Origin: Frateuria edaphi
Lineage (GTDB): Bacteria; Pseudomonadota; Gammaproteobacteria; Xanthomonadales; Rhodanobacteraceae
Assembly: GCF_021117405.1 (NCBI RefSeq)
Contig: NZ_CP088251.1
Coordinates: 2,604,001-2,668,000, forward strand
Direction: 5' to 3'
Length of the DNA stretch: 64,000 nucleotides
A program made the position numbers and the translations under genes. Below the pieces are notes generated by a model. The model was not told the origin of the DNA. It worked only from the letters and a program-made list of their open reading frames with translations, and did no database searches. The first letter of the stretch is position 1, and each line of letters starts with the position of its first letter. This document shows, in pieces, positions 1 through 64,000 of this stretch.

Positions 1-302
1 ATGCAAGCTTGCCTTCGCGCTGCCAGCGGCCGCCCTTGCGCGGCAGCAGCAGGCGCCAGGAGCGACATCGAGCTGGTCCCGGGGCCGGCGCCCGCCGTTG
101 CACCTGGGCGGTCACCTGCCACTGCCGGCCACTGCTCGCGCTACGCCACTGCACGGGCAGCGTTACGTGCCGGACCTTCCGCCTTTGCTTCTACTGCCAG
201 CATGCTGTCAGCAATAGCGCCGACAGCGTGCCCAAGGCGGTGGGTTTTGACTTGGCCGGCGCGCATCATGGTCGGAGTGATTTTCCCCATCCCGGTGCCC
301 AC
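1..302. other. Left-edge region upstream of rhtA, no confident gene
   Basis: No convincing complete gene is visible. On the minus strand a reading frame that could start at a GTG at 115-113 runs off the window edge and has the G/C-rich third positions of local genes in its last twenty codons, so it may be the 5' end of a gene divergent from the exporter. I do not recognise the product. Plus-strand open frames here have no ribosome-binding site or recognisable protein and look like GC-rich noise. The promoter of the exporter gene probably lies between 200 and 302, but no good -35/-10 pair stands out. Confidence 0.3.
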
Positions 303-1187
303 ATGTCCTCCCGCTCCGCCATTGCGCCGGTCGTGCTTGCGATCGGCGCGCTGTTGATCAGCATGGTGTCGTACCAATGCGGTGCGTCGCTGGCCAAGCA
401 TCTGTTCCCGCAGGTCGGCGCGCAGGGGGCGACGGCCTACCGGCTCGGGCTCAGCGCAGCGATCCTGTTACTGTGGCGGCGGCCGTGGCGGCGCCCGCGC
501 AGCGGGCGCGACTGGCGCGCGCTGTGGGGTTACGGACTCTCGATGGGCGCCATGAACCTGGTGTTCTACATGTCGTTGCGCACGATCCCCCTGGGAATCG
601 CGGTCGCGCTGGAGTTCACCGGACCGCTGGCGCTGGCGCTTTTCGGTTCGCGCCGGCCGCTCGATTTCGTCTGGATCGCGCTGGTGGTCGGTGGTCTGCT
701 GCTTCTGCTCCCGCTGCGGGCGCACGCCCAGGCGCTCGATCCGGTCGGCGTGATGTATGCGCTGGCCGCCGGCGTGGGCTGGGCGCTGTACATCGTGCTG
801 GGGAAAAAAGTCGGCGCGAGTCACGGCGCAGACGCGGTGACGCTGGGTATTTCGATCGGCGCCCTGCTGGTGATCCCGTTCGGTGTCGCGCACGCCGGCG
901 CCGCGTTGCTGTCGCCGACGTTGCTGCCGTACGCATTGGGCGTCGCGCTGCTCAGCTCGGCGTTGCCCTATTCGCTGGAGATGGTCGCACTGACCCGATT
1001 GCCGGCGCGCACCTTCAGCACGCTGTTGAGCCTGGAACCGGCCATCGCGGCGATGGCGGGCGCGGCATTGCTGGGCCAGCAGCTGAGCCCGATGCAGTGG
1101 GCAGCGATCCTGGCGATCATCGTGGCGGCGGCCGGTACGGCGGTCAGCGTGCAGCAACCCACGGTAGTGGAACCGCTGGCGAACTGA
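303..1187 (+). CDS. rhtA: RhtA-type threonine/homoserine exporter, EamA family
   Basis: Inner-membrane exporter of 294 residues with two EamA repeats and about ten hydrophobic helices. It follows E. coli RhtA almost segment by segment: QCGASLAKHLFP and AYRLGLS in helix 1-2, IPLGIAVALEFTGPLA in the first repeat, and LPYSLEMVALTRLP plus FSTLLSLEPAIAA in the second. RhtA exports threonine and homoserine by proton antiport in E. coli; the substrate here is inferred from that likeness. The frame stays open upstream, but the ATG at 303 puts the first helix where the family has it. It ends at a strong bidirectional terminator shared with the convergent htpG. Confidence 0.9.
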   Translation: MSSRSAIAPVVLAIGALLISMVSYQCGASLAKHLFPQVGAQGATAYRLGLSAAILLLWRRPWRRPRSGRDWRALWGYGLSMGAMNLVFYMSLRTIPLGIAVALEFTGPLALALFGSRRPLDFVWIALVVGGLLLLLPLRAHAQALDPVGVMYALAAGVGWALYIVLGKKVGASHGADAVTLGISIGALLVIPFGVAHAGAALLSPTLLPYALGVALLSSALPYSLEMVALTRLPARTFSTLLSLEPAIAAMAGAALLGQQLSPMQWAAILAIIVAAAGTAVSVQQPTVVEPLAN

Positions 1188-1205
1188 TCGTTTCGGTCGG
1201 TACGG

Positions 1206-1239
1206 AAAAAAAAGCCCGCCATGTGGCGGGCTTTTTTTT
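1206..1239. terminator. Bidirectional rho-independent terminator
   Basis: A 7-bp GC stem (GCCCGCC at 1214-1220, GGCGGGC at 1225-1231) with a 4-base loop is flanked by eight A on the left and eight T on the right. It therefore works as a terminator for rhtA on the plus strand and for htpG on the minus strand. Confidence 0.92.
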
Positions 1240-1250
1240 GGTCGCGGTGC

Positions 1251-3119
1251 TCAGCCGAGCAAAACGCGGTTCATCCGCTGCACGAACGCCGCCGGATCGG
1301 GCAGTTGCGCGCCGGCCGCGATCTCGGCCTGGTCCAGCAGCAGCATGGCCAGATCGTTCGCCTTGGCCGGGTCGCCCTCCGTCTCCACGCGCCGCACCAG
1401 CGGGTGCTTCGGATTGACCTCCAGCGTGGGCTTGCTCTCGGGCATGTCGTGGCCTGCCTCGCGCAGTAGCCGGGCCAGGTGCGGCGCCATCTCGTAGTCG
1501 GACAGCGCCAGGCACGAGGGGCTGTCGGTGAGGCGGGCGGAAACCTTGACGTCGCCGACGCGGTCGCCGAGTAGCTCCTTGAGCTTCGCGAGCAACGGCT
1601 CGGCCGCCTTGGCCGCTTCTTCCTGCTTCTTCCTGTCCGCCTCGTCCAGCGGCACCTCGCCCTTGGCGACGCTCTGCAGCTTCTTGCCGTCGTATTCGCT
1701 CAGCGAGCCGAGCATCCACTCGTCGATGCGGTCGGACATCAACAGCACCTCGATGTCCTTGGCCTTGAACGCTTCCAGTTGCGGGCTGCCGGCGGCGGCC
1801 GCGTAGCTGTCGGCGGTGATGTACCAGATGGCCTCCTGGCCGACCTTCATGCGGCCGATGTAGTCGTCGAAACCCACCGTCTGCTGGGCGCCCTCGCCCC
1901 GGGTGGACGCGAAGCGCAGCAGCTTGGCGATGCGCTCGCGGTTGTTGGCGTCCTCCCCTATGCCTTCCTTGAGCGTGTTGCCGAAGGCCTTGTAGAAGGT
2001 GGCGAACTTTTCCGGCTCGTCGCGGGCCAGCTTCTCGATCAGGTCGAGCACGCGCTTGACGCAGGCGGCCTTGATGCGGTCGAGCTGGCGGTTGTGCTGC
2101 AGGATCTCGCGGCTCACGTTGAGCGGCAGGTCGTCGGCATCGACCAGGCCGCGCACGAAGCGCAGGTAGTTGGGAAGCAGTTCCTCGGCCGCGTCCATGA
2201 TGAAGACGCGCTTGATGTAGAGCTTCAGCCCCTTGCGCTCGTCGCGGCCGCCCATCATCAGGTCGAACGGCGGTTGCGCGGGGAGGTAAAGCAGCGTGGT
2301 GAAACTCTGGCTGCCCTCGACGCGATTGTGCGTCCAGGCCAGCGCATCGTTGAAGTCGTGCCCGAGCGACTTGTAGAAGCTCTGGTAGTCCTCGTCGCTG
2401 ATCTCGCTCTTGGGCTTGGTCCACAGGGCGCCGGCGTCGTTGACGGTTTCCCACTCGGCGCTCGGCTTGCCCGCTTCTTCCTTGGGCATGCGGATCGGGA
2501 AGGCGACGTGGTCGGAGTACTTGCGGATCAGCGAGGCGAGCTGCCAGCGCTTGAGGAATTCGTCCTCGTCGGCCTTCAGGTGCAGGACCACGGTCGTGCC
2601 GCGTTCGCCGAGCTCGACCTGTTCCAGCGAATATTCGCCCTTGCCGTCGCTCTCCCACTTCACGCCCTCTTCCACCGGCGCGCCGGCACGGCGGGTAAGC
2701 ACCGTAACCCGGTCGGCCACCACGAAAGCCGAGTAGAAGCCCACGCCGAACTGGCCGATCATGCGCGCGTCGGCCTTCTGCTCGCCGCTCATCGCTTCGA
2801 GGAACCGCCGGGTGCCGGAACTGGCGATGGTGCCGATGTTGGCCACTACTTCGTCGCGGCTCATGCCGATGCCGTTGTCACGCACGGTGACGGTGCGCGC
2901 CTGCTCGTCCCAGCTCACGTCGATGTGCAGTTCGCCCTCGCCGGCGAGCAGCTCCGGATGCGCGATCGATTCGAAGCGCAACTTGTCGCAGGCGTCGGAG
3001 GCGTTGGAGACGAGTTCGCGCAGGAAGATTTCCTTGTGCGAGTAGAGCGAGTGGGTAACCAGGTGCAGGACCTGGCTGACTTCGGCTTCGAACTTGCGGG
3101 TTTCGGTGGATGCGGTCAT
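1251..3119 (-). CDS. htpG: Molecular chaperone HtpG (bacterial Hsp90)
   Basis: Cytosolic ATP-dependent chaperone of 622 residues, the normal length for HtpG. The GHKL ATPase domain is intact: ELVSNASDACDKL at 35-47 (catalytic Glu, Mg-binding Asn), DNGIGM at 81-86 and the lid/glycine-rich IGQFGVGFYSAF at 121-132. The middle domain (about 230-490) and the C-terminal dimerisation domain follow without interruption. The ATG at 3119 gives the standard N-terminus. I saw no clear sigma-32 promoter in the short upstream gap. It stands alone, with htpX upstream on the same strand across a palindromic repeat. Confidence 0.97.
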   Translation of the reverse strand: MTASTETRKFEAEVSQVLHLVTHSLYSHKEIFLRELVSNASDACDKLRFESIAHPELLAGEGELHIDVSWDEQARTVTVRDNGIGMSRDEVVANIGTIASSGTRRFLEAMSGEQKADARMIGQFGVGFYSAFVVADRVTVLTRRAGAPVEEGVKWESDGKGEYSLEQVELGERGTTVVLHLKADEDEFLKRWQLASLIRKYSDHVAFPIRMPKEEAGKPSAEWETVNDAGALWTKPKSEISDEDYQSFYKSLGHDFNDALAWTHNRVEGSQSFTTLLYLPAQPPFDLMMGGRDERKGLKLYIKRVFIMDAAEELLPNYLRFVRGLVDADDLPLNVSREILQHNRQLDRIKAACVKRVLDLIEKLARDEPEKFATFYKAFGNTLKEGIGEDANNRERIAKLLRFASTRGEGAQQTVGFDDYIGRMKVGQEAIWYITADSYAAAAGSPQLEAFKAKDIEVLLMSDRIDEWMLGSLSEYDGKKLQSVAKGEVPLDEADRKKQEEAAKAAEPLLAKLKELLGDRVGDVKVSARLTDSPSCLALSDYEMAPHLARLLREAGHDMPESKPTLEVNPKHPLVRRVETEGDPAKANDLAMLLLDQAEIAAGAQLPDPAAFVQRMNRVLLG

Positions 3120-3224
3120 TGCGGTGATGCTTCCCAGGTAACGACAAAAGACATGTCCCCTCCCACCGGGGAGCGGGTGCCAAAGGCGGGAAAGGGCTCA
3201 GGCAGGCGATCTGCCCGGCGCCAA

Positions 3225-3262
3225 CGAACCCCGCCCCAGCCCTCTCCCCGGGGGAGAGGGGC
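3225..3262. repeat. Family-A intergenic palindrome (copy 1)
   Basis: CCCTCTCCCC at 3240-3249 and GGGGAGAGGG at 3251-3260 form a perfect 10-bp inverted repeat, followed on the minus strand by the tail CTGGGGCGGGG. Related copies lie near 7095, 52818, 53196 and 56948. It sits between htpX and htpG. Confidence 0.7.
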
Positions 3263-3268
3263 TCAAGT

Positions 3269-4162
3269 TCAGGCGCGGGCCGCCTGCAGCGCGGCGATGC
3301 GCTCGTCCAGCGGCGGGTGGCTCATGAACAACCGCTGCAGGCCCGCGGCCATGTGGCCGGAGATGCCGAACGCGGCCATGGCCTTGGGCAGCGTGGTGGC
3401 GCCGTGGTCGCCCTTGAGCCGCTGCAGCGCGGAAATCATCGATCCACGCCCGGCCAGCTGAGCGCCCGCGCGGTCGGCGCGGAACTCGCGCCAGCGCGAG
3501 AAGGCGGCCACGATCATCGAGGCGAACAGGCCGAACACTACCTGCAGCACCATCACGGTGACGAAGTAGCCGATGCCGCTGCCGCCGCGATTGTCGCGCC
3601 CGCCGGAAAGCCAGCTGTCGACCACGCTGCCGACCACGCGCGCGGCCAGGATCACCAGCGTATTGAGCACGCCCTGGATCAGCGTCAGCGTGACCATGTC
3701 GCCATTGGCGATGTGGCCGATCTCGTGGCCGAGCACGGCCGAAACCTGCTCGCGGTCCATCTGTTGCAGCAGGCCGGAACTGACTGCCACCAGCGAACTG
3801 TTCTTCGTCATGCCGGTGGCGAAGGCATTCATTTCCGGCCCGTCGTAGATCGCCACCTCGGGCATGCCGATGCCGGCGGCCTGGGCGTGCCGGCGCACGG
3901 TGTCGACGAGCCAGCGCTCCGCCTCGGTGCCCGGCTGCTCGATCACCCGGGCGCCGGTGGAGTATTTGGCGATGGTCTTGGACATCGCCAGCGAAATGAA
4001 CGCGCCGCCCATGCCGAACACGGCGGCGAAGACCAGCATGCCGGTCATGCCGCCGTAGCCGCGGGCGGCGGCCCACTGGTCGATGCCGAACAGGCGGCAG
4101 ACGATGCTCAGCAGCAGGAGGACGGCGATGTTGGTGGCAAGGAAAAGGACGATTCGACGCAC
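3269..4162 (-). CDS. htpX: Membrane zinc metalloprotease HtpX (M48B)
   Basis: Inner-membrane protease that degrades misfolded membrane proteins, 297 residues. Two N-terminal helices (about 4-20 and 40-60) precede the catalytic segment HEIGH at 146-150, with the third zinc ligand in REFRAD (Glu226). Two further helices lie at about 160-180 and 200-220. I chose the GTG at 4162, which gives the family N-terminus VRRIVLFLATN; the open frame extends 26 codons further upstream but that part has no family likeness. It lies downstream of the hemerythrin gene on the same strand, 114 bp away, so it may have its own promoter. Confidence 0.94.
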   Translation of the reverse strand: MRRIVLFLATNIAVLLLLSIVCRLFGIDQWAAARGYGGMTGMLVFAAVFGMGGAFISLAMSKTIAKYSTGARVIEQPGTEAERWLVDTVRRHAQAAGIGMPEVAIYDGPEMNAFATGMTKNSSLVAVSSGLLQQMDREQVSAVLGHEIGHIANGDMVTLTLIQGVLNTLVILAARVVGSVVDSWLSGGRDNRGGSGIGYFVTVMVLQVVFGLFASMIVAAFSRWREFRADRAGAQLAGRGSMISALQRLKGDHGATTLPKAMAAFGISGHMAAGLQRLFMSHPPLDERIAALQAARA

Positions 4163-4276
4163 GGCTGTCTCGTTTTGGCAGTCATGGAAAAGCGGCTTGC
4201 GCCGCAGGCTGAGACTCGGGGCGGCGTGCCATGGTTTCAAGAGGTCGGCGAGAGGCTCGCCGGCGCGACGGGAGAC

Positions 4277-5020
4277 TCAGCGCGCCGGCGATGCCGGCGG
4301 GGGCGGAGCTGTCAGCGCGGCCAAGTCGGCCAGGCCGAAGGCCCGTTCAATGCGCCCGATCTGGTCGACCGCGTCCTCGAAGCCGTCATGGCCGAACATG
4401 CGCCGCTCCAGCGCCTCGAACGTTTCGGACAGCGCGCTGTATCGGGCCGGCGTCAGGGTGCGCTTCCAGGCCGGGAAGACGATCGTGTCCTCGATCGCCG
4501 TGTGATGCTGGTACATGCGCACCAGTCCGTCCAGCGCGTCGGCCAGCGGCGCCATGTCGGCCTGGCCGATGCCCTTGCCAGCGCTGGAGGCCAGGATGTA
4601 ATCGGTGATCTGCCGGCCGCGCTCGTGCTGCGTGGCCAGGATGCGGCAAATCGTCGCCGGTTCGCCGCCGGTCGCCACCACGGCGGGAAAGACGTGCCGC
4701 TCTTCCAGGCTGTGCTCGTGATAGTCCTCGCCGAAATGGCGGAACAGTGCAGCCGTCCGGTGCAGCGCGTCGGCGGGTATCGTCTCGCGGGCGCGTAGCC
4801 GGGTGGCGGCCTGCGCATAGACCAGCAGCGCGCGGCGCAGCACGCCGTGCTCGCGCATCAGGTCCTCCACGGCCAGCACGTCGGTGGATTTTTCCTCCTC
4901 CGCCCGGGCGGCAAGCGGCAGGGCAACCGTGAGGCCGCCGAGCGCGGCCAGGCCTGCGCCTGCCAGCCAGCGGCGGCGCCGCGGATCGGTTGCTTCATTC
5001 CCGGGCTCGGGCCCTTCCAT
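4277..5020 (-). CDS. Tat-exported hemerythrin-domain protein
   Basis: A 247-residue protein that starts with a twin-arginine type leader (RRRR at 14-17, hydrophobic stretch 18-38, cleavage likely after ARA at 40). The rest is a hemerythrin-like four-helix domain with candidate di-iron ligands His58, His101, Glu106, His132, His172/173 and Glu177 (motifs HEHSLEERHVFP and HHTAIEDTIVFPAW). Hemerythrin domains bind O2, NO or other small ligands or store iron; export by Tat implies folding with its metal in the cytoplasm. It is preceded, 3 bp away, by a small acidic protein gene, so the two are one operon. Its physiological role is unknown. Confidence 0.8.
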   Translation of the reverse strand: MEGPEPGNEATDPRRRRWLAGAGLAALGGLTVALPLAARAEEEKSTDVLAVEDLMREHGVLRRALLVYAQAATRLRARETIPADALHRTAALFRHFGEDYHEHSLEERHVFPAVVATGGEPATICRILATQHERGRQITDYILASSAGKGIGQADMAPLADALDGLVRMYQHHTAIEDTIVFPAWKRTLTPARYSALSETFEALERRMFGHDGFEDAVDQIGRIERAFGLADLAALTAPPPPASPAR

Positions 5021-5023
5021 GGC

Positions 5024-5239
5024 TCAGCGCCAGGCCGCTTCGCTGCGCTGCTCGAAATGCTCGTAGGCGGCGATCAAGCCACCGAGCACCTCGGCGGAAG
5101 TCTCGAACGGCGCCTGCGCCTTGGGATCGGAAACCTTCGGCACGTCTCCGCGCACGTGATCCATGGCCTCGCGCAGCATGCCCTTGATCTTGCGGGTTTG
5201 CTCGCGCGGATCGTCATGGCCCTCGGTTGCATCGGTCAT
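5024..5239 (-). CDS. Small acidic hypothetical protein, operon partner of the hemerythrin gene
   Basis: 71 residues, no signal peptide or membrane helix, helical composition rich in Glu, Asp, Lys and Arg. I do not recognise the family. The start is the ATG at 5239, which has AGGAG eight bases upstream (5246-5250 on the minus strand); an in-frame GTG at 5257 lies before the ribosome-binding site and is less likely. It ends 3 bp before the hemerythrin gene, so the two are almost certainly cotranscribed. Confidence 0.7.
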   Translation of the reverse strand: MTDATEGHDDPREQTRKIKGMLREAMDHVRGDVPKVSDPKAQAPFETSAEVLGGLIAAYEHFEQRSEAAWR

Positions 5240-5329
5240 CGCGTTCTCCTTCGGCACCGGACGGACGGATGCTCGCGCCGCTTCCGTTGCCGGCGGGTGA
5301 ACCGGTGCCCGCGCCCTTAGAATCGTGCG

Positions 5330-6190
5330 ATGACCTACTGCGGCCGCTTCGCCCCCTCACCCACCGGCCTGCTGCACTTCGGCTCGCTGGTGGCCGCGGT
5401 GGGCAGCTGGCTGTGCGCGCGCCATGCGGGCGGGCGATGGCTGCTGCGGGTGGAGGACATCGATCCGCCGCGCGAGGTGGCGGGCTCGGCGCAGGCGATC
5501 CTGGACGCGCTGCCGGCGTTCGGGTTGGTGGCCGATGCGCCCGCGCTGTTCCAGTCGCAGCGCCAGGCTGCCTATGACGTGGCGTTCGACCGGTTGCGCG
5601 CGGCGGACCTGGCGTTTCCCTGCTGGTGCAGCCGGACACAACTGGCGGCCGAAGGCGGGCTGCACCGTGGTCGTTGCATCGCTCCGCCCGACCCCGACCG
5701 TCCACCGGCCTGGCGGATGCGCGTTCCCGACGGGACCATCGCCTTCGACGACGCGTTGCAGGGCCCGCAGCGGCAGGTCCTGCGCGACGAAGCCGGCGAT
5801 TTCGTCATCCGCCGTGTCGAGGGCTACTACGCATACCAGCTGGCCTGCGTGGTGGACGATGCCTTCCAGGGCATCACCGAGGTGGTGCGCGGCACCGACC
5901 TGCTCGATTCCACGCCGCGCCAGATCCTGTTGCAGCGCTGCCTGGGCTATCCCACGCCGGCCTATCGCCATCTGCCGCTCGCGCTGGACGGGCAGGGTCA
6001 CAAGCTTTCCAAATCCGGGCATGCGCATCCGGTGGACCCGGGCGATCCGCTGCCGGCGCTGCGGCGTGCGCTGGCATTCCTGGACGTCCAGACGGCCGCG
6101 GGCGCGGACAGCCCCGCAGCCCTTCTGCAGGCCGCGCTCGAGCGTTTCGATCCGGCCCGCCTGCCCCGCCTGGCTGCGCGCACCCTGTAG
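5330..6190 (+). CDS. gluQ: Glutamyl-Q tRNA(Asp) synthetase
   Basis: 286 residues, a truncated GluRS-like enzyme without anticodon-binding domain. GluQ activates glutamate without tRNA and attaches it to queuosine at the wobble position of tRNA-Asp. The HIGH-type signature is PSPTGLLHFGSL at 9-20, the KMSKS-type loop is HKLSKS near 225, and Cys98, Cys100 and Cys116 are candidate zinc ligands. The sequence FVIRR and GYYAYQLACVVDD are typical of the class I core. Divergent from the hemerythrin operon, with about 90 bp between. Its TAG stop lies at the edge of a family-B palindrome. Confidence 0.95.
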   Translation: MTYCGRFAPSPTGLLHFGSLVAAVGSWLCARHAGGRWLLRVEDIDPPREVAGSAQAILDALPAFGLVADAPALFQSQRQAAYDVAFDRLRAADLAFPCWCSRTQLAAEGGLHRGRCIAPPDPDRPPAWRMRVPDGTIAFDDALQGPQRQVLRDEAGDFVIRRVEGYYAYQLACVVDDAFQGITEVVRGTDLLDSTPRQILLQRCLGYPTPAYRHLPLALDGQGHKLSKSGHAHPVDPGDPLPALRRALAFLDVQTAAGADSPAALLQAALERFDPARLPRLAARTL

Positions 6191-6231
6191 GGAGGGCTTC
6201 AGCCCGCCGTCCCCGATGCCGGGGGCTGAGG
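6188..6231. repeat. Family-B palindrome overlapping the gluQ stop
   Basis: TAGGGAGGGCTTCAGCCCGCC, beginning at the TAG stop codon itself, contains the inverted repeat GGGCTTCAGCCC and is followed by a second short stem near 6210-6228. Copies with the same core occur near 10969, 33474 and 63044. Confidence 0.65.
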
Positions 6232-6351
6232 CGTTTGCCGAAAGCAACCGCGACTGGATTCACTGGCAGGCCGGCAGCAGTTGTCATGAAGTTGGGGTAT
6301 ACATGCAAGGGCACGCCAGCACCGGCGTGTTCTCACCGGGAACTGCACGCA

Positions 6352-7092
6352 ATGAACCCACGCACCGCACTGGTCACCGGCGGCACGGGCGGCATCGGCA
6401 GCGCGATCGTCCGCAACCTGGCGCGCCAGGGACACAAAGTCGCCACCAACTACCGCGACGCGACCCGGGCCGAGGCCTGGCGCGCCCGCATGTCAGCCGA
6501 AGGGATCGACGTGTGCATGGTGCCGGGCGACGTGGCCGACCCGGTCTCGGCCGAAGCCATGGTGCGCGCGGTGGAAGCGCAGTGCGGGCCGATCCAGATC
6601 CTGGTCAACAACGCCGGCATCACCCGCGACGCCACCTTCCACAAGATGGACTACCAGCAGTGGACCGAGGTGGTGAACACCAACCTCAACGCCTGCTTCA
6701 ATGTCACCCGTCCGGTGATCGAGGGCATGCGCGCGCGCCGCTGGGGCCGCATCGTGCAGATCAGCTCGATCAACGGCCAGAAAGGCCAGTACGGCCAGGC
6801 CAATTACGCCGCGGCCAAGGCGGGCATGCACGGCTTCACCATCTCGCTGGCGCAGGAGAATGCGAAGTTCGGCATCACGGTGAACACGGTTTCGCCCGGC
6901 TACGTCGCGACCGACATGGTGATGGCGGTGCCCGAGGAGGTGCGCGAGAAGATCGTGGCGCAGATTCCGATCGGGCGACTGGGCAAGCCGGAGGAGATCG
7001 CTCACGCGGTGGCGTTCTTCACCACCGAAGAGGCCAGCTGGATCACCGGATCGAACCTGGCGATCAACGGCGGGCATTACATGGGGTGGTGA
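6352..7092 (+). CDS. phbB: Acetoacetyl-CoA reductase (PhbB/PhaB, SDR family)
   Basis: 246-residue short-chain dehydrogenase. It shows the NADP-binding TGGTGGIGSA at 9-18, NNAG at 86-89 and the catalytic Ser139, Tyr152 and Lys156. The stretches ISSINGQKGQYGQANYAAAK and ending INGGHYM are typical of the NADPH-dependent acetoacetyl-CoA reductases that make (R)-3-hydroxybutyryl-CoA for polyhydroxybutyrate, rather than of FabG. I see no phaC or phaA in this window, so the pathway assignment rests on the subfamily signature. The ATG at 6352 is chosen because the SDR fold begins there; the ribosome-binding site is weak. Confidence 0.88.
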   Translation: MNPRTALVTGGTGGIGSAIVRNLARQGHKVATNYRDATRAEAWRARMSAEGIDVCMVPGDVADPVSAEAMVRAVEAQCGPIQILVNNAGITRDATFHKMDYQQWTEVVNTNLNACFNVTRPVIEGMRARRWGRIVQISSINGQKGQYGQANYAAAKAGMHGFTISLAQENAKFGITVNTVSPGYVATDMVMAVPEEVREKIVAQIPIGRLGKPEEIAHAVAFFTTEEASWITGSNLAINGGHYMGW

Positions 7093-7094
7093 TG

Positions 7095-7138
7095 TAGCTC
7101 CCTCCCTCTTCGGGGAGAAGGGCTGGGGCGAGGGGCCA
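7095..7138. repeat. Family-A intergenic palindrome (copy 2)
   Basis: TAGCTCCCTCCCTCTTCGGGG followed by AGAAGGGCTGGGGCGAGGGG: the same AGCTCCCTC...GGGAGAGGGCTGGGG architecture as the copies at 3225 and 53196, with a less perfect stem. It lies between the convergent phbB and tcdA genes. Confidence 0.6.
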
Positions 7139-7239
7139 CTCTTACGGAAAGCTGCAAAGTGGCCGCTCTTATGCGCGCTTCCCCCGAGCCACGGCGCTTC
7201 ACCTCGGTCCGCTTCCCAGCGAGGGAGGCGGAAGACGAG

Positions 7240-8025
7240 CTACTTCTCCAGCACCTTTTCCAGCACCTTTCCCACCGCCGCAAACGCGAACGCCCCGGTG
7301 ATGTGGGTGGCCGCCCCCAGCCCGCCGCCGCAGGCCAGGTTGAGCGAATCCCCACCCGGCGGGCGCAAACCACAGACCGAGCCGTCCGGCTGCGGGTACT
7401 GCACGTTCTGCAGCGAATACACCGCCGATACGCCGAAATAGCGGTCCGGATTGCGCGGGAAATTGAAATCCTGCCGGAGCTTCTTGCGGATCAGGCTGAA
7501 CATCGCATCGTGCTCGGTGCGCGAAAGATCGCGCACGCGGATCTGCGTGGGATCGGTTCGGCCGCCGGCCGAACCGACGGTGACCATCGGCAGCTTGCGC
7601 CGGCGACACCAGGCGATCGCCTCGAGCTTGACGCGGAAGGCGTCGCAGGCATCGAGCACCACGTCGTAGCCGCGGTCCAGCAAGTCGTCCAGCGTGGCGG
7701 TGGTGAGGAAGCGCTCGATCGCCTCCAGCCGGATGCGCGGGTTGATCGCATGCGCGCGCTCGGCCATCACGCCGACCTTGGGCTTGCCCCACTGGCCGTC
7801 CAGCGCGTGCAGCTGGCGGTTGGTGTTGGACAGGCAGACATCGTCGGCATCGATCAAGGTCAACCGGCCCACGCCGCTGCGCGCCAACGCCTCGACCGCC
7901 CAGGAACCGACACCCCCGATGCCGACCACGCAGACGTGAGCGCCCATCAGTCGCTCGATGGTTCCACGTCCGTACAGGCGCTCGACGCCTTCGAAGCGTT
8001 CGACCGGATAGTGCGGCCCGGTCAT
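7240..8025 (-). CDS. tcdA: tRNA threonylcarbamoyladenosine dehydratase TcdA (CsdL)
   Basis: 261-residue E1-like (ThiF/MoeB fold) enzyme that uses ATP to cyclise t6A37 of tRNA into ct6A. The nucleotide-binding loop GIGGVGSW lies at 35-42, followed by the E1 acidic segment LTLIDADDVCLSNTNRQ at 55-71. The family-specific block DACDAFRVKLEAI and the C-terminal GGGLGAATHITGAF are present. Length matches E. coli CsdL. It is the only gene on the minus strand between phbB and the cytochrome gene. Confidence 0.94.
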   Translation of the reverse strand: MTGPHYPVERFEGVERLYGRGTIERLMGAHVCVVGIGGVGSWAVEALARSGVGRLTLIDADDVCLSNTNRQLHALDGQWGKPKVGVMAERAHAINPRIRLEAIERFLTTATLDDLLDRGYDVVLDACDAFRVKLEAIAWCRRRKLPMVTVGSAGGRTDPTQIRVRDLSRTEHDAMFSLIRKKLRQDFNFPRNPDRYFGVSAVYSLQNVQYPQPDGSVCGLRPPGGDSLNLACGGGLGAATHITGAFAFAAVGKVLEKVLEK

Positions 8026-8162
8026 GCGGCCTGCCCGGGGACGAGGTGGATGCTGCCTGCCATCGCGTGCGGTTTCCTACGCGGAAAAGCCCATTTTACG
8101 GCTACGAAAGCCGCCAATGCTTCGGTATTCTGGCTGTTCACAACTTCCAAGGGCGGTCCACC

Positions 8163-8558
8163 ATGAATGCACGTTCCGCACTCCTGATCCTGCTCGGCCT
8201 GGTCATCGGCGTCCTCGGCACCGTCTTCGCCATGAAGGCGCTGGGCAATCGCAACCCCATGCCGCACGCGGTGATGACAGTGATGGGCCACCACATGGGC
8301 GCGCTCGGCCAGGCGGTCAAGACCAAGCAGTGCGACGCCGCGCAGGTCAACGACCACTTGCTGCGGCTGCAGTCGACCGCATCGGACATCCCCGTCGCCT
8401 TCCCGGGCGCCGAGCAGGATTTCCTCGACCATTCCGGTCGCCTGCGTACGGCCCTGCAGGGCGCGGTGCAGGCGCATCCGACCGACTGCGCGGCGCTCGC
8501 CCAGGCGATCAAGCCGGTCGGCGACGCCTGCCAGTCCTGCCACGAGCAATACCGGTAA
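8163..8558 (+). CDS. Membrane-anchored c'-type cytochrome-like protein
   Basis: 131 residues. A hydrophobic segment at 5-23 is either a signal peptide or an anchor, and no clear cleavage site is visible. The rest is helical and ends with the heme-binding motif CQSCH at 123-127 close to the C-terminus, the arrangement of class II (c') cytochromes. Cytochromes c' bind NO or act in electron transfer; here only one heme site is visible. The start ATG is at 8163. The gene lies 24 bp before the sensor kinase gene on the same strand, so it is likely in the same transcript and may belong to the sensing function, but that is inference. Confidence 0.72.
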   Translation: MNARSALLILLGLVIGVLGTVFAMKALGNRNPMPHAVMTVMGHHMGALGQAVKTKQCDAAQVNDHLLRLQSTASDIPVAFPGAEQDFLDHSGRLRTALQGAVQAHPTDCAALAQAIKPVGDACQSCHEQYR

Positions 8559-8582
8559 GCCAAACGCCAACGGCCGGATGCC

Positions 8583-9947
8583 ATGTTGATGCCAGGGACG
8601 ACCGACACGACGCACCGCCGCCGCTCGCGGCTGCAGCAGCTGCGGCGGCGGGTGGACAATGCGATGTTCACCCGCGCGCGCTACTCGCAGCCGATGATGC
8701 CGGTGATGTGCCTGCTCGGCGGGCTGTTCATGCCGCTGTACTGGTTCCTGTGGACCTATGTGCTGCCGCAGCCCTACAGCAACCTCGGCCTGCACCTCGC
8801 CGGCTGCGCGGCGCTGCTGCCGCTGGCGTGGCAACGCTGGTGGCCGCGCTCGTTCAAGCCGTGGCTGCCGCTGTACTGGTACGCGGTGATCACGTTCGTG
8901 CTGCCGTTCTTCTTCGGCTACCTGTGGCTGCGCAACGGCGGCACGATCGTCTGGATGGGTGCGCACCTGTTCTCCATCTTCATCACCATGATGCTGTTCG
9001 ACCTGGCCAGCTTCGCGCTCATCTGCAGCCTGGGCACGGCGCTGGCCGCGCTGGCGTTCCAGCTCGGGCCGCACGGGGCCTGGCCGTGGCACGCGCTGTT
9101 GCAATACGCACCGCTGCTGGCGCTGACGCTGATCCTTGGGCCGCTGGCCAGCCTCTCGCAGAAGTTCGCCGACGAGGCCAAGGTCAAGGCGCTGATCGGC
9201 GCTTCCAACAACATCGCGCACGAGCTGCGTACGCCGCTGGGCTCGGTGCAGATGGCCGGTCGCGCGATTGGCCGGTACCTGCCCAACCTGCTGGAGAGCC
9301 ACCGCGTGGCCGAGCGCGCCGGACTGCCCGTGGCCGCGCTGCGCAACCCTCACCTGCAGGCCCTGCAGCGCGGCATCTCGGTGATCGAACACGAGGTCAA
9401 CCACGCGCACACCGTGATCGACATGTTGCTGATGGCGGCCAGGCCGATGGGTACGCTGCAGCTCGAGCCGCTGCAGGCGCGCGCCTGCGTGGCGCAGGCG
9501 CTGGCGCGCTACCCGTACGCCTCGCAGGCCGAGCGCGAGCGCGTGCAGCTGTCGGCCGAGCCCACCGACTTCGTGCTGATGGGTTCGGAGACGCTGCTTA
9601 CGCACGTGCTCTTCAACCTGTTGCGCAACGCGCTGTTCCACACCGGCCGGGCCGGCAAGGGCGAGATCCACGTGAGCCTGGACAGCGATGCGGGCGGCCA
9701 CTGCATCCGCGTGCGGGACACCGGGCCCGGCATCCCGCCCGACGTGCTGCCGCGCATCTTCAACCGCTTCTATTCCTACAGCGAAAGCCGCGACGGCACC
9801 GGGCTGGGCATCGGCCTGGCTTTCTCCCAAAGTGCCGTCGAGCGCATGGGCGGTCGAATCAGCTGCCGCTCGCGCTGGGGCGAATACACCGAGTTTTTCG
9901 TGGCGTTCCCGCCATGCGTGCCAACAGGACAGGGACTTCCGGCATGA
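8583..9947 (+). CDS. CqsS/LqsS-like six-helix sensor histidine kinase
   Basis: 454 residues. The N-terminal part has about six membrane helices (about 38-185) and carries segments that I recognise from Vibrio CqsS: LPQPYSNLGL, FVLPFFF and TIVWM. The kinase part has NIAHELRTPLGS (phospho-His213), a preserved N box (SETLLTHVLFNLLRNALFH), RVRDTGPGI and GTGLGIGLAFS, and the family ending WGEYTEFFVAFP. CqsS and LqsS bind alpha-hydroxyketone autoinducers (CAI-1, LAI-1). Unlike CqsS this protein lacks the C-terminal receiver; that role is probably taken by the next gene, whose ATG overlaps the stop by four bases. No CqsA/LqsA synthase gene is visible in the window. Confidence 0.82.
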   Translation: MLMPGTTDTTHRRRSRLQQLRRRVDNAMFTRARYSQPMMPVMCLLGGLFMPLYWFLWTYVLPQPYSNLGLHLAGCAALLPLAWQRWWPRSFKPWLPLYWYAVITFVLPFFFGYLWLRNGGTIVWMGAHLFSIFITMMLFDLASFALICSLGTALAALAFQLGPHGAWPWHALLQYAPLLALTLILGPLASLSQKFADEAKVKALIGASNNIAHELRTPLGSVQMAGRAIGRYLPNLLESHRVAERAGLPVAALRNPHLQALQRGISVIEHEVNHAHTVIDMLLMAARPMGTLQLEPLQARACVAQALARYPYASQAERERVQLSAEPTDFVLMGSETLLTHVLFNLLRNALFHTGRAGKGEIHVSLDSDAGGHCIRVRDTGPGIPPDVLPRIFNRFYSYSESRDGTGLGIGLAFSQSAVERMGGRISCRSRWGEYTEFFVAFPPCVPTGQGLPA

Positions 9948-10960
9948 GCATCGACTTTCACGGCGACATCCTGCCGTTCCACTTCCCCACCACCACGCTG
10001 CTGGTGGACGACCACGAGACATACCTCGACAGCATGCCCCTGCTGCTCGATCCGGCCCTGCGCCTGCGCAGCTACAGCTCGCCGCGCAAGGCGCTGGCCG
10101 AACTGGGCAGCCACGGCATCCGCGCCGTGCCGGGTGGCGGCTGGATGTACCACTGGAAGGACCGCTCCTCGCAGACGCGCGAACTGGTCGCACTGGACAT
10201 CGATTCCATCCACCGCGTGATGTTCGACCCGGAGCGTTTCGCCGAGGTGTCGGTGGTGGTCGTGGACCTGACCATGCCCGAGATGGATGGCATTTCGTTC
10301 TGCCGCGAACTGGCCAATCCCCACATCGGCAAGATCCTGCTGACCGGCACCGCCGACGACTGCACCGCCATCGAAGCCTTCAACGCCGGCGTGATCGACC
10401 GCTTCATCCGCAAGAGCGATCCGCAGGCGATCGACAAGCTGCAACTGGCCATCCGAGCGCTGCAGCGGCGCTACTTCGAGCGCGTGGGCGGGTTCGTGGC
10501 CGAAGCGCTGGCGCTGGGCAACGTGCGATTCCTGCGCGACCGCGCCTTCCAGCAGGCCTTCCGCGGCCTGGTCGGCGACTTCCCTGCGGTGGAGTGCTAC
10601 CTGCACGTCAACCCCACCGGCCTGCTGCTGCTGGACGAGCGCGGCCGCGGCCGCTTCGTGCTGGTGCAGACCGACGAGGACCTGCGGGCGCACTACGAGA
10701 TCGCCAGCGACCTGGGCGCCCCGGAAGTACTGCTGGCCGCGTTGCGCGAAGGCGACCGATTGCCATGGTTCGGCGAGGGCGACGGCTACTTCCACGAAGG
10801 CATCCGCGAAACGGAAGCGCTGCTGCACCCGGCCGTGACCGTGCGCGGCGAGCAGTGGTACCACTTGGCGGTGATCGAGGACGTCTCCCGCTTCCAGCTC
10901 GGCAAACTGCGCAATTACCACGACTGGCTGGGTGAGCAGGACCAGGCCCTGGGGGCCTGA
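9944..10960 (+). CDS. Atypical response regulator, LqsR-like position and layout
   Basis: 338 residues. The receiver has the acidic pair Asp22-Asp23 (LLVDDHE), phospho-acceptor Asp108 in VVVDLTMPEMDG, Thr in LLTGTADD (134/136) and Lys157 in FIRKS. The distance between acidic pair and phospho-Asp is about 86 residues, roughly 40 more than in CheY-type receivers, so there is an insertion at about 50-95. The C-terminal half (about 180-338) has no helix-turn-helix, GGDEF, HD-GYP or EAL motif that I can see; it is of unknown fold. ATGA overlap with the kinase gene indicates translational coupling and partnership. Legionella LqsR also combines a receiver with a non-standard output domain, so it is a plausible relative. 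Confidence 0.8.
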   Translation: MSIDFHGDILPFHFPTTTLLVDDHETYLDSMPLLLDPALRLRSYSSPRKALAELGSHGIRAVPGGGWMYHWKDRSSQTRELVALDIDSIHRVMFDPERFAEVSVVVVDLTMPEMDGISFCRELANPHIGKILLTGTADDCTAIEAFNAGVIDRFIRKSDPQAIDKLQLAIRALQRRYFERVGGFVAEALALGNVRFLRDRAFQQAFRGLVGDFPAVECYLHVNPTGLLLLDERGRGRFVLVQTDEDLRAHYEIASDLGAPEVLLAALREGDRLPWFGEGDGYFHEGIRETEALLHPAVTVRGEQWYHLAVIEDVSRFQLGKLRNYHDWLGEQDQALGA

Positions 10961-10966
10961 TGACCT

Positions 10967-10995
10967 GGCAGGGGCTTCAGCCCGCCATGGCATCG
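10967..10995. repeat. Family-B palindrome (copy 2)
   Basis: GGCAGGGGCTTCAGCCCGCC at 10967 onward carries the GGGCTTCAGCCC core of the family-B element. It follows the response regulator stop codon by a few bases. The remaining stretch to 11099 shows no gene. Confidence 0.5.
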
Positions 10996-11099
10996 AAGCG
11001 CCGGGTCGAGGCCCATCCTAGCCTGCAGTAACTCTCTTGGCCGGGCCCGAGAGTCGGCAGTCGCGCCCAAGGGTCCACAACGGTTTCGCAGGCGGTTCG

Positions 11100-11429
11100 C
11101 TACATCCGCTGGCGGCCGCGCAGGATCTGCCAGTACATCACCCAGTCGCCGGCCAGGCTGTAGAGCGGATGGCGGAAAGTCGCCGGGCGGTTCTTCTCGA
11201 ACACGAAATGCCCGACCCAGGCGAAGCCATAACCGGCCAGCGGGGCCAACCAAAGCCAGCGTGCGTCGCGGGTCACGAGCGCCACGGCGATCACCAGCAA
11301 CACCAACGTACTGCCGGCGAAATGCAGCCGGCGGCAGGCGGGATTGCGGTGTTCGCCCAGGTAGTAAGGGTAGAAATCGCGGAAACGGGTCGGACATGGC
11401 GCAGAACGGTATCCGGCGAGCGATGCCAC
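11100..11429 (-). CDS. Mpo1-like (DUF962) membrane protein, start disturbed by apparent frameshift
   Basis: The family core RFRDFYPYYLGEHRNPACRR, two hydrophobic segments, HFVFEKNRPATF and the ending LRGDWVMYW-like SLAGDWVMYWQIL identify an Mpo1/DUF962 protein. Family members usually begin a few residues before the FYPYYL block. An ATG at 11397 would give M-S-D, but it is out of frame; removing one C of the CCC at 11385-11387 region would join it to RFRDFYPYYL. As the sequence stands the only in-frame initiator is a GTG at 11429 (109 residues). Either that start is used, or there is a 1-base insertion (mutation or sequencing error). The gene is the last of a minus-strand series with pirin and OYE. 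Confidence 0.65.
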   Translation of the reverse strand: MASLAGYRSAPCPTRFRDFYPYYLGEHRNPACRRLHFAGSTLVLLVIAVALVTRDARWLWLAPLAGYGFAWVGHFVFEKNRPATFRHPLYSLAGDWVMYWQILRGRQRM

Positions 11430-11634
11430 GAGCGTGCGCCTACCCGGCACCGGGTACAAGCCAACCCGCGTTCCGAAATTTCCGATCGCCAGGAGCGCAA
11501 ACGCGCGGCGCAGGGGTTGAGGGGCAAGCCAGGCCCTGGAACCGCTCGCACAGGTGCGCTTCGACTTCGCTCGCTGGCGAGCTCCGCACGGCGCGAGCGG
11601 TCGTTCAGGTAGCGCAAACCAGTGCTCGGTCTCC

Positions 11635-12510
11635 TCAGTGCTCCGGGAGCGGGATGAATTCCTTGTCGTCGCCCGGCACCACGCCGAAGTGCCCGGCCGC
11701 CCAGTCGGCCTTTGCACGCTCGATGCGCTCGCGCGAGCTGGCCACGAAGTTCCACCACAGATGCCGCTCGCCATCCAGCGGCGCTCCGCCGAACAGCATC
11801 AGCCGGCTTGGCGCGCGCGCGCGCAACGGCACCGCGGCGTTTCCGCCCTGCACCGCCATGCGGTCGGCGCCGACCACGACGTCGCCCATTTCCACTTCAC
11901 CTTCGACCACGTACACGCCCCGCTCGGCGTGCTCGCGCGGCCATTCCAGCGTGGCGCCTTCGGCCAGGTTGGCCTCGATCAGGAACATCGGTGCGAACAC
12001 CTTCACCGGTGAGCGCTCGCCGTAAGCGGTGCCCGCGATCAACAGCAGTTCGGCGCCATCCCGGCCGATGCGCGGCAGCTCCCCCGCGCCGTGGTGGTGG
12101 AACTCCGGTGGGACTTCCGCATCCTCGCGCGGCAGCGCCACCCACAGCTGGATGCCGTGCAGTCGCTGGCCGTCGCGGCGCTCGTCCGGCGGCGTGCGTT
12201 CGGAATGCACGATGCCGCGGCCGGCGGTCATCCAGTTGACCTCGCCCGGGCGGATGTCGGCCAGGCTGCCCAGGCTGTCGCGGTGGCGGATCGCCCCCTC
12301 GAACAACCACGTGATGGTGGCCAGGCCGATGTGCGGATGCGGTCGCACGTCCATGCCCTTGCCCGGCGCGAAGTCGGCCGGTCCCATGTGATCGAAGAAC
12401 ACGAACGGGCCGACGTGCCGCGCCAGCAGCGCGGGCAGCAGGCGTCGCACCGTGAACCCGTCGCCCAGGTCGTGTTTGCGTCCTTCGATCAATCGTGGCG
12501 TGTGGTCCAT
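11635..12510 (-). CDS. Pirin family protein
   Basis: 291-residue bicupin protein. The N-terminal cupin has the metal ligands His58, His60, His102 and Glu104 (RPHPHIG and GIVHSE), as in human pirin and the quercetinase-active bacterial YhhW. The C-terminal cupin ends in LMLFGGAPL and HLWWNFVASS. The natural substrate is unknown for most bacterial pirins. The gene starts 18 bp after the OYE-family gene on the same strand, so the two are likely one operon, as is common for these redox or xenobiotic stress proteins. Confidence 0.9.
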   Translation of the reverse strand: MDHTPRLIEGRKHDLGDGFTVRRLLPALLARHVGPFVFFDHMGPADFAPGKGMDVRPHPHIGLATITWLFEGAIRHRDSLGSLADIRPGEVNWMTAGRGIVHSERTPPDERRDGQRLHGIQLWVALPREDAEVPPEFHHHGAGELPRIGRDGAELLLIAGTAYGERSPVKVFAPMFLIEANLAEGATLEWPREHAERGVYVVEGEVEMGDVVVGADRMAVQGGNAAVPLRARAPSRLMLFGGAPLDGERHLWWNFVASSRERIERAKADWAAGHFGVVPGDDKEFIPLPEH

Positions 12511-12528
12511 GTGTCGGTCCTCCGGGCG

Positions 12529-13602
12529 CTACCAGGCGCGCTGATACTGTACCGGCGCGACCAGCGACACGCCCAACTCCTGTGCGGCGCGGCGGGGGAA
12601 GTACGGATCGCGCAGGCTCTCGCGGGCGATCAGCACCAGATCCGCCTCGCCCTTCTCGATGATGCCTGCCGCCTGGGCGGATTCGGTGATCAGGCCCACC
12701 GCGCCCGTGGCGATCTCCGCCTCGCGCCGGATCCGCGCGGCGAACGGCACCTGGTATCCGGGGCCGACCGGAATCTTCACGTGCGGCACCACGCCGCCGC
12801 TGGACACGTCGATCAGATCCACGCCCAGCGACTTGACCTCGCGCGCCAGCCGCACGCTTTCCTCCACGCTCCAGCCGTGTACGCCCTCGCTCTCCGGTGC
12901 CCAATCCGTCGCGGAGACGCGCAGCCATAGCGGTAGCGTGTCCGGCCAAACCTCGCGTACGGCCGCCAGCACCTCGCGCACCAGCCGCGTGCGGTTTTCG
13001 AAGCTGCCGCCATAGGCGTCGGTGCGATGGTTGCTGAGCGGCGAGAGGAACTGGTGCAACAGGTAACCGTGCGCCGCATGCACCTCGACCAGCTGGAAGC
13101 CCGCGGCGAGCGCGCGCCTGGCGGCCGCACGAAAGTCGTCCACCACCTTGCGCAGTCCTGCGTCGTCCAGCGCCTGCGGCGTATGCCAGCCCTGATCGAA
13201 CGGGATCGCCGAAGGCGCCACCGTTGGCCAGTCGCCCTGCCCCGCCGCCAGCGGACCGCCGCCCTCCCACGGACGCTGCGCGCTGGCCTTGCGCCCCGCG
13301 TGCGCCAGCTGCACGCCCGCGACGGCGTGCTGGCCGCGGATGAAGGCGGTGATCGGCTTCCAGGCGGCCACCTGTGCGTCATTCCAGATACCGGTGTCGC
13401 CGGGCGAGATGCGCCCCTCCGGCGAGACCGCGGTGGCTTCGGCGACCACCGCCGCCGCACCGCCCACCGCACGGCTGCCCAGGTGCACCAGGTGCCAGTC
13501 ATGCGGCACGCCGTCGGTCGCCGAGTACTGGCACATCGGCGCGACGACGATGCGGTTGCGCAGCGTCAGGCTGCGTTGCTCAAAGGAAGTGAACAGGTTC
13601 AT
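12529..13602 (-). CDS. NADH:flavin oxidoreductase, old yellow enzyme family (YqjM/NamA-like)
   Basis: 357-residue FMN-dependent TIM-barrel ene-reductase. Cys24 in APMCQYS is the redox-tuning cysteine of the YqjM/XenA class; the substrate-binding pair His175/His178 sits in EVHAAHGYL, followed by the class signature QFLSPLSNHRTDAYGGS. C-terminal AIARESLRDPYF-type motif (LIARESLRDPYFPRRAA) binds the FMN phosphate. Such enzymes reduce activated alkenes, nitroaromatics and nitrate esters with NAD(P)H. First gene of the OYE-pirin pair. Confidence 0.93.
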   Translation of the reverse strand: MNLFTSFEQRSLTLRNRIVVAPMCQYSATDGVPHDWHLVHLGSRAVGGAAAVVAEATAVSPEGRISPGDTGIWNDAQVAAWKPITAFIRGQHAVAGVQLAHAGRKASAQRPWEGGGPLAAGQGDWPTVAPSAIPFDQGWHTPQALDDAGLRKVVDDFRAAARRALAAGFQLVEVHAAHGYLLHQFLSPLSNHRTDAYGGSFENRTRLVREVLAAVREVWPDTLPLWLRVSATDWAPESEGVHGWSVEESVRLAREVKSLGVDLIDVSSGGVVPHVKIPVGPGYQVPFAARIRREAEIATGAVGLITESAQAAGIIEKGEADLVLIARESLRDPYFPRRAAQELGVSLVAPVQYQRAW

Positions 13603-13704
13603 GCGGTGGCCTTGTCGAAAGACAATGCCATCAGATGACGCCGTGTGGGCTGGGCTTCAAGAGGCAGGGCCGTGCGCGCTCTTCGTGCGGGCCCATCGTG
13701 ACTC

Positions 13705-14562
13705 CTAGGCTTGCGATTCCAGCCAGCCCGTGATGCGCGCGGCGACCGGCTCGGGCGTCTTCATCCAACCGAAATGGTCGGCCGTCCCATGCAGGTCATC
13801 CGGTGTGAGCACCGCGCGCGTGATGCGCGCGCGGGACAGCTTGCCGAGCAGCCATTCCAACGAGGCTGCCGGACCCAGCCAGTCGTCGCACGGACGCAGC
13901 GCAAGGAGCGGGCCGGCAAACGTTGCCATGCCCGGCTCCAGGTCGCCCACGCCTGCGGCGGCGTAACGGCCGGTGCGTCCGCTGCGCGCCCAATCGACGA
14001 TCACCCCGCGCGCCTCGTTGCCGCCGAAGCCGATCCGACGCCCGGGAAAATGCCCGAACAGTCGGGCCAGCACCGGCGCCGCCACGTATGCCGTGGCGAT
14101 CAGCCAGGCGCGGCGGAAGTTCTTCCAGTAGGGCGAGCCACTGGCCACCAGCACCAGTCCCGCGATCTGCGCGGAATGCCTTCCGGCGAACATCGTCGCC
14201 AGTTGCCCGCCGAGGCTGTGGCCACCCAGGTAGCCGGTGGTTCCTGGCCAGGCGGCGCCCACGGCGGCGAATCCTTGCGGCAGGTCGTCCTGAAGCAAGG
14301 TGCGGTAGCCCCAGTCCTGGCGCCTGGACGCGCGCCGGTCACTGGAACCGATGCCGCGCCACTCGTGAAGCGCCACGCCGAGGCCGCGCGCCGCCAGCGC
14401 CTGGGCCAGCGGTAGGTAATGCTTCGCCGGCACACCCATCGCGGGCAACCAGTAAAGCCAGCGCCCGCCCATCGGCTCCCCGACCAGCAACAACTGGCTG
14501 GCCGCGCCGTCGGAGGCAGTCACGCGGATGACCCGCACAGCAGCGGTCGGATTGGCGTCCAT
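13705..14562 (-). CDS. Alpha/beta hydrolase of unknown substrate
   Basis: 285 residues. Nucleophile elbow GGHSLGGQ puts the catalytic serine at 116; the oxyanion segment is LPAMGVPAKHY and the likely catalytic histidine is in TADHFGWMK near the C-terminus. No signal peptide. It resembles the COG4757-type predicted hydrolases. The gene has its own upstream gap of about 95 bp containing the terminator of csp, so it is probably transcribed alone. Confidence 0.82.
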   Translation of the reverse strand: MDANPTAAVRVIRVTASDGAASQLLLVGEPMGGRWLYWLPAMGVPAKHYLPLAQALAARGLGVALHEWRGIGSSDRRASRRQDWGYRTLLQDDLPQGFAAVGAAWPGTTGYLGGHSLGGQLATMFAGRHSAQIAGLVLVASGSPYWKNFRRAWLIATAYVAAPVLARLFGHFPGRRIGFGGNEARGVIVDWARSGRTGRYAAAGVGDLEPGMATFAGPLLALRPCDDWLGPAASLEWLLGKLSRARITRAVLTPDDLHGTADHFGWMKTPEPVAARITGWLESQA

Positions 14563-14610
14563 GAAAACCTGCCGAAAAGTCCAAGGCTAGCGAGGCCGCG
14601 GCGCACGCAC

Positions 14611-14640
14611 AAAAAAAGGCCGGCTTGCGCCGGCCCTTTT
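14611..14640 (-). terminator. Rho-independent terminator of the first csp gene
   Basis: GGCCGGC (14618-14624), loop TTGC, GCCGGCC (14629-14635). On the minus strand the stem is followed by seven T, just after the stop of the cold-shock gene at 14659. Confidence 0.9.
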
Positions 14641-14658
14641 GAAAAGACTCCGCCTGTC

Positions 14659-14868
14659 TCAGGCTGGTGCGACCTCGTCGGCCTGCAGGCCCTTCTGGCC
14701 CTGCACGACCTTGAAGCTGACCTTCTGCCCTTCTTTCAGGCTTTTGAAGCCCGTGCCGCTGATGGCACGGAAATGCACGAAGACGTCGGGGCCACTCTCC
14801 CGGCTGATGAAGCCAAAGCCCTTGGCGTCGTTGAACCACTTGACGGTGCCAATCTCACGATCCGACAT
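14659..14868 (-). CDS. Cold-shock domain protein (CspA family), copy 1
   Basis: 69-residue single OB-fold protein that binds single-stranded nucleic acid. RNP1 is KGFGFI at 16-21 and RNP2 is VFVHF at 29-33. It differs from the second copy downstream at 15128 only at a few positions (for example ESG for DNG and KEG for QEG). The leader, about 150 nt, shares three elements with that of the second copy at the same spacing. The chaperone role in RNA unfolding follows from the family; whether expression responds to cold is inferred from the leader. Confidence 0.95.
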
Positions 14869-14921
14869 GACTCACTCCGTTCTGCACGATGCTGAGACAA
14901 GTCGACCTCCCCTTTGGCCGA

Positions 14922-14932
14922 CGACTTACTGG
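14922..14932 (-). promoter_or_regulatory. Leader element shared by both csp genes (copy 1)
   Basis: Minus-strand CCAGTAAGTCG lies 54 nt before the csp start codon; the same 11 bases lie 55 nt before the start of the other csp gene (15392-15402). The neighbouring bases TGCA on the 5' side and GAGAC/TCGACC on the 3' side are also shared. Confidence 0.6.
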
Positions 14933-15002
14933 GCATGCAGGGAGCGGGTGGAGCGAGGCGCGATTCGGACGAATCCCGCTTCGGGGCACGCACGTGGACC
15001 GA

Positions 15003-15025
15003 GCAGACACAGTGCCCCAAGCATA
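15003..15025 (-). promoter_or_regulatory. Predicted csp copy-1 promoter -10 and cold-box-like 5' element
   Basis: Minus-strand TATGCT at 15025-15020 is followed after five bases by CACTGTGTCTGC (15014-15003). The second csp gene has TATGAT, five bases, then CACTGCGTTTGC. The distance to the start codon is about 150 nt in both. This is the layout of a cspA-type long leader with a conserved element at the mRNA 5' end. A -35 is weak (TTGCCT-like, 15 bp away). Confidence 0.55.
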
Positions 15026-15074
15026 ACGGAAATTTCGCCAAGGCAAGCGGGCCGCGAAACCGACCTTTCGGACA

Positions 15075-15101
15075 CAAAAAAGCCGGGCATCGCTGCCCGG
15101 C
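15075..15101 (-). terminator. Rho-independent terminator of the second csp gene
   Basis: GCCGGGCA (15082-15089), loop TCGC, TGCCCGGC (15094-15101), followed on the minus strand by six T. It separates the two csp transcripts, so each has its own promoter and terminator. Confidence 0.9.
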
Positions 15102-15127
15102 TTTCGTAGCTTTCGCGGAGGAACCGC

Positions 15128-15337
15128 TTAGGCCGGCATGACCTCGTCGGCCTGCAGGCCCTTCTGGCCCTGCACGACCTTGAAGCTGACCTTCTGGCCT
15201 TCCTGCAGGCTCTTGAAGCCGGTGCCGCTGATGGCACGGAAATGCACGAACACGTCCGGACCGTTGTCGCGGCTGATGAAGCCGAAGCCCTTGGCGTCGT
15301 TGAACCACTTGACGGTACCGATCTGACGATCAGACAT
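15128..15337 (-). CDS. Cold-shock domain protein (CspA family), copy 2
   Basis: 69 residues, nearly identical to the copy at 14659, with RNP1 KGFGFI and RNP2 VFVHF. The start is the ATG at 15337, with GGAG about eight bases upstream; an in-frame ATG four codons earlier (15349) would place the ribosome-binding site inside the gene and is rejected. Tandem arrangement with its own leader, promoter and terminator points to a recent local duplication of the whole transcription unit. Confidence 0.95.
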
Positions 15338-15391
15338 GAAACACTCCACTAGGTTTAATCAAAGAGACTCGACCGCCGCAACGTGCGGGGC

Positions 15392-15402
15392 CGACTTACT
15401 GG
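15392..15402 (-). promoter_or_regulatory. Leader element shared by both csp genes (copy 2)
   Basis: Minus-strand CCAGTAAGTCG, 55 nt before the start codon at 15337, identical to 14922-14932. Likely part of an RNA structure or a translational control site in the 5' untranslated region. Confidence 0.6.
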
Positions 15403-15479
15403 TGTGCAAGGAAAACCCTAGGGGTGATTCGATGAAGCGCCGGTCGGCGGCATCGGGCCACGTGACTCTGGTGACCCCG

Positions 15480-15502
15480 GCAAACGCAGTGGGCGCATCA
15501 TA
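15480..15502 (-). promoter_or_regulatory. Predicted csp copy-2 promoter -10 and cold-box-like 5' element
   Basis: TATGAT at 15502-15497 followed after five bases by CACTGCGTTTGC (15491-15480), matching the copy-1 arrangement. Predicted leader length about 150 nt. The rest of the gap up to the lipoprotein gene at 15656 has no recognisable gene. Confidence 0.55.
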
Positions 15503-15655
15503 GCCGGTACCGATCCCCTGTGCGACCGACATGGCTGAACGGCGGAAGGCCCGCCAGCACGGGAAATTTCAGATTTTCTTCACAGTGCCGTTTGTCTAGT
15601 GTAGAGGTCGCCAGCCTCGTTGCCGGCCTTGCCTGTCGCCAGAGGAACGCCCGCC

Positions 15656-16150
15656 ATGAAGCTCGCCCTTCCACGCCTGACCATTACCCTGCTCGGCGTC
15701 GGCCTGATGCTGACCGGTTGCGCAAACCATCCGGCCCGTTCCGGCTCGACCGGGACCAGTGGGTCGCAGTCGGCATCGGAAACCCCGGCGACACCCCGGG
15801 CCCAGCCGAGCGAAAGCCGCGGTGCGGGCCACGCCAGCCATGGCAACCACGCCGCCGCGGCCGGCACACCGGAACAGGCGAGCAAACTGCCCGACAGTAC
15901 CGGGATTCCGGCGTGCGACGACTATCTCGCCAGCTACGTGGCCTGCCATCGCGCCGCGCAGGTCTACAAGCCCAACGAGATCCAGGGCCGCTACGAAGCC
16001 ATGCGCACCAGCCTGCTGCGCGACTCGCAGGATCCGGCCATCCGCCCGAATCTGGCCACGCGCTGCAACTCGCTGGCGAGCCAGTTGCGCCAGGCGTTGC
16101 ACGGCAAGTCCTGCGAAGGCGCGCCGGCCGCGTCACGCAGCAGCGACTGA
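15656..16150 (+). CDS. Hypothetical lipoprotein with four-cysteine C-terminal domain
   Basis: 164 residues. Signal peptide with lipobox LTGC (Cys22), then a low-complexity Ser/Thr/Gly/His-rich linker (about 25-85), then a compact domain with cysteines at IPACDDY, YVACHRA, ATRCNSL and GKSCEG that could form two disulfides in the periplasm. I do not know the family. The start is the ATG at 15656, which directly opens the signal peptide; AGAGGAA lies 10-14 bases upstream. Single gene between csp and the convergent YcaQ-like gene. Confidence 0.75.
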   Translation: MKLALPRLTITLLGVGLMLTGCANHPARSGSTGTSGSQSASETPATPRAQPSESRGAGHASHGNHAAAAGTPEQASKLPDSTGIPACDDYLASYVACHRAAQVYKPNEIQGRYEAMRTSLLRDSQDPAIRPNLATRCNSLASQLRQALHGKSCEGAPAASRSSD

Positions 16151-16205
16151 TCTGTCCTGATCGCTCGCCCGCCCGTCCTCCGGCGGGTGAGGTTTCGCCG
16201 GTCGC

Positions 16206-17480
16206 TTAACGCGCCGCCTTCCAGTTTGCCCGCAGGGCCCGTCCGAACGCTGCCGGCTCGCTACGCTCGAGCCGAATCTCCGGCGTCCCATGCCAGGTGG
16301 CCGTGCGCGCGATCGCATCGCCCACATCCGCAACCAAGCGCGGGGTAACCTCCTGGCCCGGTTCCAGGAACAGCGCCTTGATCTCGAATACGCCCTCGCC
16401 GCGGTGTGCCTTGGCATCCAGTCGCCCGACCAGGCTGCCGCGATGCAGGATCGGCAGCACGTAGTAGCCGTAGCGGCGCTTCGGCGCGGGCGTGTAGCAC
16501 TCGATCGCGTACTCGAAATCGAACATGGCTTGCGCGCGGGCGCGGTCCCACACCAGCGGATCGAATGGCGAGAGCAAGGCCGTATGAGTCGCACGCAACC
16601 GGCCGGCGCGCGCCTTGTCGAGCGATGGCGCATGCTCGCGATGCACGTAGCCGGGCACGCTCCAGCCCTGCACCGGTACCGCCAGCAGTTCGCCCGCCGC
16701 GACCAGAGGCGCCAGTTCCGCCTCGTCCACCGCGGGCTTGAGCCGATAGTAATCGGCGACCCAGCGCGCCTGGGCGATGCCCAGCGCACGTACGCTGTCG
16801 AGGATGAAGCGCCGACGCAGGCCGGATGTGTCGAGCTGGCTCGGAACGAACGGCGGATCGAGCCTGGCGAGGACGCGCTCGGCCAGGTCGTAGACCCGCT
16901 GGAAACGCTCGCGCCGGGGGATCATCAGCTCGCCCAGCGCGAACCAGGCCTCCAGCCAGCGCTTCTCCGGCTTCCATTCCCACCAGCCGCTGACGCCGCG
17001 GTCGGCGCGCGGGAAATCGGCCGCGCGCACCGCGCCCTGCGCCCGGATCCGCTCGAGCAGTTCGTCCATGTCGGCGCGGTGGTCCCGATGCATGCGCGCG
17101 GCATGGCGGTGCGCCCAGTGCGCGCCGCGCTCACGCCAGGCGCGGTGCATGGGCAGGTCGGCCGCGGGCACGAAACAGGCTTCGTGCGCCCAGCACTCGG
17201 CGATGCGTCCCTGGGCCAGCGCGTCGTCGAGCCAGGCGCCGTCGTAGTCGCCCAGGCGCGCATGCAGCACCAGGTAAGGGCTGCGCGCCACCACATGGAT
17301 GGAATCGATCTGCAGCAGGCGCATGCGCTCGATCGCCCCGACCACGTCGGCGGGCCGCGGACGGCGATCGAACGGCTGCAGCAGGCCCTGGGCGGCCAGG
17401 TGCAGCCGACGGGCCTGCGACAGGCTCAACGGCGCGATCTGGCTGGGTAAAGCGGAAGACAACGTGGTCTGGGACTTCAC
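16206..17480 (-). CDS. YcaQ-type winged-helix DNA glycosylase (crosslink repair family)
   Basis: 424 residues, HTH_42 family. The conserved QxD-type motif of AlkX/YcaQ is seen in LLQIDSIHVVARSPY at about 55-69, and the family blocks WAHEACF, RRERFQRVYDL, LLSPFDPLVWDR and YGYYVLPIL are all present. E. coli YcaQ unhooks interstrand crosslinks and removes bulky N-alkyl adducts. It starts with GTG (17480). An ATG-free N-terminus and no good ribosome-binding site make the exact start slightly uncertain. Transcribed alone, divergent from the secreted proline-rich protein. Confidence 0.9.
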   Translation of the reverse strand: MKSQTTLSSALPSQIAPLSLSQARRLHLAAQGLLQPFDRRPRPADVVGAIERMRLLQIDSIHVVARSPYLVLHARLGDYDGAWLDDALAQGRIAECWAHEACFVPAADLPMHRAWRERGAHWAHRHAARMHRDHRADMDELLERIRAQGAVRAADFPRADRGVSGWWEWKPEKRWLEAWFALGELMIPRRERFQRVYDLAERVLARLDPPFVPSQLDTSGLRRRFILDSVRALGIAQARWVADYYRLKPAVDEAELAPLVAAGELLAVPVQGWSVPGYVHREHAPSLDKARAGRLRATHTALLSPFDPLVWDRARAQAMFDFEYAIECYTPAPKRRYGYYVLPILHRGSLVGRLDAKAHRGEGVFEIKALFLEPGQEVTPRLVADVGDAIARTATWHGTPEIRLERSEPAAFGRALRANWKAAR

Positions 17481-17601
17481 GGAACCCTGCTGCGCAAGAT
17501 GAGGCCGCGTTTACAAATCGTTTGTTAGCGTGCCGGAAGCGCGGCGACCCCATCGAATGCGTTCAACCCGCGCCCCCGCATTCTGGCATGGAGTATCGAT
17601 A

Positions 17602-18282
17602 ATGAAATTCCGCAAGCCATGGCTGTCCGCCCTCGTCGCCAGCTCGCTGCTGGCGTCCGGGGTCCTGATGGCGCAGGACGTGCCGACGCCCCCGACACCG
17701 CCACCGCCGCCGACGGATCCGGGGACCCCCGCACCCCCGCCGCCGACCACCCCGATGCCGCCTCCCCCGGCCGGCGCGCCGCAGTCGAACATGCCGCCGA
17801 CACCACCACCGCCGCCCGACCCGAATTCCACGCCGCCTGCCCCACCGACCAGCTCCGGCATGCAGACCATGCCGCCGCCGGCGTCGAGCGCGCCTCCGCC
17901 GATGGGCAACGATTCGGGCGGCATGAATGGCAACCAGGGCATGCAAAACGGCATGGACCATAGCGGGAACATGGATGCCAATGGCAACGCGAATGCCAAC
18001 GGAAGCATGAACTCCCACGGCAACATGGACTCCAATGGCGACGCGAACGGTGCCGGCATGAATGCCGGTGGCAACGCCAACGTGGAATTCAAGTCCTCGA
18101 TGCCGCCGGCTTCCTCCGCCGGCCCGGCGCCGGACTTCAGCCAGCTGGCCAACGGCAAGAAATCCATCACCCTGCAGGAAGCGGCCAGCTATCCGCCGCT
18201 GGCCAACGATTTCGACTATGCCGACAAGAACCGCGACGGTCGCGTCACGCAGCGCGAGTACGAAGCCTGGCAGTCGCATTGA
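17602..18282 (+). CDS. Secreted proline-rich, Met/Asn/Gly-repeat protein with EF-hand-like end
   Basis: 226 residues. Cleavable signal peptide (1-24, ending VLMAQ), a proline-rich stretch (about 27-100), a Met/Asn/Gly-rich repetitive segment (about 100-165; GNMD, NANG and GNMDSN units) and a C-terminal domain ending in [14 protein letters not shown], which matches an EF-hand loop with Asp, Asn, Asp, Thr and Glu at positions 1, 3, 5, 9 and 12. The role is unknown; calcium binding is inferred from the loop. The ATG at 17602 has GGAG nine bases upstream. A strong terminator follows the gene. Confidence 0.75.
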
Positions 18283-18303
18283 GTTTCGCTCGACACTCCC
18301 CTC

Positions 18304-18333
18304 GCCGGCTGCCTGCAGCCGGCTTTTTTTTTT
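18304..18333 (+). terminator. Rho-independent terminator
   Basis: GCCGGCTGC (18304-18312), two-base loop, GCAGCCGGC (18315-18323), then ten T. It ends the transcript of the proline-rich protein gene. Confidence 0.92.
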
Positions 18334-18490
18334 GGCCGGTCTTGGCCGACCACGGCCGGTGCGAAACATGTGCCTGATGGGGCGACGCCTCCTGGTTTCC
18401 GTGCATCTCCGCGTAGGCCCCTGCCTCCCGTCACGACCGGTTGGGATGCCGCTCGCTAGACTCGCGCCTTTGCCGTAGGGAGCGACGTCC

Positions 18491-19582
18491 TTGATCAAGC
18501 ACGGTACGGCCGCGGTAGTCGCGGTACTTGGCGGCCTGTGGGCCTGCGCGGCGCACGCGCAGAACCCCGATCCGATGGACATCCGCGCCTGCACCGCCAT
18601 CGAAAGCGACGCGCAGCGGCTGGCCTGCTACGACCACGCCACCGGCCGAGTGAACCTGCCGGTGGCGAAGAAGCGCGCGGACGAGGAAACCCGGTTGCCC
18701 AGCGTGTTCGGGCACGACCGCCTCCCGGGCCAGGTCGCCGCACGCGAAAATCCGGAGGTGTCCACGCCGATGTCACTGCTGGACAGTCGCTGGGAACTGG
18801 CGCCGGAAGCCAAGCTGGGGACGTACAACGTACGCGGCTACAAGCCGGTGTTCCTGATGCCGGTCTTCGCCACCAGCAACCAGAACGAGCGCCCGCAAAG
18901 CCCCAATCCGCTCAACACCGTGACCCACCCGGAGCAGCTGGAGAACATCGAGGCGAAGTTCCAGATCAGCTTCAAGACCAAGTTGTGGCAGGGCGTGTTC
19001 GGCGACGCGGGCGACCTGTGGCTGGGTTATACCCAGTCCTCGCGCTGGCAGGTCTACAACGACCATGCCTCGCGGCCGTTCCGCGAGACCAACTACGAGC
19101 CCGAGGCGATGCTCGTGTTCGACACCCACTACCAGGTGTTCGGATGGGACGGTCGCCTGCTCGGCATCGGCATCAACCACCAGTCCAACGGCCAATCCAA
19201 CCCGCTCTCACGCAGCTGGAATCGCGTGGTCGCCAACGTGGGCTTCGAGCGCGGCGACTGGACGGTGATGCTGCGCCCCTGGTGGCGCATTCCCGAGGGG
19301 GGCACGGACGACAACAACCCGGACATCAGCGACTACATGGGTCGGGGCGACGTCCAGATCGTGCGCGAGTGGAACGGCCAGGAGTTCGGCATGATGCTGC
19401 GCCATTCCTTCCGGGGCGGCAGCCGCAGCCACGGCGCGGCGCGGTTCACCTGGAGCTTCCCGCTGGCCGGCAACCTGCGCGGCTACATGGAAGTGTTCAA
19501 GGGCTACGGCGAAAGCCTGATCGACTACAACCACAACGCCACGTACCTGGGGCTGGGCGTTTCGCTGCTCGACTGGTACTGA
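18491..19582 (+). CDS. pldA: Outer-membrane phospholipase A (OMPLA)
   Basis: 363 residues with an N-terminal signal peptide (cleavage after AHA, about 23). The active-site segment GINHQSNGQSNPLSRSWNR holds His230, Ser232 and Asn244, the same 2- and 14-residue spacing as His142, Ser144 and Asn156 of E. coli PldA. The C-terminal half is a beta-barrel ending in an aromatic residue (LLDWY). PldA hydrolyses phospholipids that reach the outer leaflet. The gene starts with TTG at 18491, with GGGAG ahead of it. The extra N-terminal region (about 25-100), with two cysteines, is longer than in E. coli. Confidence 0.92.
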   Translation: MIKHGTAAVVAVLGGLWACAAHAQNPDPMDIRACTAIESDAQRLACYDHATGRVNLPVAKKRADEETRLPSVFGHDRLPGQVAARENPEVSTPMSLLDSRWELAPEAKLGTYNVRGYKPVFLMPVFATSNQNERPQSPNPLNTVTHPEQLENIEAKFQISFKTKLWQGVFGDAGDLWLGYTQSSRWQVYNDHASRPFRETNYEPEAMLVFDTHYQVFGWDGRLLGIGINHQSNGQSNPLSRSWNRVVANVGFERGDWTVMLRPWWRIPEGGTDDNNPDISDYMGRGDVQIVREWNGQEFGMMLRHSFRGGSRSHGAARFTWSFPLAGNLRGYMEVFKGYGESLIDYNHNATYLGLGVSLLDWY

Positions 19583-19590
19583 GCCTCACG

Positions 19591-19624
19591 CCATGCAGGA
19601 GCCCGTTTGCAGGCTCCTGCATGG
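19591..19624. terminator. Perfect 13-bp inverted repeat between pldA and slyD
   Basis: CCATGCAGGAGCC (19591-19603), 8-base loop, GGCTCCTGCATGG (19612-19624). It lies between convergent genes and probably ends both transcripts, although no T run follows. Confidence 0.6.
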
Positions 19625-19633
19625 TGGCCCGGC

Positions 19634-20116
19634 TCAGTGGTGGTGGCCGCCCGGGCCGTGCACGTGGCCATGCTGCAGTTCTTCCGCGCTGGCCTCACGC
19701 ACGTCGGTCACCTCGACGTTGAAATGCAGGGTCTGCCCCGCGAGCGGGTGGTTGCCGTCGATGTGCACCTTGTCGTCGTCCACGCGCACCACGGTCACAT
19801 TGATCGCGCCCTGCGGGCCGCGACCCTGGAACTGCATGCCCGGCTGGATGTCCTCCACGCCCTGGAAGGCCTCGCGCGGCACTTCCTGCATCAGTTCCGG
19901 ATGGCGCGCGCCGTAACCTTCCTCGGGCGATACGTCGACCTTGAACTGATCGCCTGCCTGGCGGCCGGCCATCACCTTCTCCAGGCCCGGCACGATCTGC
20001 CCGGTACCGTGCAGGTAGGACAGCGGCTCGCGCCCTTCGGAGCTGTCGATGACGCGTCCTTCGTCGTCGGTCAGCGTGTAGTGGAAGGAGGCGACGGTGT
20101 TGTCTGCGATCTGCAT
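19634..20116 (-). CDS. slyD: FKBP-type peptidyl-prolyl isomerase SlyD
   Basis: 160 residues: FKBP half-domain (FHYTLTDDEGRVID, then YLHGTGQIVPGLEKVM), the inserted IF chaperone domain (about 70-130) and a histidine-rich metal-binding tail HGHVHGPGGHHH. SlyD catalyses prolyl isomerisation, acts as a chaperone and delivers nickel in E. coli. The tail is shorter than in E. coli. Convergent to pldA; upstream is a short gap divergent from dacB. Confidence 0.95.
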   Translation of the reverse strand: MQIADNTVASFHYTLTDDEGRVIDSSEGREPLSYLHGTGQIVPGLEKVMAGRQAGDQFKVDVSPEEGYGARHPELMQEVPREAFQGVEDIQPGMQFQGRGPQGAINVTVVRVDDDKVHIDGNHPLAGQTLHFNVEVTDVREASAEELQHGHVHGPGGHHH

Positions 20117-20216
20117 GGCATTCTCGTTGTCGGTGAATGGGCCAGTTTAACAGCTCACGGTCGAGGGCCTGTCACACCGGCCTGCGCCGTTGCGCCATGG
20201 TTGCGATACTTCGGGC

Positions 20217-21722
20217 ATGAAGATTGCCCGCTTGCCTTTCCTGCTCGCCCTCGTCCTGCTGCCATTGCACTCCATGGCGATGGACCTGCACGCCACGCGC
20301 GCGGCCATCGATTCGCGCATCGCCCAACCGCGTTTCGCCGCCGCGCGCTGGGGCATCGCCGTGGTCTCGCTGGACAGCGGCCGCACCCTGTACGTGCACG
20401 ACGCCGACAAGCTTTTCCAACCCGCATCGACCACCAAGCTGTTCACCGCGGCGCTGGTACTGAACAGCCTGGATGCCGGCTACCGCATTCCCACCCGCGT
20501 GCTGGGCGCCACCCCGGAAAAACGCGGGCGCGTGCAGGGGCCACTGGTGCTCTACGGCATGGGCGATCCGTCGCTCGGCACCGATCCGTCCACCGCGGGC
20601 TGGGCCGACGCGCTGGCCGATCAGCTGGCGGCCAAGGGCGTACGCCGCGTACACGGCGACCTGGTGGCCGATGCCACCTATTTCGCCGGACCGGCGATCG
20701 GCAACGGCTGGGAAGCGTTCGACCTCCTTGCCGGCTTCGCCGCGCCGGCCTCGGCGTTGAGCGTGTACGAAAACCAGTTCCAGCTGAAGGTGACGCCTGC
20801 GGCACGCGCAGGCGAGCCGGCCGGACTGGCTTTCGATCCCGCCGGCGCGGCGATACCGTTGGATAACCGCCTGCTCACCGTACCGGCCGGCACCGCGAGC
20901 GACGTCAACCTTTACCGCGATTCCGGCGACCTGCTTCTGCACGCCTTCGGCTCGGTACCGGCGCAGTCATCACCGCGAAGCTTTCATCTGGCCATCGCCG
21001 ACCCGGCACGGCTGGCCGGCCAGACGCTCCTGCGGGCGCTGGAGCGACGCGGCATCGATGTCGATGGCGAAGTGCGCGTGCTCTACTGGCCGCAGCAGGA
21101 TGCGACGCTGCAGGCGGGCACGCGCGTGCTGGCCCAGCTGGAGTCGCCGCCACTGGCGACATTGCTGCGCGAGGGCCTCAAGCGCTCGCAGAACCTCTAT
21201 CTGCAGAACCTGCTGCAGCTGGCCGGCGCGCGTGCCCACGCCGCGGCGGCTAACGACCCGGCCGCACCCACCGGGTTCCTCAGTGCGGCCGACTGGGGCA
21301 TCCACGCGCTGCATCAGCTGCTCGATCGCATCGGCATCCCGCCCTCGGTCAGCCTGATCGGCGAAGGCACCGGACTGTCCCGGCGCGACCTCGCCACGCC
21401 GAACGCGCTGGTGCGCCTGCTCGCCTTCCTCGCCAACGGGCCGGGCGCCGGCCACCTGCGCGACATGCTGCCGGTGGCAGGCGTCGACGGCACGCTGGCC
21501 GGGCGCATGCGGGGCACGCTTGCCGCGGGCAACGTGCACGCCAAGACCGGCAGCATGACGTACGTGAACTGCCTGGCCGGCTATGTCACCAGCGCGGCGG
21601 GCGAACACCTGGCGTTCGCGATCCTGCTCAACGACTACGTGCCGCCGCAGGGGGTATCGGCCAGCGCGGACGTCGATGCGATCGCCGTCCTGCTTGCCGA
21701 GCTGAGCGAACGATCCCAGTAG
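20217..21722 (+). CDS. dacB: D-alanyl-D-alanine carboxypeptidase/endopeptidase PBP4 (DacB)
   Basis: 501 residues, class C low-molecular-weight penicillin-binding protein (peptidase S13). Signal peptide at 1-21, then SxxK (STTK, Ser71-Lys74), SxN (SQN in KRSQNLYLQN) and KTG (HAKTGSM). The insertions between the first two motifs, about 270 residues, match DacB. It trims peptidoglycan stem peptides and cross-links in the periplasm. The ATG at 20217 opens the signal peptide; the in-frame ATG nine codons earlier is not needed. Confidence 0.94.
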   Translation: MKIARLPFLLALVLLPLHSMAMDLHATRAAIDSRIAQPRFAAARWGIAVVSLDSGRTLYVHDADKLFQPASTTKLFTAALVLNSLDAGYRIPTRVLGATPEKRGRVQGPLVLYGMGDPSLGTDPSTAGWADALADQLAAKGVRRVHGDLVADATYFAGPAIGNGWEAFDLLAGFAAPASALSVYENQFQLKVTPAARAGEPAGLAFDPAGAAIPLDNRLLTVPAGTASDVNLYRDSGDLLLHAFGSVPAQSSPRSFHLAIADPARLAGQTLLRALERRGIDVDGEVRVLYWPQQDATLQAGTRVLAQLESPPLATLLREGLKRSQNLYLQNLLQLAGARAHAAAANDPAAPTGFLSAADWGIHALHQLLDRIGIPPSVSLIGEGTGLSRRDLATPNALVRLLAFLANGPGAGHLRDMLPVAGVDGTLAGRMRGTLAAGNVHAKTGSMTYVNCLAGYVTSAAGEHLAFAILLNDYVPPQGVSASADVDAIAVLLAELSERSQ

Positions 21723-21775
21723 GCGCGTCCTCGGGCGCGACCGCCATGCTGGTCGCACCAGGGGCGGCGGAGGAA

Positions 21776-22261
21776 TCAGCCCTTGACCCGCTTCGCCAGA
21801 TCCGCGCCGATCTTCTCCGGCGTATCCGTCGGCGCGTAGCGCCTGACGACCTGCCCCTCGGGATCGACCAGGAACTTGGTGAAGTTCCACTTGATCGCCT
21901 CGCTGCCGAGCACGCCCTTGCCCTCGCGCTTGAGCCAGCGGTAGAGCGGATGCGCATCGGCGCCGTTGACCTCGATCTTGGCGAACAGCGGAAAACTCAC
22001 CTCATAATTGAGGCTGCAGAACTGGCGGATCTCCGCCTCGTCGCCTGGCTCCTGGTGGCCGAACTGGTCGCACGGAAAACCGAGCACCGTCAGTCCACGC
22101 TCGCGCCACTCCCGCCACAGCGCCTCCAGTCCGGTGTATTGCGGGGTGAAGCCGCACTTGGAGGCGACGTTGACGACCAGCAGCCAGCGCCCGCGCCACT
22201 CGGCGAGCGAGCGCTCCTGGCCATCGATGTCGCGGGCGGAAAAGTCGTAGACGCTGCTCAT
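21776..22261 (-). CDS. Glutathione peroxidase family thiol peroxidase
   Basis: 161 residues. Peroxidatic Cys36 in NVASKCGFTPQY; the supporting glutamine is in LGFPCDQFGHQEPG, and tryptophan in IKWNFTKFLVD. These are the Cys-type GPx residues; such enzymes in bacteria usually use thioredoxin or glutathione to reduce peroxides. The ATG at 22261 has GGGAG eight bases upstream. An open extension of 47 codons upstream has no family likeness and is excluded. Separated from dacB (convergent) by a short stem-loop region. Confidence 0.93.
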   Translation of the reverse strand: MSSVYDFSARDIDGQERSLAEWRGRWLLVVNVASKCGFTPQYTGLEALWREWRERGLTVLGFPCDQFGHQEPGDEAEIRQFCSLNYEVSFPLFAKIEVNGADAHPLYRWLKREGKGVLGSEAIKWNFTKFLVDPEGQVVRRYAPTDTPEKIGADLAKRVKG

Positions 22262-22364
22262 GCACGGGCTCCCGTAAGGTGTCGGCGAGTCTACGCCGCC
22301 AGCGGCATATGCACATGAGCGATGGTCATTTCCCGACGTGCGGTCCGGAGGCGATGCTGCCGTG

Positions 22365-22493
22365 ATGCACCTCGTCCTTTCCGCCCTGGTCGCGCTCGCC
22401 ACCCTCGTGTTGCTGGGCTACGCGGCATGCCGCGAGGCGCCGCGCCGGCATGTGCGCGTGCGTGCGCGCCGCGACCGCCACATCGGGCTGTAG
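22365..22493 (+). CDS. Possible 42-residue single-pass membrane peptide
   Basis: A hydrophobic N-terminal helix (MHLVLSALVALATLVLLGYA) is followed by a strongly basic tail rich in Arg and His. GGAGG lies 13 bases upstream of the ATG, a longer spacing than usual. It fills the only gap between GPx (divergent) and pncB (convergent, stop 5 bp away). Composition fits a real small membrane protein, but no homologue is known to me and length alone cannot exclude chance. Confidence 0.4.
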   Translation: MHLVLSALVALATLVLLGYAACREAPRRHVRVRARRDRHIGL

Positions 22494-22497
22494 CGAC

Positions 22498-23679
22498 TCA
22501 GGCTTCCGGCGGGATGTCGAACACCTGCCGCAGGTAAGCCACGTAGGCCGGGTCCTCGCACATGTTCTTGCCCGGCGAATCGCTGAGCTTGGCCACCGGC
22601 TGGTCGTTGCAGCGGACCATCTTGATCACGATCTGCAGCGGCGTGGGCCCCACGTCGTTGGTCAGGTTGGTGCCGACGCCGAACGCCAGCTGGCAGCGTC
22701 CGTGGAAGTGGCGGTAGAGCTGCATCACGCGTGGCATGTCCAGCGCGTCGCTGAACACCAGGATCTTGGTGCGCGGATCGACGCGGTTGGCGCGGTAGTG
22801 CGCCAGCACCTTTTCGCCCCAGACGAACGGATCTCCCGAATCGTGCCGGGTACCGTCGAAGAGCTTGCAGAAATACATGTCGAAATCGCGCAGGAAGGCG
22901 TCCAGACCGTAAACGTCCGATAGAGCGATACCGAGGTCGCCGCGGTACTCCTTCGCCCAGGTTTCCAGCGCCACGCGCTGCGAATCGCGCAGCCGCGGGC
23001 CCAGGGCCTGGTGCGCCTGCAAGTACTCGTGGGCCAGCGTGCCCAGCGGAGTGAGCCGGAGCTTCCACGCCATCCACACGTTGCTGGTGCCGGCCAGCTG
23101 CTCGCCGAGGCCGTCGCGCAGCGTGCGCACCACTTCCTCGTGCCATTCGCGCGAGAAGCGCCGGCGCGTGCCGTAGTCGGCGATGCGGCAGTCGGCGTAC
23201 TCCCGGTCCGCGCGCAGCAGCTCGATCTTGGCCTCGAGCCGCGCGCGGCCCTCGGCGAGATCTAGGCCCGGGCGGGTGCGGCGGAAGTACACCTCGTTGA
23301 CGATCGCCAGCAGCGGCACCTCGAACAGGATCGTGTGCAGCCACGGTCCGCGGATGTGGATCTCGATCTCGCCGTTGGCCGCCGGCGAAGGGGCGATCTC
23401 CACGTACTTGGCGTTGAGCTGGAACAAGCCCAGGAAGTCGACGAAGTCGCTCTTGATGTAGCGCCAGCCGCGCAGGTAGTCGAGCTCGTCGCGCGTGAAG
23501 CGCAGGCCGCACAGCGCGTCGAGCTCGGCGCGGATCTCGTCGATGCACGGCACCAGGTCGATGCCCGGCGTACGGCACTTGAAGCGGTACTCGACGTGCG
23601 CCGCGGGGTAGTGGTGCAACACCACCTGCATCATCGAGAACTTGTACAGGTCGGTGTCGAGCAGGGACTGGACGATCAT
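22498..23679 (-). CDS. pncB: Nicotinate phosphoribosyltransferase
   Basis: 393 residues, cytosolic NAD salvage enzyme that converts nicotinate and PRPP to nicotinate mononucleotide with [16 protein letters not shown] at 6-18 is the family N-terminus; [12 protein letters not shown] and [10 protein letters not shown] follow. His217 in [14 protein letters not shown] corresponds to the phosphorylated histidine of Salmonella Pnc[12 protein letters not shown] and GVGTNLTND are in the PRPP site. The ATG at 23679 gives the standard N-terminus; the 30 further upstream codons are not coding by composition. Confidence 0.96.
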
Positions 23680-23722
23680 GCGCTGGCCTGGCGGGAACCG
23701 GCACATGGCCGGATCGGACGCA

Positions 23723-24109
23723 TTATCCCTGCGGCGACGCCAGCGCGGCGAGCTGGGTGTCGATCGCATGCACGAAGGCGTCGGCGCCCGGCCAGCTGGT
23801 GATGCGCCCGAGCTTGCGGGAACCGGCGAACACGAAGAACGCCGGGATGCCGTGCAAGCCGAAGCGGGTGGCCATGCCGGGATCCTCGTAGACGTTGTCG
23901 TGCAGCCATTGCACGCGCGACCACTGGAAGCGTTCGCGCGCCAGCAGCATGGCTCGCTTGGCGATATCGCAATTGGGGCAATCGCGGCCCCACAGGAACA
24001 GGACGGTCAGGTCCCGGGCGGATTCGGACAGCGCGGCATCGAGTTCCGACTCGAGCACGCTGCGCATGGGGAACTGCTCGAAGAAGTGGGGAACGGTGGT
24101 ATCGGCCAT
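23723..24109 (-). CDS. Thioredoxin-family protein with CPNC active site
   Basis: 128 residues with a thioredoxin fold: redox motif CPNC at 44-47 after LFLWGRD, cis-proline segment GIPAFFVF. No signal peptide, so cytosolic. The motif CPNC differs from CGPC and suggests a specialised redox partner. It is 43 bp upstream of pncB on the same strand and may share a transcript. Confidence 0.85.
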
Positions 24110-24236
24110 GGCTTCGACGTTGGGGCGTGGCGGGCGGGTGCAAGGCGCAGCGCCATGCAGGCCTCAGGCATCCTGCTCCGCCCGCACCGCCTGGCCAGGC
24201 CGCAGGCCGGAGCGGGCCGGCCGGCGGGCGGGCCGA

Positions 24237-25313
24237 TCAGGGAGCATGGTTCTTCGCGGCAGCCAGATGCTCGAGTTCGCGCGTCCGTTCTGCCTCGGGC
24301 TTCTCCGCCAACGTACCGACCGCGGCATAGAACGCGCCCCACTGCCGTTCCGCCTGTTCGAACAGCACCGCGAAGGCGCCCGTCCAGCGGTCGTACAGGC
24401 CAAAGGGCAACAGCTTGGCGTTGTTGATCGGCGCTTCCACCCAGGCGTCGTAGCGGCGGTCGCCGGACCACCGGCTGTCGCGCCACTGCGCGTAGCGGCG
24501 ACGGAACGCATCGACCTGCGCCTGCTTGCCGCGCGCCAGCTTGGCCGGATCGTCCCCACTCGCGTACAGCCGCCTGAGCCGCTCGCGCAGGTCCAGCACC
24601 AGTGCGGTGAAGCCCTGCTCCATCGCCTGATCGCGCGAGCCGGGGGGCGGCAAACCGCGCGCCTTGCGCCACTGGCGCAGACCCTCCTGCTCGACGAAGC
24701 TGGCGAAGGATTCATTGAACGCCGTGTCGCCCTTCACGTACAGCCGCTGGTGCGCGAGCTCATGGAAGATGGTGCCGGCCACGTCGTCGTCGTCCCAGCG
24801 CAGCATGCTGGAGACGATCGGATCGGCGAACCAGCCCAGCGTCGAATACGCCGGCACGGGCCCGATCCATACATCCTCGCCTTGCGCCTTCAGCTCCGCC
24901 GCGCGAACCCGCGCGCGGGACTGGTCGAAATAGCCACGGTAGGCCACGCAACCGGCGATGGGAAAACACTGCGGCAGGGCTTCGACCGAATACGGCGGCG
25001 TGGCGAACACGTTCCAGGCGACGTAAGGGCGGTGCAGGTCCACGTAGCTGGTATAGCTGCGGTTGTCCGGCAGCGCCAGCACCGCGGAAGCGAACCGCCG
25101 CGCCTGGGCCGCCAGGCGCAGGCGACGGGCCAACGTCGGGTCGGTGGCCGGGTCCTGCAGCACCTTGACGATCGGGCGGCGGTGCATCAGCAACGACGCC
25201 TGCCCATGCGCGACGTGGGCGTAATAGCGCAGGCTACCGCAGCCGCCGAGCAGGAGGCACAACGCGACAGTAGCCAGGCGCGCAGGGCGCCCGCGAAGGG
25301 TTGGAGAAGGCAT
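24237..25313 (-). CDS. Predicted lipoprotein aminopeptidase (COG4324)
   Basis: 358 residues. Signal peptide with lipobox LGGC, then a zinc-protease domain with HELAH (TIFHELAHQRLYVKGD) followed by the conserved NESFASFVEQEG. This matches the predicted aminopeptidase family PF10023, whose substrate is not established. The ATG at 25313 was chosen because it opens the signal peptide directly. Anchored in the inner leaflet of the outer membrane or the inner membrane, facing the periplasm. Confidence 0.82.
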   Translation of the reverse strand: MPSPTLRGRPARLATVALCLLLGGCGSLRYYAHVAHGQASLLMHRRPIVKVLQDPATDPTLARRLRLAAQARRFASAVLALPDNRSYTSYVDLHRPYVAWNVFATPPYSVEALPQCFPIAGCVAYRGYFDQSRARVRAAELKAQGEDVWIGPVPAYSTLGWFADPIVSSMLRWDDDDVAGTIFHELAHQRLYVKGDTAFNESFASFVEQEGLRQWRKARGLPPPGSRDQAMEQGFTALVLDLRERLRRLYASGDDPAKLARGKQAQVDAFRRRYAQWRDSRWSGDRRYDAWVEAPINNAKLLPFGLYDRWTGAFAVLFEQAERQWGAFYAAVGTLAEKPEAERTRELEHLAAAKNHAP

Positions 25314-25363
25314 GCCGCGATTGTGCCAAGCGGACGCTTCGGGCACGAGTCGCGGCGCGCCGG

Positions 25364-25762
25364 TCAGTCGCGATCGTGCCCGCGTCGCCCGCGCCAGTCG
25401 CCGCGGTCATGGCCGCGGTCTTCCCGGCCGCGCCACTCGCGACGATCATGCCTGTCGTCGCGGTAGTCATGGCGCTCGCGGCTCCAGTCGCGGCCACGGT
25501 AGTGGTGCGAATCGCCGCGCCAGGTACCGCTGATGCCGACGCTCACGCCGGAGGAATAGCAGCAGCCATAGCCCCAGCCGGGCCCGTAGTAGCCGCCGTA
25601 ACCGTAGTAGTCCGGCTCGTAGATCACCGAGGGACCCTCGCCGTAGTAGGCATCGCCCTGATAGCCGTTGCTGCGCACGTAGCTGTAACCGGGGTCGTAA
25701 TAGCAACCCGACAGCGCCGCCGTGCCAAGCACCAGCGCCAGTCCTGCAAGCATGCGTTTCAT
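25364..25762 (-). CDS. Hypothetical lipoprotein, Tyr/Gly-rich then Arg/Asp-rich
   Basis: 132 residues. Lipobox LSGC (Cys20), a tyrosine/glycine-rich middle (about 20-80, with a CC pair in GYGCCYSSG) and a tail of alternating basic and acidic residues (RDDRHDRREWRGRED). Strong ribosome-binding site GGAGG ahead of the ATG at 25762. I do not recognise the family; such charged, low-complexity lipoproteins are usual in xanthomonads. Function unknown. Confidence 0.7.
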   Translation of the reverse strand: MKRMLAGLALVLGTAALSGCYYDPGYSYVRSNGYQGDAYYGEGPSVIYEPDYYGYGGYYGPGWGYGCCYSSGVSVGISGTWRGDSHHYRGRDWSRERHDYRDDRHDRREWRGREDRGHDRGDWRGRRGHDRD

Positions 25763-25875
25763 GGGCTCACCTCCGTGACTGCTGTCACGGGGATCACGCT
25801 AGTCGCGGCGGTTTGAATGCGCCCTGAGCGCCGCGCCCGGCTGATGCGCGGGCGCGGCGGCAGGGTGACCTGGCG

Positions 25876-26709
25876 TCAGACCTTGGCGCCGCGCTGTCCG
25901 GTGTGCACCGGAATGGTGGTCTTGGGCGCATCGCTGGGCAGCTGCGGGCTCTCGGGCGTATGGATGGCCGATTCGCCGTGTGGCCTCGGCTGTCCGTCCG
26001 CCGGACGGCTCGACGCCTGCCGGGTGCGTTCCTGCTTCGCATCGAGCAGCGCCTGGATGTGCGCCACCGCCTCTTCCGGGCTGATGTGCTGGATCGCGGG
26101 GGGTGCATTGCGCGGCGCCGCTGCCTTGCTGGCGGCGGGCTTGGCGCTGCCCGGCCGGCTGGGCTTCGACGCGGAGGAGGCCTTCTTCGCCACCGGCTTG
26201 CCCGCGGCCTTCGCCGCCATGCCGCCGGTGCGGGTGGCCGCTTTGGTCGGCGAGGGCTTTGTGGCCTTCTTGCTGGCCGACGCTGGCGTGCTCTTCCTGG
26301 TGGCCGTTTTTTTCAACGCGGCTTTCTTCGCCGCCGGCTTCCGGATGGCCTTCTTCGATGCTGCCTTTTTGACGATGGCCTTCTTCGGTGCCGCCTTCCT
26401 GGCGAGGGTCTTTTTCGGTGCCGCTTTCTTCGCGACCGTCTTCTTCGGAGCCGCCTTCCTGACGGATGCCTTCTTCGGAGCCGCCTTCTTCGCCGTCACC
26501 TTTTTGGCCGGCGATTTCTTCGATGCGGTTGCCGACCGGGAGGCCGAATCCTTGCCCGCGGCCTTCTTTGCGGCCGGACGGGCGGCGGTGCGGTTGATCG
26601 GTGTCTTGATGCCGGCCTTCGCGGCGGCGGTCTTCTTGGTCGCCTTGCTGCCGGCGGCTGCCTTCTTGGCCGCGGATTTCTTCGCGGCCGACGTGCGGGT
26701 CGTTGCCAT
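25876..26709 (-). CDS. Histone H1-like, lysine/alanine-repeat DNA-binding protein
   Basis: 277 residues. The first 200 are built of KKA/AKKA units, with five exact-register decapeptides (consensus xxxKKAAPKK) at 71-120. The tail is different: a short predicted helix ISPEEAVAHIQALLDAKQER (about 209-228) and a Pro/Ser/His-rich end. This resembles Pseudomonas AlgP and chlamydial Hc2 and eukaryotic H1 tails; it should bind DNA non-specifically and act in nucleoid compaction. Promoter and start are clear (AGGAG eight bases before the ATG). The lysine/alanine codons create a long antisense open frame that is not a gene. Confidence 0.88.
   Translation of the reverse strand: MATTRTSAAKKSAAKKAAAGSKATKKTAAAKAGIKTPINRTAARPAAKKAAGKDSASRSATASKKSPAKKVTAKKAAPKKASVRKAAPKKTVAKKAAPKKTLARKAAPKKAIVKKAASKKAIRKPAAKKAALKKTATRKSTPASASKKATKPSPTKAATRTGGMAAKAAGKPVAKKASSASKPSRPGSAKPAASKAAAPRNAPPAIQHISPEEAVAHIQALLDAKQERTRQASSRPADGQPRPHGESAIHTPESPQLPSDAPKTTIPVHTGQRGAKV
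26350..26499 (-). repeat. 30-bp tandem repeats inside the histone-like gene
   Basis: Five consecutive 30-bp units encode decapeptides with the pattern KKAAPKK. Units differ at the first three codons. Such a repeat could change length by slippage or recombination and is a natural place for strain differences. Confidence 0.75.
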
Positions 26710-26850
26710 GCGTCATCACTCCTGCGGTGGTCAGTGCAGCCTTGCCCGCGTTGACATGCTCCAAGCACGCGGCGGAAAGACCTGCACGTCCAGTATTGCG
26801 CGGGCATCTTCCGCTGTCATGCGCGATTGCGGCATGAAGCGCCTGGCAAT

Positions 26851-27654
26851 TCAGGATGCATGCGGGACGCGCAGCGCGAGTGGCTGCCGCTCGTGGCAGA
26901 CGAACGCCCCGGAGTTGGCGTCGTAGTCCCAGCGCTCCGCCGTGCAGGTATCGGAGTTTCCATCGCGGCGGAGCAGGTTGACCGAGTTGGGGATGTCGCC
27001 CCGTACCCTGTGCGAAACCGCGGTGCCGGCCTGCACGACCCATAGGGGGCGGCCGCCCGGTTCGGGCAGCGATCGTACGTAGGGCAAGTGGATATGGCCA
27101 CCCAGCACCAGTTGCGCGCCGGCGGCTGCCCAGGCGCCGGCCGCCTGCGCGTGTCCTCTCAGCAGGTTGCGCCGGTCGGACTCGTCGATCACCGCCATCG
27201 GCTGGTGCACTACCACCACTCTCGTCTGCCCCGGAGCGGCCTGGCGCAGGCGCGCCGCCACCCGCTCGATCTGCGCCGGCGACACCTCGCCCTGCTTGTG
27301 CCGCCACCAACGCGTGGTGTTGACCCCCAGCACCAGCCATTCCGCCGACGACCATGCCGGCTCCAGCTCGTTGCCGAACGCCGCTGCATAGCGCGCGTAC
27401 GGTGCCCGCAGGCGGGTGCCCAGGGCATACAGCGGGATGTCATGGTTGCCGGGGATCGCCAGGAACGGCGCGGGCAGGCTTGCGACGAAGTCGCGCGCGG
27501 CGGCGAACTGCGCCGGTCGTGCGCGCTGGGTCAGGTCGCCCGAGAGCACTACCAGTGCCGGTCGGCTGTCCCGGATCAATCCCCTCAGCGCATCCAGCAC
27601 CGCCGCGCGCTCGGTGCCGAAATGCGAATCGGACATGTGCAACAACACGCTCAC
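26851..27654 (-). CDS. Calcineurin-like metallophosphoesterase
   Basis: 267 residues with the five metal motifs: SDSHFG (7-12 region), GDLTQ, GNHD, VVVHQP and GGHIHLP. It belongs to the class III cyclic-nucleotide phosphodiesterase-like (CpdA-like) phosphoesterases; the substrate is not shown. The start is a GTG at 27654 that overlaps the stop codon of the lipid-kinase gene (GTGA), so the two are translationally coupled. A frame extending much further upstream is only a shadow of the kinase gene. Confidence 0.87.
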   Translation of the reverse strand: MSVLLHMSDSHFGTERAAVLDALRGLIRDSRPALVVLSGDLTQRARPAQFAAARDFVASLPAPFLAIPGNHDIPLYALGTRLRAPYARYAAAFGNELEPAWSSAEWLVLGVNTTRWWRHKQGEVSPAQIERVAARLRQAAPGQTRVVVVHQPMAVIDESDRRNLLRGHAQAAGAWAAAGAQLVLGGHIHLPYVRSLPEPGGRPLWVVQAGTAVSHRVRGDIPNSVNLLRRDGNSDTCTAERWDYDANSGAFVCHERQPLALRVPHAS

Positions 27655-28595
27655 CGGTCGCTCCGGTTCCGCGGCACCAGCAGCCGGAGCGCCTGCGGCG
27701 CAACCCGGAAACGCAGCGGCAACGGCAGACGGACGATCTCCCCGTCGATCGCGAGCTTGAGCTCCCGCCGCCTCGGCAAGGCCACTTCGAGTTCGGTGAA
27801 GGCGAAGTTGTCGACCTTCTCGACGTCGCCCAGATGGCCGGACAGGCCGCGGATCGCCGTGAGGATCATGTGCCAGCGTGCAAGGGGCGGCAGCACGATG
27901 CCGACCAGCGCGCCGCGGGTCACGGCGTCGGCCTCGGGGATGCCGATGCTCTCCAGCTGCAGGCGGTTGTTGCCCACGACCAGGGTGGTGCTGCGCCGCA
28001 CCTGCCACTGGCCGTCCTCGCAGAGCGACAGGCGCAGGTCCGGGTAGCTGCCCAGCAGCGCGCGCAGGCCCGACAGCAGCGCGACCAGGCGGTGGCGTCC
28101 GAAGCGGCGCTTGTCCTGTTCGCGCCGTTCCAGCAGCTCGGGGTAGAGCCCCAGGCTCGCGTTGACCAGGAACACGCGATCGTTGACCAGGCCCACCTGC
28201 ACCGGCCTTTCCTGCGCGTCGAGCAGGCCGCGTATCCCCTCGCCGGCATCGCCCTCGGGCAGGCCGTGGCAGCGGCCGAAAAAGTTGAACGTGCCCTGCG
28301 GCAGCACGCCCAGCGGCAGGCCGCTGGGCAGCACCGCCTGCACCACCGCGTTGATGGTGCCGTCGCCGCCGGCGACGACCACTGCGCCCCCCTGCGCCCG
28401 GGCCGCTTCCACCGCCTGCCCCGCCAGCTCGCCCAGGTGTCGGGGGTGCTTCGCGCAGAACAGCCGGTAGGGATGCCCCGTGGCATCGAGTGCGCCGCGG
28501 ATGGCCTCTTCCGTGGCACCGCCATCGCCGCTGCCGGAGCGGCGGTTGAGCACCACGAAGAAGGGTCGTCGCTGGCTGTTCCCTGGCGCGGGCAT
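27651..28595 (-). CDS. Diacylglycerol-kinase-family lipid kinase (YegS/DgkB-like)
   Basis: 314 residues. The signature VVVAGGDGTINAVVQ lies at about 70-84, followed by LPQGTFNFF and the beta-rich C-terminal lobe with GE(I)V-like end (DGEIVRLPLP). Such enzymes phosphorylate diacylglycerol or related lipids with ATP, although some act on other lipids. It follows the rhomboid gene by 7 bp, with AGGAGG overlapping that gene's stop region, and overlaps the phosphoesterase. Confidence 0.88.
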   Translation of the reverse strand: MPAPGNSQRRPFFVVLNRRSGSGDGGATEEAIRGALDATGHPYRLFCAKHPRHLGELAGQAVEAARAQGGAVVVAGGDGTINAVVQAVLPSGLPLGVLPQGTFNFFGRCHGLPEGDAGEGIRGLLDAQERPVQVGLVNDRVFLVNASLGLYPELLERREQDKRRFGRHRLVALLSGLRALLGSYPDLRLSLCEDGQWQVRRSTTLVVGNNRLQLESIGIPEADAVTRGALVGIVLPPLARWHMILTAIRGLSGHLGDVEKVDNFAFTELEVALPRRRELKLAIDGEIVRLPLPLRFRVAPQALRLLVPRNRSDR

Positions 28596-28602
28596 TGGCC
28601 TC

Positions 28603-29205
28603 CTACATGCGTGGATTCACGAGCTGCGCAAGGAAGTAAGTAAACAACCCTTGCTTGATCAGCAAGGTGAAGATCACGCCGTAGGCGGCGCCCCACAGAT
28701 GGGCGCTGTGGTTGATATTGTCGCGGCCGGCCCGGTCCATGTAGATCGAGTAGCCGACGTAGAGCACCGCGTAGAGGATGGCCGGCATCGGCAGCACGAA
28801 CACGATGATGCGGGCCCACGGCGCGAAGAGGATGAAGGCGAACAACGCCGCCGAGACTGCCCCCGAGGCGCCCAGGCTGTGATAGTTCGGGTTGCGCCGG
28901 TTCTTGATGTAGGTCGGCAGGATCGAGACCACCAGGCCGCCGATGTAGAACAGCAGGAAACCAAACCGGCCAAGCTCCTCGGCATACACGCTCTCGATGG
29001 CGCGCCCGAAGAAGAACAGCGTCAGCATGTTGAACAAGAGGTGGCCGAAGTCCGCGTGGACCAGCCCGTAGGTCACCAGCCGGTGGTATTCGCGATGGCG
29101 CTGGACCGCAGGCGGCCACAGGATCAGGTCGTCCATCAGCTTGGGCTTGTTGAAAGCCAGGAACGAGACGACGCAGGTGACGGCGATGATGGCCAGGGTG
29201 ATCAT
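28603..29205 (-). CDS. Rhomboid family intramembrane serine protease
   Basis: 200 residues with six membrane helices. The catalytic Ser114 is in GASGAVSA and His169 in NHSAHLWGA; HADFGHLLFNM (50-60) is the oxyanion segment. It is a small, minimal rhomboid with no cytosolic domain, cleaving transmembrane segments of unknown substrates. First gene of a three-gene operon with the lipid kinase and phosphoesterase. Between it and phzF there is about 140 bp, divergent. Confidence 0.9.
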   Translation of the reverse strand: MITLAIIAVTCVVSFLAFNKPKLMDDLILWPPAVQRHREYHRLVTYGLVHADFGHLLFNMLTLFFFGRAIESVYAEELGRFGFLLFYIGGLVVSILPTYIKNRRNPNYHSLGASGAVSAALFAFILFAPWARIIVFVLPMPAILYAVLYVGYSIYMDRAGRDNINHSAHLWGAAYGVIFTLLIKQGLFTYFLAQLVNPRM

Positions 29206-29343
29206 GATCGCTGGGGCTTCCTGATGAACGGCGGACCGTCCATCTTGGCGTCACCCATGCCCCTTGTCGACTCGCGCGGCCACCGGTGCGACACCAGGGC
29301 GTATCATGCGCGCCCTTATCCGCCCCGCTCCCCACGGAAACGC

Positions 29344-30225
29344 ATGGCACCGATCCGCTACCTGCATCTGGACGTCTTTGCCGCCACCTGTGGCGGGGGC
29401 AACCACCTTGGCGTGGTCACCGACGCGCGTGGATGGAGCGACGATGAGATGCAACGTTTCGCACGCTGGACCGCGCTGGTGGAGACCACGTTCCTGCTGC
29501 CGCCCTCGACGCCGCGGTCGAGCTACCGCGTGCGCATCTTCACCCCGCAGCACGAGATCCCGTTCGCCGGCCACCCGAGCATCGGCAGCGCGCACGCGGT
29601 GCTGGCCTGCGGACTCGCGCAACCGGTCGATGGCGTGCTCTGGCAGGAATGTGGCGCCGGCGTGCTTCCGATCCGCGTCGAGGGCGAGGGCGAGGCGCGC
29701 GACCTGCTGCTGAAGTCGCCCGGCGAGCAAGTGCTCGCCACCGGGCGCGACGCCCACCCTTTGCTTGCGGCCACGCTCGCCGGCATCGAACTGGGCACCC
29801 TGCCACCGGCGCTGGTCGATGGCGGCCGCCGCTGGTGGCTGGCCGAAGTCGCGGACGAAGCGGGCCTGCGCGGCTGGCTGCCCGACCATAGCGCCATCGG
29901 CGCGCTCGCACGCGCCACCGGCAGCATGGGCCTGTGCGTGTTCGCGCGCAGTTCGTCGGAGGATTACCCGCTGGTGGTGCGCGCGTTTCCCGCCGGCGTC
30001 GGCATCGTCGAGGATCCGGCCTCCGGGGCGGCCAACGGCCTGATCGCCGCCTACATCGCGCAGGCCGAGCCGCAGGGTGCGCTCTCGCGCGGCTACGCGA
30101 TCAGCCAGGGCCGCGAGATGGGCCATGACGCGCGACTGCTGGCGCGTATCGAACCGGACGCGATCTGGGTCGGCGGCCGCGCACGCACGGTGGTCGATGG
30201 CGTGCTGCACTGGAACCGCGGGTGA
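29344..30225 (+). CDS. PhzF-family isomerase
   Basis: 293 residues. The catalytic glutamate is Glu47 in [20 protein letters not shown] (about 76-85) and DPASGAANG are the other family signatures. PhzF proteins catalyse isomerisation of small acids; most bacterial members, as here, have no known substrate and no phenazine genes around. Overlaps the following gene by four bases (GTGA). Confidence 0.87.
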
Positions 30226-30686
30226 GCGAGGCGCAGATCTGGGTCGATGCCGACGCCTGCCCGGGGCCGATCAAGGAGATCCTGTTCCGCGCGGCCGAGC
30301 GTGCACAGGTGGTGGTCACGCTGGTCGCCAACCAGATGCTGCGCACGCCGCCCACGCGATGGGTGCGCGCGATCCAGGTCGCCGGCGGCTTCGACGTGGC
30401 GGACAACGAGATCGTCCAGCGCCTCTCGTCAGGTGACCTGGTGGTGACGCAGGACATCCCGCTGGCCGCGCAGGCAATCGACAAGGGCGCGCTGGCACTG
30501 CACCCGCGCGGCGAGCTCTATACCCGCGAGACCATCGCCCAGCGCCTGTCGATGCGCAATTTCATGGACGAGTTGCGCGGCGCAGGCGTGGATACCGGCG
30601 GGCCGGCGACATTTCATGCGCGCGACCGGCAGGCGTTCGCCAACCAACTGGACCGCTGGCTGCAACAGCGCCCGAAGCATCCGTAG
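30222..30686 (+). CDS. UPF0178 protein, YaiI/YqxD family
   Basis: 154 residues with the family N-terminus [16 protein letters not shown] and the [12 protein letters not shown] and RNFMDELR blocks. This is a PIN-like, predicted nuclease family of unknown target. The start is GTG at 30222, overlapping the phzF stop, so the two genes are translationally coupled. About 60 bp with a weak inverted repeat separate it from the convergent dehydrogenase gene. Confidence 0.9.
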
Positions 30687-30749
30687 GTGGCGTAGCGGTC
30701 GCAGGGGGCGGCCCGGATCGCCACCCGTACCGGTAGGCTCGCCTTGCGG

Positions 30750-31625
30750 TCACTCCAGTTGCGCGCGGCGCGCGGCCACCTGCGCCAGCGCCGCCCAGTC
30801 CAGTCCTTCACCGCCGCCCGCGAGCGCTTCGATCAGCGCATCGCGCACCACGCCGGCGAACGGCAACGGCACGCGTGCCGCCTCGCCCGCGGCGAGCGCG
30901 AGGTTCACGTCCTTCAGCCCCAGCGGCAGCGCGAAGCCCGGCGGCGTGTAGCGCTCCTCGGCGATCAGCCGGCCGTAGCCCTGGTAGGCCGGCGCGGCGA
31001 ACAGCGTGCTGGTCATGATCTCCAGGAAGTCGGCGGCACTGACGCCATGCGCCCGCGTGAGCGCGCTGGCTTCGGCCATGCTTTCGATCGCCGAGGCCAG
31101 CATGAAGTTGCCGGCGAGCTTGACCACGTTCGCGCGCTCGGGCGCCTCGCCTACCGGCCACAGCCGACTGCCCAGCGCTTCCAGCAACGGGCGCACGGTC
31201 TCGACCACGTGCGCATGCCCGGCCACCACGATGTTGAGCTTGGCCGCCGCAGCCATGTCCGGTCGGCCGAACACCGGCGCGGCGACGTAGCCCAGCCCGC
31301 GCCGCGCGTGCTCCACCGCCAGCTCGCGCGCCAGCGCCACGGAGATGGTGGCGTGGTTGACGTGCACGGTGCCCCGGTCCATTTCGTCCAGTACGCCACC
31401 GTCCAGGAACACCTCCCGCACCGCCTGGTCGTTGGCCAGCATGCTGTGCACGACCTGGCCCTGCACCGCCCGCCCGGGCGTGCGGACGACCCTGGCGCCG
31501 AGCGAGGCCAATGGCTCGGTGGGGCCTTCGGAGCGGTTCCACACCGTCAGCGTGTGGCCCGCCGCGAGGAGGTTGCTGGCCATGGCGCTGCCCATGGCGC
31601 CCAGGCCGAGGAAGCCGATGTTCAA
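30750..31625 (-). CDS. NAD(P)-dependent oxidoreductase, 3-hydroxyisobutyrate dehydrogenase family
   Basis: 291 residues. Rossmann motif GFLGLGAMGSAMASNLL at the N-terminus, catalytic lysine in NVVKLAGNFML and the family's helix-rich C-terminal domain. It resembles the GLYR/tartronate semialdehyde reductase-type beta-hydroxyacid dehydrogenases; the substrate cannot be told. The start is TTG at 31625, supported by AGGAG eight bases upstream. It follows the flavoprotein gene by 88 bp on the same strand. Confidence 0.85.
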   Translation of the reverse strand: MNIGFLGLGAMGSAMASNLLAAGHTLTVWNRSEGPTEPLASLGARVVRTPGRAVQGQVVHSMLANDQAVREVFLDGGVLDEMDRGTVHVNHATISVALARELAVEHARRGLGYVAAPVFGRPDMAAAAKLNIVVAGHAHVVETVRPLLEALGSRLWPVGEAPERANVVKLAGNFMLASAIESMAEASALTRAHGVSAADFLEIMTSTLFAAPAYQGYGRLIAEERYTPPGFALPLGLKDVNLALAAGEAARVPLPFAGVVRDALIEALAGGGEGLDWAALAQVAARRAQLE

Positions 31626-31713
31626 GGAAGTTCTCCTGTTGGCGCGACCCGGTAATGGAACACCGGCGGTGTTGAAGGCGCGCAAAAGCCCGCCCCCGGT
31701 TTCGGCGCACGGC

Positions 31714-32889
31714 TCACGCCACTTCGCCGGCCGCATGCCCAGAAGCCCACGCCCACTGGAAGTTGTAGCCGCCCAGCCAGCCGGTCACGTCGACCACCTC
31801 GCCGATGAAATAAAGCCCCGGCACGAGCCTGGACTGCATGGTGCTGGAGGACAGCCCGTCGGTGTCCACGCCACCCAGCGTCACCTCCGCCGTGCGGTAG
31901 CCCTCGGTGCCGCTGGCGACCAGCGGCCAATCGTTCAGGCGGGCGCCGATCGCGGCCAGCTCCGCCTCGCGGTACTGGCGCATCGGGCGGTTGCCGAAGT
32001 CGAGTTCGCACAGCCGCTGCGCCAGCCGCTTGGGCAGCGCGTCGCCCAGCACGGTCTTCAGTTCCGCCGCCGGACGCGCCACGCGCTGGCCGGGCAGCCA
32101 GTCGGCGGCGTCGCGGTCGGGCAGCAGGTCCAGCCGCAGTTCCTCGCCCGGCTGCCAGTAGGAGGAGATCTGCAGGATCGACGGCCCGCTGATGCCCCGG
32201 TGGGTGAACAACAACCCGGCGCGGAACGCCTGCCGCCCGCAGCGCGCCTCGGCCGGCAATGCCACGCCGGCCAGGTCGGCGTAGCGCTCCTGGTGCTTGC
32301 CGCTCAACGTCAGCGGCACCAGGCCCGCGCGCGTGGGCCGCACGGCGTGGCCGAACTGGCGCGCCAGTTCGTAGCCGAACCCGGTCGCGCCCATGCTGGG
32401 GATCGACAGGCCGCCGCTGGCGACTACCAGCGCCTCGGCGTGCACCTCGCCGCGCGCGGTGGTCACGCTGAAACCGGTCTCTCCGTGGCGCACGCGCTCC
32501 ACCGCGCAACCGGTCTCCACCCGCACGCCGGCGGCCGCGCACTCGTCCAGCAGCATGCGCACGATCTGCTTGGAGGAGTCATCGCAGAACAGCTGGCCGA
32601 GCTCCTTCTCGTGGTAGGCGATGCGGTGCTTCTCGACCAGCGCGATGAAGTCGGCCGGCGTGTAGCGCGCCAACGCGGACTTGGCGAAATGCGGGTTGGC
32701 CGAGAGGTAGTTGGCCGGCGTCACGCCCAGGTTGGTGAAATTGCAGCGCCCGCCGCCGGACATCAGGATCTTCTTGCCCGGCTTGTTCGCGTGATCGAGC
32801 ACGAGCACACGCCGCCCGCGCTGGCCGGCGGTGATCGCGCACATGAGGCCGGCGGCACCCGCGCCGATGATGAGGACGTCGGTTTTCAT
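31714..32889 (-). CDS. BaiN/YhiN-type NAD(P)/FAD-dependent oxidoreductase (HI0933 family)
   Basis: 391 residues. FAD-binding VLIIGAGAAGLMCAI at the N-terminus, GGGRCNFTN (family signature) at about 45-53, and the C-terminal FAD block GLYFIGEVVDVTGWLGGYNFQWAWASG. The members are flavoproteins of unknown substrate; some act as BaiN in bile-acid conversion. Start ATG at 32889 opens the Rossmann strand. Confidence 0.9.
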   Translation of the reverse strand: MKTDVLIIGAGAAGLMCAITAGQRGRRVLVLDHANKPGKKILMSGGGRCNFTNLGVTPANYLSANPHFAKSALARYTPADFIALVEKHRIAYHEKELGQLFCDDSSKQIVRMLLDECAAAGVRVETGCAVERVRHGETGFSVTTARGEVHAEALVVASGGLSIPSMGATGFGYELARQFGHAVRPTRAGLVPLTLSGKHQERYADLAGVALPAEARCGRQAFRAGLLFTHRGISGPSILQISSYWQPGEELRLDLLPDRDAADWLPGQRVARPAAELKTVLGDALPKRLAQRLCELDFGNRPMRQYREAELAAIGARLNDWPLVASGTEGYRTAEVTLGGVDTDGLSSSTMQSRLVPGLYFIGEVVDVTGWLGGYNFQWAWASGHAAGEVA

Positions 32890-32978
32890 GGATCGGCAGG
32901 GAGCGCGCGCCGGGCGCCGGTCGCGCATTATGGCCGAGCGCTTACACTTTCCGCTTTCCAACCCTCAAGGTGCCCACC

Positions 32979-33461
32979 ATGCCCTCCTTCGACGTCGTCT
33001 CCGAAGTGGACAAGCACGAACTCACCAACGCGGTCGACCAGGCCAACCGCGAGCTGGCCAGCCGCTTCGATTTCAAGGGCACCGATGCGGTGTTCGAACT
33101 GGACGGCTACGTGATCACCCAGCGCGCGCCGAGCGACTTCCAGCTGCAGCAGATGCTGGACATCCTGCGCGGACGCCTGACCTCGCGGAAGATCGACATC
33201 CGCGCGCTGGACGTGGCCGAGCCGGAAGTGAACCTGGGCGGTGCGCGGCAGAAGGTCACCGTCAAGCAGGGCATCGAGCAGGCGATGGCCAAGAAGCTGG
33301 TGGCCGAGCTCAAGGCCGCCAAGCTCAAGGTCGAGGCGCAGATCAACGGCGACAAGCTGCGCGTGACGGGCAAGAAGCGCGACGACCTGCAGCTGGCGAT
33401 GGCGCTGCTGCGCAAGTCCGAGGTGGAGCTGCCGCTGCAGTTCGACAACTTCCGCGACTGA
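32979..33461 (+). CDS. yajQ: YajQ-family nucleotide-binding protein
   Basis: 160 residues with the two ferredoxin-like repeats of YajQ: MPSFDVVSEVDKHE at the start, then NRELASRFDFKGTD and KKRDDLQLAMALL. In Xanthomonas campestris, YajQ binds cyclic di-GMP and modulates virulence gene transcription; the window also has a diguanylate cyclase about 2 kb away. The ATG at 32979 is preferred over the in-frame GTG three codons earlier because AAGG lies nine bases upstream. Confidence 0.93.
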   Translation: MPSFDVVSEVDKHELTNAVDQANRELASRFDFKGTDAVFELDGYVITQRAPSDFQLQQMLDILRGRLTSRKIDIRALDVAEPEVNLGGARQKVTVKQGIEQAMAKKLVAELKAAKLKVEAQINGDKLRVTGKKRDDLQLAMALLRKSEVELPLQFDNFRD

Positions 33462-33473
33462 CGTGGCGCGAAG

Positions 33474-33548
33474 GGTGGGCTCAAACCCACTGCCCTGATC
33501 CCCGGCCAGGATGGGCGGGCTGAAGCCGCCCTTGCGGAGCCTCGCCTA
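33474..33548. repeat. Family-B palindrome (copy 3), contributes a stop codon
   Basis: On the minus strand this reads TGTAGGCGAGGCTCCGCAAG, then GGGCGGCTTCAGCCCGCCC; the TAG is the stop codon of the DUF1345 gene. A second inverted repeat lies at 33476-33497 (GTGGGCTCAAACCCAC). Confidence 0.65.
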
Positions 33549-34226
33549 CAAGCCTCGCCCCGCCAGGATGTTCACGCTGACCGCCACGATGAACACGTTG
33601 AAGAAGAACGCGATCACACCGTGCACCAGCACCATCCGGCGCAACTCGCGGCTGGTCACCTGGACGTCCGAAACCTGGAAGGTCATGCCGATCACCACTG
33701 CGAAATACGCGAAGTCCCAATAGCCGGGCTCGCCGCCGCCGGGGAAGTCCAGACCCCTGTGCTCCTCGCCGTAGTCGCCGTAATAGCCGTGCGCGTAGTG
33801 CAGCGCGAACAGCGTGTTGAGGAAGCCCCAGCTGAGCATGATGCTCGCGGCGGAAACCATGATCGCGACCAGTCCGCCGGTCTTGCCGGCCTCCAGTTCG
33901 GTGCCCAGCGCCACCAGCACCACCGTCGAGATCGCCACGCCGCTCCACAGGATGCCCCAGCGCCCGGCGTCCTGGTGGCGCGCCTTCTTGCGCATGCTGG
34001 TCGGCGTGGCCGTGTTGAACTCCCACAGCTGCAGGCCCATGAATGCCAGCGCGCCGGCATCGAAACCGAGCAGGAACGCCGGCGCCGGATGCATGCCCAG
34101 GCTCCATGCCGCCACGGCCACCATCAGCAGCAGCGCGCCACCGACGGCCAGCGAGCGACGCGCGCGCAAGGCATGGACGAGACCGCGGCGACGATGCTGC
34201 CTGCCGTGGGGATCGGAACCACTCAT
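33546..34226 (-). CDS. DUF1345 integral membrane protein
   Basis: 226 residues with about five helices and a basic N-terminus. The blocks HYYYGDYGEEHRGLDFPGG-like (HGYYGDYGEEHRGLDFPG), PGYWDFAYFAVVIGMTFQVSDV and LVHGVIAFFFNVFIVAVSVN are family signatures. The function is not known. Its stop codon lies in a palindromic repeat. Upstream on the same strand is a small acetyltransferase-like gene. Confidence 0.85.
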   Translation of the reverse strand: MSGSDPHGRQHRRRGLVHALRARRSLAVGGALLLMVAVAAWSLGMHPAPAFLLGFDAGALAFMGLQLWEFNTATPTSMRKKARHQDAGRWGILWSGVAISTVVLVALGTELEAGKTGGLVAIMVSAASIMLSWGFLNTLFALHYAHGYYGDYGEEHRGLDFPGGGEPGYWDFAYFAVVIGMTFQVSDVQVTSRELRRMVLVHGVIAFFFNVFIVAVSVNILAGRGL

Positions 34227-34299
34227 CGGTCTCTCGCCGTCGTTGCGTCAACCCAGTGTGGCCGATGCGGCGAGGCGGACACAACGATCGGGCGCGGAA

Positions 34300-34575
34300 T
34301 CAGGCGCGCAGGTCGGCGAACTCCGGATGCCGACGCAGCCACGAGGCGGCATAGGCGCAGGCGGGGATCACCGACCAGCCCTCGGCCCGCGCGGTTTCCA
34401 TCGCGGCCTGGGTCAGCGCCGAGGCAATGCCACGGCCCTCCACCGGCCCCGGCACGCCGGTGTGGGTGATCGTCATGACCTTGCCGGCGAGGCGGTAATC
34501 CAGCTCGCAATGCTGGCCGTCCACCACGGTTTCGAAGCGCTGCGCGGCAGGGTCGTGCCGGATGTCGAAGCTCAT
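34300..34575 (-). CDS. Small GNAT-like protein (NATD1/YidJ-type)
   Basis: 91 residues, a truncated GNAT fold of the Gly-rich 'GCN5-related N-acetyltransferase' family PF14542: acetyl-CoA loop GPVEGRGIASALTQAAMETA, and C-terminal VIPACAYAASWLRRHPEF. The protein probably acetylates an amino group, but no substrate is known for the bacterial members. Confidence 0.87.
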   Translation of the reverse strand: MSFDIRHDPAAQRFETVVDGQHCELDYRLAGKVMTITHTGVPGPVEGRGIASALTQAAMETARAEGWSVIPACAYAASWLRRHPEFADLRA

Positions 34576-34717
34576 GCCGATGCTCGGGAAGGGAAAGCCG
34601 CGAGCTTACGACTGACGGCGGCAAAACGCGCGTGAAGCAGGCGCGGGCGCGCGTTCGCGCGTCCTGAATGACAGCAGGCCCACACTGGTTCGTCCATCCG
34701 AACAACGGGAGAACCCC

Positions 34718-35143
34718 ATGAAGAAATCCGCCTCCGCCACATGGTCCGGCGGCCTGAAGGACGGCCAGGGCACCATCTCCACCCAGACCGGCGTGATGCG
34801 CGAGGCGCCGTTCGGTTTCAAGTCGCGTTTCGAGGACGGCCCCGGCACCAATCCGGAGGAACTGGTCGGCGCGGCGCTGGCCGGCTGCTTCTCGATGGCG
34901 CTGTCGCTGGGCCTGGGCAATGCCGGGCTGACGCCGGAGCGGATCGAGACACGGGCCGAGGTGACGCTGGACAAGCAGGGCGACGGTTTCGCCATCACCA
35001 CCATTGCCTTGAACTGCCGCGCCCGCGTGCCCGGCGCCGACGCCGACACCTTCCAGCGCATCGCGCAGGAGACCAAGCAGGGATGCCCGGTATCCAAGGT
35101 GCTGCGCGCCGACATTTTGCTCGACGCCGCACTGGAGGGCTGA
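34718..35143 (+). CDS. OsmC family peroxidase
   Basis: 141 residues. The two redox cysteines Cys57 (ALAGCFSMAL) and Cys123 (KQGCPVSK) are in place; the start MKKSASATWSGGLKDG is typical OsmC. It reduces organic hydroperoxides, often under general stress control. GGGAG stands just ahead of the ATG. Confidence 0.95.
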   Translation: MKKSASATWSGGLKDGQGTISTQTGVMREAPFGFKSRFEDGPGTNPEELVGAALAGCFSMALSLGLGNAGLTPERIETRAEVTLDKQGDGFAITTIALNCRARVPGADADTFQRIAQETKQGCPVSKVLRADILLDAALEG

Positions 35144-35184
35144 CTGCCGGGATGCGCAGGGTGGGCTCCGGCCGATCCTGCCGG

Positions 35185-36378
35185 TCAGGCCAGCAGGCGT
35201 CGGACCGCCAGTTCCGGATCGGCTGCCATGACCCGGTTGCGGCCGGCATGCTTGGCCGCGTACAGCGCCGCGTCCGCGCGCCGCAGCAGGGCCGCCACAT
35301 CGTGCTCGCCCGGCTCGGCCGCGGCGGTACCGATCGACACGGTCAACTGCAGCAGATGCCCGTCGACCATCAACGGCGTGGACTCGACCGTGCCGCGGAT
35401 GCGCTCGGCCAGCACCAGCGCCTGCTCCAGGCTGGTATCGGGCGCCAGCACCACGAATTCCTCGCCGCCGATGCGCCCGATCACGTTGCCGGCCCGCAGC
35501 GTGGCCCGGATGCTGGCGACCAGTGCCAGCAGGACCTTGTCGCCGCCGCCATGGCCGAAGCGATCGTTGACGCTCTTGAAGTGGTCGGCGTCGATCATCA
35601 GCACGCCCAACGGCCGTCCTCCGCGGTTGACCTGGGACAGCATCCGGGTGGCGCTTTCGGTCAGGGCTAGGCGGTTCTTCACGCCGGTCAGCGAATCGAC
35701 CCTTGCCAGCAGGTGCAGCTCGCGCTGCAGCGTCTCGTTGTAGAGCAGCAGGAAACCGATACTGAGGAACAGCGGCTGCATGCCCGAGAGCAGCACGTAG
35801 AAATAATTGACCAGGGCCGGCTGGATGATGTCGGCCGGCGGGTTCAGGTCGAACCATAGCTGGCCGTTGCGCCACACCAGCAGCAGCGCCGAGGCCGAGC
35901 ACATGACCAGCAGCACCACTCGCGCCCGTGAACTGCGGCCGGGACCGCCGCTCAGCAGCGCCCACATGCGCAGGGCGATGTCGGCCATGATCGCCGCCGA
36001 TCCCCACAGCACGCGCACACGGTAGTCCGGCTCGACCACGCCGAACCAGGCCACGCCCAGCCAGCCGATCACGCCGATCGCCAGCGCCGTTCGCCAACGC
36101 AGCGGCGCGCCGAGCAGCATGCGCAATGCCACGACCGACATGCCCTGTGCCAGCAGGTTGAGCGCGTTGCCGCCCAGCACCAATTGCGCCGGGTGCAGCC
36201 AGACCTGCGCCGCCAGCATGCTCCAGCCGGCCGATTCGACCGCCAGCGCGCCCGCACGCAGCTTCAGGCTGGTGCGTGCCGAGCCCGGGCCGCCATGCGT
36301 GCCGGCCCAGAGCAGGACGGCCAGCACGAGCGACTGGACGGCACTGATCAGCGACAGCGTTTCGATATGCATGGGCAT
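35185..36378 (-). CDS. Membrane diguanylate cyclase (GGDEF)
   Basis: 397 residues. About six to seven helices in 10-215 form a membrane sensor region without a recognised ligand domain; a GGDEF domain follows with DSLTGVKNR, IDADHFKSVND and the active-site GGEEF at 304-308. The I-site RxxD is replaced by RAGN at 295-298, so product inhibition may be weak or absent. It makes c-di-GMP at the inner membrane; YajQ, a possible effector, lies nearby. Confidence 0.9.
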   Translation of the reverse strand: MPMHIETLSLISAVQSLVLAVLLWAGTHGGPGSARTSLKLRAGALAVESAGWSMLAAQVWLHPAQLVLGGNALNLLAQGMSVVALRMLLGAPLRWRTALAIGVIGWLGVAWFGVVEPDYRVRVLWGSAAIMADIALRMWALLSGGPGRSSRARVVLLVMCSASALLLVWRNGQLWFDLNPPADIIQPALVNYFYVLLSGMQPLFLSIGFLLLYNETLQRELHLLARVDSLTGVKNRLALTESATRMLSQVNRGGRPLGVLMIDADHFKSVNDRFGHGGGDKVLLALVASIRATLRAGNVIGRIGGEEFVVLAPDTSLEQALVLAERIRGTVESTPLMVDGHLLQLTVSIGTAAAEPGEHDVAALLRRADAALYAAKHAGRNRVMAADPELAVRRLLA

Positions 36379-36501
36379 GCTGGGCTCTCCCCCGCGCCCG
36401 AACGTGACGATGGCTCCCGCCGTGGATGTCGCGTCTCCGCGATGGGCGTCCCGGCTTGGTCGTCGCCCGTCGTATCGGCGCTGGCTGGCGCGACTTTAGC
36501 G

Positions 36502-36529
36502 TTGACAGCGAGGCCGAGTCCGTTACTTT
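36502..36529 (+). promoter_or_regulatory. Predicted sigma-70 promoter of the NERD-helicase gene
   Basis: TTGACA (36502-36507), 16-bp spacer, TACTTT (36524-36529), 28 bp before the start codon. Perfect -35 and a moderate -10. Confidence 0.5.
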
Positions 36530-36557
36530 CCACGCAAAACGCCCAAACGGATGCCGG

Positions 36558-38432
36558 ATGGCCACCCAGATCCCGACCCTCAACAGCTGCCTGCCCCGCA
36601 TGACCGCGGGCGAAAAGCGCTTCGCCCAGCGGCTGGAACAGAAGCTGGAGGACGACTACCTGCTCTGGTACGACGTGCCGGTGGGCCTGAAGCAGCGCCG
36701 CCCGGACTTCGTGGTATTCCACCCGCGCCGCGGCCTGCTGGTGCTGGAGGTGAAGGACTGGAAGGCCGAGACGATCCAGCACGCGGACAGCACGCAGTTC
36801 ACCCTGGTCACCGACCGCGGCCTGGTGAAGGAGAACCATCCGCTGCTGCAGGCGCGTGCGTACGCGCTGGAGATCGGCGTGGTGCTCGAGCGCGACCCCG
36901 CGCTGCGTTTCCCGGAAGGCCATCGCCATGCCGGCAAGATCATCATGCCGTGGGCCTGGGGCGTGGTGCTGGCCAACATCAGCCGCAAGCAGTTCGAGGA
37001 TGGCGGGCTGGACGCAGTGATCCCGCCGCACCTGGCGATCTGCCGCGACGAGTTCTACGAATCGGTCGAGTCGGAGGACTTCCAGGAGCGGCTGTGGGCG
37101 ATGTTCCCCTACGCCTTCCCGGTGGCCCTCACGCTGCCGCAGATCGACCGCGTGCGCTGGCACCTGTTTCCCGAACTGCGGGTGGAACCGGGCAGCGGGC
37201 AATTCGGCCTGTTCGGCCCGACCGAGGCGGCGGTGCGTCCGCTGCAGATTCCCGAGCTGGTCAAGGTAATGGACGCGCAGCAGGAACAGCTGGCGCGCTC
37301 GCTGGGCGACGAGCACCGGATCATCCACGGCGTGGCCGGCTCCGGAAAGACCATGATCCTGGGTTTCCGCGCCATGCAGCTGGCGCGCGCGATGAACCGG
37401 CCGATATTGATCCTCTGCTACAACAAGACGCTGGCCGCGCGGCTGGAGCAGTTGATCGGCGAGCGCGGCCTGGCCGACAAGGTGCAGGTCTACAACTTCC
37501 ACAAGTGGTGCCACAAGATGCTCACGGCTTACCACGTGGAGCTGCCGCCGAAAGGCTCGGACGGCTTCTTCGAGCAGATGGTCGAGCGGGTGATCGCCGG
37601 CGTCGACAAGGGCCAGATCCCGCGCTTCCAGTACGGTGCGGTGCTCGTCGACGAAGGCCACGACTTCGAGCCGGACTGGTACAAGCTGATCGTGCAGATG
37701 ATCGACCCGGCCACCAACTCGCTGCTGGTGCTCTACGACGACGCGCAGAACATCTATGGCAAGGCCGACCGTCGCAAGGTCAGCTGGAAGAGCCTCGGCG
37801 TGCAGGCGCAGGGCCGGACCACCATCCTCAAGCTCAACTACCGCAACACGCTGGAAATCCTGGCCGTCGCGCGCGGCTTCGCCAACGAGCTGCTCGATGC
37901 CCGCGCCGACGACGACGATGGCGTGCCGCTGATTGCCCCCGAGAGCGCCGGCCGCCGCGGCGCGGTGCCGGAGCTGATCCGCGTGGAAACCGCACCGGCG
38001 CAGCTCACCGTGCTGATCGCCCAACTGCGCGACGAACACGCGCACGGGCGGCCGTGGTCGGACATGGCGGTGATCTTCCGCAACCAGTGGGAGGGCGAGA
38101 AGCTCGCCGAGGCGCTGGCCCGCGAAGACATTCCCGGCCGGCTGGCCGAGGGCCGCGGCAAGGGCGCGCTGTTCGCCGTCGGCGACACGGTCAAGCTGGT
38201 GACCATGCATTCGAGCAAGGGACTGGAGTTCCCGTTCGTGATCATTCCCGGCCCGGGCTCGCTGCCCAAGGAAGGCAAGGACGAGGCCGAGGAAGCGCGC
38301 CTGCTCTACGTGGCGATGACCCGCGCGACCGAGCGGCTGCTGTTGATCCACCACGACGATTCGGTCTTCAGCAAGCGCATCCGCGACGCGATCAACCAGG
38401 TGCAGGATCAATTGGTGGCGCTACCGGCCTGA
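36558..38432 (+). CDS. NERD-domain superfamily I helicase
   Basis: 624 residues. The N-terminus is a nuclease-related (NERD) domain with the PD-(D/E)xK pattern: Asp50 in RRPDFVV, then Glu64 and Lys66 in LLVLEVKDW. A UvrD/Rep-type helicase follows: Walker A GVAGSGKT at 258-265, LVDEGHDF, LNYRNT and GLEFPFVIIPG and VAMTRA of the C-terminal lobe. It is a DNA processing or defence-type protein; targets are unknown. It stands alone under its own promoter, not in a known defence cluster. Confidence 0.88.
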   Translation: MATQIPTLNSCLPRMTAGEKRFAQRLEQKLEDDYLLWYDVPVGLKQRRPDFVVFHPRRGLLVLEVKDWKAETIQHADSTQFTLVTDRGLVKENHPLLQARAYALEIGVVLERDPALRFPEGHRHAGKIIMPWAWGVVLANISRKQFEDGGLDAVIPPHLAICRDEFYESVESEDFQERLWAMFPYAFPVALTLPQIDRVRWHLFPELRVEPGSGQFGLFGPTEAAVRPLQIPELVKVMDAQQEQLARSLGDEHRIIHGVAGSGKTMILGFRAMQLARAMNRPILILCYNKTLAARLEQLIGERGLADKVQVYNFHKWCHKMLTAYHVELPPKGSDGFFEQMVERVIAGVDKGQIPRFQYGAVLVDEGHDFEPDWYKLIVQMIDPATNSLLVLYDDAQNIYGKADRRKVSWKSLGVQAQGRTTILKLNYRNTLEILAVARGFANELLDARADDDDGVPLIAPESAGRRGAVPELIRVETAPAQLTVLIAQLRDEHAHGRPWSDMAVIFRNQWEGEKLAEALAREDIPGRLAEGRGKGALFAVGDTVKLVTMHSSKGLEFPFVIIPGPGSLPKEGKDEAEEARLLYVAMTRATERLLLIHHDDSVFSKRIRDAINQVQDQLVALPA

Positions 38433-38442
38433 CCGGTTGCAG

Positions 38443-38497
38443 GAGCGCGCCTTGGGTACGGCCGGAAGATGACGGTCGCGCCCAACGGCGCTCCTAC
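38443..38497. repeat. Family-C palindrome (copy 1)
   Basis: GCAGGAGCGCGCCTTGGG on the left and CGCCCAACGGCGCTCCTAC on the right form the long imperfect inverted repeat. A related element with a perfect 14-bp stem is at 61069. It lies just after the NERD-helicase stop. Confidence 0.6.
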
Positions 38498-38576
38498 AGG
38501 GGCTCCCATGCCTTTGGGCACACTCCCGCCCAGCTGGCAGCCGCTAGGCTGGGGCTTTCGCCCCAGGGGAATCACC

Positions 38577-40066
38577 GTGCGCAAGACCCTCCAGGCCACC
38601 CTGCTGGCCGCCTCGCTGCTGGCCGGCTTTACCGTCCCTGCCTTCGCTGCCGACAAGCCTGCCGCCGACGCCAGCCACGACGACTTTCACCTGCCGCCCT
38701 TCCCCGCCGACGCGCACGTGCAGCAGACCGCGCAGATCGACGGGCGCACGCTCAGGTACACCGTCACCGTCGGCTCGCTGCCGGTGCGCGACGCGAAGGG
38801 CAACACCGTGGCCGAGGTGGTCTACACCGCCTACAACATGGGCGGCGCCGACCGTCCGGTGACCTTCGCGCTCAACGGCGGCCCGGGCGCCTCGTCGGTG
38901 TACCTCAACCTTGGCGCGATCGGCCCCAAGCGCGTGGACTTCGGCGTCGAGGGCGACAACCCGTCCGATCCGGCCACCCTGCACGACAACCCCGGCAGCT
39001 GGTTGCCCTTCACCGACCTGGTGTTCATCGACCCGGTCGGCACCGGCTTCAGCCGCGCGCTGGTGGAGGACAAGAAGGCCACCGAGCTCTTCTACAGCAC
39101 CGACAACGACATCAAGTACCTCTCGCGCATCGTCTACGACTGGCTGGTGAGAACGGCCGCCTGCAGTCGCCCAAGTACCTGGTCGGCGAGAGCTACGGCG
39201 GCTTCCGCGGTCCGCGCATCACCGATTACCTGCAGACCCAGCTCGGCGTGGCGATGAAGGGCGTGGTGCTGGTCTCGCCCTACCTGGACCCGGCCGCCTC
39301 CAACGACGAGAACGTCTCGCCGCTGCCGTGGATGCTGACCCTGCCTTCGATCGCGGCGGCGCACCTGGAGCGCGAGCACAAATTCAGCCCCGAAGCGATG
39401 GCGCAGGTGATCGAGTACACCCGCGGCGAGTACGCCACCGACCTGATGCGCGGCCGCTCCGATCCGCAGGCGACCGAGCGGGTGATCAGTAAGGTCACCG
39501 AGCTGACCGGCCTGGACCCGCTGTTCGTGCGCCGCTCCGGTGGGCGCCTGGAGACGCAGGCCTACCTGCGCGAGGTCTACCGCGCGCAGGGCAAGCTGGG
39601 CAGCCGCTACGACTCCAATGTCACCGCGTGGGATCCCTTCCCCTACGCGCCTCGCCAGCGCACCGGCGACCCGATCCTCAACGGCATCATCGCGCCGACC
39701 ACCACGGCGATGGTCGACTTCGTCACCCGCACCGTGGGCTGGAAGTACTCCGGCCGCTACAACGCGCTCAGCTACGACGTGAACCGCCTGTGGCACGAGG
39801 ACGATGACGCCATCGAGGGCTCGGTCTCGCAGCTGCGCGAATCCGTGGCCAACGATCCGGGCCTGCGCGTACTGATCGCGCACGGGTGGGACGATCTCTC
39901 CTGCCCGTTCATGGCCTCGGTGCTGATCGTCGACCAGATGCCGCCGATGGGCGACCCGACCCGCGTGCAGGTCAGGGAGTATCCCGGCGGCCACATGTTC
40001 TACGCCCGTCCGGACAGCCAGGCGGCGCTGCTGAAGGACGTCAAGGCGCTCTACGGCGCCCGCTGA
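38577..40066 (+). pseudogene. Peptidase S10 serine carboxypeptidase, interrupted by a 1-base frameshift
   Basis: About 496 codons of a secreted serine carboxypeptidase. The first frame, from GTG at 38577 (AGGGGA ahead), has a signal peptide (AFA at about 21), FALNGGPGASSVYLN and FIDPVGTGFSR. At about 39149-39151, in CTGGTGAGAAC, one base is missing; the other frame then continues with LQSPKYLVGESYGGFRGP (nucleophile serine), IAHGWDDLSCPF and GGHMFYARP to the stop at 40066. As written, the first frame ends at 39257 and gives a protein without the catalytic serine. Restoring one base joins the two. It may be a real lesion or a sequencing error. Confidence 0.8.
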
Positions 40067-40076
40067 TTGATGTAGC

Positions 40077-40105
40077 TTGGGGTGCGCCAGACGAGCGCAT
40101 CCCAA
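40077..40105. repeat. Short palindrome upstream of the Rieske oxygenase gene
   Basis: TTGGGGTGCGC (40077-40087), 7-base loop, GCGCATCCCAA (40095-40105); one mismatch. It may be another dispersed palindrome or the terminator of the peptidase gene. Confidence 0.5.
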
Positions 40106-40125
40106 CCACCATCGGTGCCCTGCCA

Positions 40126-41205
40126 ATGACCGAGCTGCTCACGCCCGACCTCCTCGCCGCCCAGCCGCTCGATCACGCGTGCGCGCTTTCGGCGCGTTGC
40201 TACACCGATCCGCGCATGCCGGCGCTCGATGCCCGGTCCGTGTTCGCGAAGAGCTGGCAGCTGGTCTGCCACCAGTCGCAGCTGGCGGGCGTCGGCGACC
40301 ACCTGGTCACCGCCATCGCCGGCCTGCCGATCGTCGTCGTGCGCAGCGACGAGACCACCCTCCGCGCCTTCCACAACGTGTGCCGCCATCGCGCCGGGCC
40401 GGTCGCCAGTTGCGATGGCAAGGGCGCGACCGCGTTGCGCTGCCGCTACCACGGCTGGACCTACGGCCTGGACGGGGTCCTGCGCGGTGCGCCGGAGATG
40501 GGTCGCACGCCCGACTTCGATCCCTCGACGATCCGGCTGCCCGAGGCACGCGTGCAGGTGTGGCAGGGCTTGGTCTTCGTCGCCACTGGCGAGGCGCCAC
40601 CGTTCGCCGAATTCGTCGAAGGCATTGATGCGCGCCTGGGCGAAGGCCGCTCGCTGGCCGGCTTCGAGTTCCATCACCGCGCCAGCTGGGAAGTGGCCTG
40701 CAACTGGAAGGTGTACGTGGACAACTACCTGGAGGGCTACCACGTGCCGCACATCCATCCGGGCTTGAACAGCGTGCTGGACTACCGCAGCTACGTCACC
40801 GAGACCGCGCGGTGGTACTCCTACCAGTTCAGCCCGCTGGAAAGCGCCGACGAGCTCTACGGCAGTGGCGAGGCGCTGTACTACTTCCTCTATCCCAACA
40901 CCATGCTCAACATCCTGCCCGGCCGCCTGCAGACCAACCGCGTGCTGCCGCTGGGCGTGGACCGCTGCCGCGTGGAATTCGACTTCTACTATGCCCCGGA
41001 CACGAGCGACGAAGGCCGCGCCCGGCGCGAGCGCGACATCGCCTTCAGCGACGAGGTGCAGGACGAGGACGTGACCATCTGCGAGGACGTGCAGCGCGGG
41101 CTGGCATCCGGCTCCTACGAAAGCGGTCGCCTCAACCCGCTGCGCGAGAACGCGGTCCACCATTTCCACGAACTGCTGCGCCGCGCCTACCGCGAGCACG
41201 CGTGA
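40126..41205 (+). CDS. Rieske non-heme iron oxygenase, alpha-subunit type
   Basis: 359 residues. Rieske 2Fe-2S cluster ligands Cys86/His88 (CRHRAG) and Cys106/His109 (CRYHGW), and mononuclear iron ligands His206 and His209 or His211 in NYLEGYHVPHIHPGL. The SRPBCC domain resembles choline monooxygenase-like and glycine-betaine-type oxygenases. The substrate is not evident. Its stop overlaps the start of an amino-acid permease gene (GTGA), which points to uptake and oxidation of an amino-acid-like or betaine-like compound. A separate reductase gene is not present next to it. Confidence 0.88.
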   Translation: MTELLTPDLLAAQPLDHACALSARCYTDPRMPALDARSVFAKSWQLVCHQSQLAGVGDHLVTAIAGLPIVVVRSDETTLRAFHNVCRHRAGPVASCDGKGATALRCRYHGWTYGLDGVLRGAPEMGRTPDFDPSTIRLPEARVQVWQGLVFVATGEAPPFAEFVEGIDARLGEGRSLAGFEFHHRASWEVACNWKVYVDNYLEGYHVPHIHPGLNSVLDYRSYVTETARWYSYQFSPLESADELYGSGEALYYFLYPNTMLNILPGRLQTNRVLPLGVDRCRVEFDFYYAPDTSDEGRARRERDIAFSDEVQDEDVTICEDVQRGLASGSYESGRLNPLRENAVHHFHELLRRAYREHA

Positions 41206-42500
41206 GCAACCCCTCCGCCGCGGCTTCACGACCGCTTGGCCAACTGGCGCTGATCGCCCTGGTGGTCGGCAACATGATCGGCTCGGGCGTGTTCCTGCTG
41301 CCCGCGGCGCTGGCGCCGTATGGCGCGGCGAGCCTGCTGGGCTGGGCGCTGACGCTCGCCGGCGCGCTGCTGCTGGCACTGGTGTACGCCTGGCTGGCGC
41401 GCGCGATCCGCAACCACGGCGGCGCCTACGGCTATGCGCGACGTGCGTTCGGCGACGGCATCGGCTTCGTGGTCGCGTGGAGCTACTGGGTCTGCACCTG
41501 GAGCGCCAACGCGGCGATCGCGGTGGCCTTCGCCGGCAGCCTCGGCGCGCTGTGGCCGGCCGCCACCGCCACGCCGGCTCTCTCCGCAGGCTGCGCGCTG
41601 GGCGCGTTGTGGCTGTGCACCGCGGTGAACCTGGCCGGCGTGCGCGAGGCGGCGCGCATGCAGATGCTCACCACCCTGCTCAAGCTGGTCCCGCTGGTAC
41701 TGTTCGGTGTGGTCGGGCTGGGCTGGGTGCATGCCGGCGCCTATCGGCCGTTCAATCCGAGCGGCCTGCCGCTGCTGGGCGTCACCACCTCGGTGGCCGC
41801 ACTCACGTTGTGGGCCATGCTCGGCTTCGAGGCGGCCACCGTGCCGACCGGCGTCGTGCGCGACCCGGAACGCACGGTGCCGCGCGCCACCGTGATCGGC
41901 ATGCTGGTCGCCGGGCTGGCCACGATGCTCGCCTGCACGGTGGTGATCGGACTGCTGCCGCCGGACGAACTGCGCCGCTCCGCCGCACCGATGATCGCCG
42001 CGGCGGCGCGCGTGTGGGGACCGGCCGCGGGCCTCGCACTGGCCGCCGTGGCGACGATCTCCTGCTTCGGCGCGCTCAACGGCTGGGTCCTGCTGCAGGC
42101 GCAGACGCCACTGGCCGCGGCCCAGGATGGCCTGTTCCCGGCGCGCTTCGCCCGGCTCGACGCGCGCGGCACGCCGGCCTTTGGCCTGGTCGTGGGCAGC
42201 GGCCTTGCCAGCGCGCTGATCGTGGCCAACTACAGCCGCACGCTGGTCGCGCTGTTCACCTTCTCGATCCTGCTGTCCACCGCCACCACGCTGCTGCCCT
42301 ACGTGGTGAGCGTGCTGGCATGGTGGCGGATCGAGCCCGCCGCACGGTGGTGGCGGCGGCTGGTCGCCGCTGGCGCGCTCGCCTATGCGCTGTGGGCGCT
42401 GGCCGGCACGGGCATCGAGTCGCTGATGTGGGCGGGCGTGCTGGTGGCGATGGGCCTGCCGGTGCTGCTGTGGCAGCGCCGGCGGTCGGCCATCCCGTAA
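41202..42500 (+). CDS. Amino-acid permease, APC superfamily
   Basis: 432 residues, about twelve helices. LIALVVGNMIGSGVFLLPAAL is the APC helix-1 signature, with GGAYGYARRAFGD after helix 2; the overall layout resembles the arginine-agmatine antiporter AdiC and related APA transporters. Start is GTG at 41202, overlapping the Rieske gene, so translationally coupled. Substrate unknown. Confidence 0.86.
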   Translation: MSNPSAAASRPLGQLALIALVVGNMIGSGVFLLPAALAPYGAASLLGWALTLAGALLLALVYAWLARAIRNHGGAYGYARRAFGDGIGFVVAWSYWVCTWSANAAIAVAFAGSLGALWPAATATPALSAGCALGALWLCTAVNLAGVREAARMQMLTTLLKLVPLVLFGVVGLGWVHAGAYRPFNPSGLPLLGVTTSVAALTLWAMLGFEAATVPTGVVRDPERTVPRATVIGMLVAGLATMLACTVVIGLLPPDELRRSAAPMIAAAARVWGPAAGLALAAVATISCFGALNGWVLLQAQTPLAAAQDGLFPARFARLDARGTPAFGLVVGSGLASALIVANYSRTLVALFTFSILLSTATTLLPYVVSVLAWWRIEPAARWWRRLVAAGALAYALWALAGTGIESLMWAGVLVAMGLPVLLWQRRRSAIP

Positions 42501-42506
42501 GCGGCG

Positions 42507-43397
42507 CTATGGCGTCGCGGCCTGCCAGCGCAGCCAGTCGATGACCGCCGCGACCGCGGGGCGCGGTCGCGTGCCGTCGGCGCGCACGATCCAGTAGGCG
42601 GCATCCAGCGGTATCTCCAGCGCACCAAACGGGCGCACCAGGGTCCCGGCCGCGAGTTCTTCGGCCACCAGGCGATGGCGCGCCAGCGCCACGCCCTGTC
42701 CCTGCTGCGCGGCGCGCAGTACCAGGTCCGAGGACGCATAGCGCGCGCCACCGTGCAGCGACAGCCGGGACGGCCCGTGCTCCCGACGCCACGATTCCCA
42801 CGCCGCCTGCGGGTCGCGGTCGTGCAGCAGGCGCAATCCGGCCAGCTGGGCGGGCCGCGAGGGGCGGCCGTGGTCCTGCCAGTAGGCAGGGCTCATCACC
42901 GGGTACAGCGCGTCGCCCATCCAGGGCTCGCAGTGCAGCTCCGGCCAGGGGCCCTGCCCCATGCGCAACGCGACGTCCATGCGACCATCGGTGAAACCCT
43001 CCAGCTTCTGGTCGACCAGCACCGACAGCTCGATCTTCGGATGCGCCTTCTCGAACGCCGGCAACCGGGGAAGCAGCCAGCGGATCGCGAACGAGGGCGT
43101 GGTCGACAGCGCGACCGCATGCGCCGGGCGCGCCTCCCGCAACACCGCCACGGCACGTTCGATCTCGCCCAGGCCTGCGCATACGGCCCGCCCCAGCGCC
43201 TCGCCTTGCGGCGTGAACGCCAGTCCCGCGCGGCCTGCGCCGGCATGCAGCAGTGGCACGCCCAGCCAGCGGTCGAGCTCGCGCAGATGACGGCTCACCG
43301 ACGAATGGGCCATGCCCAGCTCCCGCGCCGCGGCGCGCACGCCACGGTGCTGGTAGACCAGGGCGAAGGCGCGCAGCGCGTTGAGGGGCAGATCCAT
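42507..43397 (-). CDS. LysR-family transcriptional regulator (GcvA-like)
   Basis: 296 residues. Winged helix at 1-60 (LNALRAFALVYQHRGVRAAARELGMAHSSVSRHLRELD) and an effector domain with the GcvA-like LSTTPSFAIRWLLPRL and MDVALRMG. Divergent from a LysE-type exporter 95 bp away, so it probably controls that gene and itself. An inverted repeat overlaps its start codon. Confidence 0.9.
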   Translation of the reverse strand: MDLPLNALRAFALVYQHRGVRAAARELGMAHSSVSRHLRELDRWLGVPLLHAGAGRAGLAFTPQGEALGRAVCAGLGEIERAVAVLREARPAHAVALSTTPSFAIRWLLPRLPAFEKAHPKIELSVLVDQKLEGFTDGRMDVALRMGQGPWPELHCEPWMGDALYPVMSPAYWQDHGRPSRPAQLAGLRLLHDRDPQAAWESWRREHGPSRLSLHGGARYASSDLVLRAAQQGQGVALARHRLVAEELAAGTLVRPFGALEIPLDAAYWIVRADGTRPRPAVAAVIDWLRWQAATP

Positions 43398-43457
43398 GGT
43401 CGGAATTCTAGACCATAGCCGGCACCCTTCCGACCAGCGAAAAGCGCCAGGCTATGG
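43396..43457. promoter_or_regulatory. Palindromic operator candidates between lysR and lysE-type gene
   Basis: ATGGTC (43396-43401), 9 bases, GACCAT (43411-43416) is a perfect inverted repeat overlapping the lysR start codon. CCATAGCC (43413-43420) and GGCTATGG (43450-43457) form a second, wider one. LysR proteins bind paired palindromic sites of this kind in divergent promoters. Confidence 0.5.
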
Positions 43458-43492
43458 ATGCTGCCCGATGGCAGCGACGCCACGGGAACGCC

Positions 43493-44083
43493 ATGCACGA
43501 CCTGTTCGCCTGCGCCGGCCTGCTGCTAGCCGCCGCGATCACGCCCGGACCGAACAACCTGGTCGTGCTGCACGAGGCCGGCCACGGCGGCGTGCGCGCG
43601 GCCGCCGGCGCGATCGGTGGCATCGTGCTCGGCGGACTGGCCCTGCTTGCCGTGGTCGCGACCGGTGCCGGTGCACTGCTGTCGACGCACGCCACGCTGC
43701 GCGCGTCGCTCGCGGCGCTCGGGGCGGCCTACATGGCATGGCTTGGCGTGCGCCTGTTGGGGAGCACGTCCGGTCGCGCATCCGCCGACGCGATGGCGCT
43801 GCCGACAAGTGCGCTCGGCCTGTTCGGTTTCCAGTTCCTCAACCCCAAGGGCTGGGCGATGGTGACAACGGTCGTCGCCGCCCGGCCCGCCGCCGATGCG
43901 GCCGGTTATCTGCCGCTCGTCGTGCTTTTCACCGCCATCCCGCTGGCCTGCCTGCTGTTGTGGAGCTTCGCTGGCCGACGGCTCGCCGTGCACCTGGCGC
44001 GTCCGCGTTCGCGGCGGCGCATCGATGCCGCCATGGGCGTGCTGCTGCTTGCCAGCGCGGCGTTGCTGCTCATCGACCTTTGA
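43493..44083 (+). CDS. LysE/RhtB-family exporter
   Basis: 196 residues with five or six helices; AAAITPGPNNLVVLHEAGHGG near the N-terminus is the LysE/RhtB signature, and FQFLNPKGWAM the second. Exports amino acids or derivatives; which one is unknown. The ATG at 43493 gives the family N-terminus; another in-frame ATG at 43454 would add 13 basic residues and is less likely. Regulated presumably by the divergent LysR. Confidence 0.88.
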   Translation: MHDLFACAGLLLAAAITPGPNNLVVLHEAGHGGVRAAAGAIGGIVLGGLALLAVVATGAGALLSTHATLRASLAALGAAYMAWLGVRLLGSTSGRASADAMALPTSALGLFGFQFLNPKGWAMVTTVVAARPAADAAGYLPLVVLFTAIPLACLLLWSFAGRRLAVHLARPRSRRRIDAAMGVLLLASAALLLIDL

Positions 44084-44101
44084 CTCCTGGAGAGAACGTC
44101 C

Positions 44102-44692
44102 ATGACCCACCGATCCCTTCGACTTCTCGGCCTCGCCGGCAGCCTGCGCCGCGCTTCGTGGAACCGCCGCCTGCTGCAGTCCGCCGCCGCGCTGGCACCG
44201 ACCGGCGCCACGATGGACGTCTACGACGCACTGGGCCGCGTGCCGCTGTTCGACGAAGACCTGGAACGCGCTTCTCCGAACGGCCTGCCCGGCGTGCGCG
44301 CGCTGCGCGAGGCGATCGCCGCGGCCGACGGTCTGGTGATCGCCACGCCGGAGTACAACCACGCGCTGCCCGGCGTGCTGAAGAACGCACTGGACTGGCT
44401 CTCGCGCGAAGACGCGACCCTGGCCGATCTCCCGGTCGCCGTGCTCGGCGCCAGCAGCGGCCCGTGGGGAACGCGGCTGGCACAGGCCTCGCTGCGCCAG
44501 GTCCTGCATACCTGCGGTGCGCTGGTGATGCCCTCGCCCACGCTGTTCATCGCCCACGCGGCGGAACGCTTCGATGCCCACGGCGTGCTCGCCGATGAGG
44601 CGACGCGTGCGGCCTTGCAACGATTCATGGGTGCATTCGCCGGCTGGGTCCATCGCGTCGCGCCACCCAGCGTGGAAGCGGGCGCTGCGTGA
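44102..44692 (+). CDS. NAD(P)H-dependent FMN reductase
   Basis: 196 residues, flavodoxin-like fold. GLAGSLRRASWNRRLL is the FMN phosphate loop; TPEYNHALPGVLKNALDWLS the signature of the YieF/ChrR/azoreductase class, followed by GASSGPWGT. Such enzymes reduce quinones, azo dyes or chromate. The gene is 18 bp after the LysE-type exporter and is likely in the same transcript; ChrA is nearby but in another unit. Confidence 0.9.
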   Translation: MTHRSLRLLGLAGSLRRASWNRRLLQSAAALAPTGATMDVYDALGRVPLFDEDLERASPNGLPGVRALREAIAAADGLVIATPEYNHALPGVLKNALDWLSREDATLADLPVAVLGASSGPWGTRLAQASLRQVLHTCGALVMPSPTLFIAHAAERFDAHGVLADEATRAALQRFMGAFAGWVHRVAPPSVEAGAA

Positions 44693-44751
44693 GCCGGCAA
44701 CGCAACGTACGGTGAACGGCGGGCGCGCAGAAGGGGCGACGGGGACGTCTC

Positions 44752-45870
44752 GTGAACAAACCCGTTGCTAGCCTGCGAGGGATGTATGGATCTGCCCGCG
44801 CCATCGACAACGTTCCCGCCAGCGCATCGCCCGTCCGGCCGGTGCGTGATGCCTGGAAGGACAACGCCCGCCTGGCCCTGATCACGCTCGTGGTGTTCGG
44901 CCACAGTCTGGAGCCGCTGCGCGGCGTGGCGTCGATCGACGCGCTGTACCGCTTCCTTTACCTGTTCCACATGCCGGCGTTCGCCTTTCTGTCCGGTGCC
45001 GTGGCGCGGACGGAAGTCGACGTGAAGCTGCTCAAGCGGATCACGTTCCAGCTGCTCCTCCCTTACCTGCTGTTCCAGGCGCTGTATGCGCTGGCCGCGC
45101 AGGCACCCGGCTGGCCCGATGCCGGGCCCAAGGGCGTGACCACGCCGTACTGGCTGCTCTGGTATCTGCCGAGCCTGGCGGCCTGGCGCCTGCTGCTGCC
45201 GTTGTTCGTGCGCCTGCGCCATCCGCTCCTGCTGGCCTGCCTGTTCGCGCTGATGGCCGGTTGGGCGGACGACGTGGGGTACCGCATGTCGCTCTCGCGC
45301 ACGGCCTCGTTTTTCCCGTTCTTCCTGATCGGACACGTGTATGCGCCGGCATGGCGCGAGCGCCTGCGCGGTCCGCTGGTGTGCGCACTGGCGCTCGGCA
45401 TGCTGCTCGCACTGGGCTGGGCGGCCAGCGCCGTGCCGGATCCGCGCTGGCTCTATGGCAGCAACGGCTACGCCGCGCTTGGCGTGGACGACGCCGCCGG
45501 CACGCTGTGGCGCATGCTGCGGCTGGGCGCGGGCGTCGCCGGCAGCGCCGCCTTCCTTGCGCTGGTCCCGCGCCGCGAATTCGACGCCACGGCGGTGGGC
45601 GGGCGCAGCCTGCAGGCGTATCTCGCCCACGGCTTCGTCGTGAAATTCGCGGCGGCCGCAGGGCTGTTCGCCTGGCTGGAGGGCAGCGAGCCGCCGCTGG
45701 TCAACGCGCTGGTCTTGCTGCTGGTCGCCTGGTTGCTGGTGCGCCTGCTGGCCAGCGCGCCGGCCGTCCGCCTGCTGAGTCCGCTGACCAGCCCGCAATG
45801 GCTGGAGCGATTCCTGTGGCGGGTGCCGGCCGCCGAGGAACTCAAGTCACCGGTGCGGCCGCGGGCCTGA
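44752..45870 (+). CDS. Acyltransferase-3 type membrane protein
   Basis: 372 residues, about ten helices. DNARLALITLVVFGHSLEP and LFHMPAFAFLSGAV match the acyltransferase-3/OpgC-type family that transfers acyl groups to sugars or glucans in the envelope. Starts with GTG at 44752. The acceptor is unknown. Its end overlaps, by 29 bp and convergently, the thioesterase gene. Confidence 0.8.
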   Translation: MNKPVASLRGMYGSARAIDNVPASASPVRPVRDAWKDNARLALITLVVFGHSLEPLRGVASIDALYRFLYLFHMPAFAFLSGAVARTEVDVKLLKRITFQLLLPYLLFQALYALAAQAPGWPDAGPKGVTTPYWLLWYLPSLAAWRLLLPLFVRLRHPLLLACLFALMAGWADDVGYRMSLSRTASFFPFFLIGHVYAPAWRERLRGPLVCALALGMLLALGWAASAVPDPRWLYGSNGYAALGVDDAAGTLWRMLRLGAGVAGSAAFLALVPRREFDATAVGGRSLQAYLAHGFVVKFAAAAGLFAWLEGSEPPLVNALVLLLVAWLLVRLLASAPAVRLLSPLTSPQWLERFLWRVPAAEELKSPVRPRA

Positions 45871-46339
45871 GCACGGCGACCTGCTGCTCCATCGTCTTGG
45901 ACAGTTCCATCAGCCGGCGCGCGTAGTCCTGCAAGCGCCGGTCCTCGTCCGTCTGCGGCTCCCAGCGCGGCACCGGCGTGGGCTTGCCGTCGGGGCTGTC
46001 CAGCGCAACGAACACCATCACGCAACTGGTTGCCAGGCGCTGCTCGCCCTTGCGCAGGTCCTGCGCCAGCACGTCCACCGCCAGGTGCATGCTGCTGGTA
46101 CCGGTGTGGATCAACCGCGCGCGCACCGTCACCAGATCCCCGATCAGGATCGGCGCGATGAACTGGATGCCGCTGACCGACACGGTCACGCAGTACGCGC
46201 CGCTCCAGCCCACTGCGCAGGCGTAGCCGGCCTGGTCGATCCATTTCATCGCCATGCCGCCATGCACCTTGCCGCCGAAGTTGACGTCGGTGGGCTGGGC
46301 GAGGAAGCGGAAAGTGACTTCGTTCTGCTGGCCGGGCAT
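45842..46339 (-). CDS. Acyl-CoA thioesterase, hotdog fold (YciA-like)
   Basis: 165 residues. Family block TDVNFGGKVHGGMAMKWIDQAGYACA at about 17-42 holds the hotdog-helix with the catalytic Asp, then TVSVSGIQFIAPILIGDLV. It hydrolyses acyl-CoA in the cytosol. Convergent with, and overlapping, the acyltransferase gene. Confidence 0.92.
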   Translation of the reverse strand: MPGQQNEVTFRFLAQPTDVNFGGKVHGGMAMKWIDQAGYACAVGWSGAYCVTVSVSGIQFIAPILIGDLVTVRARLIHTGTSSMHLAVDVLAQDLRKGEQRLATSCVMVFVALDSPDGKPTPVPRWEPQTDEDRRLQDYARRLMELSKTMEQQVAVLRPAAAPVT

Positions 46340-46371
46340 GGCGTTCCTGTGGTGTCGGTGGCAGCGGTCGA

Positions 46372-46866
46372 TTATGCCCGCCTCGACTCGCCGGCGAGTT
46401 CAAGCACCATCGGCGTGGTGCGGACACCGGCGGGCGAGAAGCCTTCCGGGCCGGTCGCGACGAAGCCCAGGTGTTCATACACCGGCACCGCGACGCGCGT
46501 GGCATTGAGCGTGAAGCGGCGCGTGCCGGCGCGGCGCACGGCGTCGGCCATCGCCCGCCGCCAGAGCCGGGTGGCGATCCCGCGGCCCTGGTAACGGGTG
46601 CCGACGAAGAATTGCACCAGGTGACAGTCGTCGCGCATCCCGGCGATACCGACCAGTACGTCGTCCAGCCAGGCCAGGTGGAAGCGCTGGCCATCCCGCA
46701 TGCGCTCGCGCAACGAGCGCGTGCCCAGCCGCGCCAGCAATGCCTGGCCGGCCTCGTGCGACTGGTCGGGCAGGATCCATCGGCGGGCCACGCGTCGCGC
46801 CAGCGCGCTGATGGCGGGCGCATCGTCGGGACATCCCAGGCGCAGGTACAGGGCTGGATCAGGCAT
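46372..46866 (-). CDS. GNAT family N-acetyltransferase
   Basis: 164 residues. The acetyl-CoA loop is VGTRYQGRGIATRLWRRAM; VYEHLGFVATG is the usual C-terminal motif. Substrate unknown. Start ATG at 46866 is preferred, with AGGA about nine bases upstream; an ATG five codons earlier (46881) is possible. It follows chrA by 61 bp on the same strand. Confidence 0.85.
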   Translation of the reverse strand: MPDPALYLRLGCPDDAPAISALARRVARRWILPDQSHEAGQALLARLGTRSLRERMRDGQRFHLAWLDDVLVGIAGMRDDCHLVQFFVGTRYQGRGIATRLWRRAMADAVRRAGTRRFTLNATRVAVPVYEHLGFVATGPEGFSPAGVRTTPMVLELAGESRRA

Positions 46867-46927
46867 GCGCAATCCTGTCATCGATGGGCGGCAGTTTGCG
46901 CGGCCGGTCGACGGAACGCCACGGCGG

Positions 46928-48319
46928 CTAGAGCGCTCCGGCAAGCCATCGCCAGAGCAGCGCGACCACGCCGCTTCCCAGCAACACCCTTCCCATGCCC
47001 ACCTTGAAGCGGAGCATGGCAAGCATCGCGGCGGCGGCAATCAGCGCCGATGGCCACTGCAGCGTGGACCAGTCGGGGTGTTCCAGCCGCAACCAGCCGT
47101 AGTGGCGCTCGTCCACGCGACCGAACACGGTATGCACGGTGAACCACACCGACAGATTCAACACCACGCCCACCACCGCGGCTGTCACCGCCGACAGTGC
47201 CGCATGCAGCGCGCGATTGCTGCGCAACGCCTCGATGTAGGGTGCCCCAAGGAAGATCCACAGGAAGCACGGCGCAAAGGTCACCCAAGTGGTGAGCACC
47301 GATCCGGCCACGCCGGCGGCCAGCGGCGACAGGCCGGCCTGGTGGTAGTAGGCGCCGAGGAAGGCGACGAACTGCACCACCATGATCAGCGGGCCGGGCG
47401 TCGTTTCGGCCAAGGCCAGGCCATCGAGCATCTGCCCTGGCGTGATCCAGTGGAAGCCGACCACGGCACGCTGCGCGATGTAGGCCAGCACCGCGTAGGC
47501 GCCACCGAATGTGACCACCGCGGTCTGGCTGAAGAACAACCCCTCGCGCGCCAGTACGCTCTGGCGCCCGAACGCGGCAATCGCCGCAAGCACGGGTATC
47601 CACCAGATCGCCAGCCAGGCCACCAACACCCGCCATGCCCGTCGCGCCGAGGGTCGCGTATGCGTCAGCCGCCCCTGGCCCAGCAGGCGGTCGATGAGGA
47701 AGTCGGACGATGCATCGGCCGCGGAGGACGCCGGTGCCGGGAAGTCGCGCGGCGCCCACCAGCGCCCCAGCAGGCCACACAGGCCCGCACCGAGCACGAT
47801 CAGCGGGAACGGCACGCGGAAGAAGTAGATCGCCACGAAGGCGAGCGCAGCGATCGCGACCATGACGCGATTCTTAAGCGCCTTGCGGCCGATCCGGATG
47901 ACCGCCTCGACCACGACCGCCAGCACGGCGGCCTTCAATCCGAGGAAGACGGCCAGGACCAGCGGGACCTGGCCGTACAGCGCGTAGACGATGCTCAGCG
48001 CCAGGATCGTGACGAAACCCGGCAGCACGAAGAGCACGCCAGCGACCAGTCCGCCGGCGGTCCGGTGCAGCATCCAGGCGATGTAGATCGCCAGCTGCGT
48101 CGCCTCCGGCCCGGGCAGCAACATGCAGTAGTTGAGGGCGTGCAGGAAGCGCGCGTCGCTGATCCAGCGGCGCGTGTCCACCAGTTCCCGGTGCATCAGG
48201 GCGATCTGGCCCGCCGGCCCGCCGAAGCTGAGCAGGCCGATCTTCGCCCACACGCGGGTGGCTTCGCGCAGCGAAACCGGCGAAAGGTCTTCGGCTTCCG
48301 TGTGAGCCCGCTCGTTCAT
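46928..48319 (-). CDS. chrA: Chromate transporter ChrA, two-domain form
   Basis: 463 residues, two homologous CHR domains with about ten to twelve helices. First domain: LLSFGGPAGQIALMHRELVD and LLPGPEATQLAIYIAW; second: TFGGAYAVLAYIAQRAV and ALAETTPGPLIMVVQFVAFL. ChrA expels chromate by a chemiosmotic mechanism; some members only exchange sulfate-like ions. Not in an operon with a chromate reductase, though an FMN reductase is about 2 kb away. Confidence 0.92.
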   Translation of the reverse strand: MNERAHTEAEDLSPVSLREATRVWAKIGLLSFGGPAGQIALMHRELVDTRRWISDARFLHALNYCMLLPGPEATQLAIYIAWMLHRTAGGLVAGVLFVLPGFVTILALSIVYALYGQVPLVLAVFLGLKAAVLAVVVEAVIRIGRKALKNRVMVAIAALAFVAIYFFRVPFPLIVLGAGLCGLLGRWWAPRDFPAPASSAADASSDFLIDRLLGQGRLTHTRPSARRAWRVLVAWLAIWWIPVLAAIAAFGRQSVLAREGLFFSQTAVVTFGGAYAVLAYIAQRAVVGFHWITPGQMLDGLALAETTPGPLIMVVQFVAFLGAYYHQAGLSPLAAGVAGSVLTTWVTFAPCFLWIFLGAPYIEALRSNRALHAALSAVTAAVVGVVLNLSVWFTVHTVFGRVDERHYGWLRLEHPDWSTLQWPSALIAAAAMLAMLRFKVGMGRVLLGSGVVALLWRWLAGAL

Positions 48320-48436
48320 TTCACCGTGCCGCTGGCCTGCTTTCGAGACGCCGTTTGCCTGCCCCCGGAAGGTGCACGACGGCAGTGTTATAAGCGCCGC
48401 ATCCTACGCCTGTGTGAAGTCCGGAGAACGCGAGCC

Positions 48437-49468
48437 ATGACGCCTGGAAGCCTTCGGTGCCGGCCCATCGTCGCCGGACTGGTGACCGTACTGCTGGCCG
48501 TCACCTCGAACGCCGGCAGGCAGGCGGCACCACCCTTGCCGCTCACCACGGTCGCCGATGTACCGCTGACCGGTCGCACCACGCGTTGGGATTACGCGAG
48601 CCTGGACCCGGTGCGCCACCGTCTGTTCCTGGCCCACTTGGGCGACGGCGTGGTCACCGCGTTCGATACGCGGGGCAACCGGGTGGTCGCCGACGTATCC
48701 GGCGTCAGCAGCGTGCATGGCGTGCTGGCGATTCCCGAGCTGGATCGCGTTTACGCCTCGGCCACCGGCACGGACGAGGTGGTGGCGATCGATGCCACGA
48801 GCCTGAAGGTCATCGCCCGGATGCACACGGGCGACTATCCCGACGGCATGGCCTACGCACCGGGTGCGCACAAGCTCTACGTCTCCAACGAGCACGGCGG
48901 CAGCGACACGGTGATCGACGTACGCGGCAACCGGCGGATCGCCACCATCCCGCTCGGCGGCGAGGTAGGCAACACGCAGTACGATCCGGTTTCCGGGCAC
49001 GTCTTCGCCAACGTGCAGACGCGTCGCGTGCTGGCCGAAATCGATCCGGCCACCGACAAGGTCGTCGCGCGTATTCCGTTGCCCGGCGCCGAAGGCAACC
49101 ACGGCCTCCTCATCGACGCTCCCGCGCGGCTCGCCTTCATCGCGTGCGAGGACAACGCAAGGCTGCTGGTGCTCGACCTGCGCAACCGTCGCGTGGTCGC
49201 TTCTTTCGCGGTGGGCGAAAGACCCGACGTGCTCGCCTTTGACCCGGGGCCAGGCTGGCTCTACGTGGCCAGCGAGTCGGGCGAGTTGGCGCTGTTCGAA
49301 GTGAAGGGTCGCGCCGTACGTGCATCGGGACGGGGCATGCTGGGCCCGAACGCGCACGTGGTCGCGGTGGACCCCGTCACGCACCGGGCCTATTTCCCGC
49401 TGAAGGACTGGAAGGGCAGGCCCGTGTTGCGGATCACCGAACCGGCGTCCGCTACCCGGCGCAAGTAA
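48437..49468 (+). CDS. YncE-like beta-propeller secreted protein
   Basis: 343 residues with a signal peptide (about 1-26). Repeated 40-residue blades with patterns such as VTAFDTRGNRVVADVSG, VVAIDATSLKVIARMHTG and VLVLDLRNRRVVASF-like form a seven-bladed YVTN/NHL-type propeller. Many such proteins sit in the periplasm and act as binding scaffolds; no enzymatic residues are seen. The start at 48437 is the ATG that begins the signal peptide. Confidence 0.85.
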   Translation: MTPGSLRCRPIVAGLVTVLLAVTSNAGRQAAPPLPLTTVADVPLTGRTTRWDYASLDPVRHRLFLAHLGDGVVTAFDTRGNRVVADVSGVSSVHGVLAIPELDRVYASATGTDEVVAIDATSLKVIARMHTGDYPDGMAYAPGAHKLYVSNEHGGSDTVIDVRGNRRIATIPLGGEVGNTQYDPVSGHVFANVQTRRVLAEIDPATDKVVARIPLPGAEGNHGLLIDAPARLAFIACEDNARLLVLDLRNRRVVASFAVGERPDVLAFDPGPGWLYVASESGELALFEVKGRAVRASGRGMLGPNAHVVAVDPVTHRAYFPLKDWKGRPVLRITEPASATRRK

Positions 49469-49471
49469 ACC

Positions 49472-51657
<2,186 letters not shown>

Positions 51658-51661
<4 letters not shown>

Positions 51662-52176
51662 GCCAGTGTGTCCAGAAAGAGGGCGAACTGGCGTTCGATC
51701 GCCGGCAGGCTGCTGCCCAGTCGATGGTCGTCGTCGAGGACCAGCAGCGGCAGCTGGCGGCGGGCGGCAAAGCTGTAGACGCCATCCAGCGGACAGACCT
51801 CGTCGCGCCAGCCGTGGATCAGCAGCGTTGGCACGTCCTGGCGGACATCCAGCGCGGTCTCGACACCCGGGATCGCTTCCGGCGTGGCAAGCAGGAAAAG
51901 GCCTGCGACCGGATGCTCCAGCGAGGCCACCGCCGAGACGAACGCACCCATGCTGGAACCGACCAGGACAGGCGGGGCCTTGCAGTCCGCGATCGCGGCA
52001 TTCAGGCGCGCCAGCCGCGGCGCCACCGAGCCGGCGTGTCCGCGCGCGTCGTCCTCGCGATAGTCCGGCCGCTGCGTGCGCCAGTCGCGCGCCTCGGCGA
52101 GCGCCGCAAGGGCGCTGACCTTGGTGGCTTCCGGGCTGGAGTCGGAGCCGTGCGAAAGAAGGATCGTGCCGCGCAT
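51658..52176 (-). CDS. Small alpha/beta hydrolase (YcfP/RBBP9-like)
   Basis: 172 residues. The nucleophile motif is LVGSSMGAF, with catalytic histidine in DDDHRLG near the end; LLSHGSDSSP is the oxyanion loop. No signal peptide. Substrate unknown. Stop overlaps rlmKL start, so coupled translation. The start ATG at 52176 has GGAG ten bases upstream; upstream frame to 52662 is antisense to the amidase and rejected. Confidence 0.82.
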
Positions 52177-52242
52177 CGCTCGGAACTCCGGACCGCCGTG
52201 GGACCGGGCATGATAGCCGGTGCCGTGCGAGACTTCCCTCAC

Positions 52243-52797
52243 ATGCCCGCGATCACCGACCAGCCACTGCCCTACGTCGACTCCCTGCCCGAACGTCCCG
52301 CCGAGGCGGTGACGCTCGTGGTGATCCACTGCACCGAGCTGCCGGACCTGCTCACCGCGCGCGAGTACGGCGAGAAGGTGCTGTACGAGAGCGGCGCCGG
52401 CAACAGCGGGCATTACTACATCGACCGCGACGGCACGATCCTGCGCTACGTGCCCGGCACGCGCATCGCGCACCACGTGCGGGGGCGCAATGCGGATTCG
52501 ATCGGCATCGAGCTGGTCAACAGCGGCCGTTATCCGGACTGGTTCCTGGCTGGGAACCAGTCGATGAGCGAGCCCTATCCCGAAGGGCAGATCGAAGCGC
52601 TGCGCGGTCTGCTCGCGCAGCTGCGTCGGGAGTTTCCCAACCTGCGCGGCATCGCCGGGCATGAGGACCTGGACACCGCGCGCGTGCCGGCCAGTGACGA
52701 CCCGGCGGTCATGGTTCCGCGCAAGCTCGATCCAGGCCCGTTGTTCCCGTGGGACGCGATCGTTCCCTCCTGCGGGCTGGAGCGGATCGGGGCCTGA
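52243..52797 (+). CDS. N-acetylmuramoyl-L-alanine amidase (Amidase_2, AmpD/AmiD-like)
   Basis: 184 residues. Zinc ligands appear in VVIHCTELP (His), GIAGHEDLD (His) and RKLDPGPLFPW (Asp); RIAHHVRGRNADSIGIELVN is the substrate groove. No signal peptide is seen, so a cytosolic role in muropeptide recycling, like AmpD, is likely. Divergent from the hydrolase-rlmKL operon across 66 bp. Confidence 0.9.
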   Translation: MPAITDQPLPYVDSLPERPAEAVTLVVIHCTELPDLLTAREYGEKVLYESGAGNSGHYYIDRDGTILRYVPGTRIAHHVRGRNADSIGIELVNSGRYPDWFLAGNQSMSEPYPEGQIEALRGLLAQLRREFPNLRGIAGHEDLDTARVPASDDPAVMVPRKLDPGPLFPWDAIVPSCGLERIGA

Positions 52798-52817
52798 CCG
52801 AGCTGTCCCGCGAGCCC

Positions 52818-52862
52818 CGCCCCTAACCCCACCCCTCTCCCCGCGGGGAACAGGGAGCTACT
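52818..52862. repeat. Family-A palindrome (copy 3)
   Basis: CCCGCCCCTAACCCCACCCC then TCTCCCCGCGGGGAACAGGGAGCTA; the minus strand reads TAGCTCCCTGTTCCCCGCGG, the same design as the copies at 7095 and 53196. Confidence 0.6.
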
Positions 52863-53195
52863 TCAGCGCACGCCCCGCCTTCCGCTCCGGCCTTCCGCTT
52901 TGCGTAGCTTCATCTGAAAAGTGCGCGCAGGAAGCGCGCTGCTCTACCGGGGTCCCCTATGGCGCGGCGGGCGGGTGGCGGATCAGCCCGAAGGGTGGCC
53001 GGCAGGACGCCGGCCAGTTTTTCGTCGGGGCAGGAAGCCCCGTCGAAAAACCCCGCCACCCGCACGCGCACCCGAAGGGCGCGCCATCGGGGTGCCCTTC
53101 TCTTTGGTTACTTTCTCTTGGGCAAGCAAGAGAAAGTGACTCGGGCGCCGACAGGCGTCCGAAAGCTCTTGCTCTCAAGCCACGAGGCAACCCCC
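52863..53195. repeat. Multi-hairpin intergenic repetitive element
   Basis: A 330-bp stretch with no convincing gene but at least three strong hairpins: GGCCGGC/GCCGGCC (52997-53015), GTTTTTCGTCGGGGC/GCCCCGTCGAAAAAC (53017-53051, one mismatch) and GTTACTTTCTCTTG/CAAGAGAAAGTGAC (53107-53140, one mismatch). The block GGTTACTTTCTCTTGGGCAA is a sequence type I know from repeated intergenic elements of xanthomonads and pseudomonads. Enclosed by family-A palindromes on both sides. A 77-codon open frame inside on the minus strand is judged spurious. Confidence 0.65.
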
Positions 53196-53236
53196 GCCCC
53201 CAACCCCAGCCTCTCCCCGGAGGGGAGAGGGAGCAC
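53196..53236. repeat. Family-A palindrome (copy 4)
   Basis: CTCTCCCCGG and AGGGGAGAGGG inverted repeat at about 53210-53232, with the CCCCCAACCCCAG flank, equal to the minus-strand form of the copy at 3225. Confidence 0.65.
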
Positions 53237-53239
53237 AGC

Positions 53240-53245
53240 TATAAT
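53240..53245 (+). promoter_or_regulatory. Consensus -10 (TATAAT) upstream of tesB
   Basis: Perfect TATAAT 31 bp before the tesB start codon. The expected -35 lies in the family-A palindrome and has no clear TTGACA, so regulation through the repeat is possible. Confidence 0.5.
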
Positions 53246-53275
53246 CCACATCCCTCCACGCACCTCGGACACCCC

Positions 53276-54142
53276 ATGCGGGAAGAACACGTCAAGGAAC
53301 TGGTCGACCTGCTCCAGCTCGAGCGACTGGAAGACAACCTGTTCCGCGGCCAGAGCCGCGACATCGGTACGCGCTTCGTGTTCGGCGGCCAGGTGCTCGG
53401 CCAGGCGCTGGCAGCCGCGCAACAGACGGTGGATCCGAAGCGCGAGGCGCACTCGCTGCACGCCTACTTCCTGCGTGCCGGCGACATCGACGCGCCGATC
53501 GTCTATTCGGTGGAACGCGCGCGCGACGGCGGCAGTTTCTCGGCGCGTCGCGTGGTGGCGATCCAGCATGGCCAGCCGATCCTCAACGGCGCGATCTCCT
53601 TCCAGGTACCGGAACAGGGCTTCGAGCACCAGAGCGCCATGCCCGAAGTGCCCTCGCCCGAGGATCTCGAACCGATGCGCCACCTGCCGCCGGACGAGTT
53701 GTCCAAGCTGCCGGTGAAGCTGCAGCGCTGGCTCGGCATCGATGGCCCGTTCGAGTTCCGCCAGGTTTGGCCGCGCGACGAATTGCACCCGGCCAAGCGC
53801 CCGCCGATCCAGCACATCTGGTTCCGCCTGACCGCGCCGATCGGCGACTCGGCCATCCTGCACCGCGCCCTGCTCGCCTACGCCTCGGACTTCCACCTGA
53901 TCGGCACCGCTACGCTGCCGCACGGCATTTCCTACCTAACCCACAACGTGCAGATGGCCAGCCTCGACCATGCGCTGTGGTTCCATCGGCCGTTCCGCGT
54001 CGACGAATGGCTGCTGTATTCCTTCGACAGCCCCACCGCGCAGGGCGGCCGCGGCCTGGCACGTGGACAGATCTACAGCCGCGACGGCCGGCTGGTCGCT
54101 TCCACCGCGCAGGAAGGCCTGATCCGCCTGCGCAACGGCTAG
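53276..54142 (+). CDS. tesB: Acyl-CoA thioesterase II (TesB)
   Basis: 288 residues, double hotdog. Blocks DNLFRGQSRDIGTRFVFGGQVLGQALAAA, SLHAYFLRAGD and LAYASDFHLIGTA are typical, with the catalytic Asp in YASDF and the Gln/Thr triad. Hydrolyses medium and long-chain acyl-CoA. Its promoter is next to the repetitive element. Confidence 0.95.
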   Translation: MREEHVKELVDLLQLERLEDNLFRGQSRDIGTRFVFGGQVLGQALAAAQQTVDPKREAHSLHAYFLRAGDIDAPIVYSVERARDGGSFSARRVVAIQHGQPILNGAISFQVPEQGFEHQSAMPEVPSPEDLEPMRHLPPDELSKLPVKLQRWLGIDGPFEFRQVWPRDELHPAKRPPIQHIWFRLTAPIGDSAILHRALLAYASDFHLIGTATLPHGISYLTHNVQMASLDHALWFHRPFRVDEWLLYSFDSPTAQGGRGLARGQIYSRDGRLVASTAQEGLIRLRNG

Positions 54143-54184
54143 CCTTTCCTACAGGGAAGCCCGGCGAACGGCTAGACTCCATCC

Positions 54185-54577
54185 ATGCGTCCGCTCTATA
54201 CCTCTCCCCGCCAGGAAAACATCGACCGCGTGGTCGCGCTGCTGGCCGAACACGGCATCGAAACGACCGTCACCGGGCGGTCGAACTGGAATCGCCCGAG
54301 CTACCAGCGCTTCAGCTATGCCCAGCGCAACGAAAGCCGCGAGAGCTGGCCGCAGGTGTGGGTCAACCGCGCCGACGACTACACCCAGGCGCGCACGCTG
54401 ATGCGCGGGCTAGGCATCGAGCCGATGGTACGCCACGGCGAGGAGCTGGCCGCGGCGCGCAATCCGACACCGGAGTCGCGCCGTTCGGGCGTAGCCACGC
54501 GCGTGCGCCGCATCGTGCTGCTGGCGCTGGCGGCGGCCTTCATCGTGCTGATGCTGCGCTACATGGGCAAGATCTAG
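54185..54577 (+). CDS. DUF2007-like small protein with C-terminal membrane helix
   Basis: 130 residues. N-terminal half similar to the short DUF2007 ferredoxin-like domain (PRQENIDRVVALLAEHGIETTV) found in xanthomonad 'pathogenicity-like' proteins; C-terminal helix at about 107-125 (IVLLALAAAFIVLMLRY). The role is unknown. Follows tesB by 42 bp and precedes bpt by 68 bp; likely own promoter or readthrough. Confidence 0.7.
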   Translation: MRPLYTSPRQENIDRVVALLAEHGIETTVTGRSNWNRPSYQRFSYAQRNESRESWPQVWVNRADDYTQARTLMRGLGIEPMVRHGEELAAARNPTPESRRSGVATRVRRIVLLALAAAFIVLMLRYMGKI

Positions 54578-54645
54578 CGCCCGATCAAGGCGGTCTTCTC
54601 GGAATATTTGCAACCGCCCGCGCGCTCGGTCATAGAATCGGGCTC

Positions 54646-55353
54646 ATGCGCTCCGAACGCGTCCGCCTGTTCCAGACCCTGCCGCATGCCTGCGGCTACT
54701 ACGCCGAGCGCACGGCGCAGAACCTGGTGATCGACCCGGCCGCGCCACGGCTGGACCAGCTCTACGGTCCCGCGCTGGAGCGTGGCTTCCGCCGCGCGGG
54801 CGGCCATCTCTACTACCCCAACTGCCCGCAGTGCCGCGCCTGCACGCCCTGCCGCATCGATGTGGAGCATTTCGTGCCCGACCGCGGGCAGCGGCGATGC
54901 CTCAAGCGCAACGCGGATCTCACGGTGGTCGAATGCATGGCCGGCTACAACGCCGAGCGCCACGCGCTGTACGAGCGCTACCTGCGCACCCGCCACGCCG
55001 GCGGCGGCATGGACGAGGCCGACGCCAGCGACTTCCGCCGCTTCCTGACCGCGCCGTGGAGCCCCACGCTGTTCCTGGAGTTCCGCCTCGACGCGCGGCT
55101 GCTTGCGGTGGCCGTCACCGACGTGTGCGCCAACGGACTGTCCGCGGTCTACACCTTCTTCGACCCCGACGAGAGCGCGCGCAGCCTGGGCACCTACGCC
55201 ATCCTGCAACAGGTGCAGCTGGCCCGCCGCCGCGGCCTGCCGTGGCTGTACCTGGGTTTCTGGATCGAAGGCCACGAGAAGATGGATTACAAGCGGCGCT
55301 TCCACCCGCTGCAAGTGCGAACGCGCGAGGGCTGGGCCCCGCTGGCGTCATAG
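54646..55353 (+). CDS. bpt: Aspartate/glutamate leucyltransferase (Bpt)
   Basis: 235 residues. The N-terminal Ate domain has the cysteine signature YYPNCPQCRACTPCRIDV, and the C-terminal domain FLEFRLDARLLAVAVTD and WLYLGFWIEGHEKMDYKRRF. Bpt attaches leucine to N-terminal Asp or Glu and so marks proteins for the ClpS/ClpAP N-end rule pathway. Confidence 0.95.
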   Translation: MRSERVRLFQTLPHACGYYAERTAQNLVIDPAAPRLDQLYGPALERGFRRAGGHLYYPNCPQCRACTPCRIDVEHFVPDRGQRRCLKRNADLTVVECMAGYNAERHALYERYLRTRHAGGGMDEADASDFRRFLTAPWSPTLFLEFRLDARLLAVAVTDVCANGLSAVYTFFDPDESARSLGTYAILQQVQLARRRGLPWLYLGFWIEGHEKMDYKRRFHPLQVRTREGWAPLAS

Positions 55354-55362
55354 GTCCGGGCT

Positions 55363-56898
55363 TCAGATTGAAGGGCGCGGCTCGACCCGTCGCGTCGAGC
55401 CAACTTCCGGATACGGGAACAGCTTGATCAGCGGCACCGAGAGGCCGTCGTCCCCCACCACGCGGCAGTGCGTGCGATCGAGCTGGCGCGGATCATCGAC
55501 CCCGCAGCTGTGGGCGATGATGCCGACCTCGTACATCAGGTTGCGCGCGTAGTGGTACACCTTCTCGCTCTTGTCGGTGACGACCAGACCGCGCTGCAGC
55601 TTCGGGTTCTGCGTGGTGATGCCGGTCGGGCAGGTGTTGCGGTTGCATTGCAGCGACTGAATGCAGCCGAGCGCGAGCATGAAGCCGCGGGCCGAGTTGA
55701 CGAAGTCCGCGCCCATCGACAGCGCCCAGGCCACGTCGTAGGCCGTGATGCGCTTGCCCGAGCAGATCACCTTGATGCGTTCGCGCAGACCCTTGGCGAT
55801 CAGCGTGTCGATGAGCGTCGGCAACGCCTCGTGCAGCGGCAAGCCCATGCCCTCCATCAACGTCTGCGGCGCCGCGCCGGTGCCGCCTTCGGAGCCGTCG
55901 ACGATGATGAAGTCGGGTGCGCTCTCGATCCCGCGCCTCCACACCTCGTCGCACAGTTCCTCGATCCACGCCGGGTCGCCCAGCACCGCCTTGAAGCCGG
56001 TCGGCTTTCCGCCGACCTCGCGCACGTGTGCAATGGCGTCGAGCAGCTGCGGCACGTTGGCGATGTCCAGGTGGCGGTTGGGGCTCTGCGAATCCACGCC
56101 AATCGGGATGCCGCGGATCGCCGCGATCTCCGCCGTCACCTTGATGCCGGGCAACAGGCCGCCCATGCCGGGCTTGGCGCCCTGGCCGAGCTTGATGCTG
56201 ACCATCTTCACCTGCTTGTGTGCGCAGATCGCGCGCAGGCGCTCGTCATCGAGCTGGCCGTCGGCGGTGCGCACGCCGTACTTGGCGGTGCCTATCTCGA
56301 ACACCAGGTCGCAGCCGCCTTCCAGGTGGTAGGGCGCCAGCCCGCCCTCGCCGGTATCCAGCCAGATGCCGGCCTTGGCTGCGCCATGCGAGAGCGCGCG
56401 CACGGCCGGCGCCGACAGCGCGCCGTAGCTCATCGCCGAGATGTTGAAGAAGGCTGCATGATCGTAGGGCTCGCGCGCGTACGGGCCGATCCGCACGGGT
56501 TTGGGATCGACATGGTGGCCTTCCAGCCGCGGGAATGGCGCATTGACGAAGAACGGCACGCCCTCGGCGGAAAGATCGCGCGTGGTGCCGAAGCCGATGG
56601 TGGTATCGGCGTTCTTGGCCGCGCGGTAGACCCACACGCGCTGGGCGCGGTTGAACGGCAGCTCCTCGCGATCGCTGGCGAACAGGTACTGGCGGAAGAA
56701 CTCGCCCAGGCGCAGGAACCCGTAGCGGAAATGCCCGATGACCGGGAAGTTGCGCAGCACCGCGTTGCCGGTCTGGTAGCGGTCGGCAATCCATACGGCC
56801 AGCACGAGCATTACCGCCAGCGCGAGCATCAGCACGAAGAATGCCGCCAATGTTTCGACCAGCACGATCAGCCAGTGCGCGAAGCCGTCCGATGCCAT
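55363..56898 (-). CDS. FMN-binding glutamate synthase family protein
   Basis: 511 residues. One membrane helix at about 7-35, then a glutamate-synthase-like FMN domain (GEGGLAPYHLEGG, IKLGQGAKPGMGGLLPG, DGSEGGTGAAP) and the iron-sulfur cysteines LGCIQSLQCNRNTCPTG. It lacks the amidotransferase domain, so it is one of the stand-alone GltB2-like proteins of unclear substrate. The ATG at 56898 gives the membrane N-terminus. Confidence 0.9.
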   Translation of the reverse strand: MASDGFAHWLIVLVETLAAFFVLMLALAVMLVLAVWIADRYQTGNAVLRNFPVIGHFRYGFLRLGEFFRQYLFASDREELPFNRAQRVWVYRAAKNADTTIGFGTTRDLSAEGVPFFVNAPFPRLEGHHVDPKPVRIGPYAREPYDHAAFFNISAMSYGALSAPAVRALSHGAAKAGIWLDTGEGGLAPYHLEGGCDLVFEIGTAKYGVRTADGQLDDERLRAICAHKQVKMVSIKLGQGAKPGMGGLLPGIKVTAEIAAIRGIPIGVDSQSPNRHLDIANVPQLLDAIAHVREVGGKPTGFKAVLGDPAWIEELCDEVWRRGIESAPDFIIVDGSEGGTGAAPQTLMEGMGLPLHEALPTLIDTLIAKGLRERIKVICSGKRITAYDVAWALSMGADFVNSARGFMLALGCIQSLQCNRNTCPTGITTQNPKLQRGLVVTDKSEKVYHYARNLMYEVGIIAHSCGVDDPRQLDRTHCRVVGDDGLSVPLIKLFPYPEVGSTRRVEPRPSI

Positions 56899-56947
56899 AA
56901 TTTGCTCTCCCTCCGGTGAAGCCGCGAGCCTAGCCCATCGCGCGGAC

Positions 56948-56980
56948 AAGCTCCCTCTCACCTGAGGGGCGAGGGAGCTT
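56948..56980. repeat. Family-A palindrome (copy 5)
   Basis: AAGCTCCCTC (56948-56957) and GAGGGAGCTT (56971-56980) form a perfect 10-bp inverted repeat, in the gap between purT and the glutamate-synthase-like gene. Confidence 0.65.
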
Positions 56981-57002
56981 CATCAGGCGAGTATGCGGAT
57001 TC

Positions 57003-58184
57003 TCAAAGCTCTACCTTCAGGCACCCCGCCGCCCGCACCGCCTTGGCACGCGCCGCCTCCACATCGACGTCCCGCGCCAGCGTCACCGCCATCCGCCGGC
57101 GACCCTTCACCTCCGGCTTGCCGAAGATGCGCAACTGCGTGTCGGGCTCGGCCAGCGCATCGGCCACGCCGTGGTAGCGCGGATGACGGCCTTCGCCCTC
57201 GACCAGCACCGCGCACGAGGCCGACGGCCCCCACTGGCGGATCACCGGGATCGGCAGGCCGAGGATCGCCCGCGCGTGCAGCGCGAATTCCGAAAGTTCC
57301 TGCGACATCAGCGTCACCAGTCCGGTGTCGTGCGGACGCGGGCTGACCTCGGAGAAGATCACGCTGTCGCCCCGGACGAAGAACTCCATGCCGAACACGC
57401 CCCAACCGCCCAGCGCCTGGGTGATCGCCGCGGCCTGGCGCTGCGCCTCGGCCAGCGCCGCTTCGCTCATCGGCTGCGGCTGCCACGACTCGCGGTAGTC
57501 GCCGTGTTCCTGGCGGTGGCCGATCGGCTGGCAGAAGCTGGTGCCATCGCGGTGGCGCACGGTGAGCAGGGTGATCTCGTAATCGAAGTCGACGAAACCC
57601 TCGACGATCACGCGCCCCTGCCCCGCGCGCCCGCCGGACTGTGCATAGTCCCAGGCCCCGTCGAGCTCGCCGGCATCGCGCACCGTGCTTTGTCCCTTGC
57701 CCGAGGAACTCATCACCGGCTTGATGACGAACGGGTAGCCGATCGCCTCGGCTGCCGCGCGGTACTCCGCCTGCGTGTCGCAGAAGCGATAGGGCGAGGT
57801 GGGCACGCCCAGCTCCTCGGCGGCGAGGCGCCGGATGCCTTCGCGATCCATCGTGAGCCAGGCGGCGCGTGCGGTCGGGATCACGCGCAACCCCTCTTTC
57901 TCCAGTTCGACCAGCGTCGGCGTGTGGATGGCCTCGATCTCGGGCACGACCAGGTCCGGCTTCTCGCGCGCTATCAGCGCGCGCAACGCGGCGCCGTCGA
58001 GCATGTCGATCACATGGCTGCGGTGCGCCACGTGCATGGCCGGTGCGTCCGGGTAGCGGTCGACCGCGATCACCTCCACGCCGAAACGCTGCAGCTCGAT
58101 CGCCACCTCCTTGCCCAGCTCGCCCGAGCCGAGCAGCAGGACGCGCACGGCGTGGTCGGAAAGCGGCGTGCCGAAAGGCTTCAT
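57003..58184 (-). CDS. purT: Formate-dependent GAR transformylase (PurT)
   Basis: 393 residues, ATP-grasp enzyme of de novo purine synthesis (third step, formate instead of formyl-THF). [20 protein letters not shown] at the N-terminus, [40 protein letters not shown] and the ending [12 protein letters not shown]-like ([14 protein letters not shown]) are as in E. coli PurT. Confidence 0.97.
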
Positions 58185-58295
58185 GGAAAGCTCCCTGGAA
58201 GAATGGGGCGCATTGTAGGGCTACGCTGCAGTGCGCATTGACGCCGGCCCCGCCAACCGTTCCACTGGGCTCGTCATCCGTCCCCGGGGTTGACC

Positions 58296-59822
58296 ATGCG
58301 ACGCGTCCTGCTCAGCTTGGTGCCTGCGATCTGGCTGGGCATCTTGGGTGCCGCGCAAGCGGCCGTGCCGGTCCAGACCGACTGGATGACCGTGCTGCTC
58401 GGCGGGCGCAAGGTCGGGCATGTGCAGATCGACCGCGAGCGCCAGCGCGACATCCTCACCACCACGCAGACGCTGTCGCTGGACCTGAGCCGCTCGGGCA
58501 AGCCCATGCACCTGGGCAACATGAGCCAGAGCGTCGAGGGCCCGGAAGGTGAGCCGCTCGGCTTCGCGGCGCGCACGCGGATGTCCTCGATGGACAGCAC
58601 GGTCGATGCCATGCCGGACGTTGCCGGTCGCTATCGAGTCACCACCACGGTGGGTGGGCAGACACGCACGATGCTGATGGACTGGCCCGGCGACGCCCTG
58701 CTCGCCGAGGGGCAACGCCTCGCGACCCTCGCCGCCGGACGCACGCCGGGCACCAGTTACCAGCTGCACGAGTTCGATCCGTCCAGCCAGCAGGTCGTCC
58801 ACGTGCGGGTGGATGTGCTTGGCGACGAAACCGTGACCTTGCCAGGCGGCGCCATGCGCCTGAGCCACCAGCGCCAGGTCCTCTCGCTGGCGCACGGACG
58901 CCAGACCCTGGACCTGTGGGTCGACGACCGCGGGATTGCCCGCAAGGGTTTGATGAGCCTGCTCGGCCAGCCGCTGGAAATGCTCGCCTGCGACCGCGCC
59001 TGCGCGCTGGCCCCGAACCAGCCGGTGGACATGCTGCGCGCGGCCACGATCGATTCGCCGCGCTGGTTGCCGGGCTATGTGCGCGCGGTGCCGATGCGCT
59101 ACCGCATCCGCATCAGCGGCAACATCGGGCAGCCCTTCATCACTACCGACGAACAGCAGGTCACGCCACTGGGCGGTACCGACTGGATGCTGGACGTGGG
59201 CAACTCCCACGTCGGCCGACAGGCGCCGCCCCGGCCGACCGACACCCAGCCCAACGCCTGGCTGCAATCCGACGCACCGGCGATCCGCCGGCTGGCCGCG
59301 GAGGCGGTGGGCGGTGCGCACGACGACCTGCAGCGCATGCGCCGGCTGCGGGAGTTCGTGAGCCGTTACATCACCGGCCACGGCCTGGACGTCGGCTATG
59401 CCTCCGCGCTGGAAGTAGTGAACAGCCGCGCGGGCGACTGCACCGAATATGCGGTGCTGCTGGCGGCGATGGCGCGCGCGCAGGGCATCCCGGCGCGGGT
59501 GGTGACCGGCATGGTGTACGCCGACCGCTTTGCCGGCGCCTCGCAGCTGTTCATTCCGCACGAGTGGGTCCAAGCCTGGGTGCACGGCCGCTGGCAGAGC
59601 TTCGACGCCGCGCTCCGGCATTTCGACAGCACGCACCTGGCGCTGGCCAGCGGCGACGGCGACCCCTGGCACTTCGCCGCCACCACCCAGCTGTTCGGCA
59701 ACCTGCACATCCGCCAGGCCGAGCCCGGAGCCGACCTGAGCCTGCCGGCCGGCGGCGGTCAGGCGGCGCCCGCCGGCCACCCGGGAGGCAACACCGGGAG
59801 CGATGGCAGCACCGGCCACTGA
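58296..59822 (+). CDS. Secreted transglutaminase-like protein
   Basis: 508 residues with a signal peptide (about 1-24). The papain-like transglutaminase core has Cys382 (NSRAGDCTEYA), His422 (IPHEWVQAW) and Asp437 (SFDAAL). The N-terminal 290 residues form a beta-rich region of unknown type. The tail is Gly/Pro-rich. Such proteins act as proteases or peptide crosslinkers in the periplasm. The ATG at 58296 is preferred over a TTG two codons earlier. Confidence 0.85.
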   Translation: MRRVLLSLVPAIWLGILGAAQAAVPVQTDWMTVLLGGRKVGHVQIDRERQRDILTTTQTLSLDLSRSGKPMHLGNMSQSVEGPEGEPLGFAARTRMSSMDSTVDAMPDVAGRYRVTTTVGGQTRTMLMDWPGDALLAEGQRLATLAAGRTPGTSYQLHEFDPSSQQVVHVRVDVLGDETVTLPGGAMRLSHQRQVLSLAHGRQTLDLWVDDRGIARKGLMSLLGQPLEMLACDRACALAPNQPVDMLRAATIDSPRWLPGYVRAVPMRYRIRISGNIGQPFITTDEQQVTPLGGTDWMLDVGNSHVGRQAPPRPTDTQPNAWLQSDAPAIRRLAAEAVGGAHDDLQRMRRLREFVSRYITGHGLDVGYASALEVVNSRAGDCTEYAVLLAAMARAQGIPARVVTGMVYADRFAGASQLFIPHEWVQAWVHGRWQSFDAALRHFDSTHLALASGDGDPWHFAATTQLFGNLHIRQAEPGADLSLPAGGGQAAPAGHPGGNTGSDGSTGH

Positions 59823-59828
59823 CGACAC

Positions 59829-59856
59829 TTGCATGGTGATATGTTTTTGATATCTA
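59829..59856 (+). promoter_or_regulatory. Predicted promoter of the SPFH operon
   Basis: TTGCAT (59829-59834), 16-bp spacer, TATCTA (59851-59856), about 28 bp before the start codon at 59884. Confidence 0.45.
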
Positions 59857-59883
59857 CTTCCCATACCTAAGGGAGGTAGCGTC

Positions 59884-60750
59884 ATGAACGAACGCAAGGG
59901 TTTTTCGATCGCCGGCATCCCCTTCATCGGGGTCTGCCTGGTGCTGGCGGCCATTGGCGTCCTGCTGCTGGTGAGCACCGATGGAGCGCAGCCGGCGCCG
60001 CACGTGGTCCCGGGCATGTTGCTGCTGGCGTTTACCGGGTTCCTGCTCAAGGGGTTTTTCCAGGTCGCGCCCAACGAGGCCCAGGTGATGCAGCTGTTCG
60101 GCCGCTACGCCGGCAGCGTGCGCGAGGAGGGCCTGCGCTGGACCAACCCGTTCTATGCCAAGCGCCGGCTGTCGCTGCGCGTGCGCAATTTCGAAAGCGG
60201 GAAGCTCAAGGTCAACGACAACGACGGCAATCCGATCGAGATCGCCGCGGTGGTCGTGTGGCAGGTCGTCGACACTGCAGAGGCCGTGTTTCGCGTCGAG
60301 GACTACGAGAATTTCGTGCACATCCAGAGCGAATCGGCGCTGCGCCAGATGGCGCAGAGCTATCCCTACGACGCGCACGATGACGGCGAACCGTCGCTGC
60401 GCAGCCATGGCGAGGTGATCAACAACCACCTGCGCGACGAGATCCAGGCGCGGCTGGAACAGGCCGGCGTGCAGGTGATCGAGGCGCGCATCAGCCACCT
60501 GGCCTATGCGCAGGAAATCGCCCAGGCCATGCTGCAGCGCCAGCAGGCCGGCGCGATCATCGCTGCACGCACGCGGATCGTCGAAGGCGCGGTGAGCATG
60601 GTCGAAATGGCGCTCGACCAGTTGAGCCGCCGCGGCGTGGTCGAACTGGACGAAGAGCGCAAGGCGGCCATGGTCAGCAACCTGCTGGTGGTGCTGTGCG
60701 GCGAGCGCGGCACGCAGGCGGTGGTCAACACCGGCACCCTCTACGGCTGA
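59884..60750 (+). CDS. SPFH/band-7 domain membrane protein
   Basis: 288 residues. Two N-terminal hydrophobic segments (12-31 and 42-57) and then a stomatin/prohibitin-like domain: [44 protein letters not shown] and a coiled-coil rich helix with [22 protein letters not shown] proteins form oligomeric membrane scaffolds. GGAGG just before the ATG. First gene of a compact operon with a 25-residue peptide and a ribbon-helix-helix-type protein. Confidence 0.92.
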
Positions 60751-60763
60751 AGGAGACAACGTG

Positions 60764-60841
60764 ATGAGCTACGCCATTCCCGTCATCGTCGTGATCCTGA
60801 TCATTGCCGTGGCCGTCGCCGCGCGGCGCAAGCGCGACTGA
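60764..60841 (+). CDS. 25-residue single-helix membrane peptide
   Basis: M-S-Y-A-I-P, then a run of Ile/Val residues and Ala, ending in a basic ARRKRD tail. It has an excellent ribosome-binding site (AAGGAGAC at 60750-60757) and stands 13 bp after the SPFH gene and 4 bp before the next one. A GTG one codon before the ATG (60761) is a possible alternative start. Its position and perfect signals argue that it is translated. Function unknown; a partner of the SPFH scaffold is a sensible guess. Confidence 0.65.
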   Translation: MSYAIPVIVVILIIAVAVAARRKRD

Positions 60842-60845
60842 GTCG

Positions 60846-61049
60846 ATGCCCGCCGAGAAAAAGGCCTATCCGCTGAGGATCAGCGCCAGCGTGCTCGAAG
60901 CCATGCAGCGCTGGTCCGACGACGAGCTGCGCAGCGTCAACGCGCAGATCGAATATGTGCTGCGCGAGGCGCTGCGCAAGTCGGGGCGGTTGAAGGCCGG
61001 GACCAGCAAGCCGGTAGTGGACGACGAGCCGGACGCGGATAGCCGTTGA
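60846..61049 (+). CDS. Arc-like ribbon-helix-helix protein
   Basis: 67 residues. KAYPLRISASVLEAMQRWSD, then DDELRSVNAQIEYVLREALRK: the pattern of the Arc/MetJ ribbon-helix-helix fold (beta strand then two helices). It should bind DNA as dimer; its operator may be the SPFH promoter. No toxin gene is next to it. Start ATG at 60846. Confidence 0.8.
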   Translation: MPAEKKAYPLRISASVLEAMQRWSDDELRSVNAQIEYVLREALRKSGRLKAGTSKPVVDDEPDADSR

Positions 61050-61068
61050 ATACCGGCTTTGGAGAGCG

Positions 61069-61105
61069 CCTGGGCTCGACCGCGAGCATCACGGTCGAGC
61101 CCAGG
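61069..61105. repeat. Perfect 14-bp inverted repeat, family C (copy 2)
   Basis: CCTGGGCTCGACCG (61069-61082), 9-base loop, CGGTCGAGCCCAGG (61092-61105), flanked by GAGAGCG and GCGTTCCTACC like the copy at 38443. It lies between the ribbon-helix-helix gene and a convergent gene and may also act as terminator. Confidence 0.7.
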
Positions 61106-61124
61106 GGCGTTCCTACCGCGAGTT

Positions 61125-61529
61125 TCAGCGCGATGCCTGCGCCAGGGGCTGCGGCCGCAATCCCGGCAACCGCACCCTCGTCGGCCCGTCATTCCCCAGC
61201 ACGACCAGCCAGCGCCCTTCGAGCACCAGCCGGTCGACATCGGCAAGACCGGAGCGCCGGTCCAGCGTCCCAAGCGGACGTCCATCGCGCGCGTCGTAGG
61301 CCTGGATTCGATCGTGCTGGCGGTCGGCCACCAGCAGCCAGTCGTGGCCTTCGTCCGTCCAGCGCACCAGTTGTTTCGGCGGCGCCGCGGGCGATGGCGG
61401 CATGATCACGCCGGTCAGCGTCGCCGCCGCCAGGAAGGTAGCGGCAAACCCTGCCCGACCGTCGAGTCGACGCAACGACTCCTTGAGGGAGATGTATCGG
61501 CGCATGCCCGCAGCTTCGCGCGCGGGCAT
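61125..61529 (-). CDS. Hypothetical protein with one membrane helix and short propeller-like segment
   Basis: 134 residues if the ATG at 61529 is used; the ATG at 61505 gives 126. A hydrophobic segment (AGFAATFLAAATLTGVIM) near residues 35-50 is followed by a beta-type region (WLLVADRQHDRIQAYDARDG) that resembles part of a NHL/YVTN repeat. I do not recognise the family. Follows the DUF423 gene by 7 bp on the same strand. Confidence 0.55.
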   Translation of the reverse strand: MPAREAAGMRRYISLKESLRRLDGRAGFAATFLAAATLTGVIMPPSPAAPPKQLVRWTDEGHDWLLVADRQHDRIQAYDARDGRPLGTLDRRSGLADVDRLVLEGRWLVVLGNDGPTRVRLPGLRPQPLAQASR

Positions 61530-61536
61530 GACGAGG

Positions 61537-61932
61537 CTATGACGCGATCTTGTCCGTGCGGTGAAAGGCCAGGCCCAGCGCGATCCAGCCGACGATGAAG
61601 GCGAGTCCGCCCAACGGCGTGATCGCCCCGCACCACCGCGGCGCACCCAACGCCAGTGCATAGAGGCTGCCGCAGAACAGCACGATGCCCATCGCGAATG
61701 CCGCCAGCGCGCAGCGCCGTGGCCTGCCCGGCGGCGCCTGGCAGGTGATCGCCAACGCCAGCGCGTGCCAGAAGTGGTACTGCGAGGCGGTGTGCCACAC
61801 CTCGCGGCCGCCGGCATCGAGCACGCCGCGCAGCGCGTGCGCGCCGAACGCGCCAAGCAGCACCGCGCTGGCACCCGCTGCGCCTACCAGCCAGGGCAGC
61901 GCGCGCGTCGTGGGAGGGACAGGTTGTCGCAT
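61537..61932 (-). CDS. DUF423 (YgdD-like) membrane protein
   Basis: 131 residues, four helices. GAFGAHALRG near residue 30, QYHFWHALAL and GSLYALAL-like blocks, and TPLGGLAFIVGWIAL are characteristic. Function unknown. AGGAG stands ahead of the ATG. Confidence 0.9.
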   Translation of the reverse strand: MRQPVPPTTRALPWLVGAAGASAVLLGAFGAHALRGVLDAGGREVWHTASQYHFWHALALAITCQAPPGRPRRCALAAFAMGIVLFCGSLYALALGAPRWCGAITPLGGLAFIVGWIALGLAFHRTDKIAS

Positions 61933-62003
61933 AAGCTCCTCGTTGCGGGCGTCCGCATCGCCGCGTGGCGTATGCTGGCGGGATGCATCGCCCGGATTCT
62001 TGC

Positions 62004-62603
62004 ATGAAGCCCTCGCGCCTGGCCCGCCTCGTCCTGCTGCTCGGCGTCGTACTGCTGACCGCCTGCCACCGCGAGGAGGCCCTGCCCTGGCGGCTGACCG
62101 ACATCAGCGGCCACATGCCCGACCTCGCCTTCCAGCTCACCGACGACAACGGCAAGCCGGTGACCGCCGAGGACTACCGCGGCAAGGTGGTGCTGCTGTA
62201 CTTTGGCTACACGCACTGCCCGGACGTTTGCCCGCTCACGCTGGCGCACCTGCACGCGGTGTTGCAGAGGGTCGGTCCAAAGGCGGACGGCGCGCGCATC
62301 CTGTTCGTCAGCGTCGATCCGGCACGCGACACGCCCGCGATCATGCATGCCTACGTCAATGCCTTCGACAAGCGGGCTGTCGGCCTGACCGGCGCGCCGC
62401 GCGCGCTGGAGGCGCTGAGCAAGCGCTACCGCTCCGCGTTCACTCGCGAGCCGGCGCAAGCCAACGGCCAGTACGAGGTCAGCCACAGCTCGGCGATCTA
62501 TCTGTTCGACCGCCAGGGCCAGGCGCGCCTGCTCGCCACGCCCGCCGCGTCGCAGGACGACCTCGTCCACGATCTCTACCTGTTGCTGGAAGCCGGAAAA
62601 TGA
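62004..62603 (+). CDS. Sco1/SenC/PrrC-type copper chaperone
   Basis: 199 residues. Lipobox LLTAC (Cys21) anchors the protein; the thioredoxin-like domain has copper ligands Cys72 and Cys76 in THCPDVCPLTL and His161 in YEVSHSSAIYLF. Sco1-type proteins help form the CuA site of cytochrome oxidase. Its stop codon overlaps the PCuAC gene start (ATGA). Confidence 0.95.
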   Translation: MKPSRLARLVLLLGVVLLTACHREEALPWRLTDISGHMPDLAFQLTDDNGKPVTAEDYRGKVVLLYFGYTHCPDVCPLTLAHLHAVLQRVGPKADGARILFVSVDPARDTPAIMHAYVNAFDKRAVGLTGAPRALEALSKRYRSAFTREPAQANGQYEVSHSSAIYLFDRQGQARLLATPAASQDDLVHDLYLLLEAGK

Positions 62604-63040
62604 CCTTGCGCTCGCTGCCCCTGCTGCTCGCCGGACTGCTCGGCGCCGGCGCCGCCCACGCGGGCCAGGCCGACCATGTGCATGCTGGAGACGCCTGGAT
62701 CCGCGTGATGCCCGCCAGCCTGCCGGCCGGCGGCTACGTGACCCTGCGCAACGACGGCGACCAGCCCGTCGTGCTCGATGGCGCGAGCAGCGCCGCCTAC
62801 GGCAGCGTGATGTTGCACGAGAGCTCCACCGACACCGGCATGGGCCGCATGCGCATGGTCGATCGCCTGATCGTGCCCGCGCACGGCCAGGTCGCCTTGG
62901 CGCCGGGTGGCTACCACTTCATGCTGATGGACGCGGCCAAAGTGGTGCAGCCGGGCCAGACGTTGCGGCTCACGCTGCATTTCGCCGACGGCAGCACGCT
63001 GGCCACCGACTTTCTCGCCAAACCGGCTAACGCGCTGTAA
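62600..63040 (+). CDS. Copper chaperone PCuAC
   Basis: 146 residues with a signal peptide (about 1-21). The Cu(I) motif His73-x10-Met84-x21-His106-x-Met108 is complete. PCuAC passes copper in the periplasm to Sco and to CuA or CuB sites of oxidases. ATGA overlap with the sco gene suggests coupled translation. Confidence 0.95.
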   Translation: MTLRSLPLLLAGLLGAGAAHAGQADHVHAGDAWIRVMPASLPAGGYVTLRNDGDQPVVLDGASSAAYGSVMLHESSTDTGMGRMRMVDRLIVPAHGQVALAPGGYHFMLMDAAKVVQPGQTLRLTLHFADGSTLATDFLAKPANAL

Positions 63041-63043
63041 ACC

Positions 63044-63112
63044 CACGTGGGGTGGGCTTTCGCCCACTCGCCGCGTTCGCGGCAGAAGCCGGCGGGCTGA
63101 AACCCGCCCTAC
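63044..63112. repeat. Family-B palindrome (copy 4), contributes the ctaG-like stop codon
   Basis: On the minus strand: CGTAGGGCGGGTTTCAGCCC, then GCCGG; the TAG is the stop codon of the CtaG-like gene. A second inverted repeat, GTGGGGTGGGCTTTCGCCCAC, precedes it. Confidence 0.65.
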
Positions 63113-63978
63113 GATGCGCGTTGCGTATCGCGCGCGACCGGCCGCGCGGGCACGCGATGCTCGCGGCGGATCCGGCCGCGCCCCGACAGTGCCAGCCACT
63201 GGCGCAGCGCCAGCAACGCGCCGATCGACTCGATCATCGCTGCCGGCACCCAGGTGATCACGCCTCCGACCAGTTGCCCCGTCAGCACGTTGAAGGTGAA
63301 CGCGCGCCCGCAGATCTCGAAGATCGGATACAGGTCGGTCTTGGAAAAAGTGACGATCGCGCCGGCCAGTATCTGCGGCGTCATGGTAATGGCCGGGGAC
63401 AGCACGCGCAGGCCCGGGATCATCCGTCCCGGCGGACGCGGCCGGTGATCCAGCACCAGCGACCAGTAGATGAATCCGCTGCCGAGCATCGTCCAGTTCA
63501 TGAAGCGGTAGATGCGCCAGTCCAGCATCGCCAGCGTCTGCATCGACGGGATCAGCCAGACCAGGATGAAGGCGATGAACAGGAACGTCGCCAGCGCCGG
63601 ATTGAACAGCACGGCGCTCGCCGCCCGCCACGGCGCCGATCGCTGCACCGGCCGCAGCAACCGCGTACGCCACTCCAGCGGCAGGCCTGCCCGCATTACC
63701 GATACCGGGTAGGACGCCACCACCAGCAAAGGCGCCAGGTGGTGCAGCAGCACCTGCTGGATGCGGTGCATGAAGAACTCGTGCTCCGCGTAGTAGTCGA
63801 GGTAGGTGTGCAGCGACAGGTAGATGATCGCCATGCCGCTCCAGAACGACAGGCGCCGCCCCAGGCTCACGCCGAGCGCGCGGGAACCCCGCCAGTACAG
63901 TACTGCGGCCACGAGGAAGCTCGCGAGGAACACCCACGAGAACTCCCACGGCACGATCCATTTGAGCAACAGCGCCAT
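63109..63978 (-). CDS. CtaG/caa3-type cytochrome c oxidase assembly protein
   Basis: 289 residues, about seven helices (caa3_CtaG family, PF09678). HTYLDYYAEHEFFMHRIQQVLLHHLAPLLVV with several histidines and the blocks LVLDHRPRPP and MTPQILAGAI are typical. Assembly factor for caa3 or related oxidases, probably copper delivery. Start is ATG 63978 (a GTG one codon earlier is also possible). It runs convergently to the Sco/PCuAC pair. Confidence 0.85.
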   Translation of the reverse strand: MALLLKWIVPWEFSWVFLASFLVAAVLYWRGSRALGVSLGRRLSFWSGMAIIYLSLHTYLDYYAEHEFFMHRIQQVLLHHLAPLLVVASYPVSVMRAGLPLEWRTRLLRPVQRSAPWRAASAVLFNPALATFLFIAFILVWLIPSMQTLAMLDWRIYRFMNWTMLGSGFIYWSLVLDHRPRPPGRMIPGLRVLSPAITMTPQILAGAIVTFSKTDLYPIFEICGRAFTFNVLTGQLVGGVITWVPAAMIESIGALLALRQWLALSGRGRIRREHRVPARPVARDTQRAS

Positions 63979-64000
63979 CACCGGCCCGCACGACCACCAG

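Follow-up and report, generated by a model that had tools for sequence, protein, structure and literature searches.

In Frateuria edaphi, an alpha-hydroxyketone-type receptor and its response regulator, LqsS and LqsR, are encoded in the absence of the synthase LqsA. The reading favoured here, at about an even chance, is that the pair has outlived its synthase and that the membrane domain of the receptor now answers a non-ancestral ligand; from sequence comparison, the receptor has most likely been re-tuned or blinded and is not simply eavesdropping on alpha-hydroxyketones. The two genes lie in a window of 64,000 nucleotides (the whole stretch of DNA that was analysed, to which all coordinates below refer unless another locus is named). 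Both open reading frames are intact and share the bases ATGA at 9944-9947 on the + strand, as the initial annotation had described. That observation is confirmed as a whole and its interpretation is partly supported: the receptor family and the absent synthase stand, but the 'unusual' regulator and the rarity do not, and an organism that 'only listens' is doubtful. The sensor gene has the following features:

8583..9947, + strand: lqsS-type sensor histidine kinase of 454 aa (membrane-domain profiles, kinase tree, HATPase_c)
8694..9170, + strand: six-helix membrane sensor domain, residues 38-196 (AlphaFold2 models)
9219..9221, + strand: phospho-acceptor His213 in NNIAHELRTP, aligned with His200 of Legionella-type LqsS
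9585..9911, + strand: HATPase_c domain, residues 335-443 (Pfam PF02518, E 5.2e-26)

Membership of the LqsS/CqsS family was assessed with the membrane domain alone, using a test piece of 192 residues from which the histidine box was excluded. Against a profile built on 13 sensors of other groups this piece scores E 9.8e-32, and against one built on 75 Burkholderiaceae sensors E 4.3e-24; since the best of 2000 shuffles reached only E 61, the matches are not due to chance. Both membrane-domain profiles also match a CqsS-type hybrid kinase that adjoins a CqsA matching 2wk7. In a kinase tree of 138 sensors, the Frateuria sensor groups with Rhodanobacteraceae LqsS proteins, and the kinases of Frateuria and Dyella form one clade (SH-aLRT 97). 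The outcome named beforehand as contrary to a CqsS/LqsS-type receptor thus did not arise, and the profile matches together with the placement in the tree identify the sensor as a family member by descent. The motifs PYSNLGL, LPFFF and TIVWM, cited earlier as shared with Vibrio CqsS, are present and have counterpart stretches in both the LqsS and the CqsS-type proteins of the comparison set. In AlphaFold2 models, the sensor part (mean pLDDT 85.7) folds into helices at residues 38-60, 68-82, 89-117, 122-138 and 141-161 and a sixth that starts at 169 and continues into the kinase stalk, residue 196 being the analyst's chosen cut for the end of the domain. In Pfam searches, HisKA scores 22.6 bits, under its cut-off of 26.9, and Response_reg is without a match in the sensor protein, whose C-terminal end follows right after HATPase_c, so that it is not a hybrid kinase of the CqsS kind.

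The downstream gene supplies the regulator:

9944..10960, + strand: lqsR-type response regulator of 338 aa, with the ATGA overlap with lqsS (PDB 6sy9, Response_reg)
10265..10267, + strand: Asp108, predicted phospho-acceptor of LqsR, invariant in an alignment of 13 family members

Rather than being 'unusual', this protein is an LqsR homologue: its best solved relative by far is PDB 6sy9 (E 1.5e-49, residues 8-333), a chain labelled only 'Response regulator' in the table used, which we take to be Legionella LqsR. The regulator of a Legionella-type locus (lqsA, lqsR, gap, lqsS) matches the same chain at E 3.9e-179, which fits this identification. Pfam detects Response_reg at E 4.2e-10. Asp108 carries the same number as residue D108 of Legionella LqsR in the excerpts of one review (PMC3376566), and, as regards the output of LqsR, diguanylate cyclase activity went undetected in vitro according to the excerpts of another study (PMC10653808). 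Elsewhere in the class, two relatives carry expanded sets of orphan LqsR regulators, with five (G260) and three (G215) LqsR-type genes per genome and, at the thresholds used, neither an LqsS sensor nor LqsA.

The synthase was searched for with the NCBIfam model NF005526 (cut-off 428 bits), taking genome-wide matches at E 1e-5. The genome consists of one contig and is 99.96% complete, and it yields two matches, of 173 and 165 bits. The first is Kbl, which scores 725 bits against its own cut-off of 493 and adjoins tdh, and the second is BioF, with 465 bits against 426, adjoining bioB (tdh and bioB were named by eye). Beyond these two, the profile search at E 1e-5 found no LqsA/CqsA synthase in the window, as previously noted, or in the whole genome, and with a best score of 173 against 428 bits the genome does not hold a complete Lqs quorum-sensing system. 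LqsA is likewise absent from the five other Frateuria genomes searched. A self-made ligand supplied by Kbl, BioF or an unrelated pathway is very improbable: both enzymes match the same enzyme superfamily as the synthase, but they exceed their own curated cut-offs next to tdh and bioB, and the genome offers no further match at E 1e-5.

Comparison of loci indicates where the synthase gene would be expected. Two further features frame the pair:

8163..8558, + strand: cytochrome c' gene, ending 24 bp upstream of the sensor gene (Pfam PF01322, E 3.8e-12)
10961..11099, + strand: 139 bp between lqsR and an Mpo1-like gene, where Luteibacter and further genera have lqsA (synteny across 40 named loci; sequence)

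The initial annotation had the pair and its overlap right but missed the identity of LqsR, this cytochrome c' gene and the presence of lqsA at the same spot in relatives. The gene order in 32 named Rhodanobacteraceae loci reads tcdA, cytochrome c' (29/32), lqsS, lqsR and then lqsA (23/32), with the Mpo1-like gene, pirin and others downstream in many of them. Those without lqsA are four Frateuria and three Dyella-type loci and two more, namely L085, whose contig stops in lqsR, and L097 from Tahibacter aquaticus, which holds one half of lqsR, the second half lying with lqsA in L087. This split of the Tahibacter aquaticus lqsR over two contigs, one half adjoining lqsS and the other lqsA, results either from rearrangement or from faulty assembly. 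Two Dyella-type loci were viewed (L079, 7097-8758; L088), and in these a peptidase-like gene occupies the place that lqsA has in Luteibacter; its family was judged by eye, with no NCBIfam match at 1e-20.

In 24 loci without lqs genes at this site, which are not a random sample because they were picked for best cytochrome c' similarity, tcdA and cytochrome c' adjoin throughout. The Mpo1-like gene stands directly next in 22 and after a second cytochrome c' copy in one; 23/24 of these loci from related genera thus have no lqs genes between the cytochrome c' gene and the Mpo1-like gene, and in the 24th locus the Mpo1-like gene was unseen in its short flank. A tcdA tree places the genera with a full cluster outside a single group of Frateuria, Dyella and the empty-site genera, with support (86/85) below the 95 mark. 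The simplest history has the cluster present early, lqsA lost once, and lqsSR later lost in several genera and retained by Frateuria and Dyella. The distance of only 24 bp from cytochrome c' to lqsS, and the recurrence of this gene upstream of lqs genes in 29 of the 32 loci, could also suggest a haem- or nitric-oxide-linked sensor operon in which cytochrome c' partners LqsS. Such an operon is hardly credible, given that cytochrome c' occurs in 131/147 family genomes and in 26/26 genera, including sites without lqs genes, and that the cytochrome c' query found no match in the Nitrococcus and Endozoicomonas loci; cytochrome c' is probably a neighbour outside the Lqs mechanism.

The excerpts of PMC3376566 name the CqsS residues that decide ligand choice and place the phospho-histidine of Legionella LqsS at 200, and those of PMC5007282 describe CqsS F162 as important in head-group recognition. 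The former, a review of 2012, also states in these excerpts that alpha-hydroxyketone binding lacks direct demonstration for Legionella LqsS. CqsS pocket residues were mapped onto the Frateuria sensor via a Legionella-type LqsS with its histidine at 200, and two positions differ from the sensors of synthase-bearing genomes:

9123..9125, + strand: Leu181, which corresponds to V. cholerae CqsS F162 and Legionella LqsS F168 (alignment, column scan)
8793..8795, + strand: His71, where Arg is found in 110/110 sensors from synthase-bearing genomes (column scan)

The Frateuria sensor consequently lacks the head-group phenylalanine of CqsS and LqsS. Eight of nine other near-invariant membrane-domain positions are retained, and so is W124, which the alignment equates with CqsS W104. 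The column scan covered 145 sensors (110 whose genomes encode LqsA, 35 whose genomes do not) and took in all columns with one residue in at least 97% of the synthase-bearing set, no position being picked, although it was run after the changes in Frateuria and Dyella had been noticed. The F162 column ranks first as the most violated near-invariant column, with Phe in 109/110 sensors with a synthase versus 14/35 without. The contrast recurs within Burkholderiaceae (75/75 versus 10/15), Rhodanobacteraceae (24/24 versus 1/11) and other groups (10/11 versus 3/9). The lone non-Phe residue among the 110, an Ala, belongs to the second sensor of the Legionella-like genome G187, which also has a sensor with Phe. 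In the same position, Leu is found in 6/6 Frateuria and Met in 4/4 Dyella sensors. A check of 30 family genomes, made after the scan and including several of the genomes behind the named loci, gave Phe in 20/20 with LqsA and Leu or Met in 10/10 without it.

The composition of the 145-sensor set affects how these counts are read. The set excludes four loci that lack a complete LqsS alongside (L087, L092, L096, L098), an additional Nitrococcus mobilis record (L091), the class loci with no complete sensor (L131, L132, L134, L135, L137, L139, L141, L143, L144, L146, L147), three short matches (L310, L311, L315) and G626, whose sensor is in two pieces; from family genomes beyond the named loci, only L008 and L029 were added. 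Scored as synthase-bearing despite an LqsA that is below the cut-off or on another contig were G541 (412 bits), L085 (partial LqsA), L097, L129 and L136. The key residue of G758 is Arg in one alignment, Leu in others and Phe in none.

Several synthase-less Burkholderiaceae show peculiarities of their own. Six related sensors (G587, G675, G697, G748, G803 and G809) keep Phe and have Trp at Legionella position 172, a residue absent there from all sensors of the synthase-bearing set and possibly another way of changing the pocket. LqsS is in two pieces in G626 and partial in G758 (L294 and L295 are among the related loci), and the G784 sensor has Tyr aligned at the phospho-histidine position.

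Because the sequences are related, raw Phe counts overstate the link with the synthase, and tests that take the tree into account give a mixed picture. All five Phe losses inferred on the kinase tree map to branches without a synthase, whose share of the branch length is 42% (P 0.014), and after removal of eight long rows 3/3 losses fall on a synthase-less 16% (P 0.004); the choice of these eight was the analyst's, other long rows were retained, and both P values take the tree as known. An apparent gain of lqsA inside the Rhodanobacteraceae branch in the reconstruction is attributed to ill-placed long rows. Comparison of independent lineage pairs gives 2-4 of 5 for the link and 0 against, with a median p of 0.25, the pairs being too few for significance. 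Within TM6, 5/28 positions carry a residue that all 10 sensors of Frateuria and Dyella share and that 24 synthase-linked relatives lack, as compared to 8/177 outside TM6 (p 0.02 for the excess). Change in TM6 alone is no mark of a re-tuned receptor, however, because the synthase-bearing Tahibacter clade has six clade-specific TM6 residues.

Substitution rates show that lqsS and lqsR of Frateuria are under purifying selection. Across six Frateuria genomes, LqsR has a median pairwise omega of 0.10, the kinase part one of 0.17 and the sensor, counted with its N-terminal tail, one of 0.28; four neighbour genes (4-5 genomes) lie at 0.15-0.19 and tcdA at 0.04. Without the tail, the sensor has an omega of 0.23 (0.16-0.32) and the kinase 0.17 (0.12-0.23), as against 0.11 for both parts in Luteibacter, and the sensor ratio of Frateuria to Luteibacter is 2.2 (1.4-3.7), these intervals being approximate because genome pairs are non-independent.

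Taken together, a change at the presumed signal-binding spot means that the receptor may hear something else or nothing. In the favoured scenario, the ancestral lqsS-lqsR-lqsA site would have lost lqsA while receptor and regulator stayed. LqsS would autophosphorylate on His213 and, by analogy with the family, hand the phosphate on to LqsR at Asp108. The membrane domain of LqsS would respond not to the ancestral alpha-hydroxyketone but to a different ligand, either a molecule from outside or a lipid-like one from within the cell. A changed ligand has a precedent in some LuxR solos of acyl-homoserine-lactone signalling. Counting against re-tuning, Phe persists in 14 of the 35 synthase-less sensors, 10 of them among the 15 from Burkholderiaceae.

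The pair may instead be decaying, since related genera have no lqsSR at all. LqsS would then be a ligand-blind relic, locked as a constitutive kinase that keeps LqsR always phosphorylated, and its pocket would drift until the pair is lost. This has a smaller though real chance of being correct. It would account for the missing lqs genes in 23 of the 24 loci examined in related genera, for the broken or partial sensors of G626 and G758, and for a sensor omega about twice that of Luteibacter, which could indicate relaxation. The sensor omega is nevertheless no higher than 0.23, the margin by which it exceeds the kinase part falls short of significance (P 0.145), the replacements are fixed in each genus and not scattered, and the other near-invariant membrane-domain positions are, with one exception, intact. 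Selection has kept the receptor and the altered residues are fixed, and on these grounds a changed ligand is favoured over drift.

The initial annotation had also proposed that the organism may only listen to others, with LqsS binding and reporting the alpha-hydroxyketones of neighbours such as Luteibacter. The membrane domain is clearly of the family and retains W124, and LqsA is present in close relatives within the same family. Even so, plain listening of this kind is unlikely and is rated below its earlier standing because the head-group Phe has given way to Leu; the invariant Arg at 71 is replaced by His as well. Leu185, where synthase-linked family relatives have a small residue, adds weak evidence in the same direction, weak because some synthase-bearing Burkholderiaceae also have Leu.

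Within the family, the receptor type is no rarity: LqsR is found in 34/147 sampled genomes and LqsA in 23/147 (22 of them over the cut-off), and LqsR accompanies LqsA in 23/23. LqsR without LqsA occurs in 11 family genomes, comprising 6/6 sampled Frateuria, 4/4 of genus g4 (Dyella lutea, D. ginsengisoli and relatives) and G093. At the class level, LqsR is present in 26/369 genomes and LqsA over the cut-off in 7/369. In the open-licence literature searched, none of the matches listed names lqs genes in the family or joins lqs or cqs terms with these genera, even if the species table of PMC10653808 may include the family; nothing was found there on LqsA with Luteibacter or on LqsR with Rhodanobacter. 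More broadly, the excerpts of PMC10653808 report lqs clusters in Alpha-, Beta- and Gammaproteobacteria and describe PhcX as an LqsR that has become uncoupled from lqs. Two genomes depart from the usual arrangement. In G093, the usual lqs site is empty (L167) and a divergent lqsS-lqsR pair, perhaps acquired, lies near 55608-57903 of the 198-kb contig C2 (L194, L305); its LqsR is 38% identical and its sensor keeps the head-group Phe. The Legionella-like G187 (L133, L193, L313) has a second LqsA-like gene of 371 bits at another place.

Among acyl-homoserine-lactone receptors, solos are well established. Among the literature matches listed, alpha-hydroxyketone receptor solos are not described as a class, and it is tentatively proposed, with slightly less than even confidence, that synthase-less LqsS proteins include two-component solos re-tuned away from alpha-hydroxyketones, that the F162 residue helps to tell receptors of a self-made signal, and that Frateuria and Dyella share one event. 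A test of this single residue would sort likely alpha-hydroxyketone receptors from likely altered ones, and the Phe pattern, obtained by a scan without mutational data, falls on a residue that mutational work had already singled out. With full, receptor-only and empty versions of one site in one family, the loss of quorum sensing becomes visible, sender first and receiver later. A receptor beyond the drive of any self-made alpha-hydroxyketone also offers a clean setting for questions on LqsS ligands and LqsR output.

While the LqsS/LqsR family is already known, the synthase-less, pocket-altered pair is a new version of it, and each known system shares part of its features. Legionella LqsS-LqsR is likewise built from a separate six-helix kinase without a receiver, with the phospho-histidine and Asp108, adjoining genes and a full-length match to 6sy9. 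As far as the excerpts of PMC3376566 describe the Legionella lqs genes, Frateuria differs in that lqsA is absent, that lqsS and lqsR overlap in one direction with no gene separating them, and that Leu replaces the head-group Phe. In Janthinobacterium, the sensor JqsS also adjoins an LqsR-type regulator, JqsR, but the synthase JqsA is present (PMC3566124, excerpts). Vibrio CqsS shares the six-helix sensor domain and the W104 equivalent with Frateuria LqsS, whereas it is a hybrid kinase signalling to LuxU-LuxO, has F162 and lies in the same cluster as CqsA (PMC3376566, in the excerpts used). Ralstonia PhcX resembles the Frateuria regulator as an LqsR-family protein surviving the loss of lqsA; there, according to the excerpts of PMC10653808, the Lqs sensor kinases are gone as well and the regulator stands by the phc genes, whereas Frateuria has kept the receptor. 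The closest precedent would be found, by analogy, among LuxR solos with substituted contact residues: PluR and PauR belong to the unrelated acyl-homoserine-lactone receptor family, but like Frateuria LqsS they have no synthase and carry substitutions at signal-contact residues, and some such solos sense other signals (PMC5007282, excerpts).
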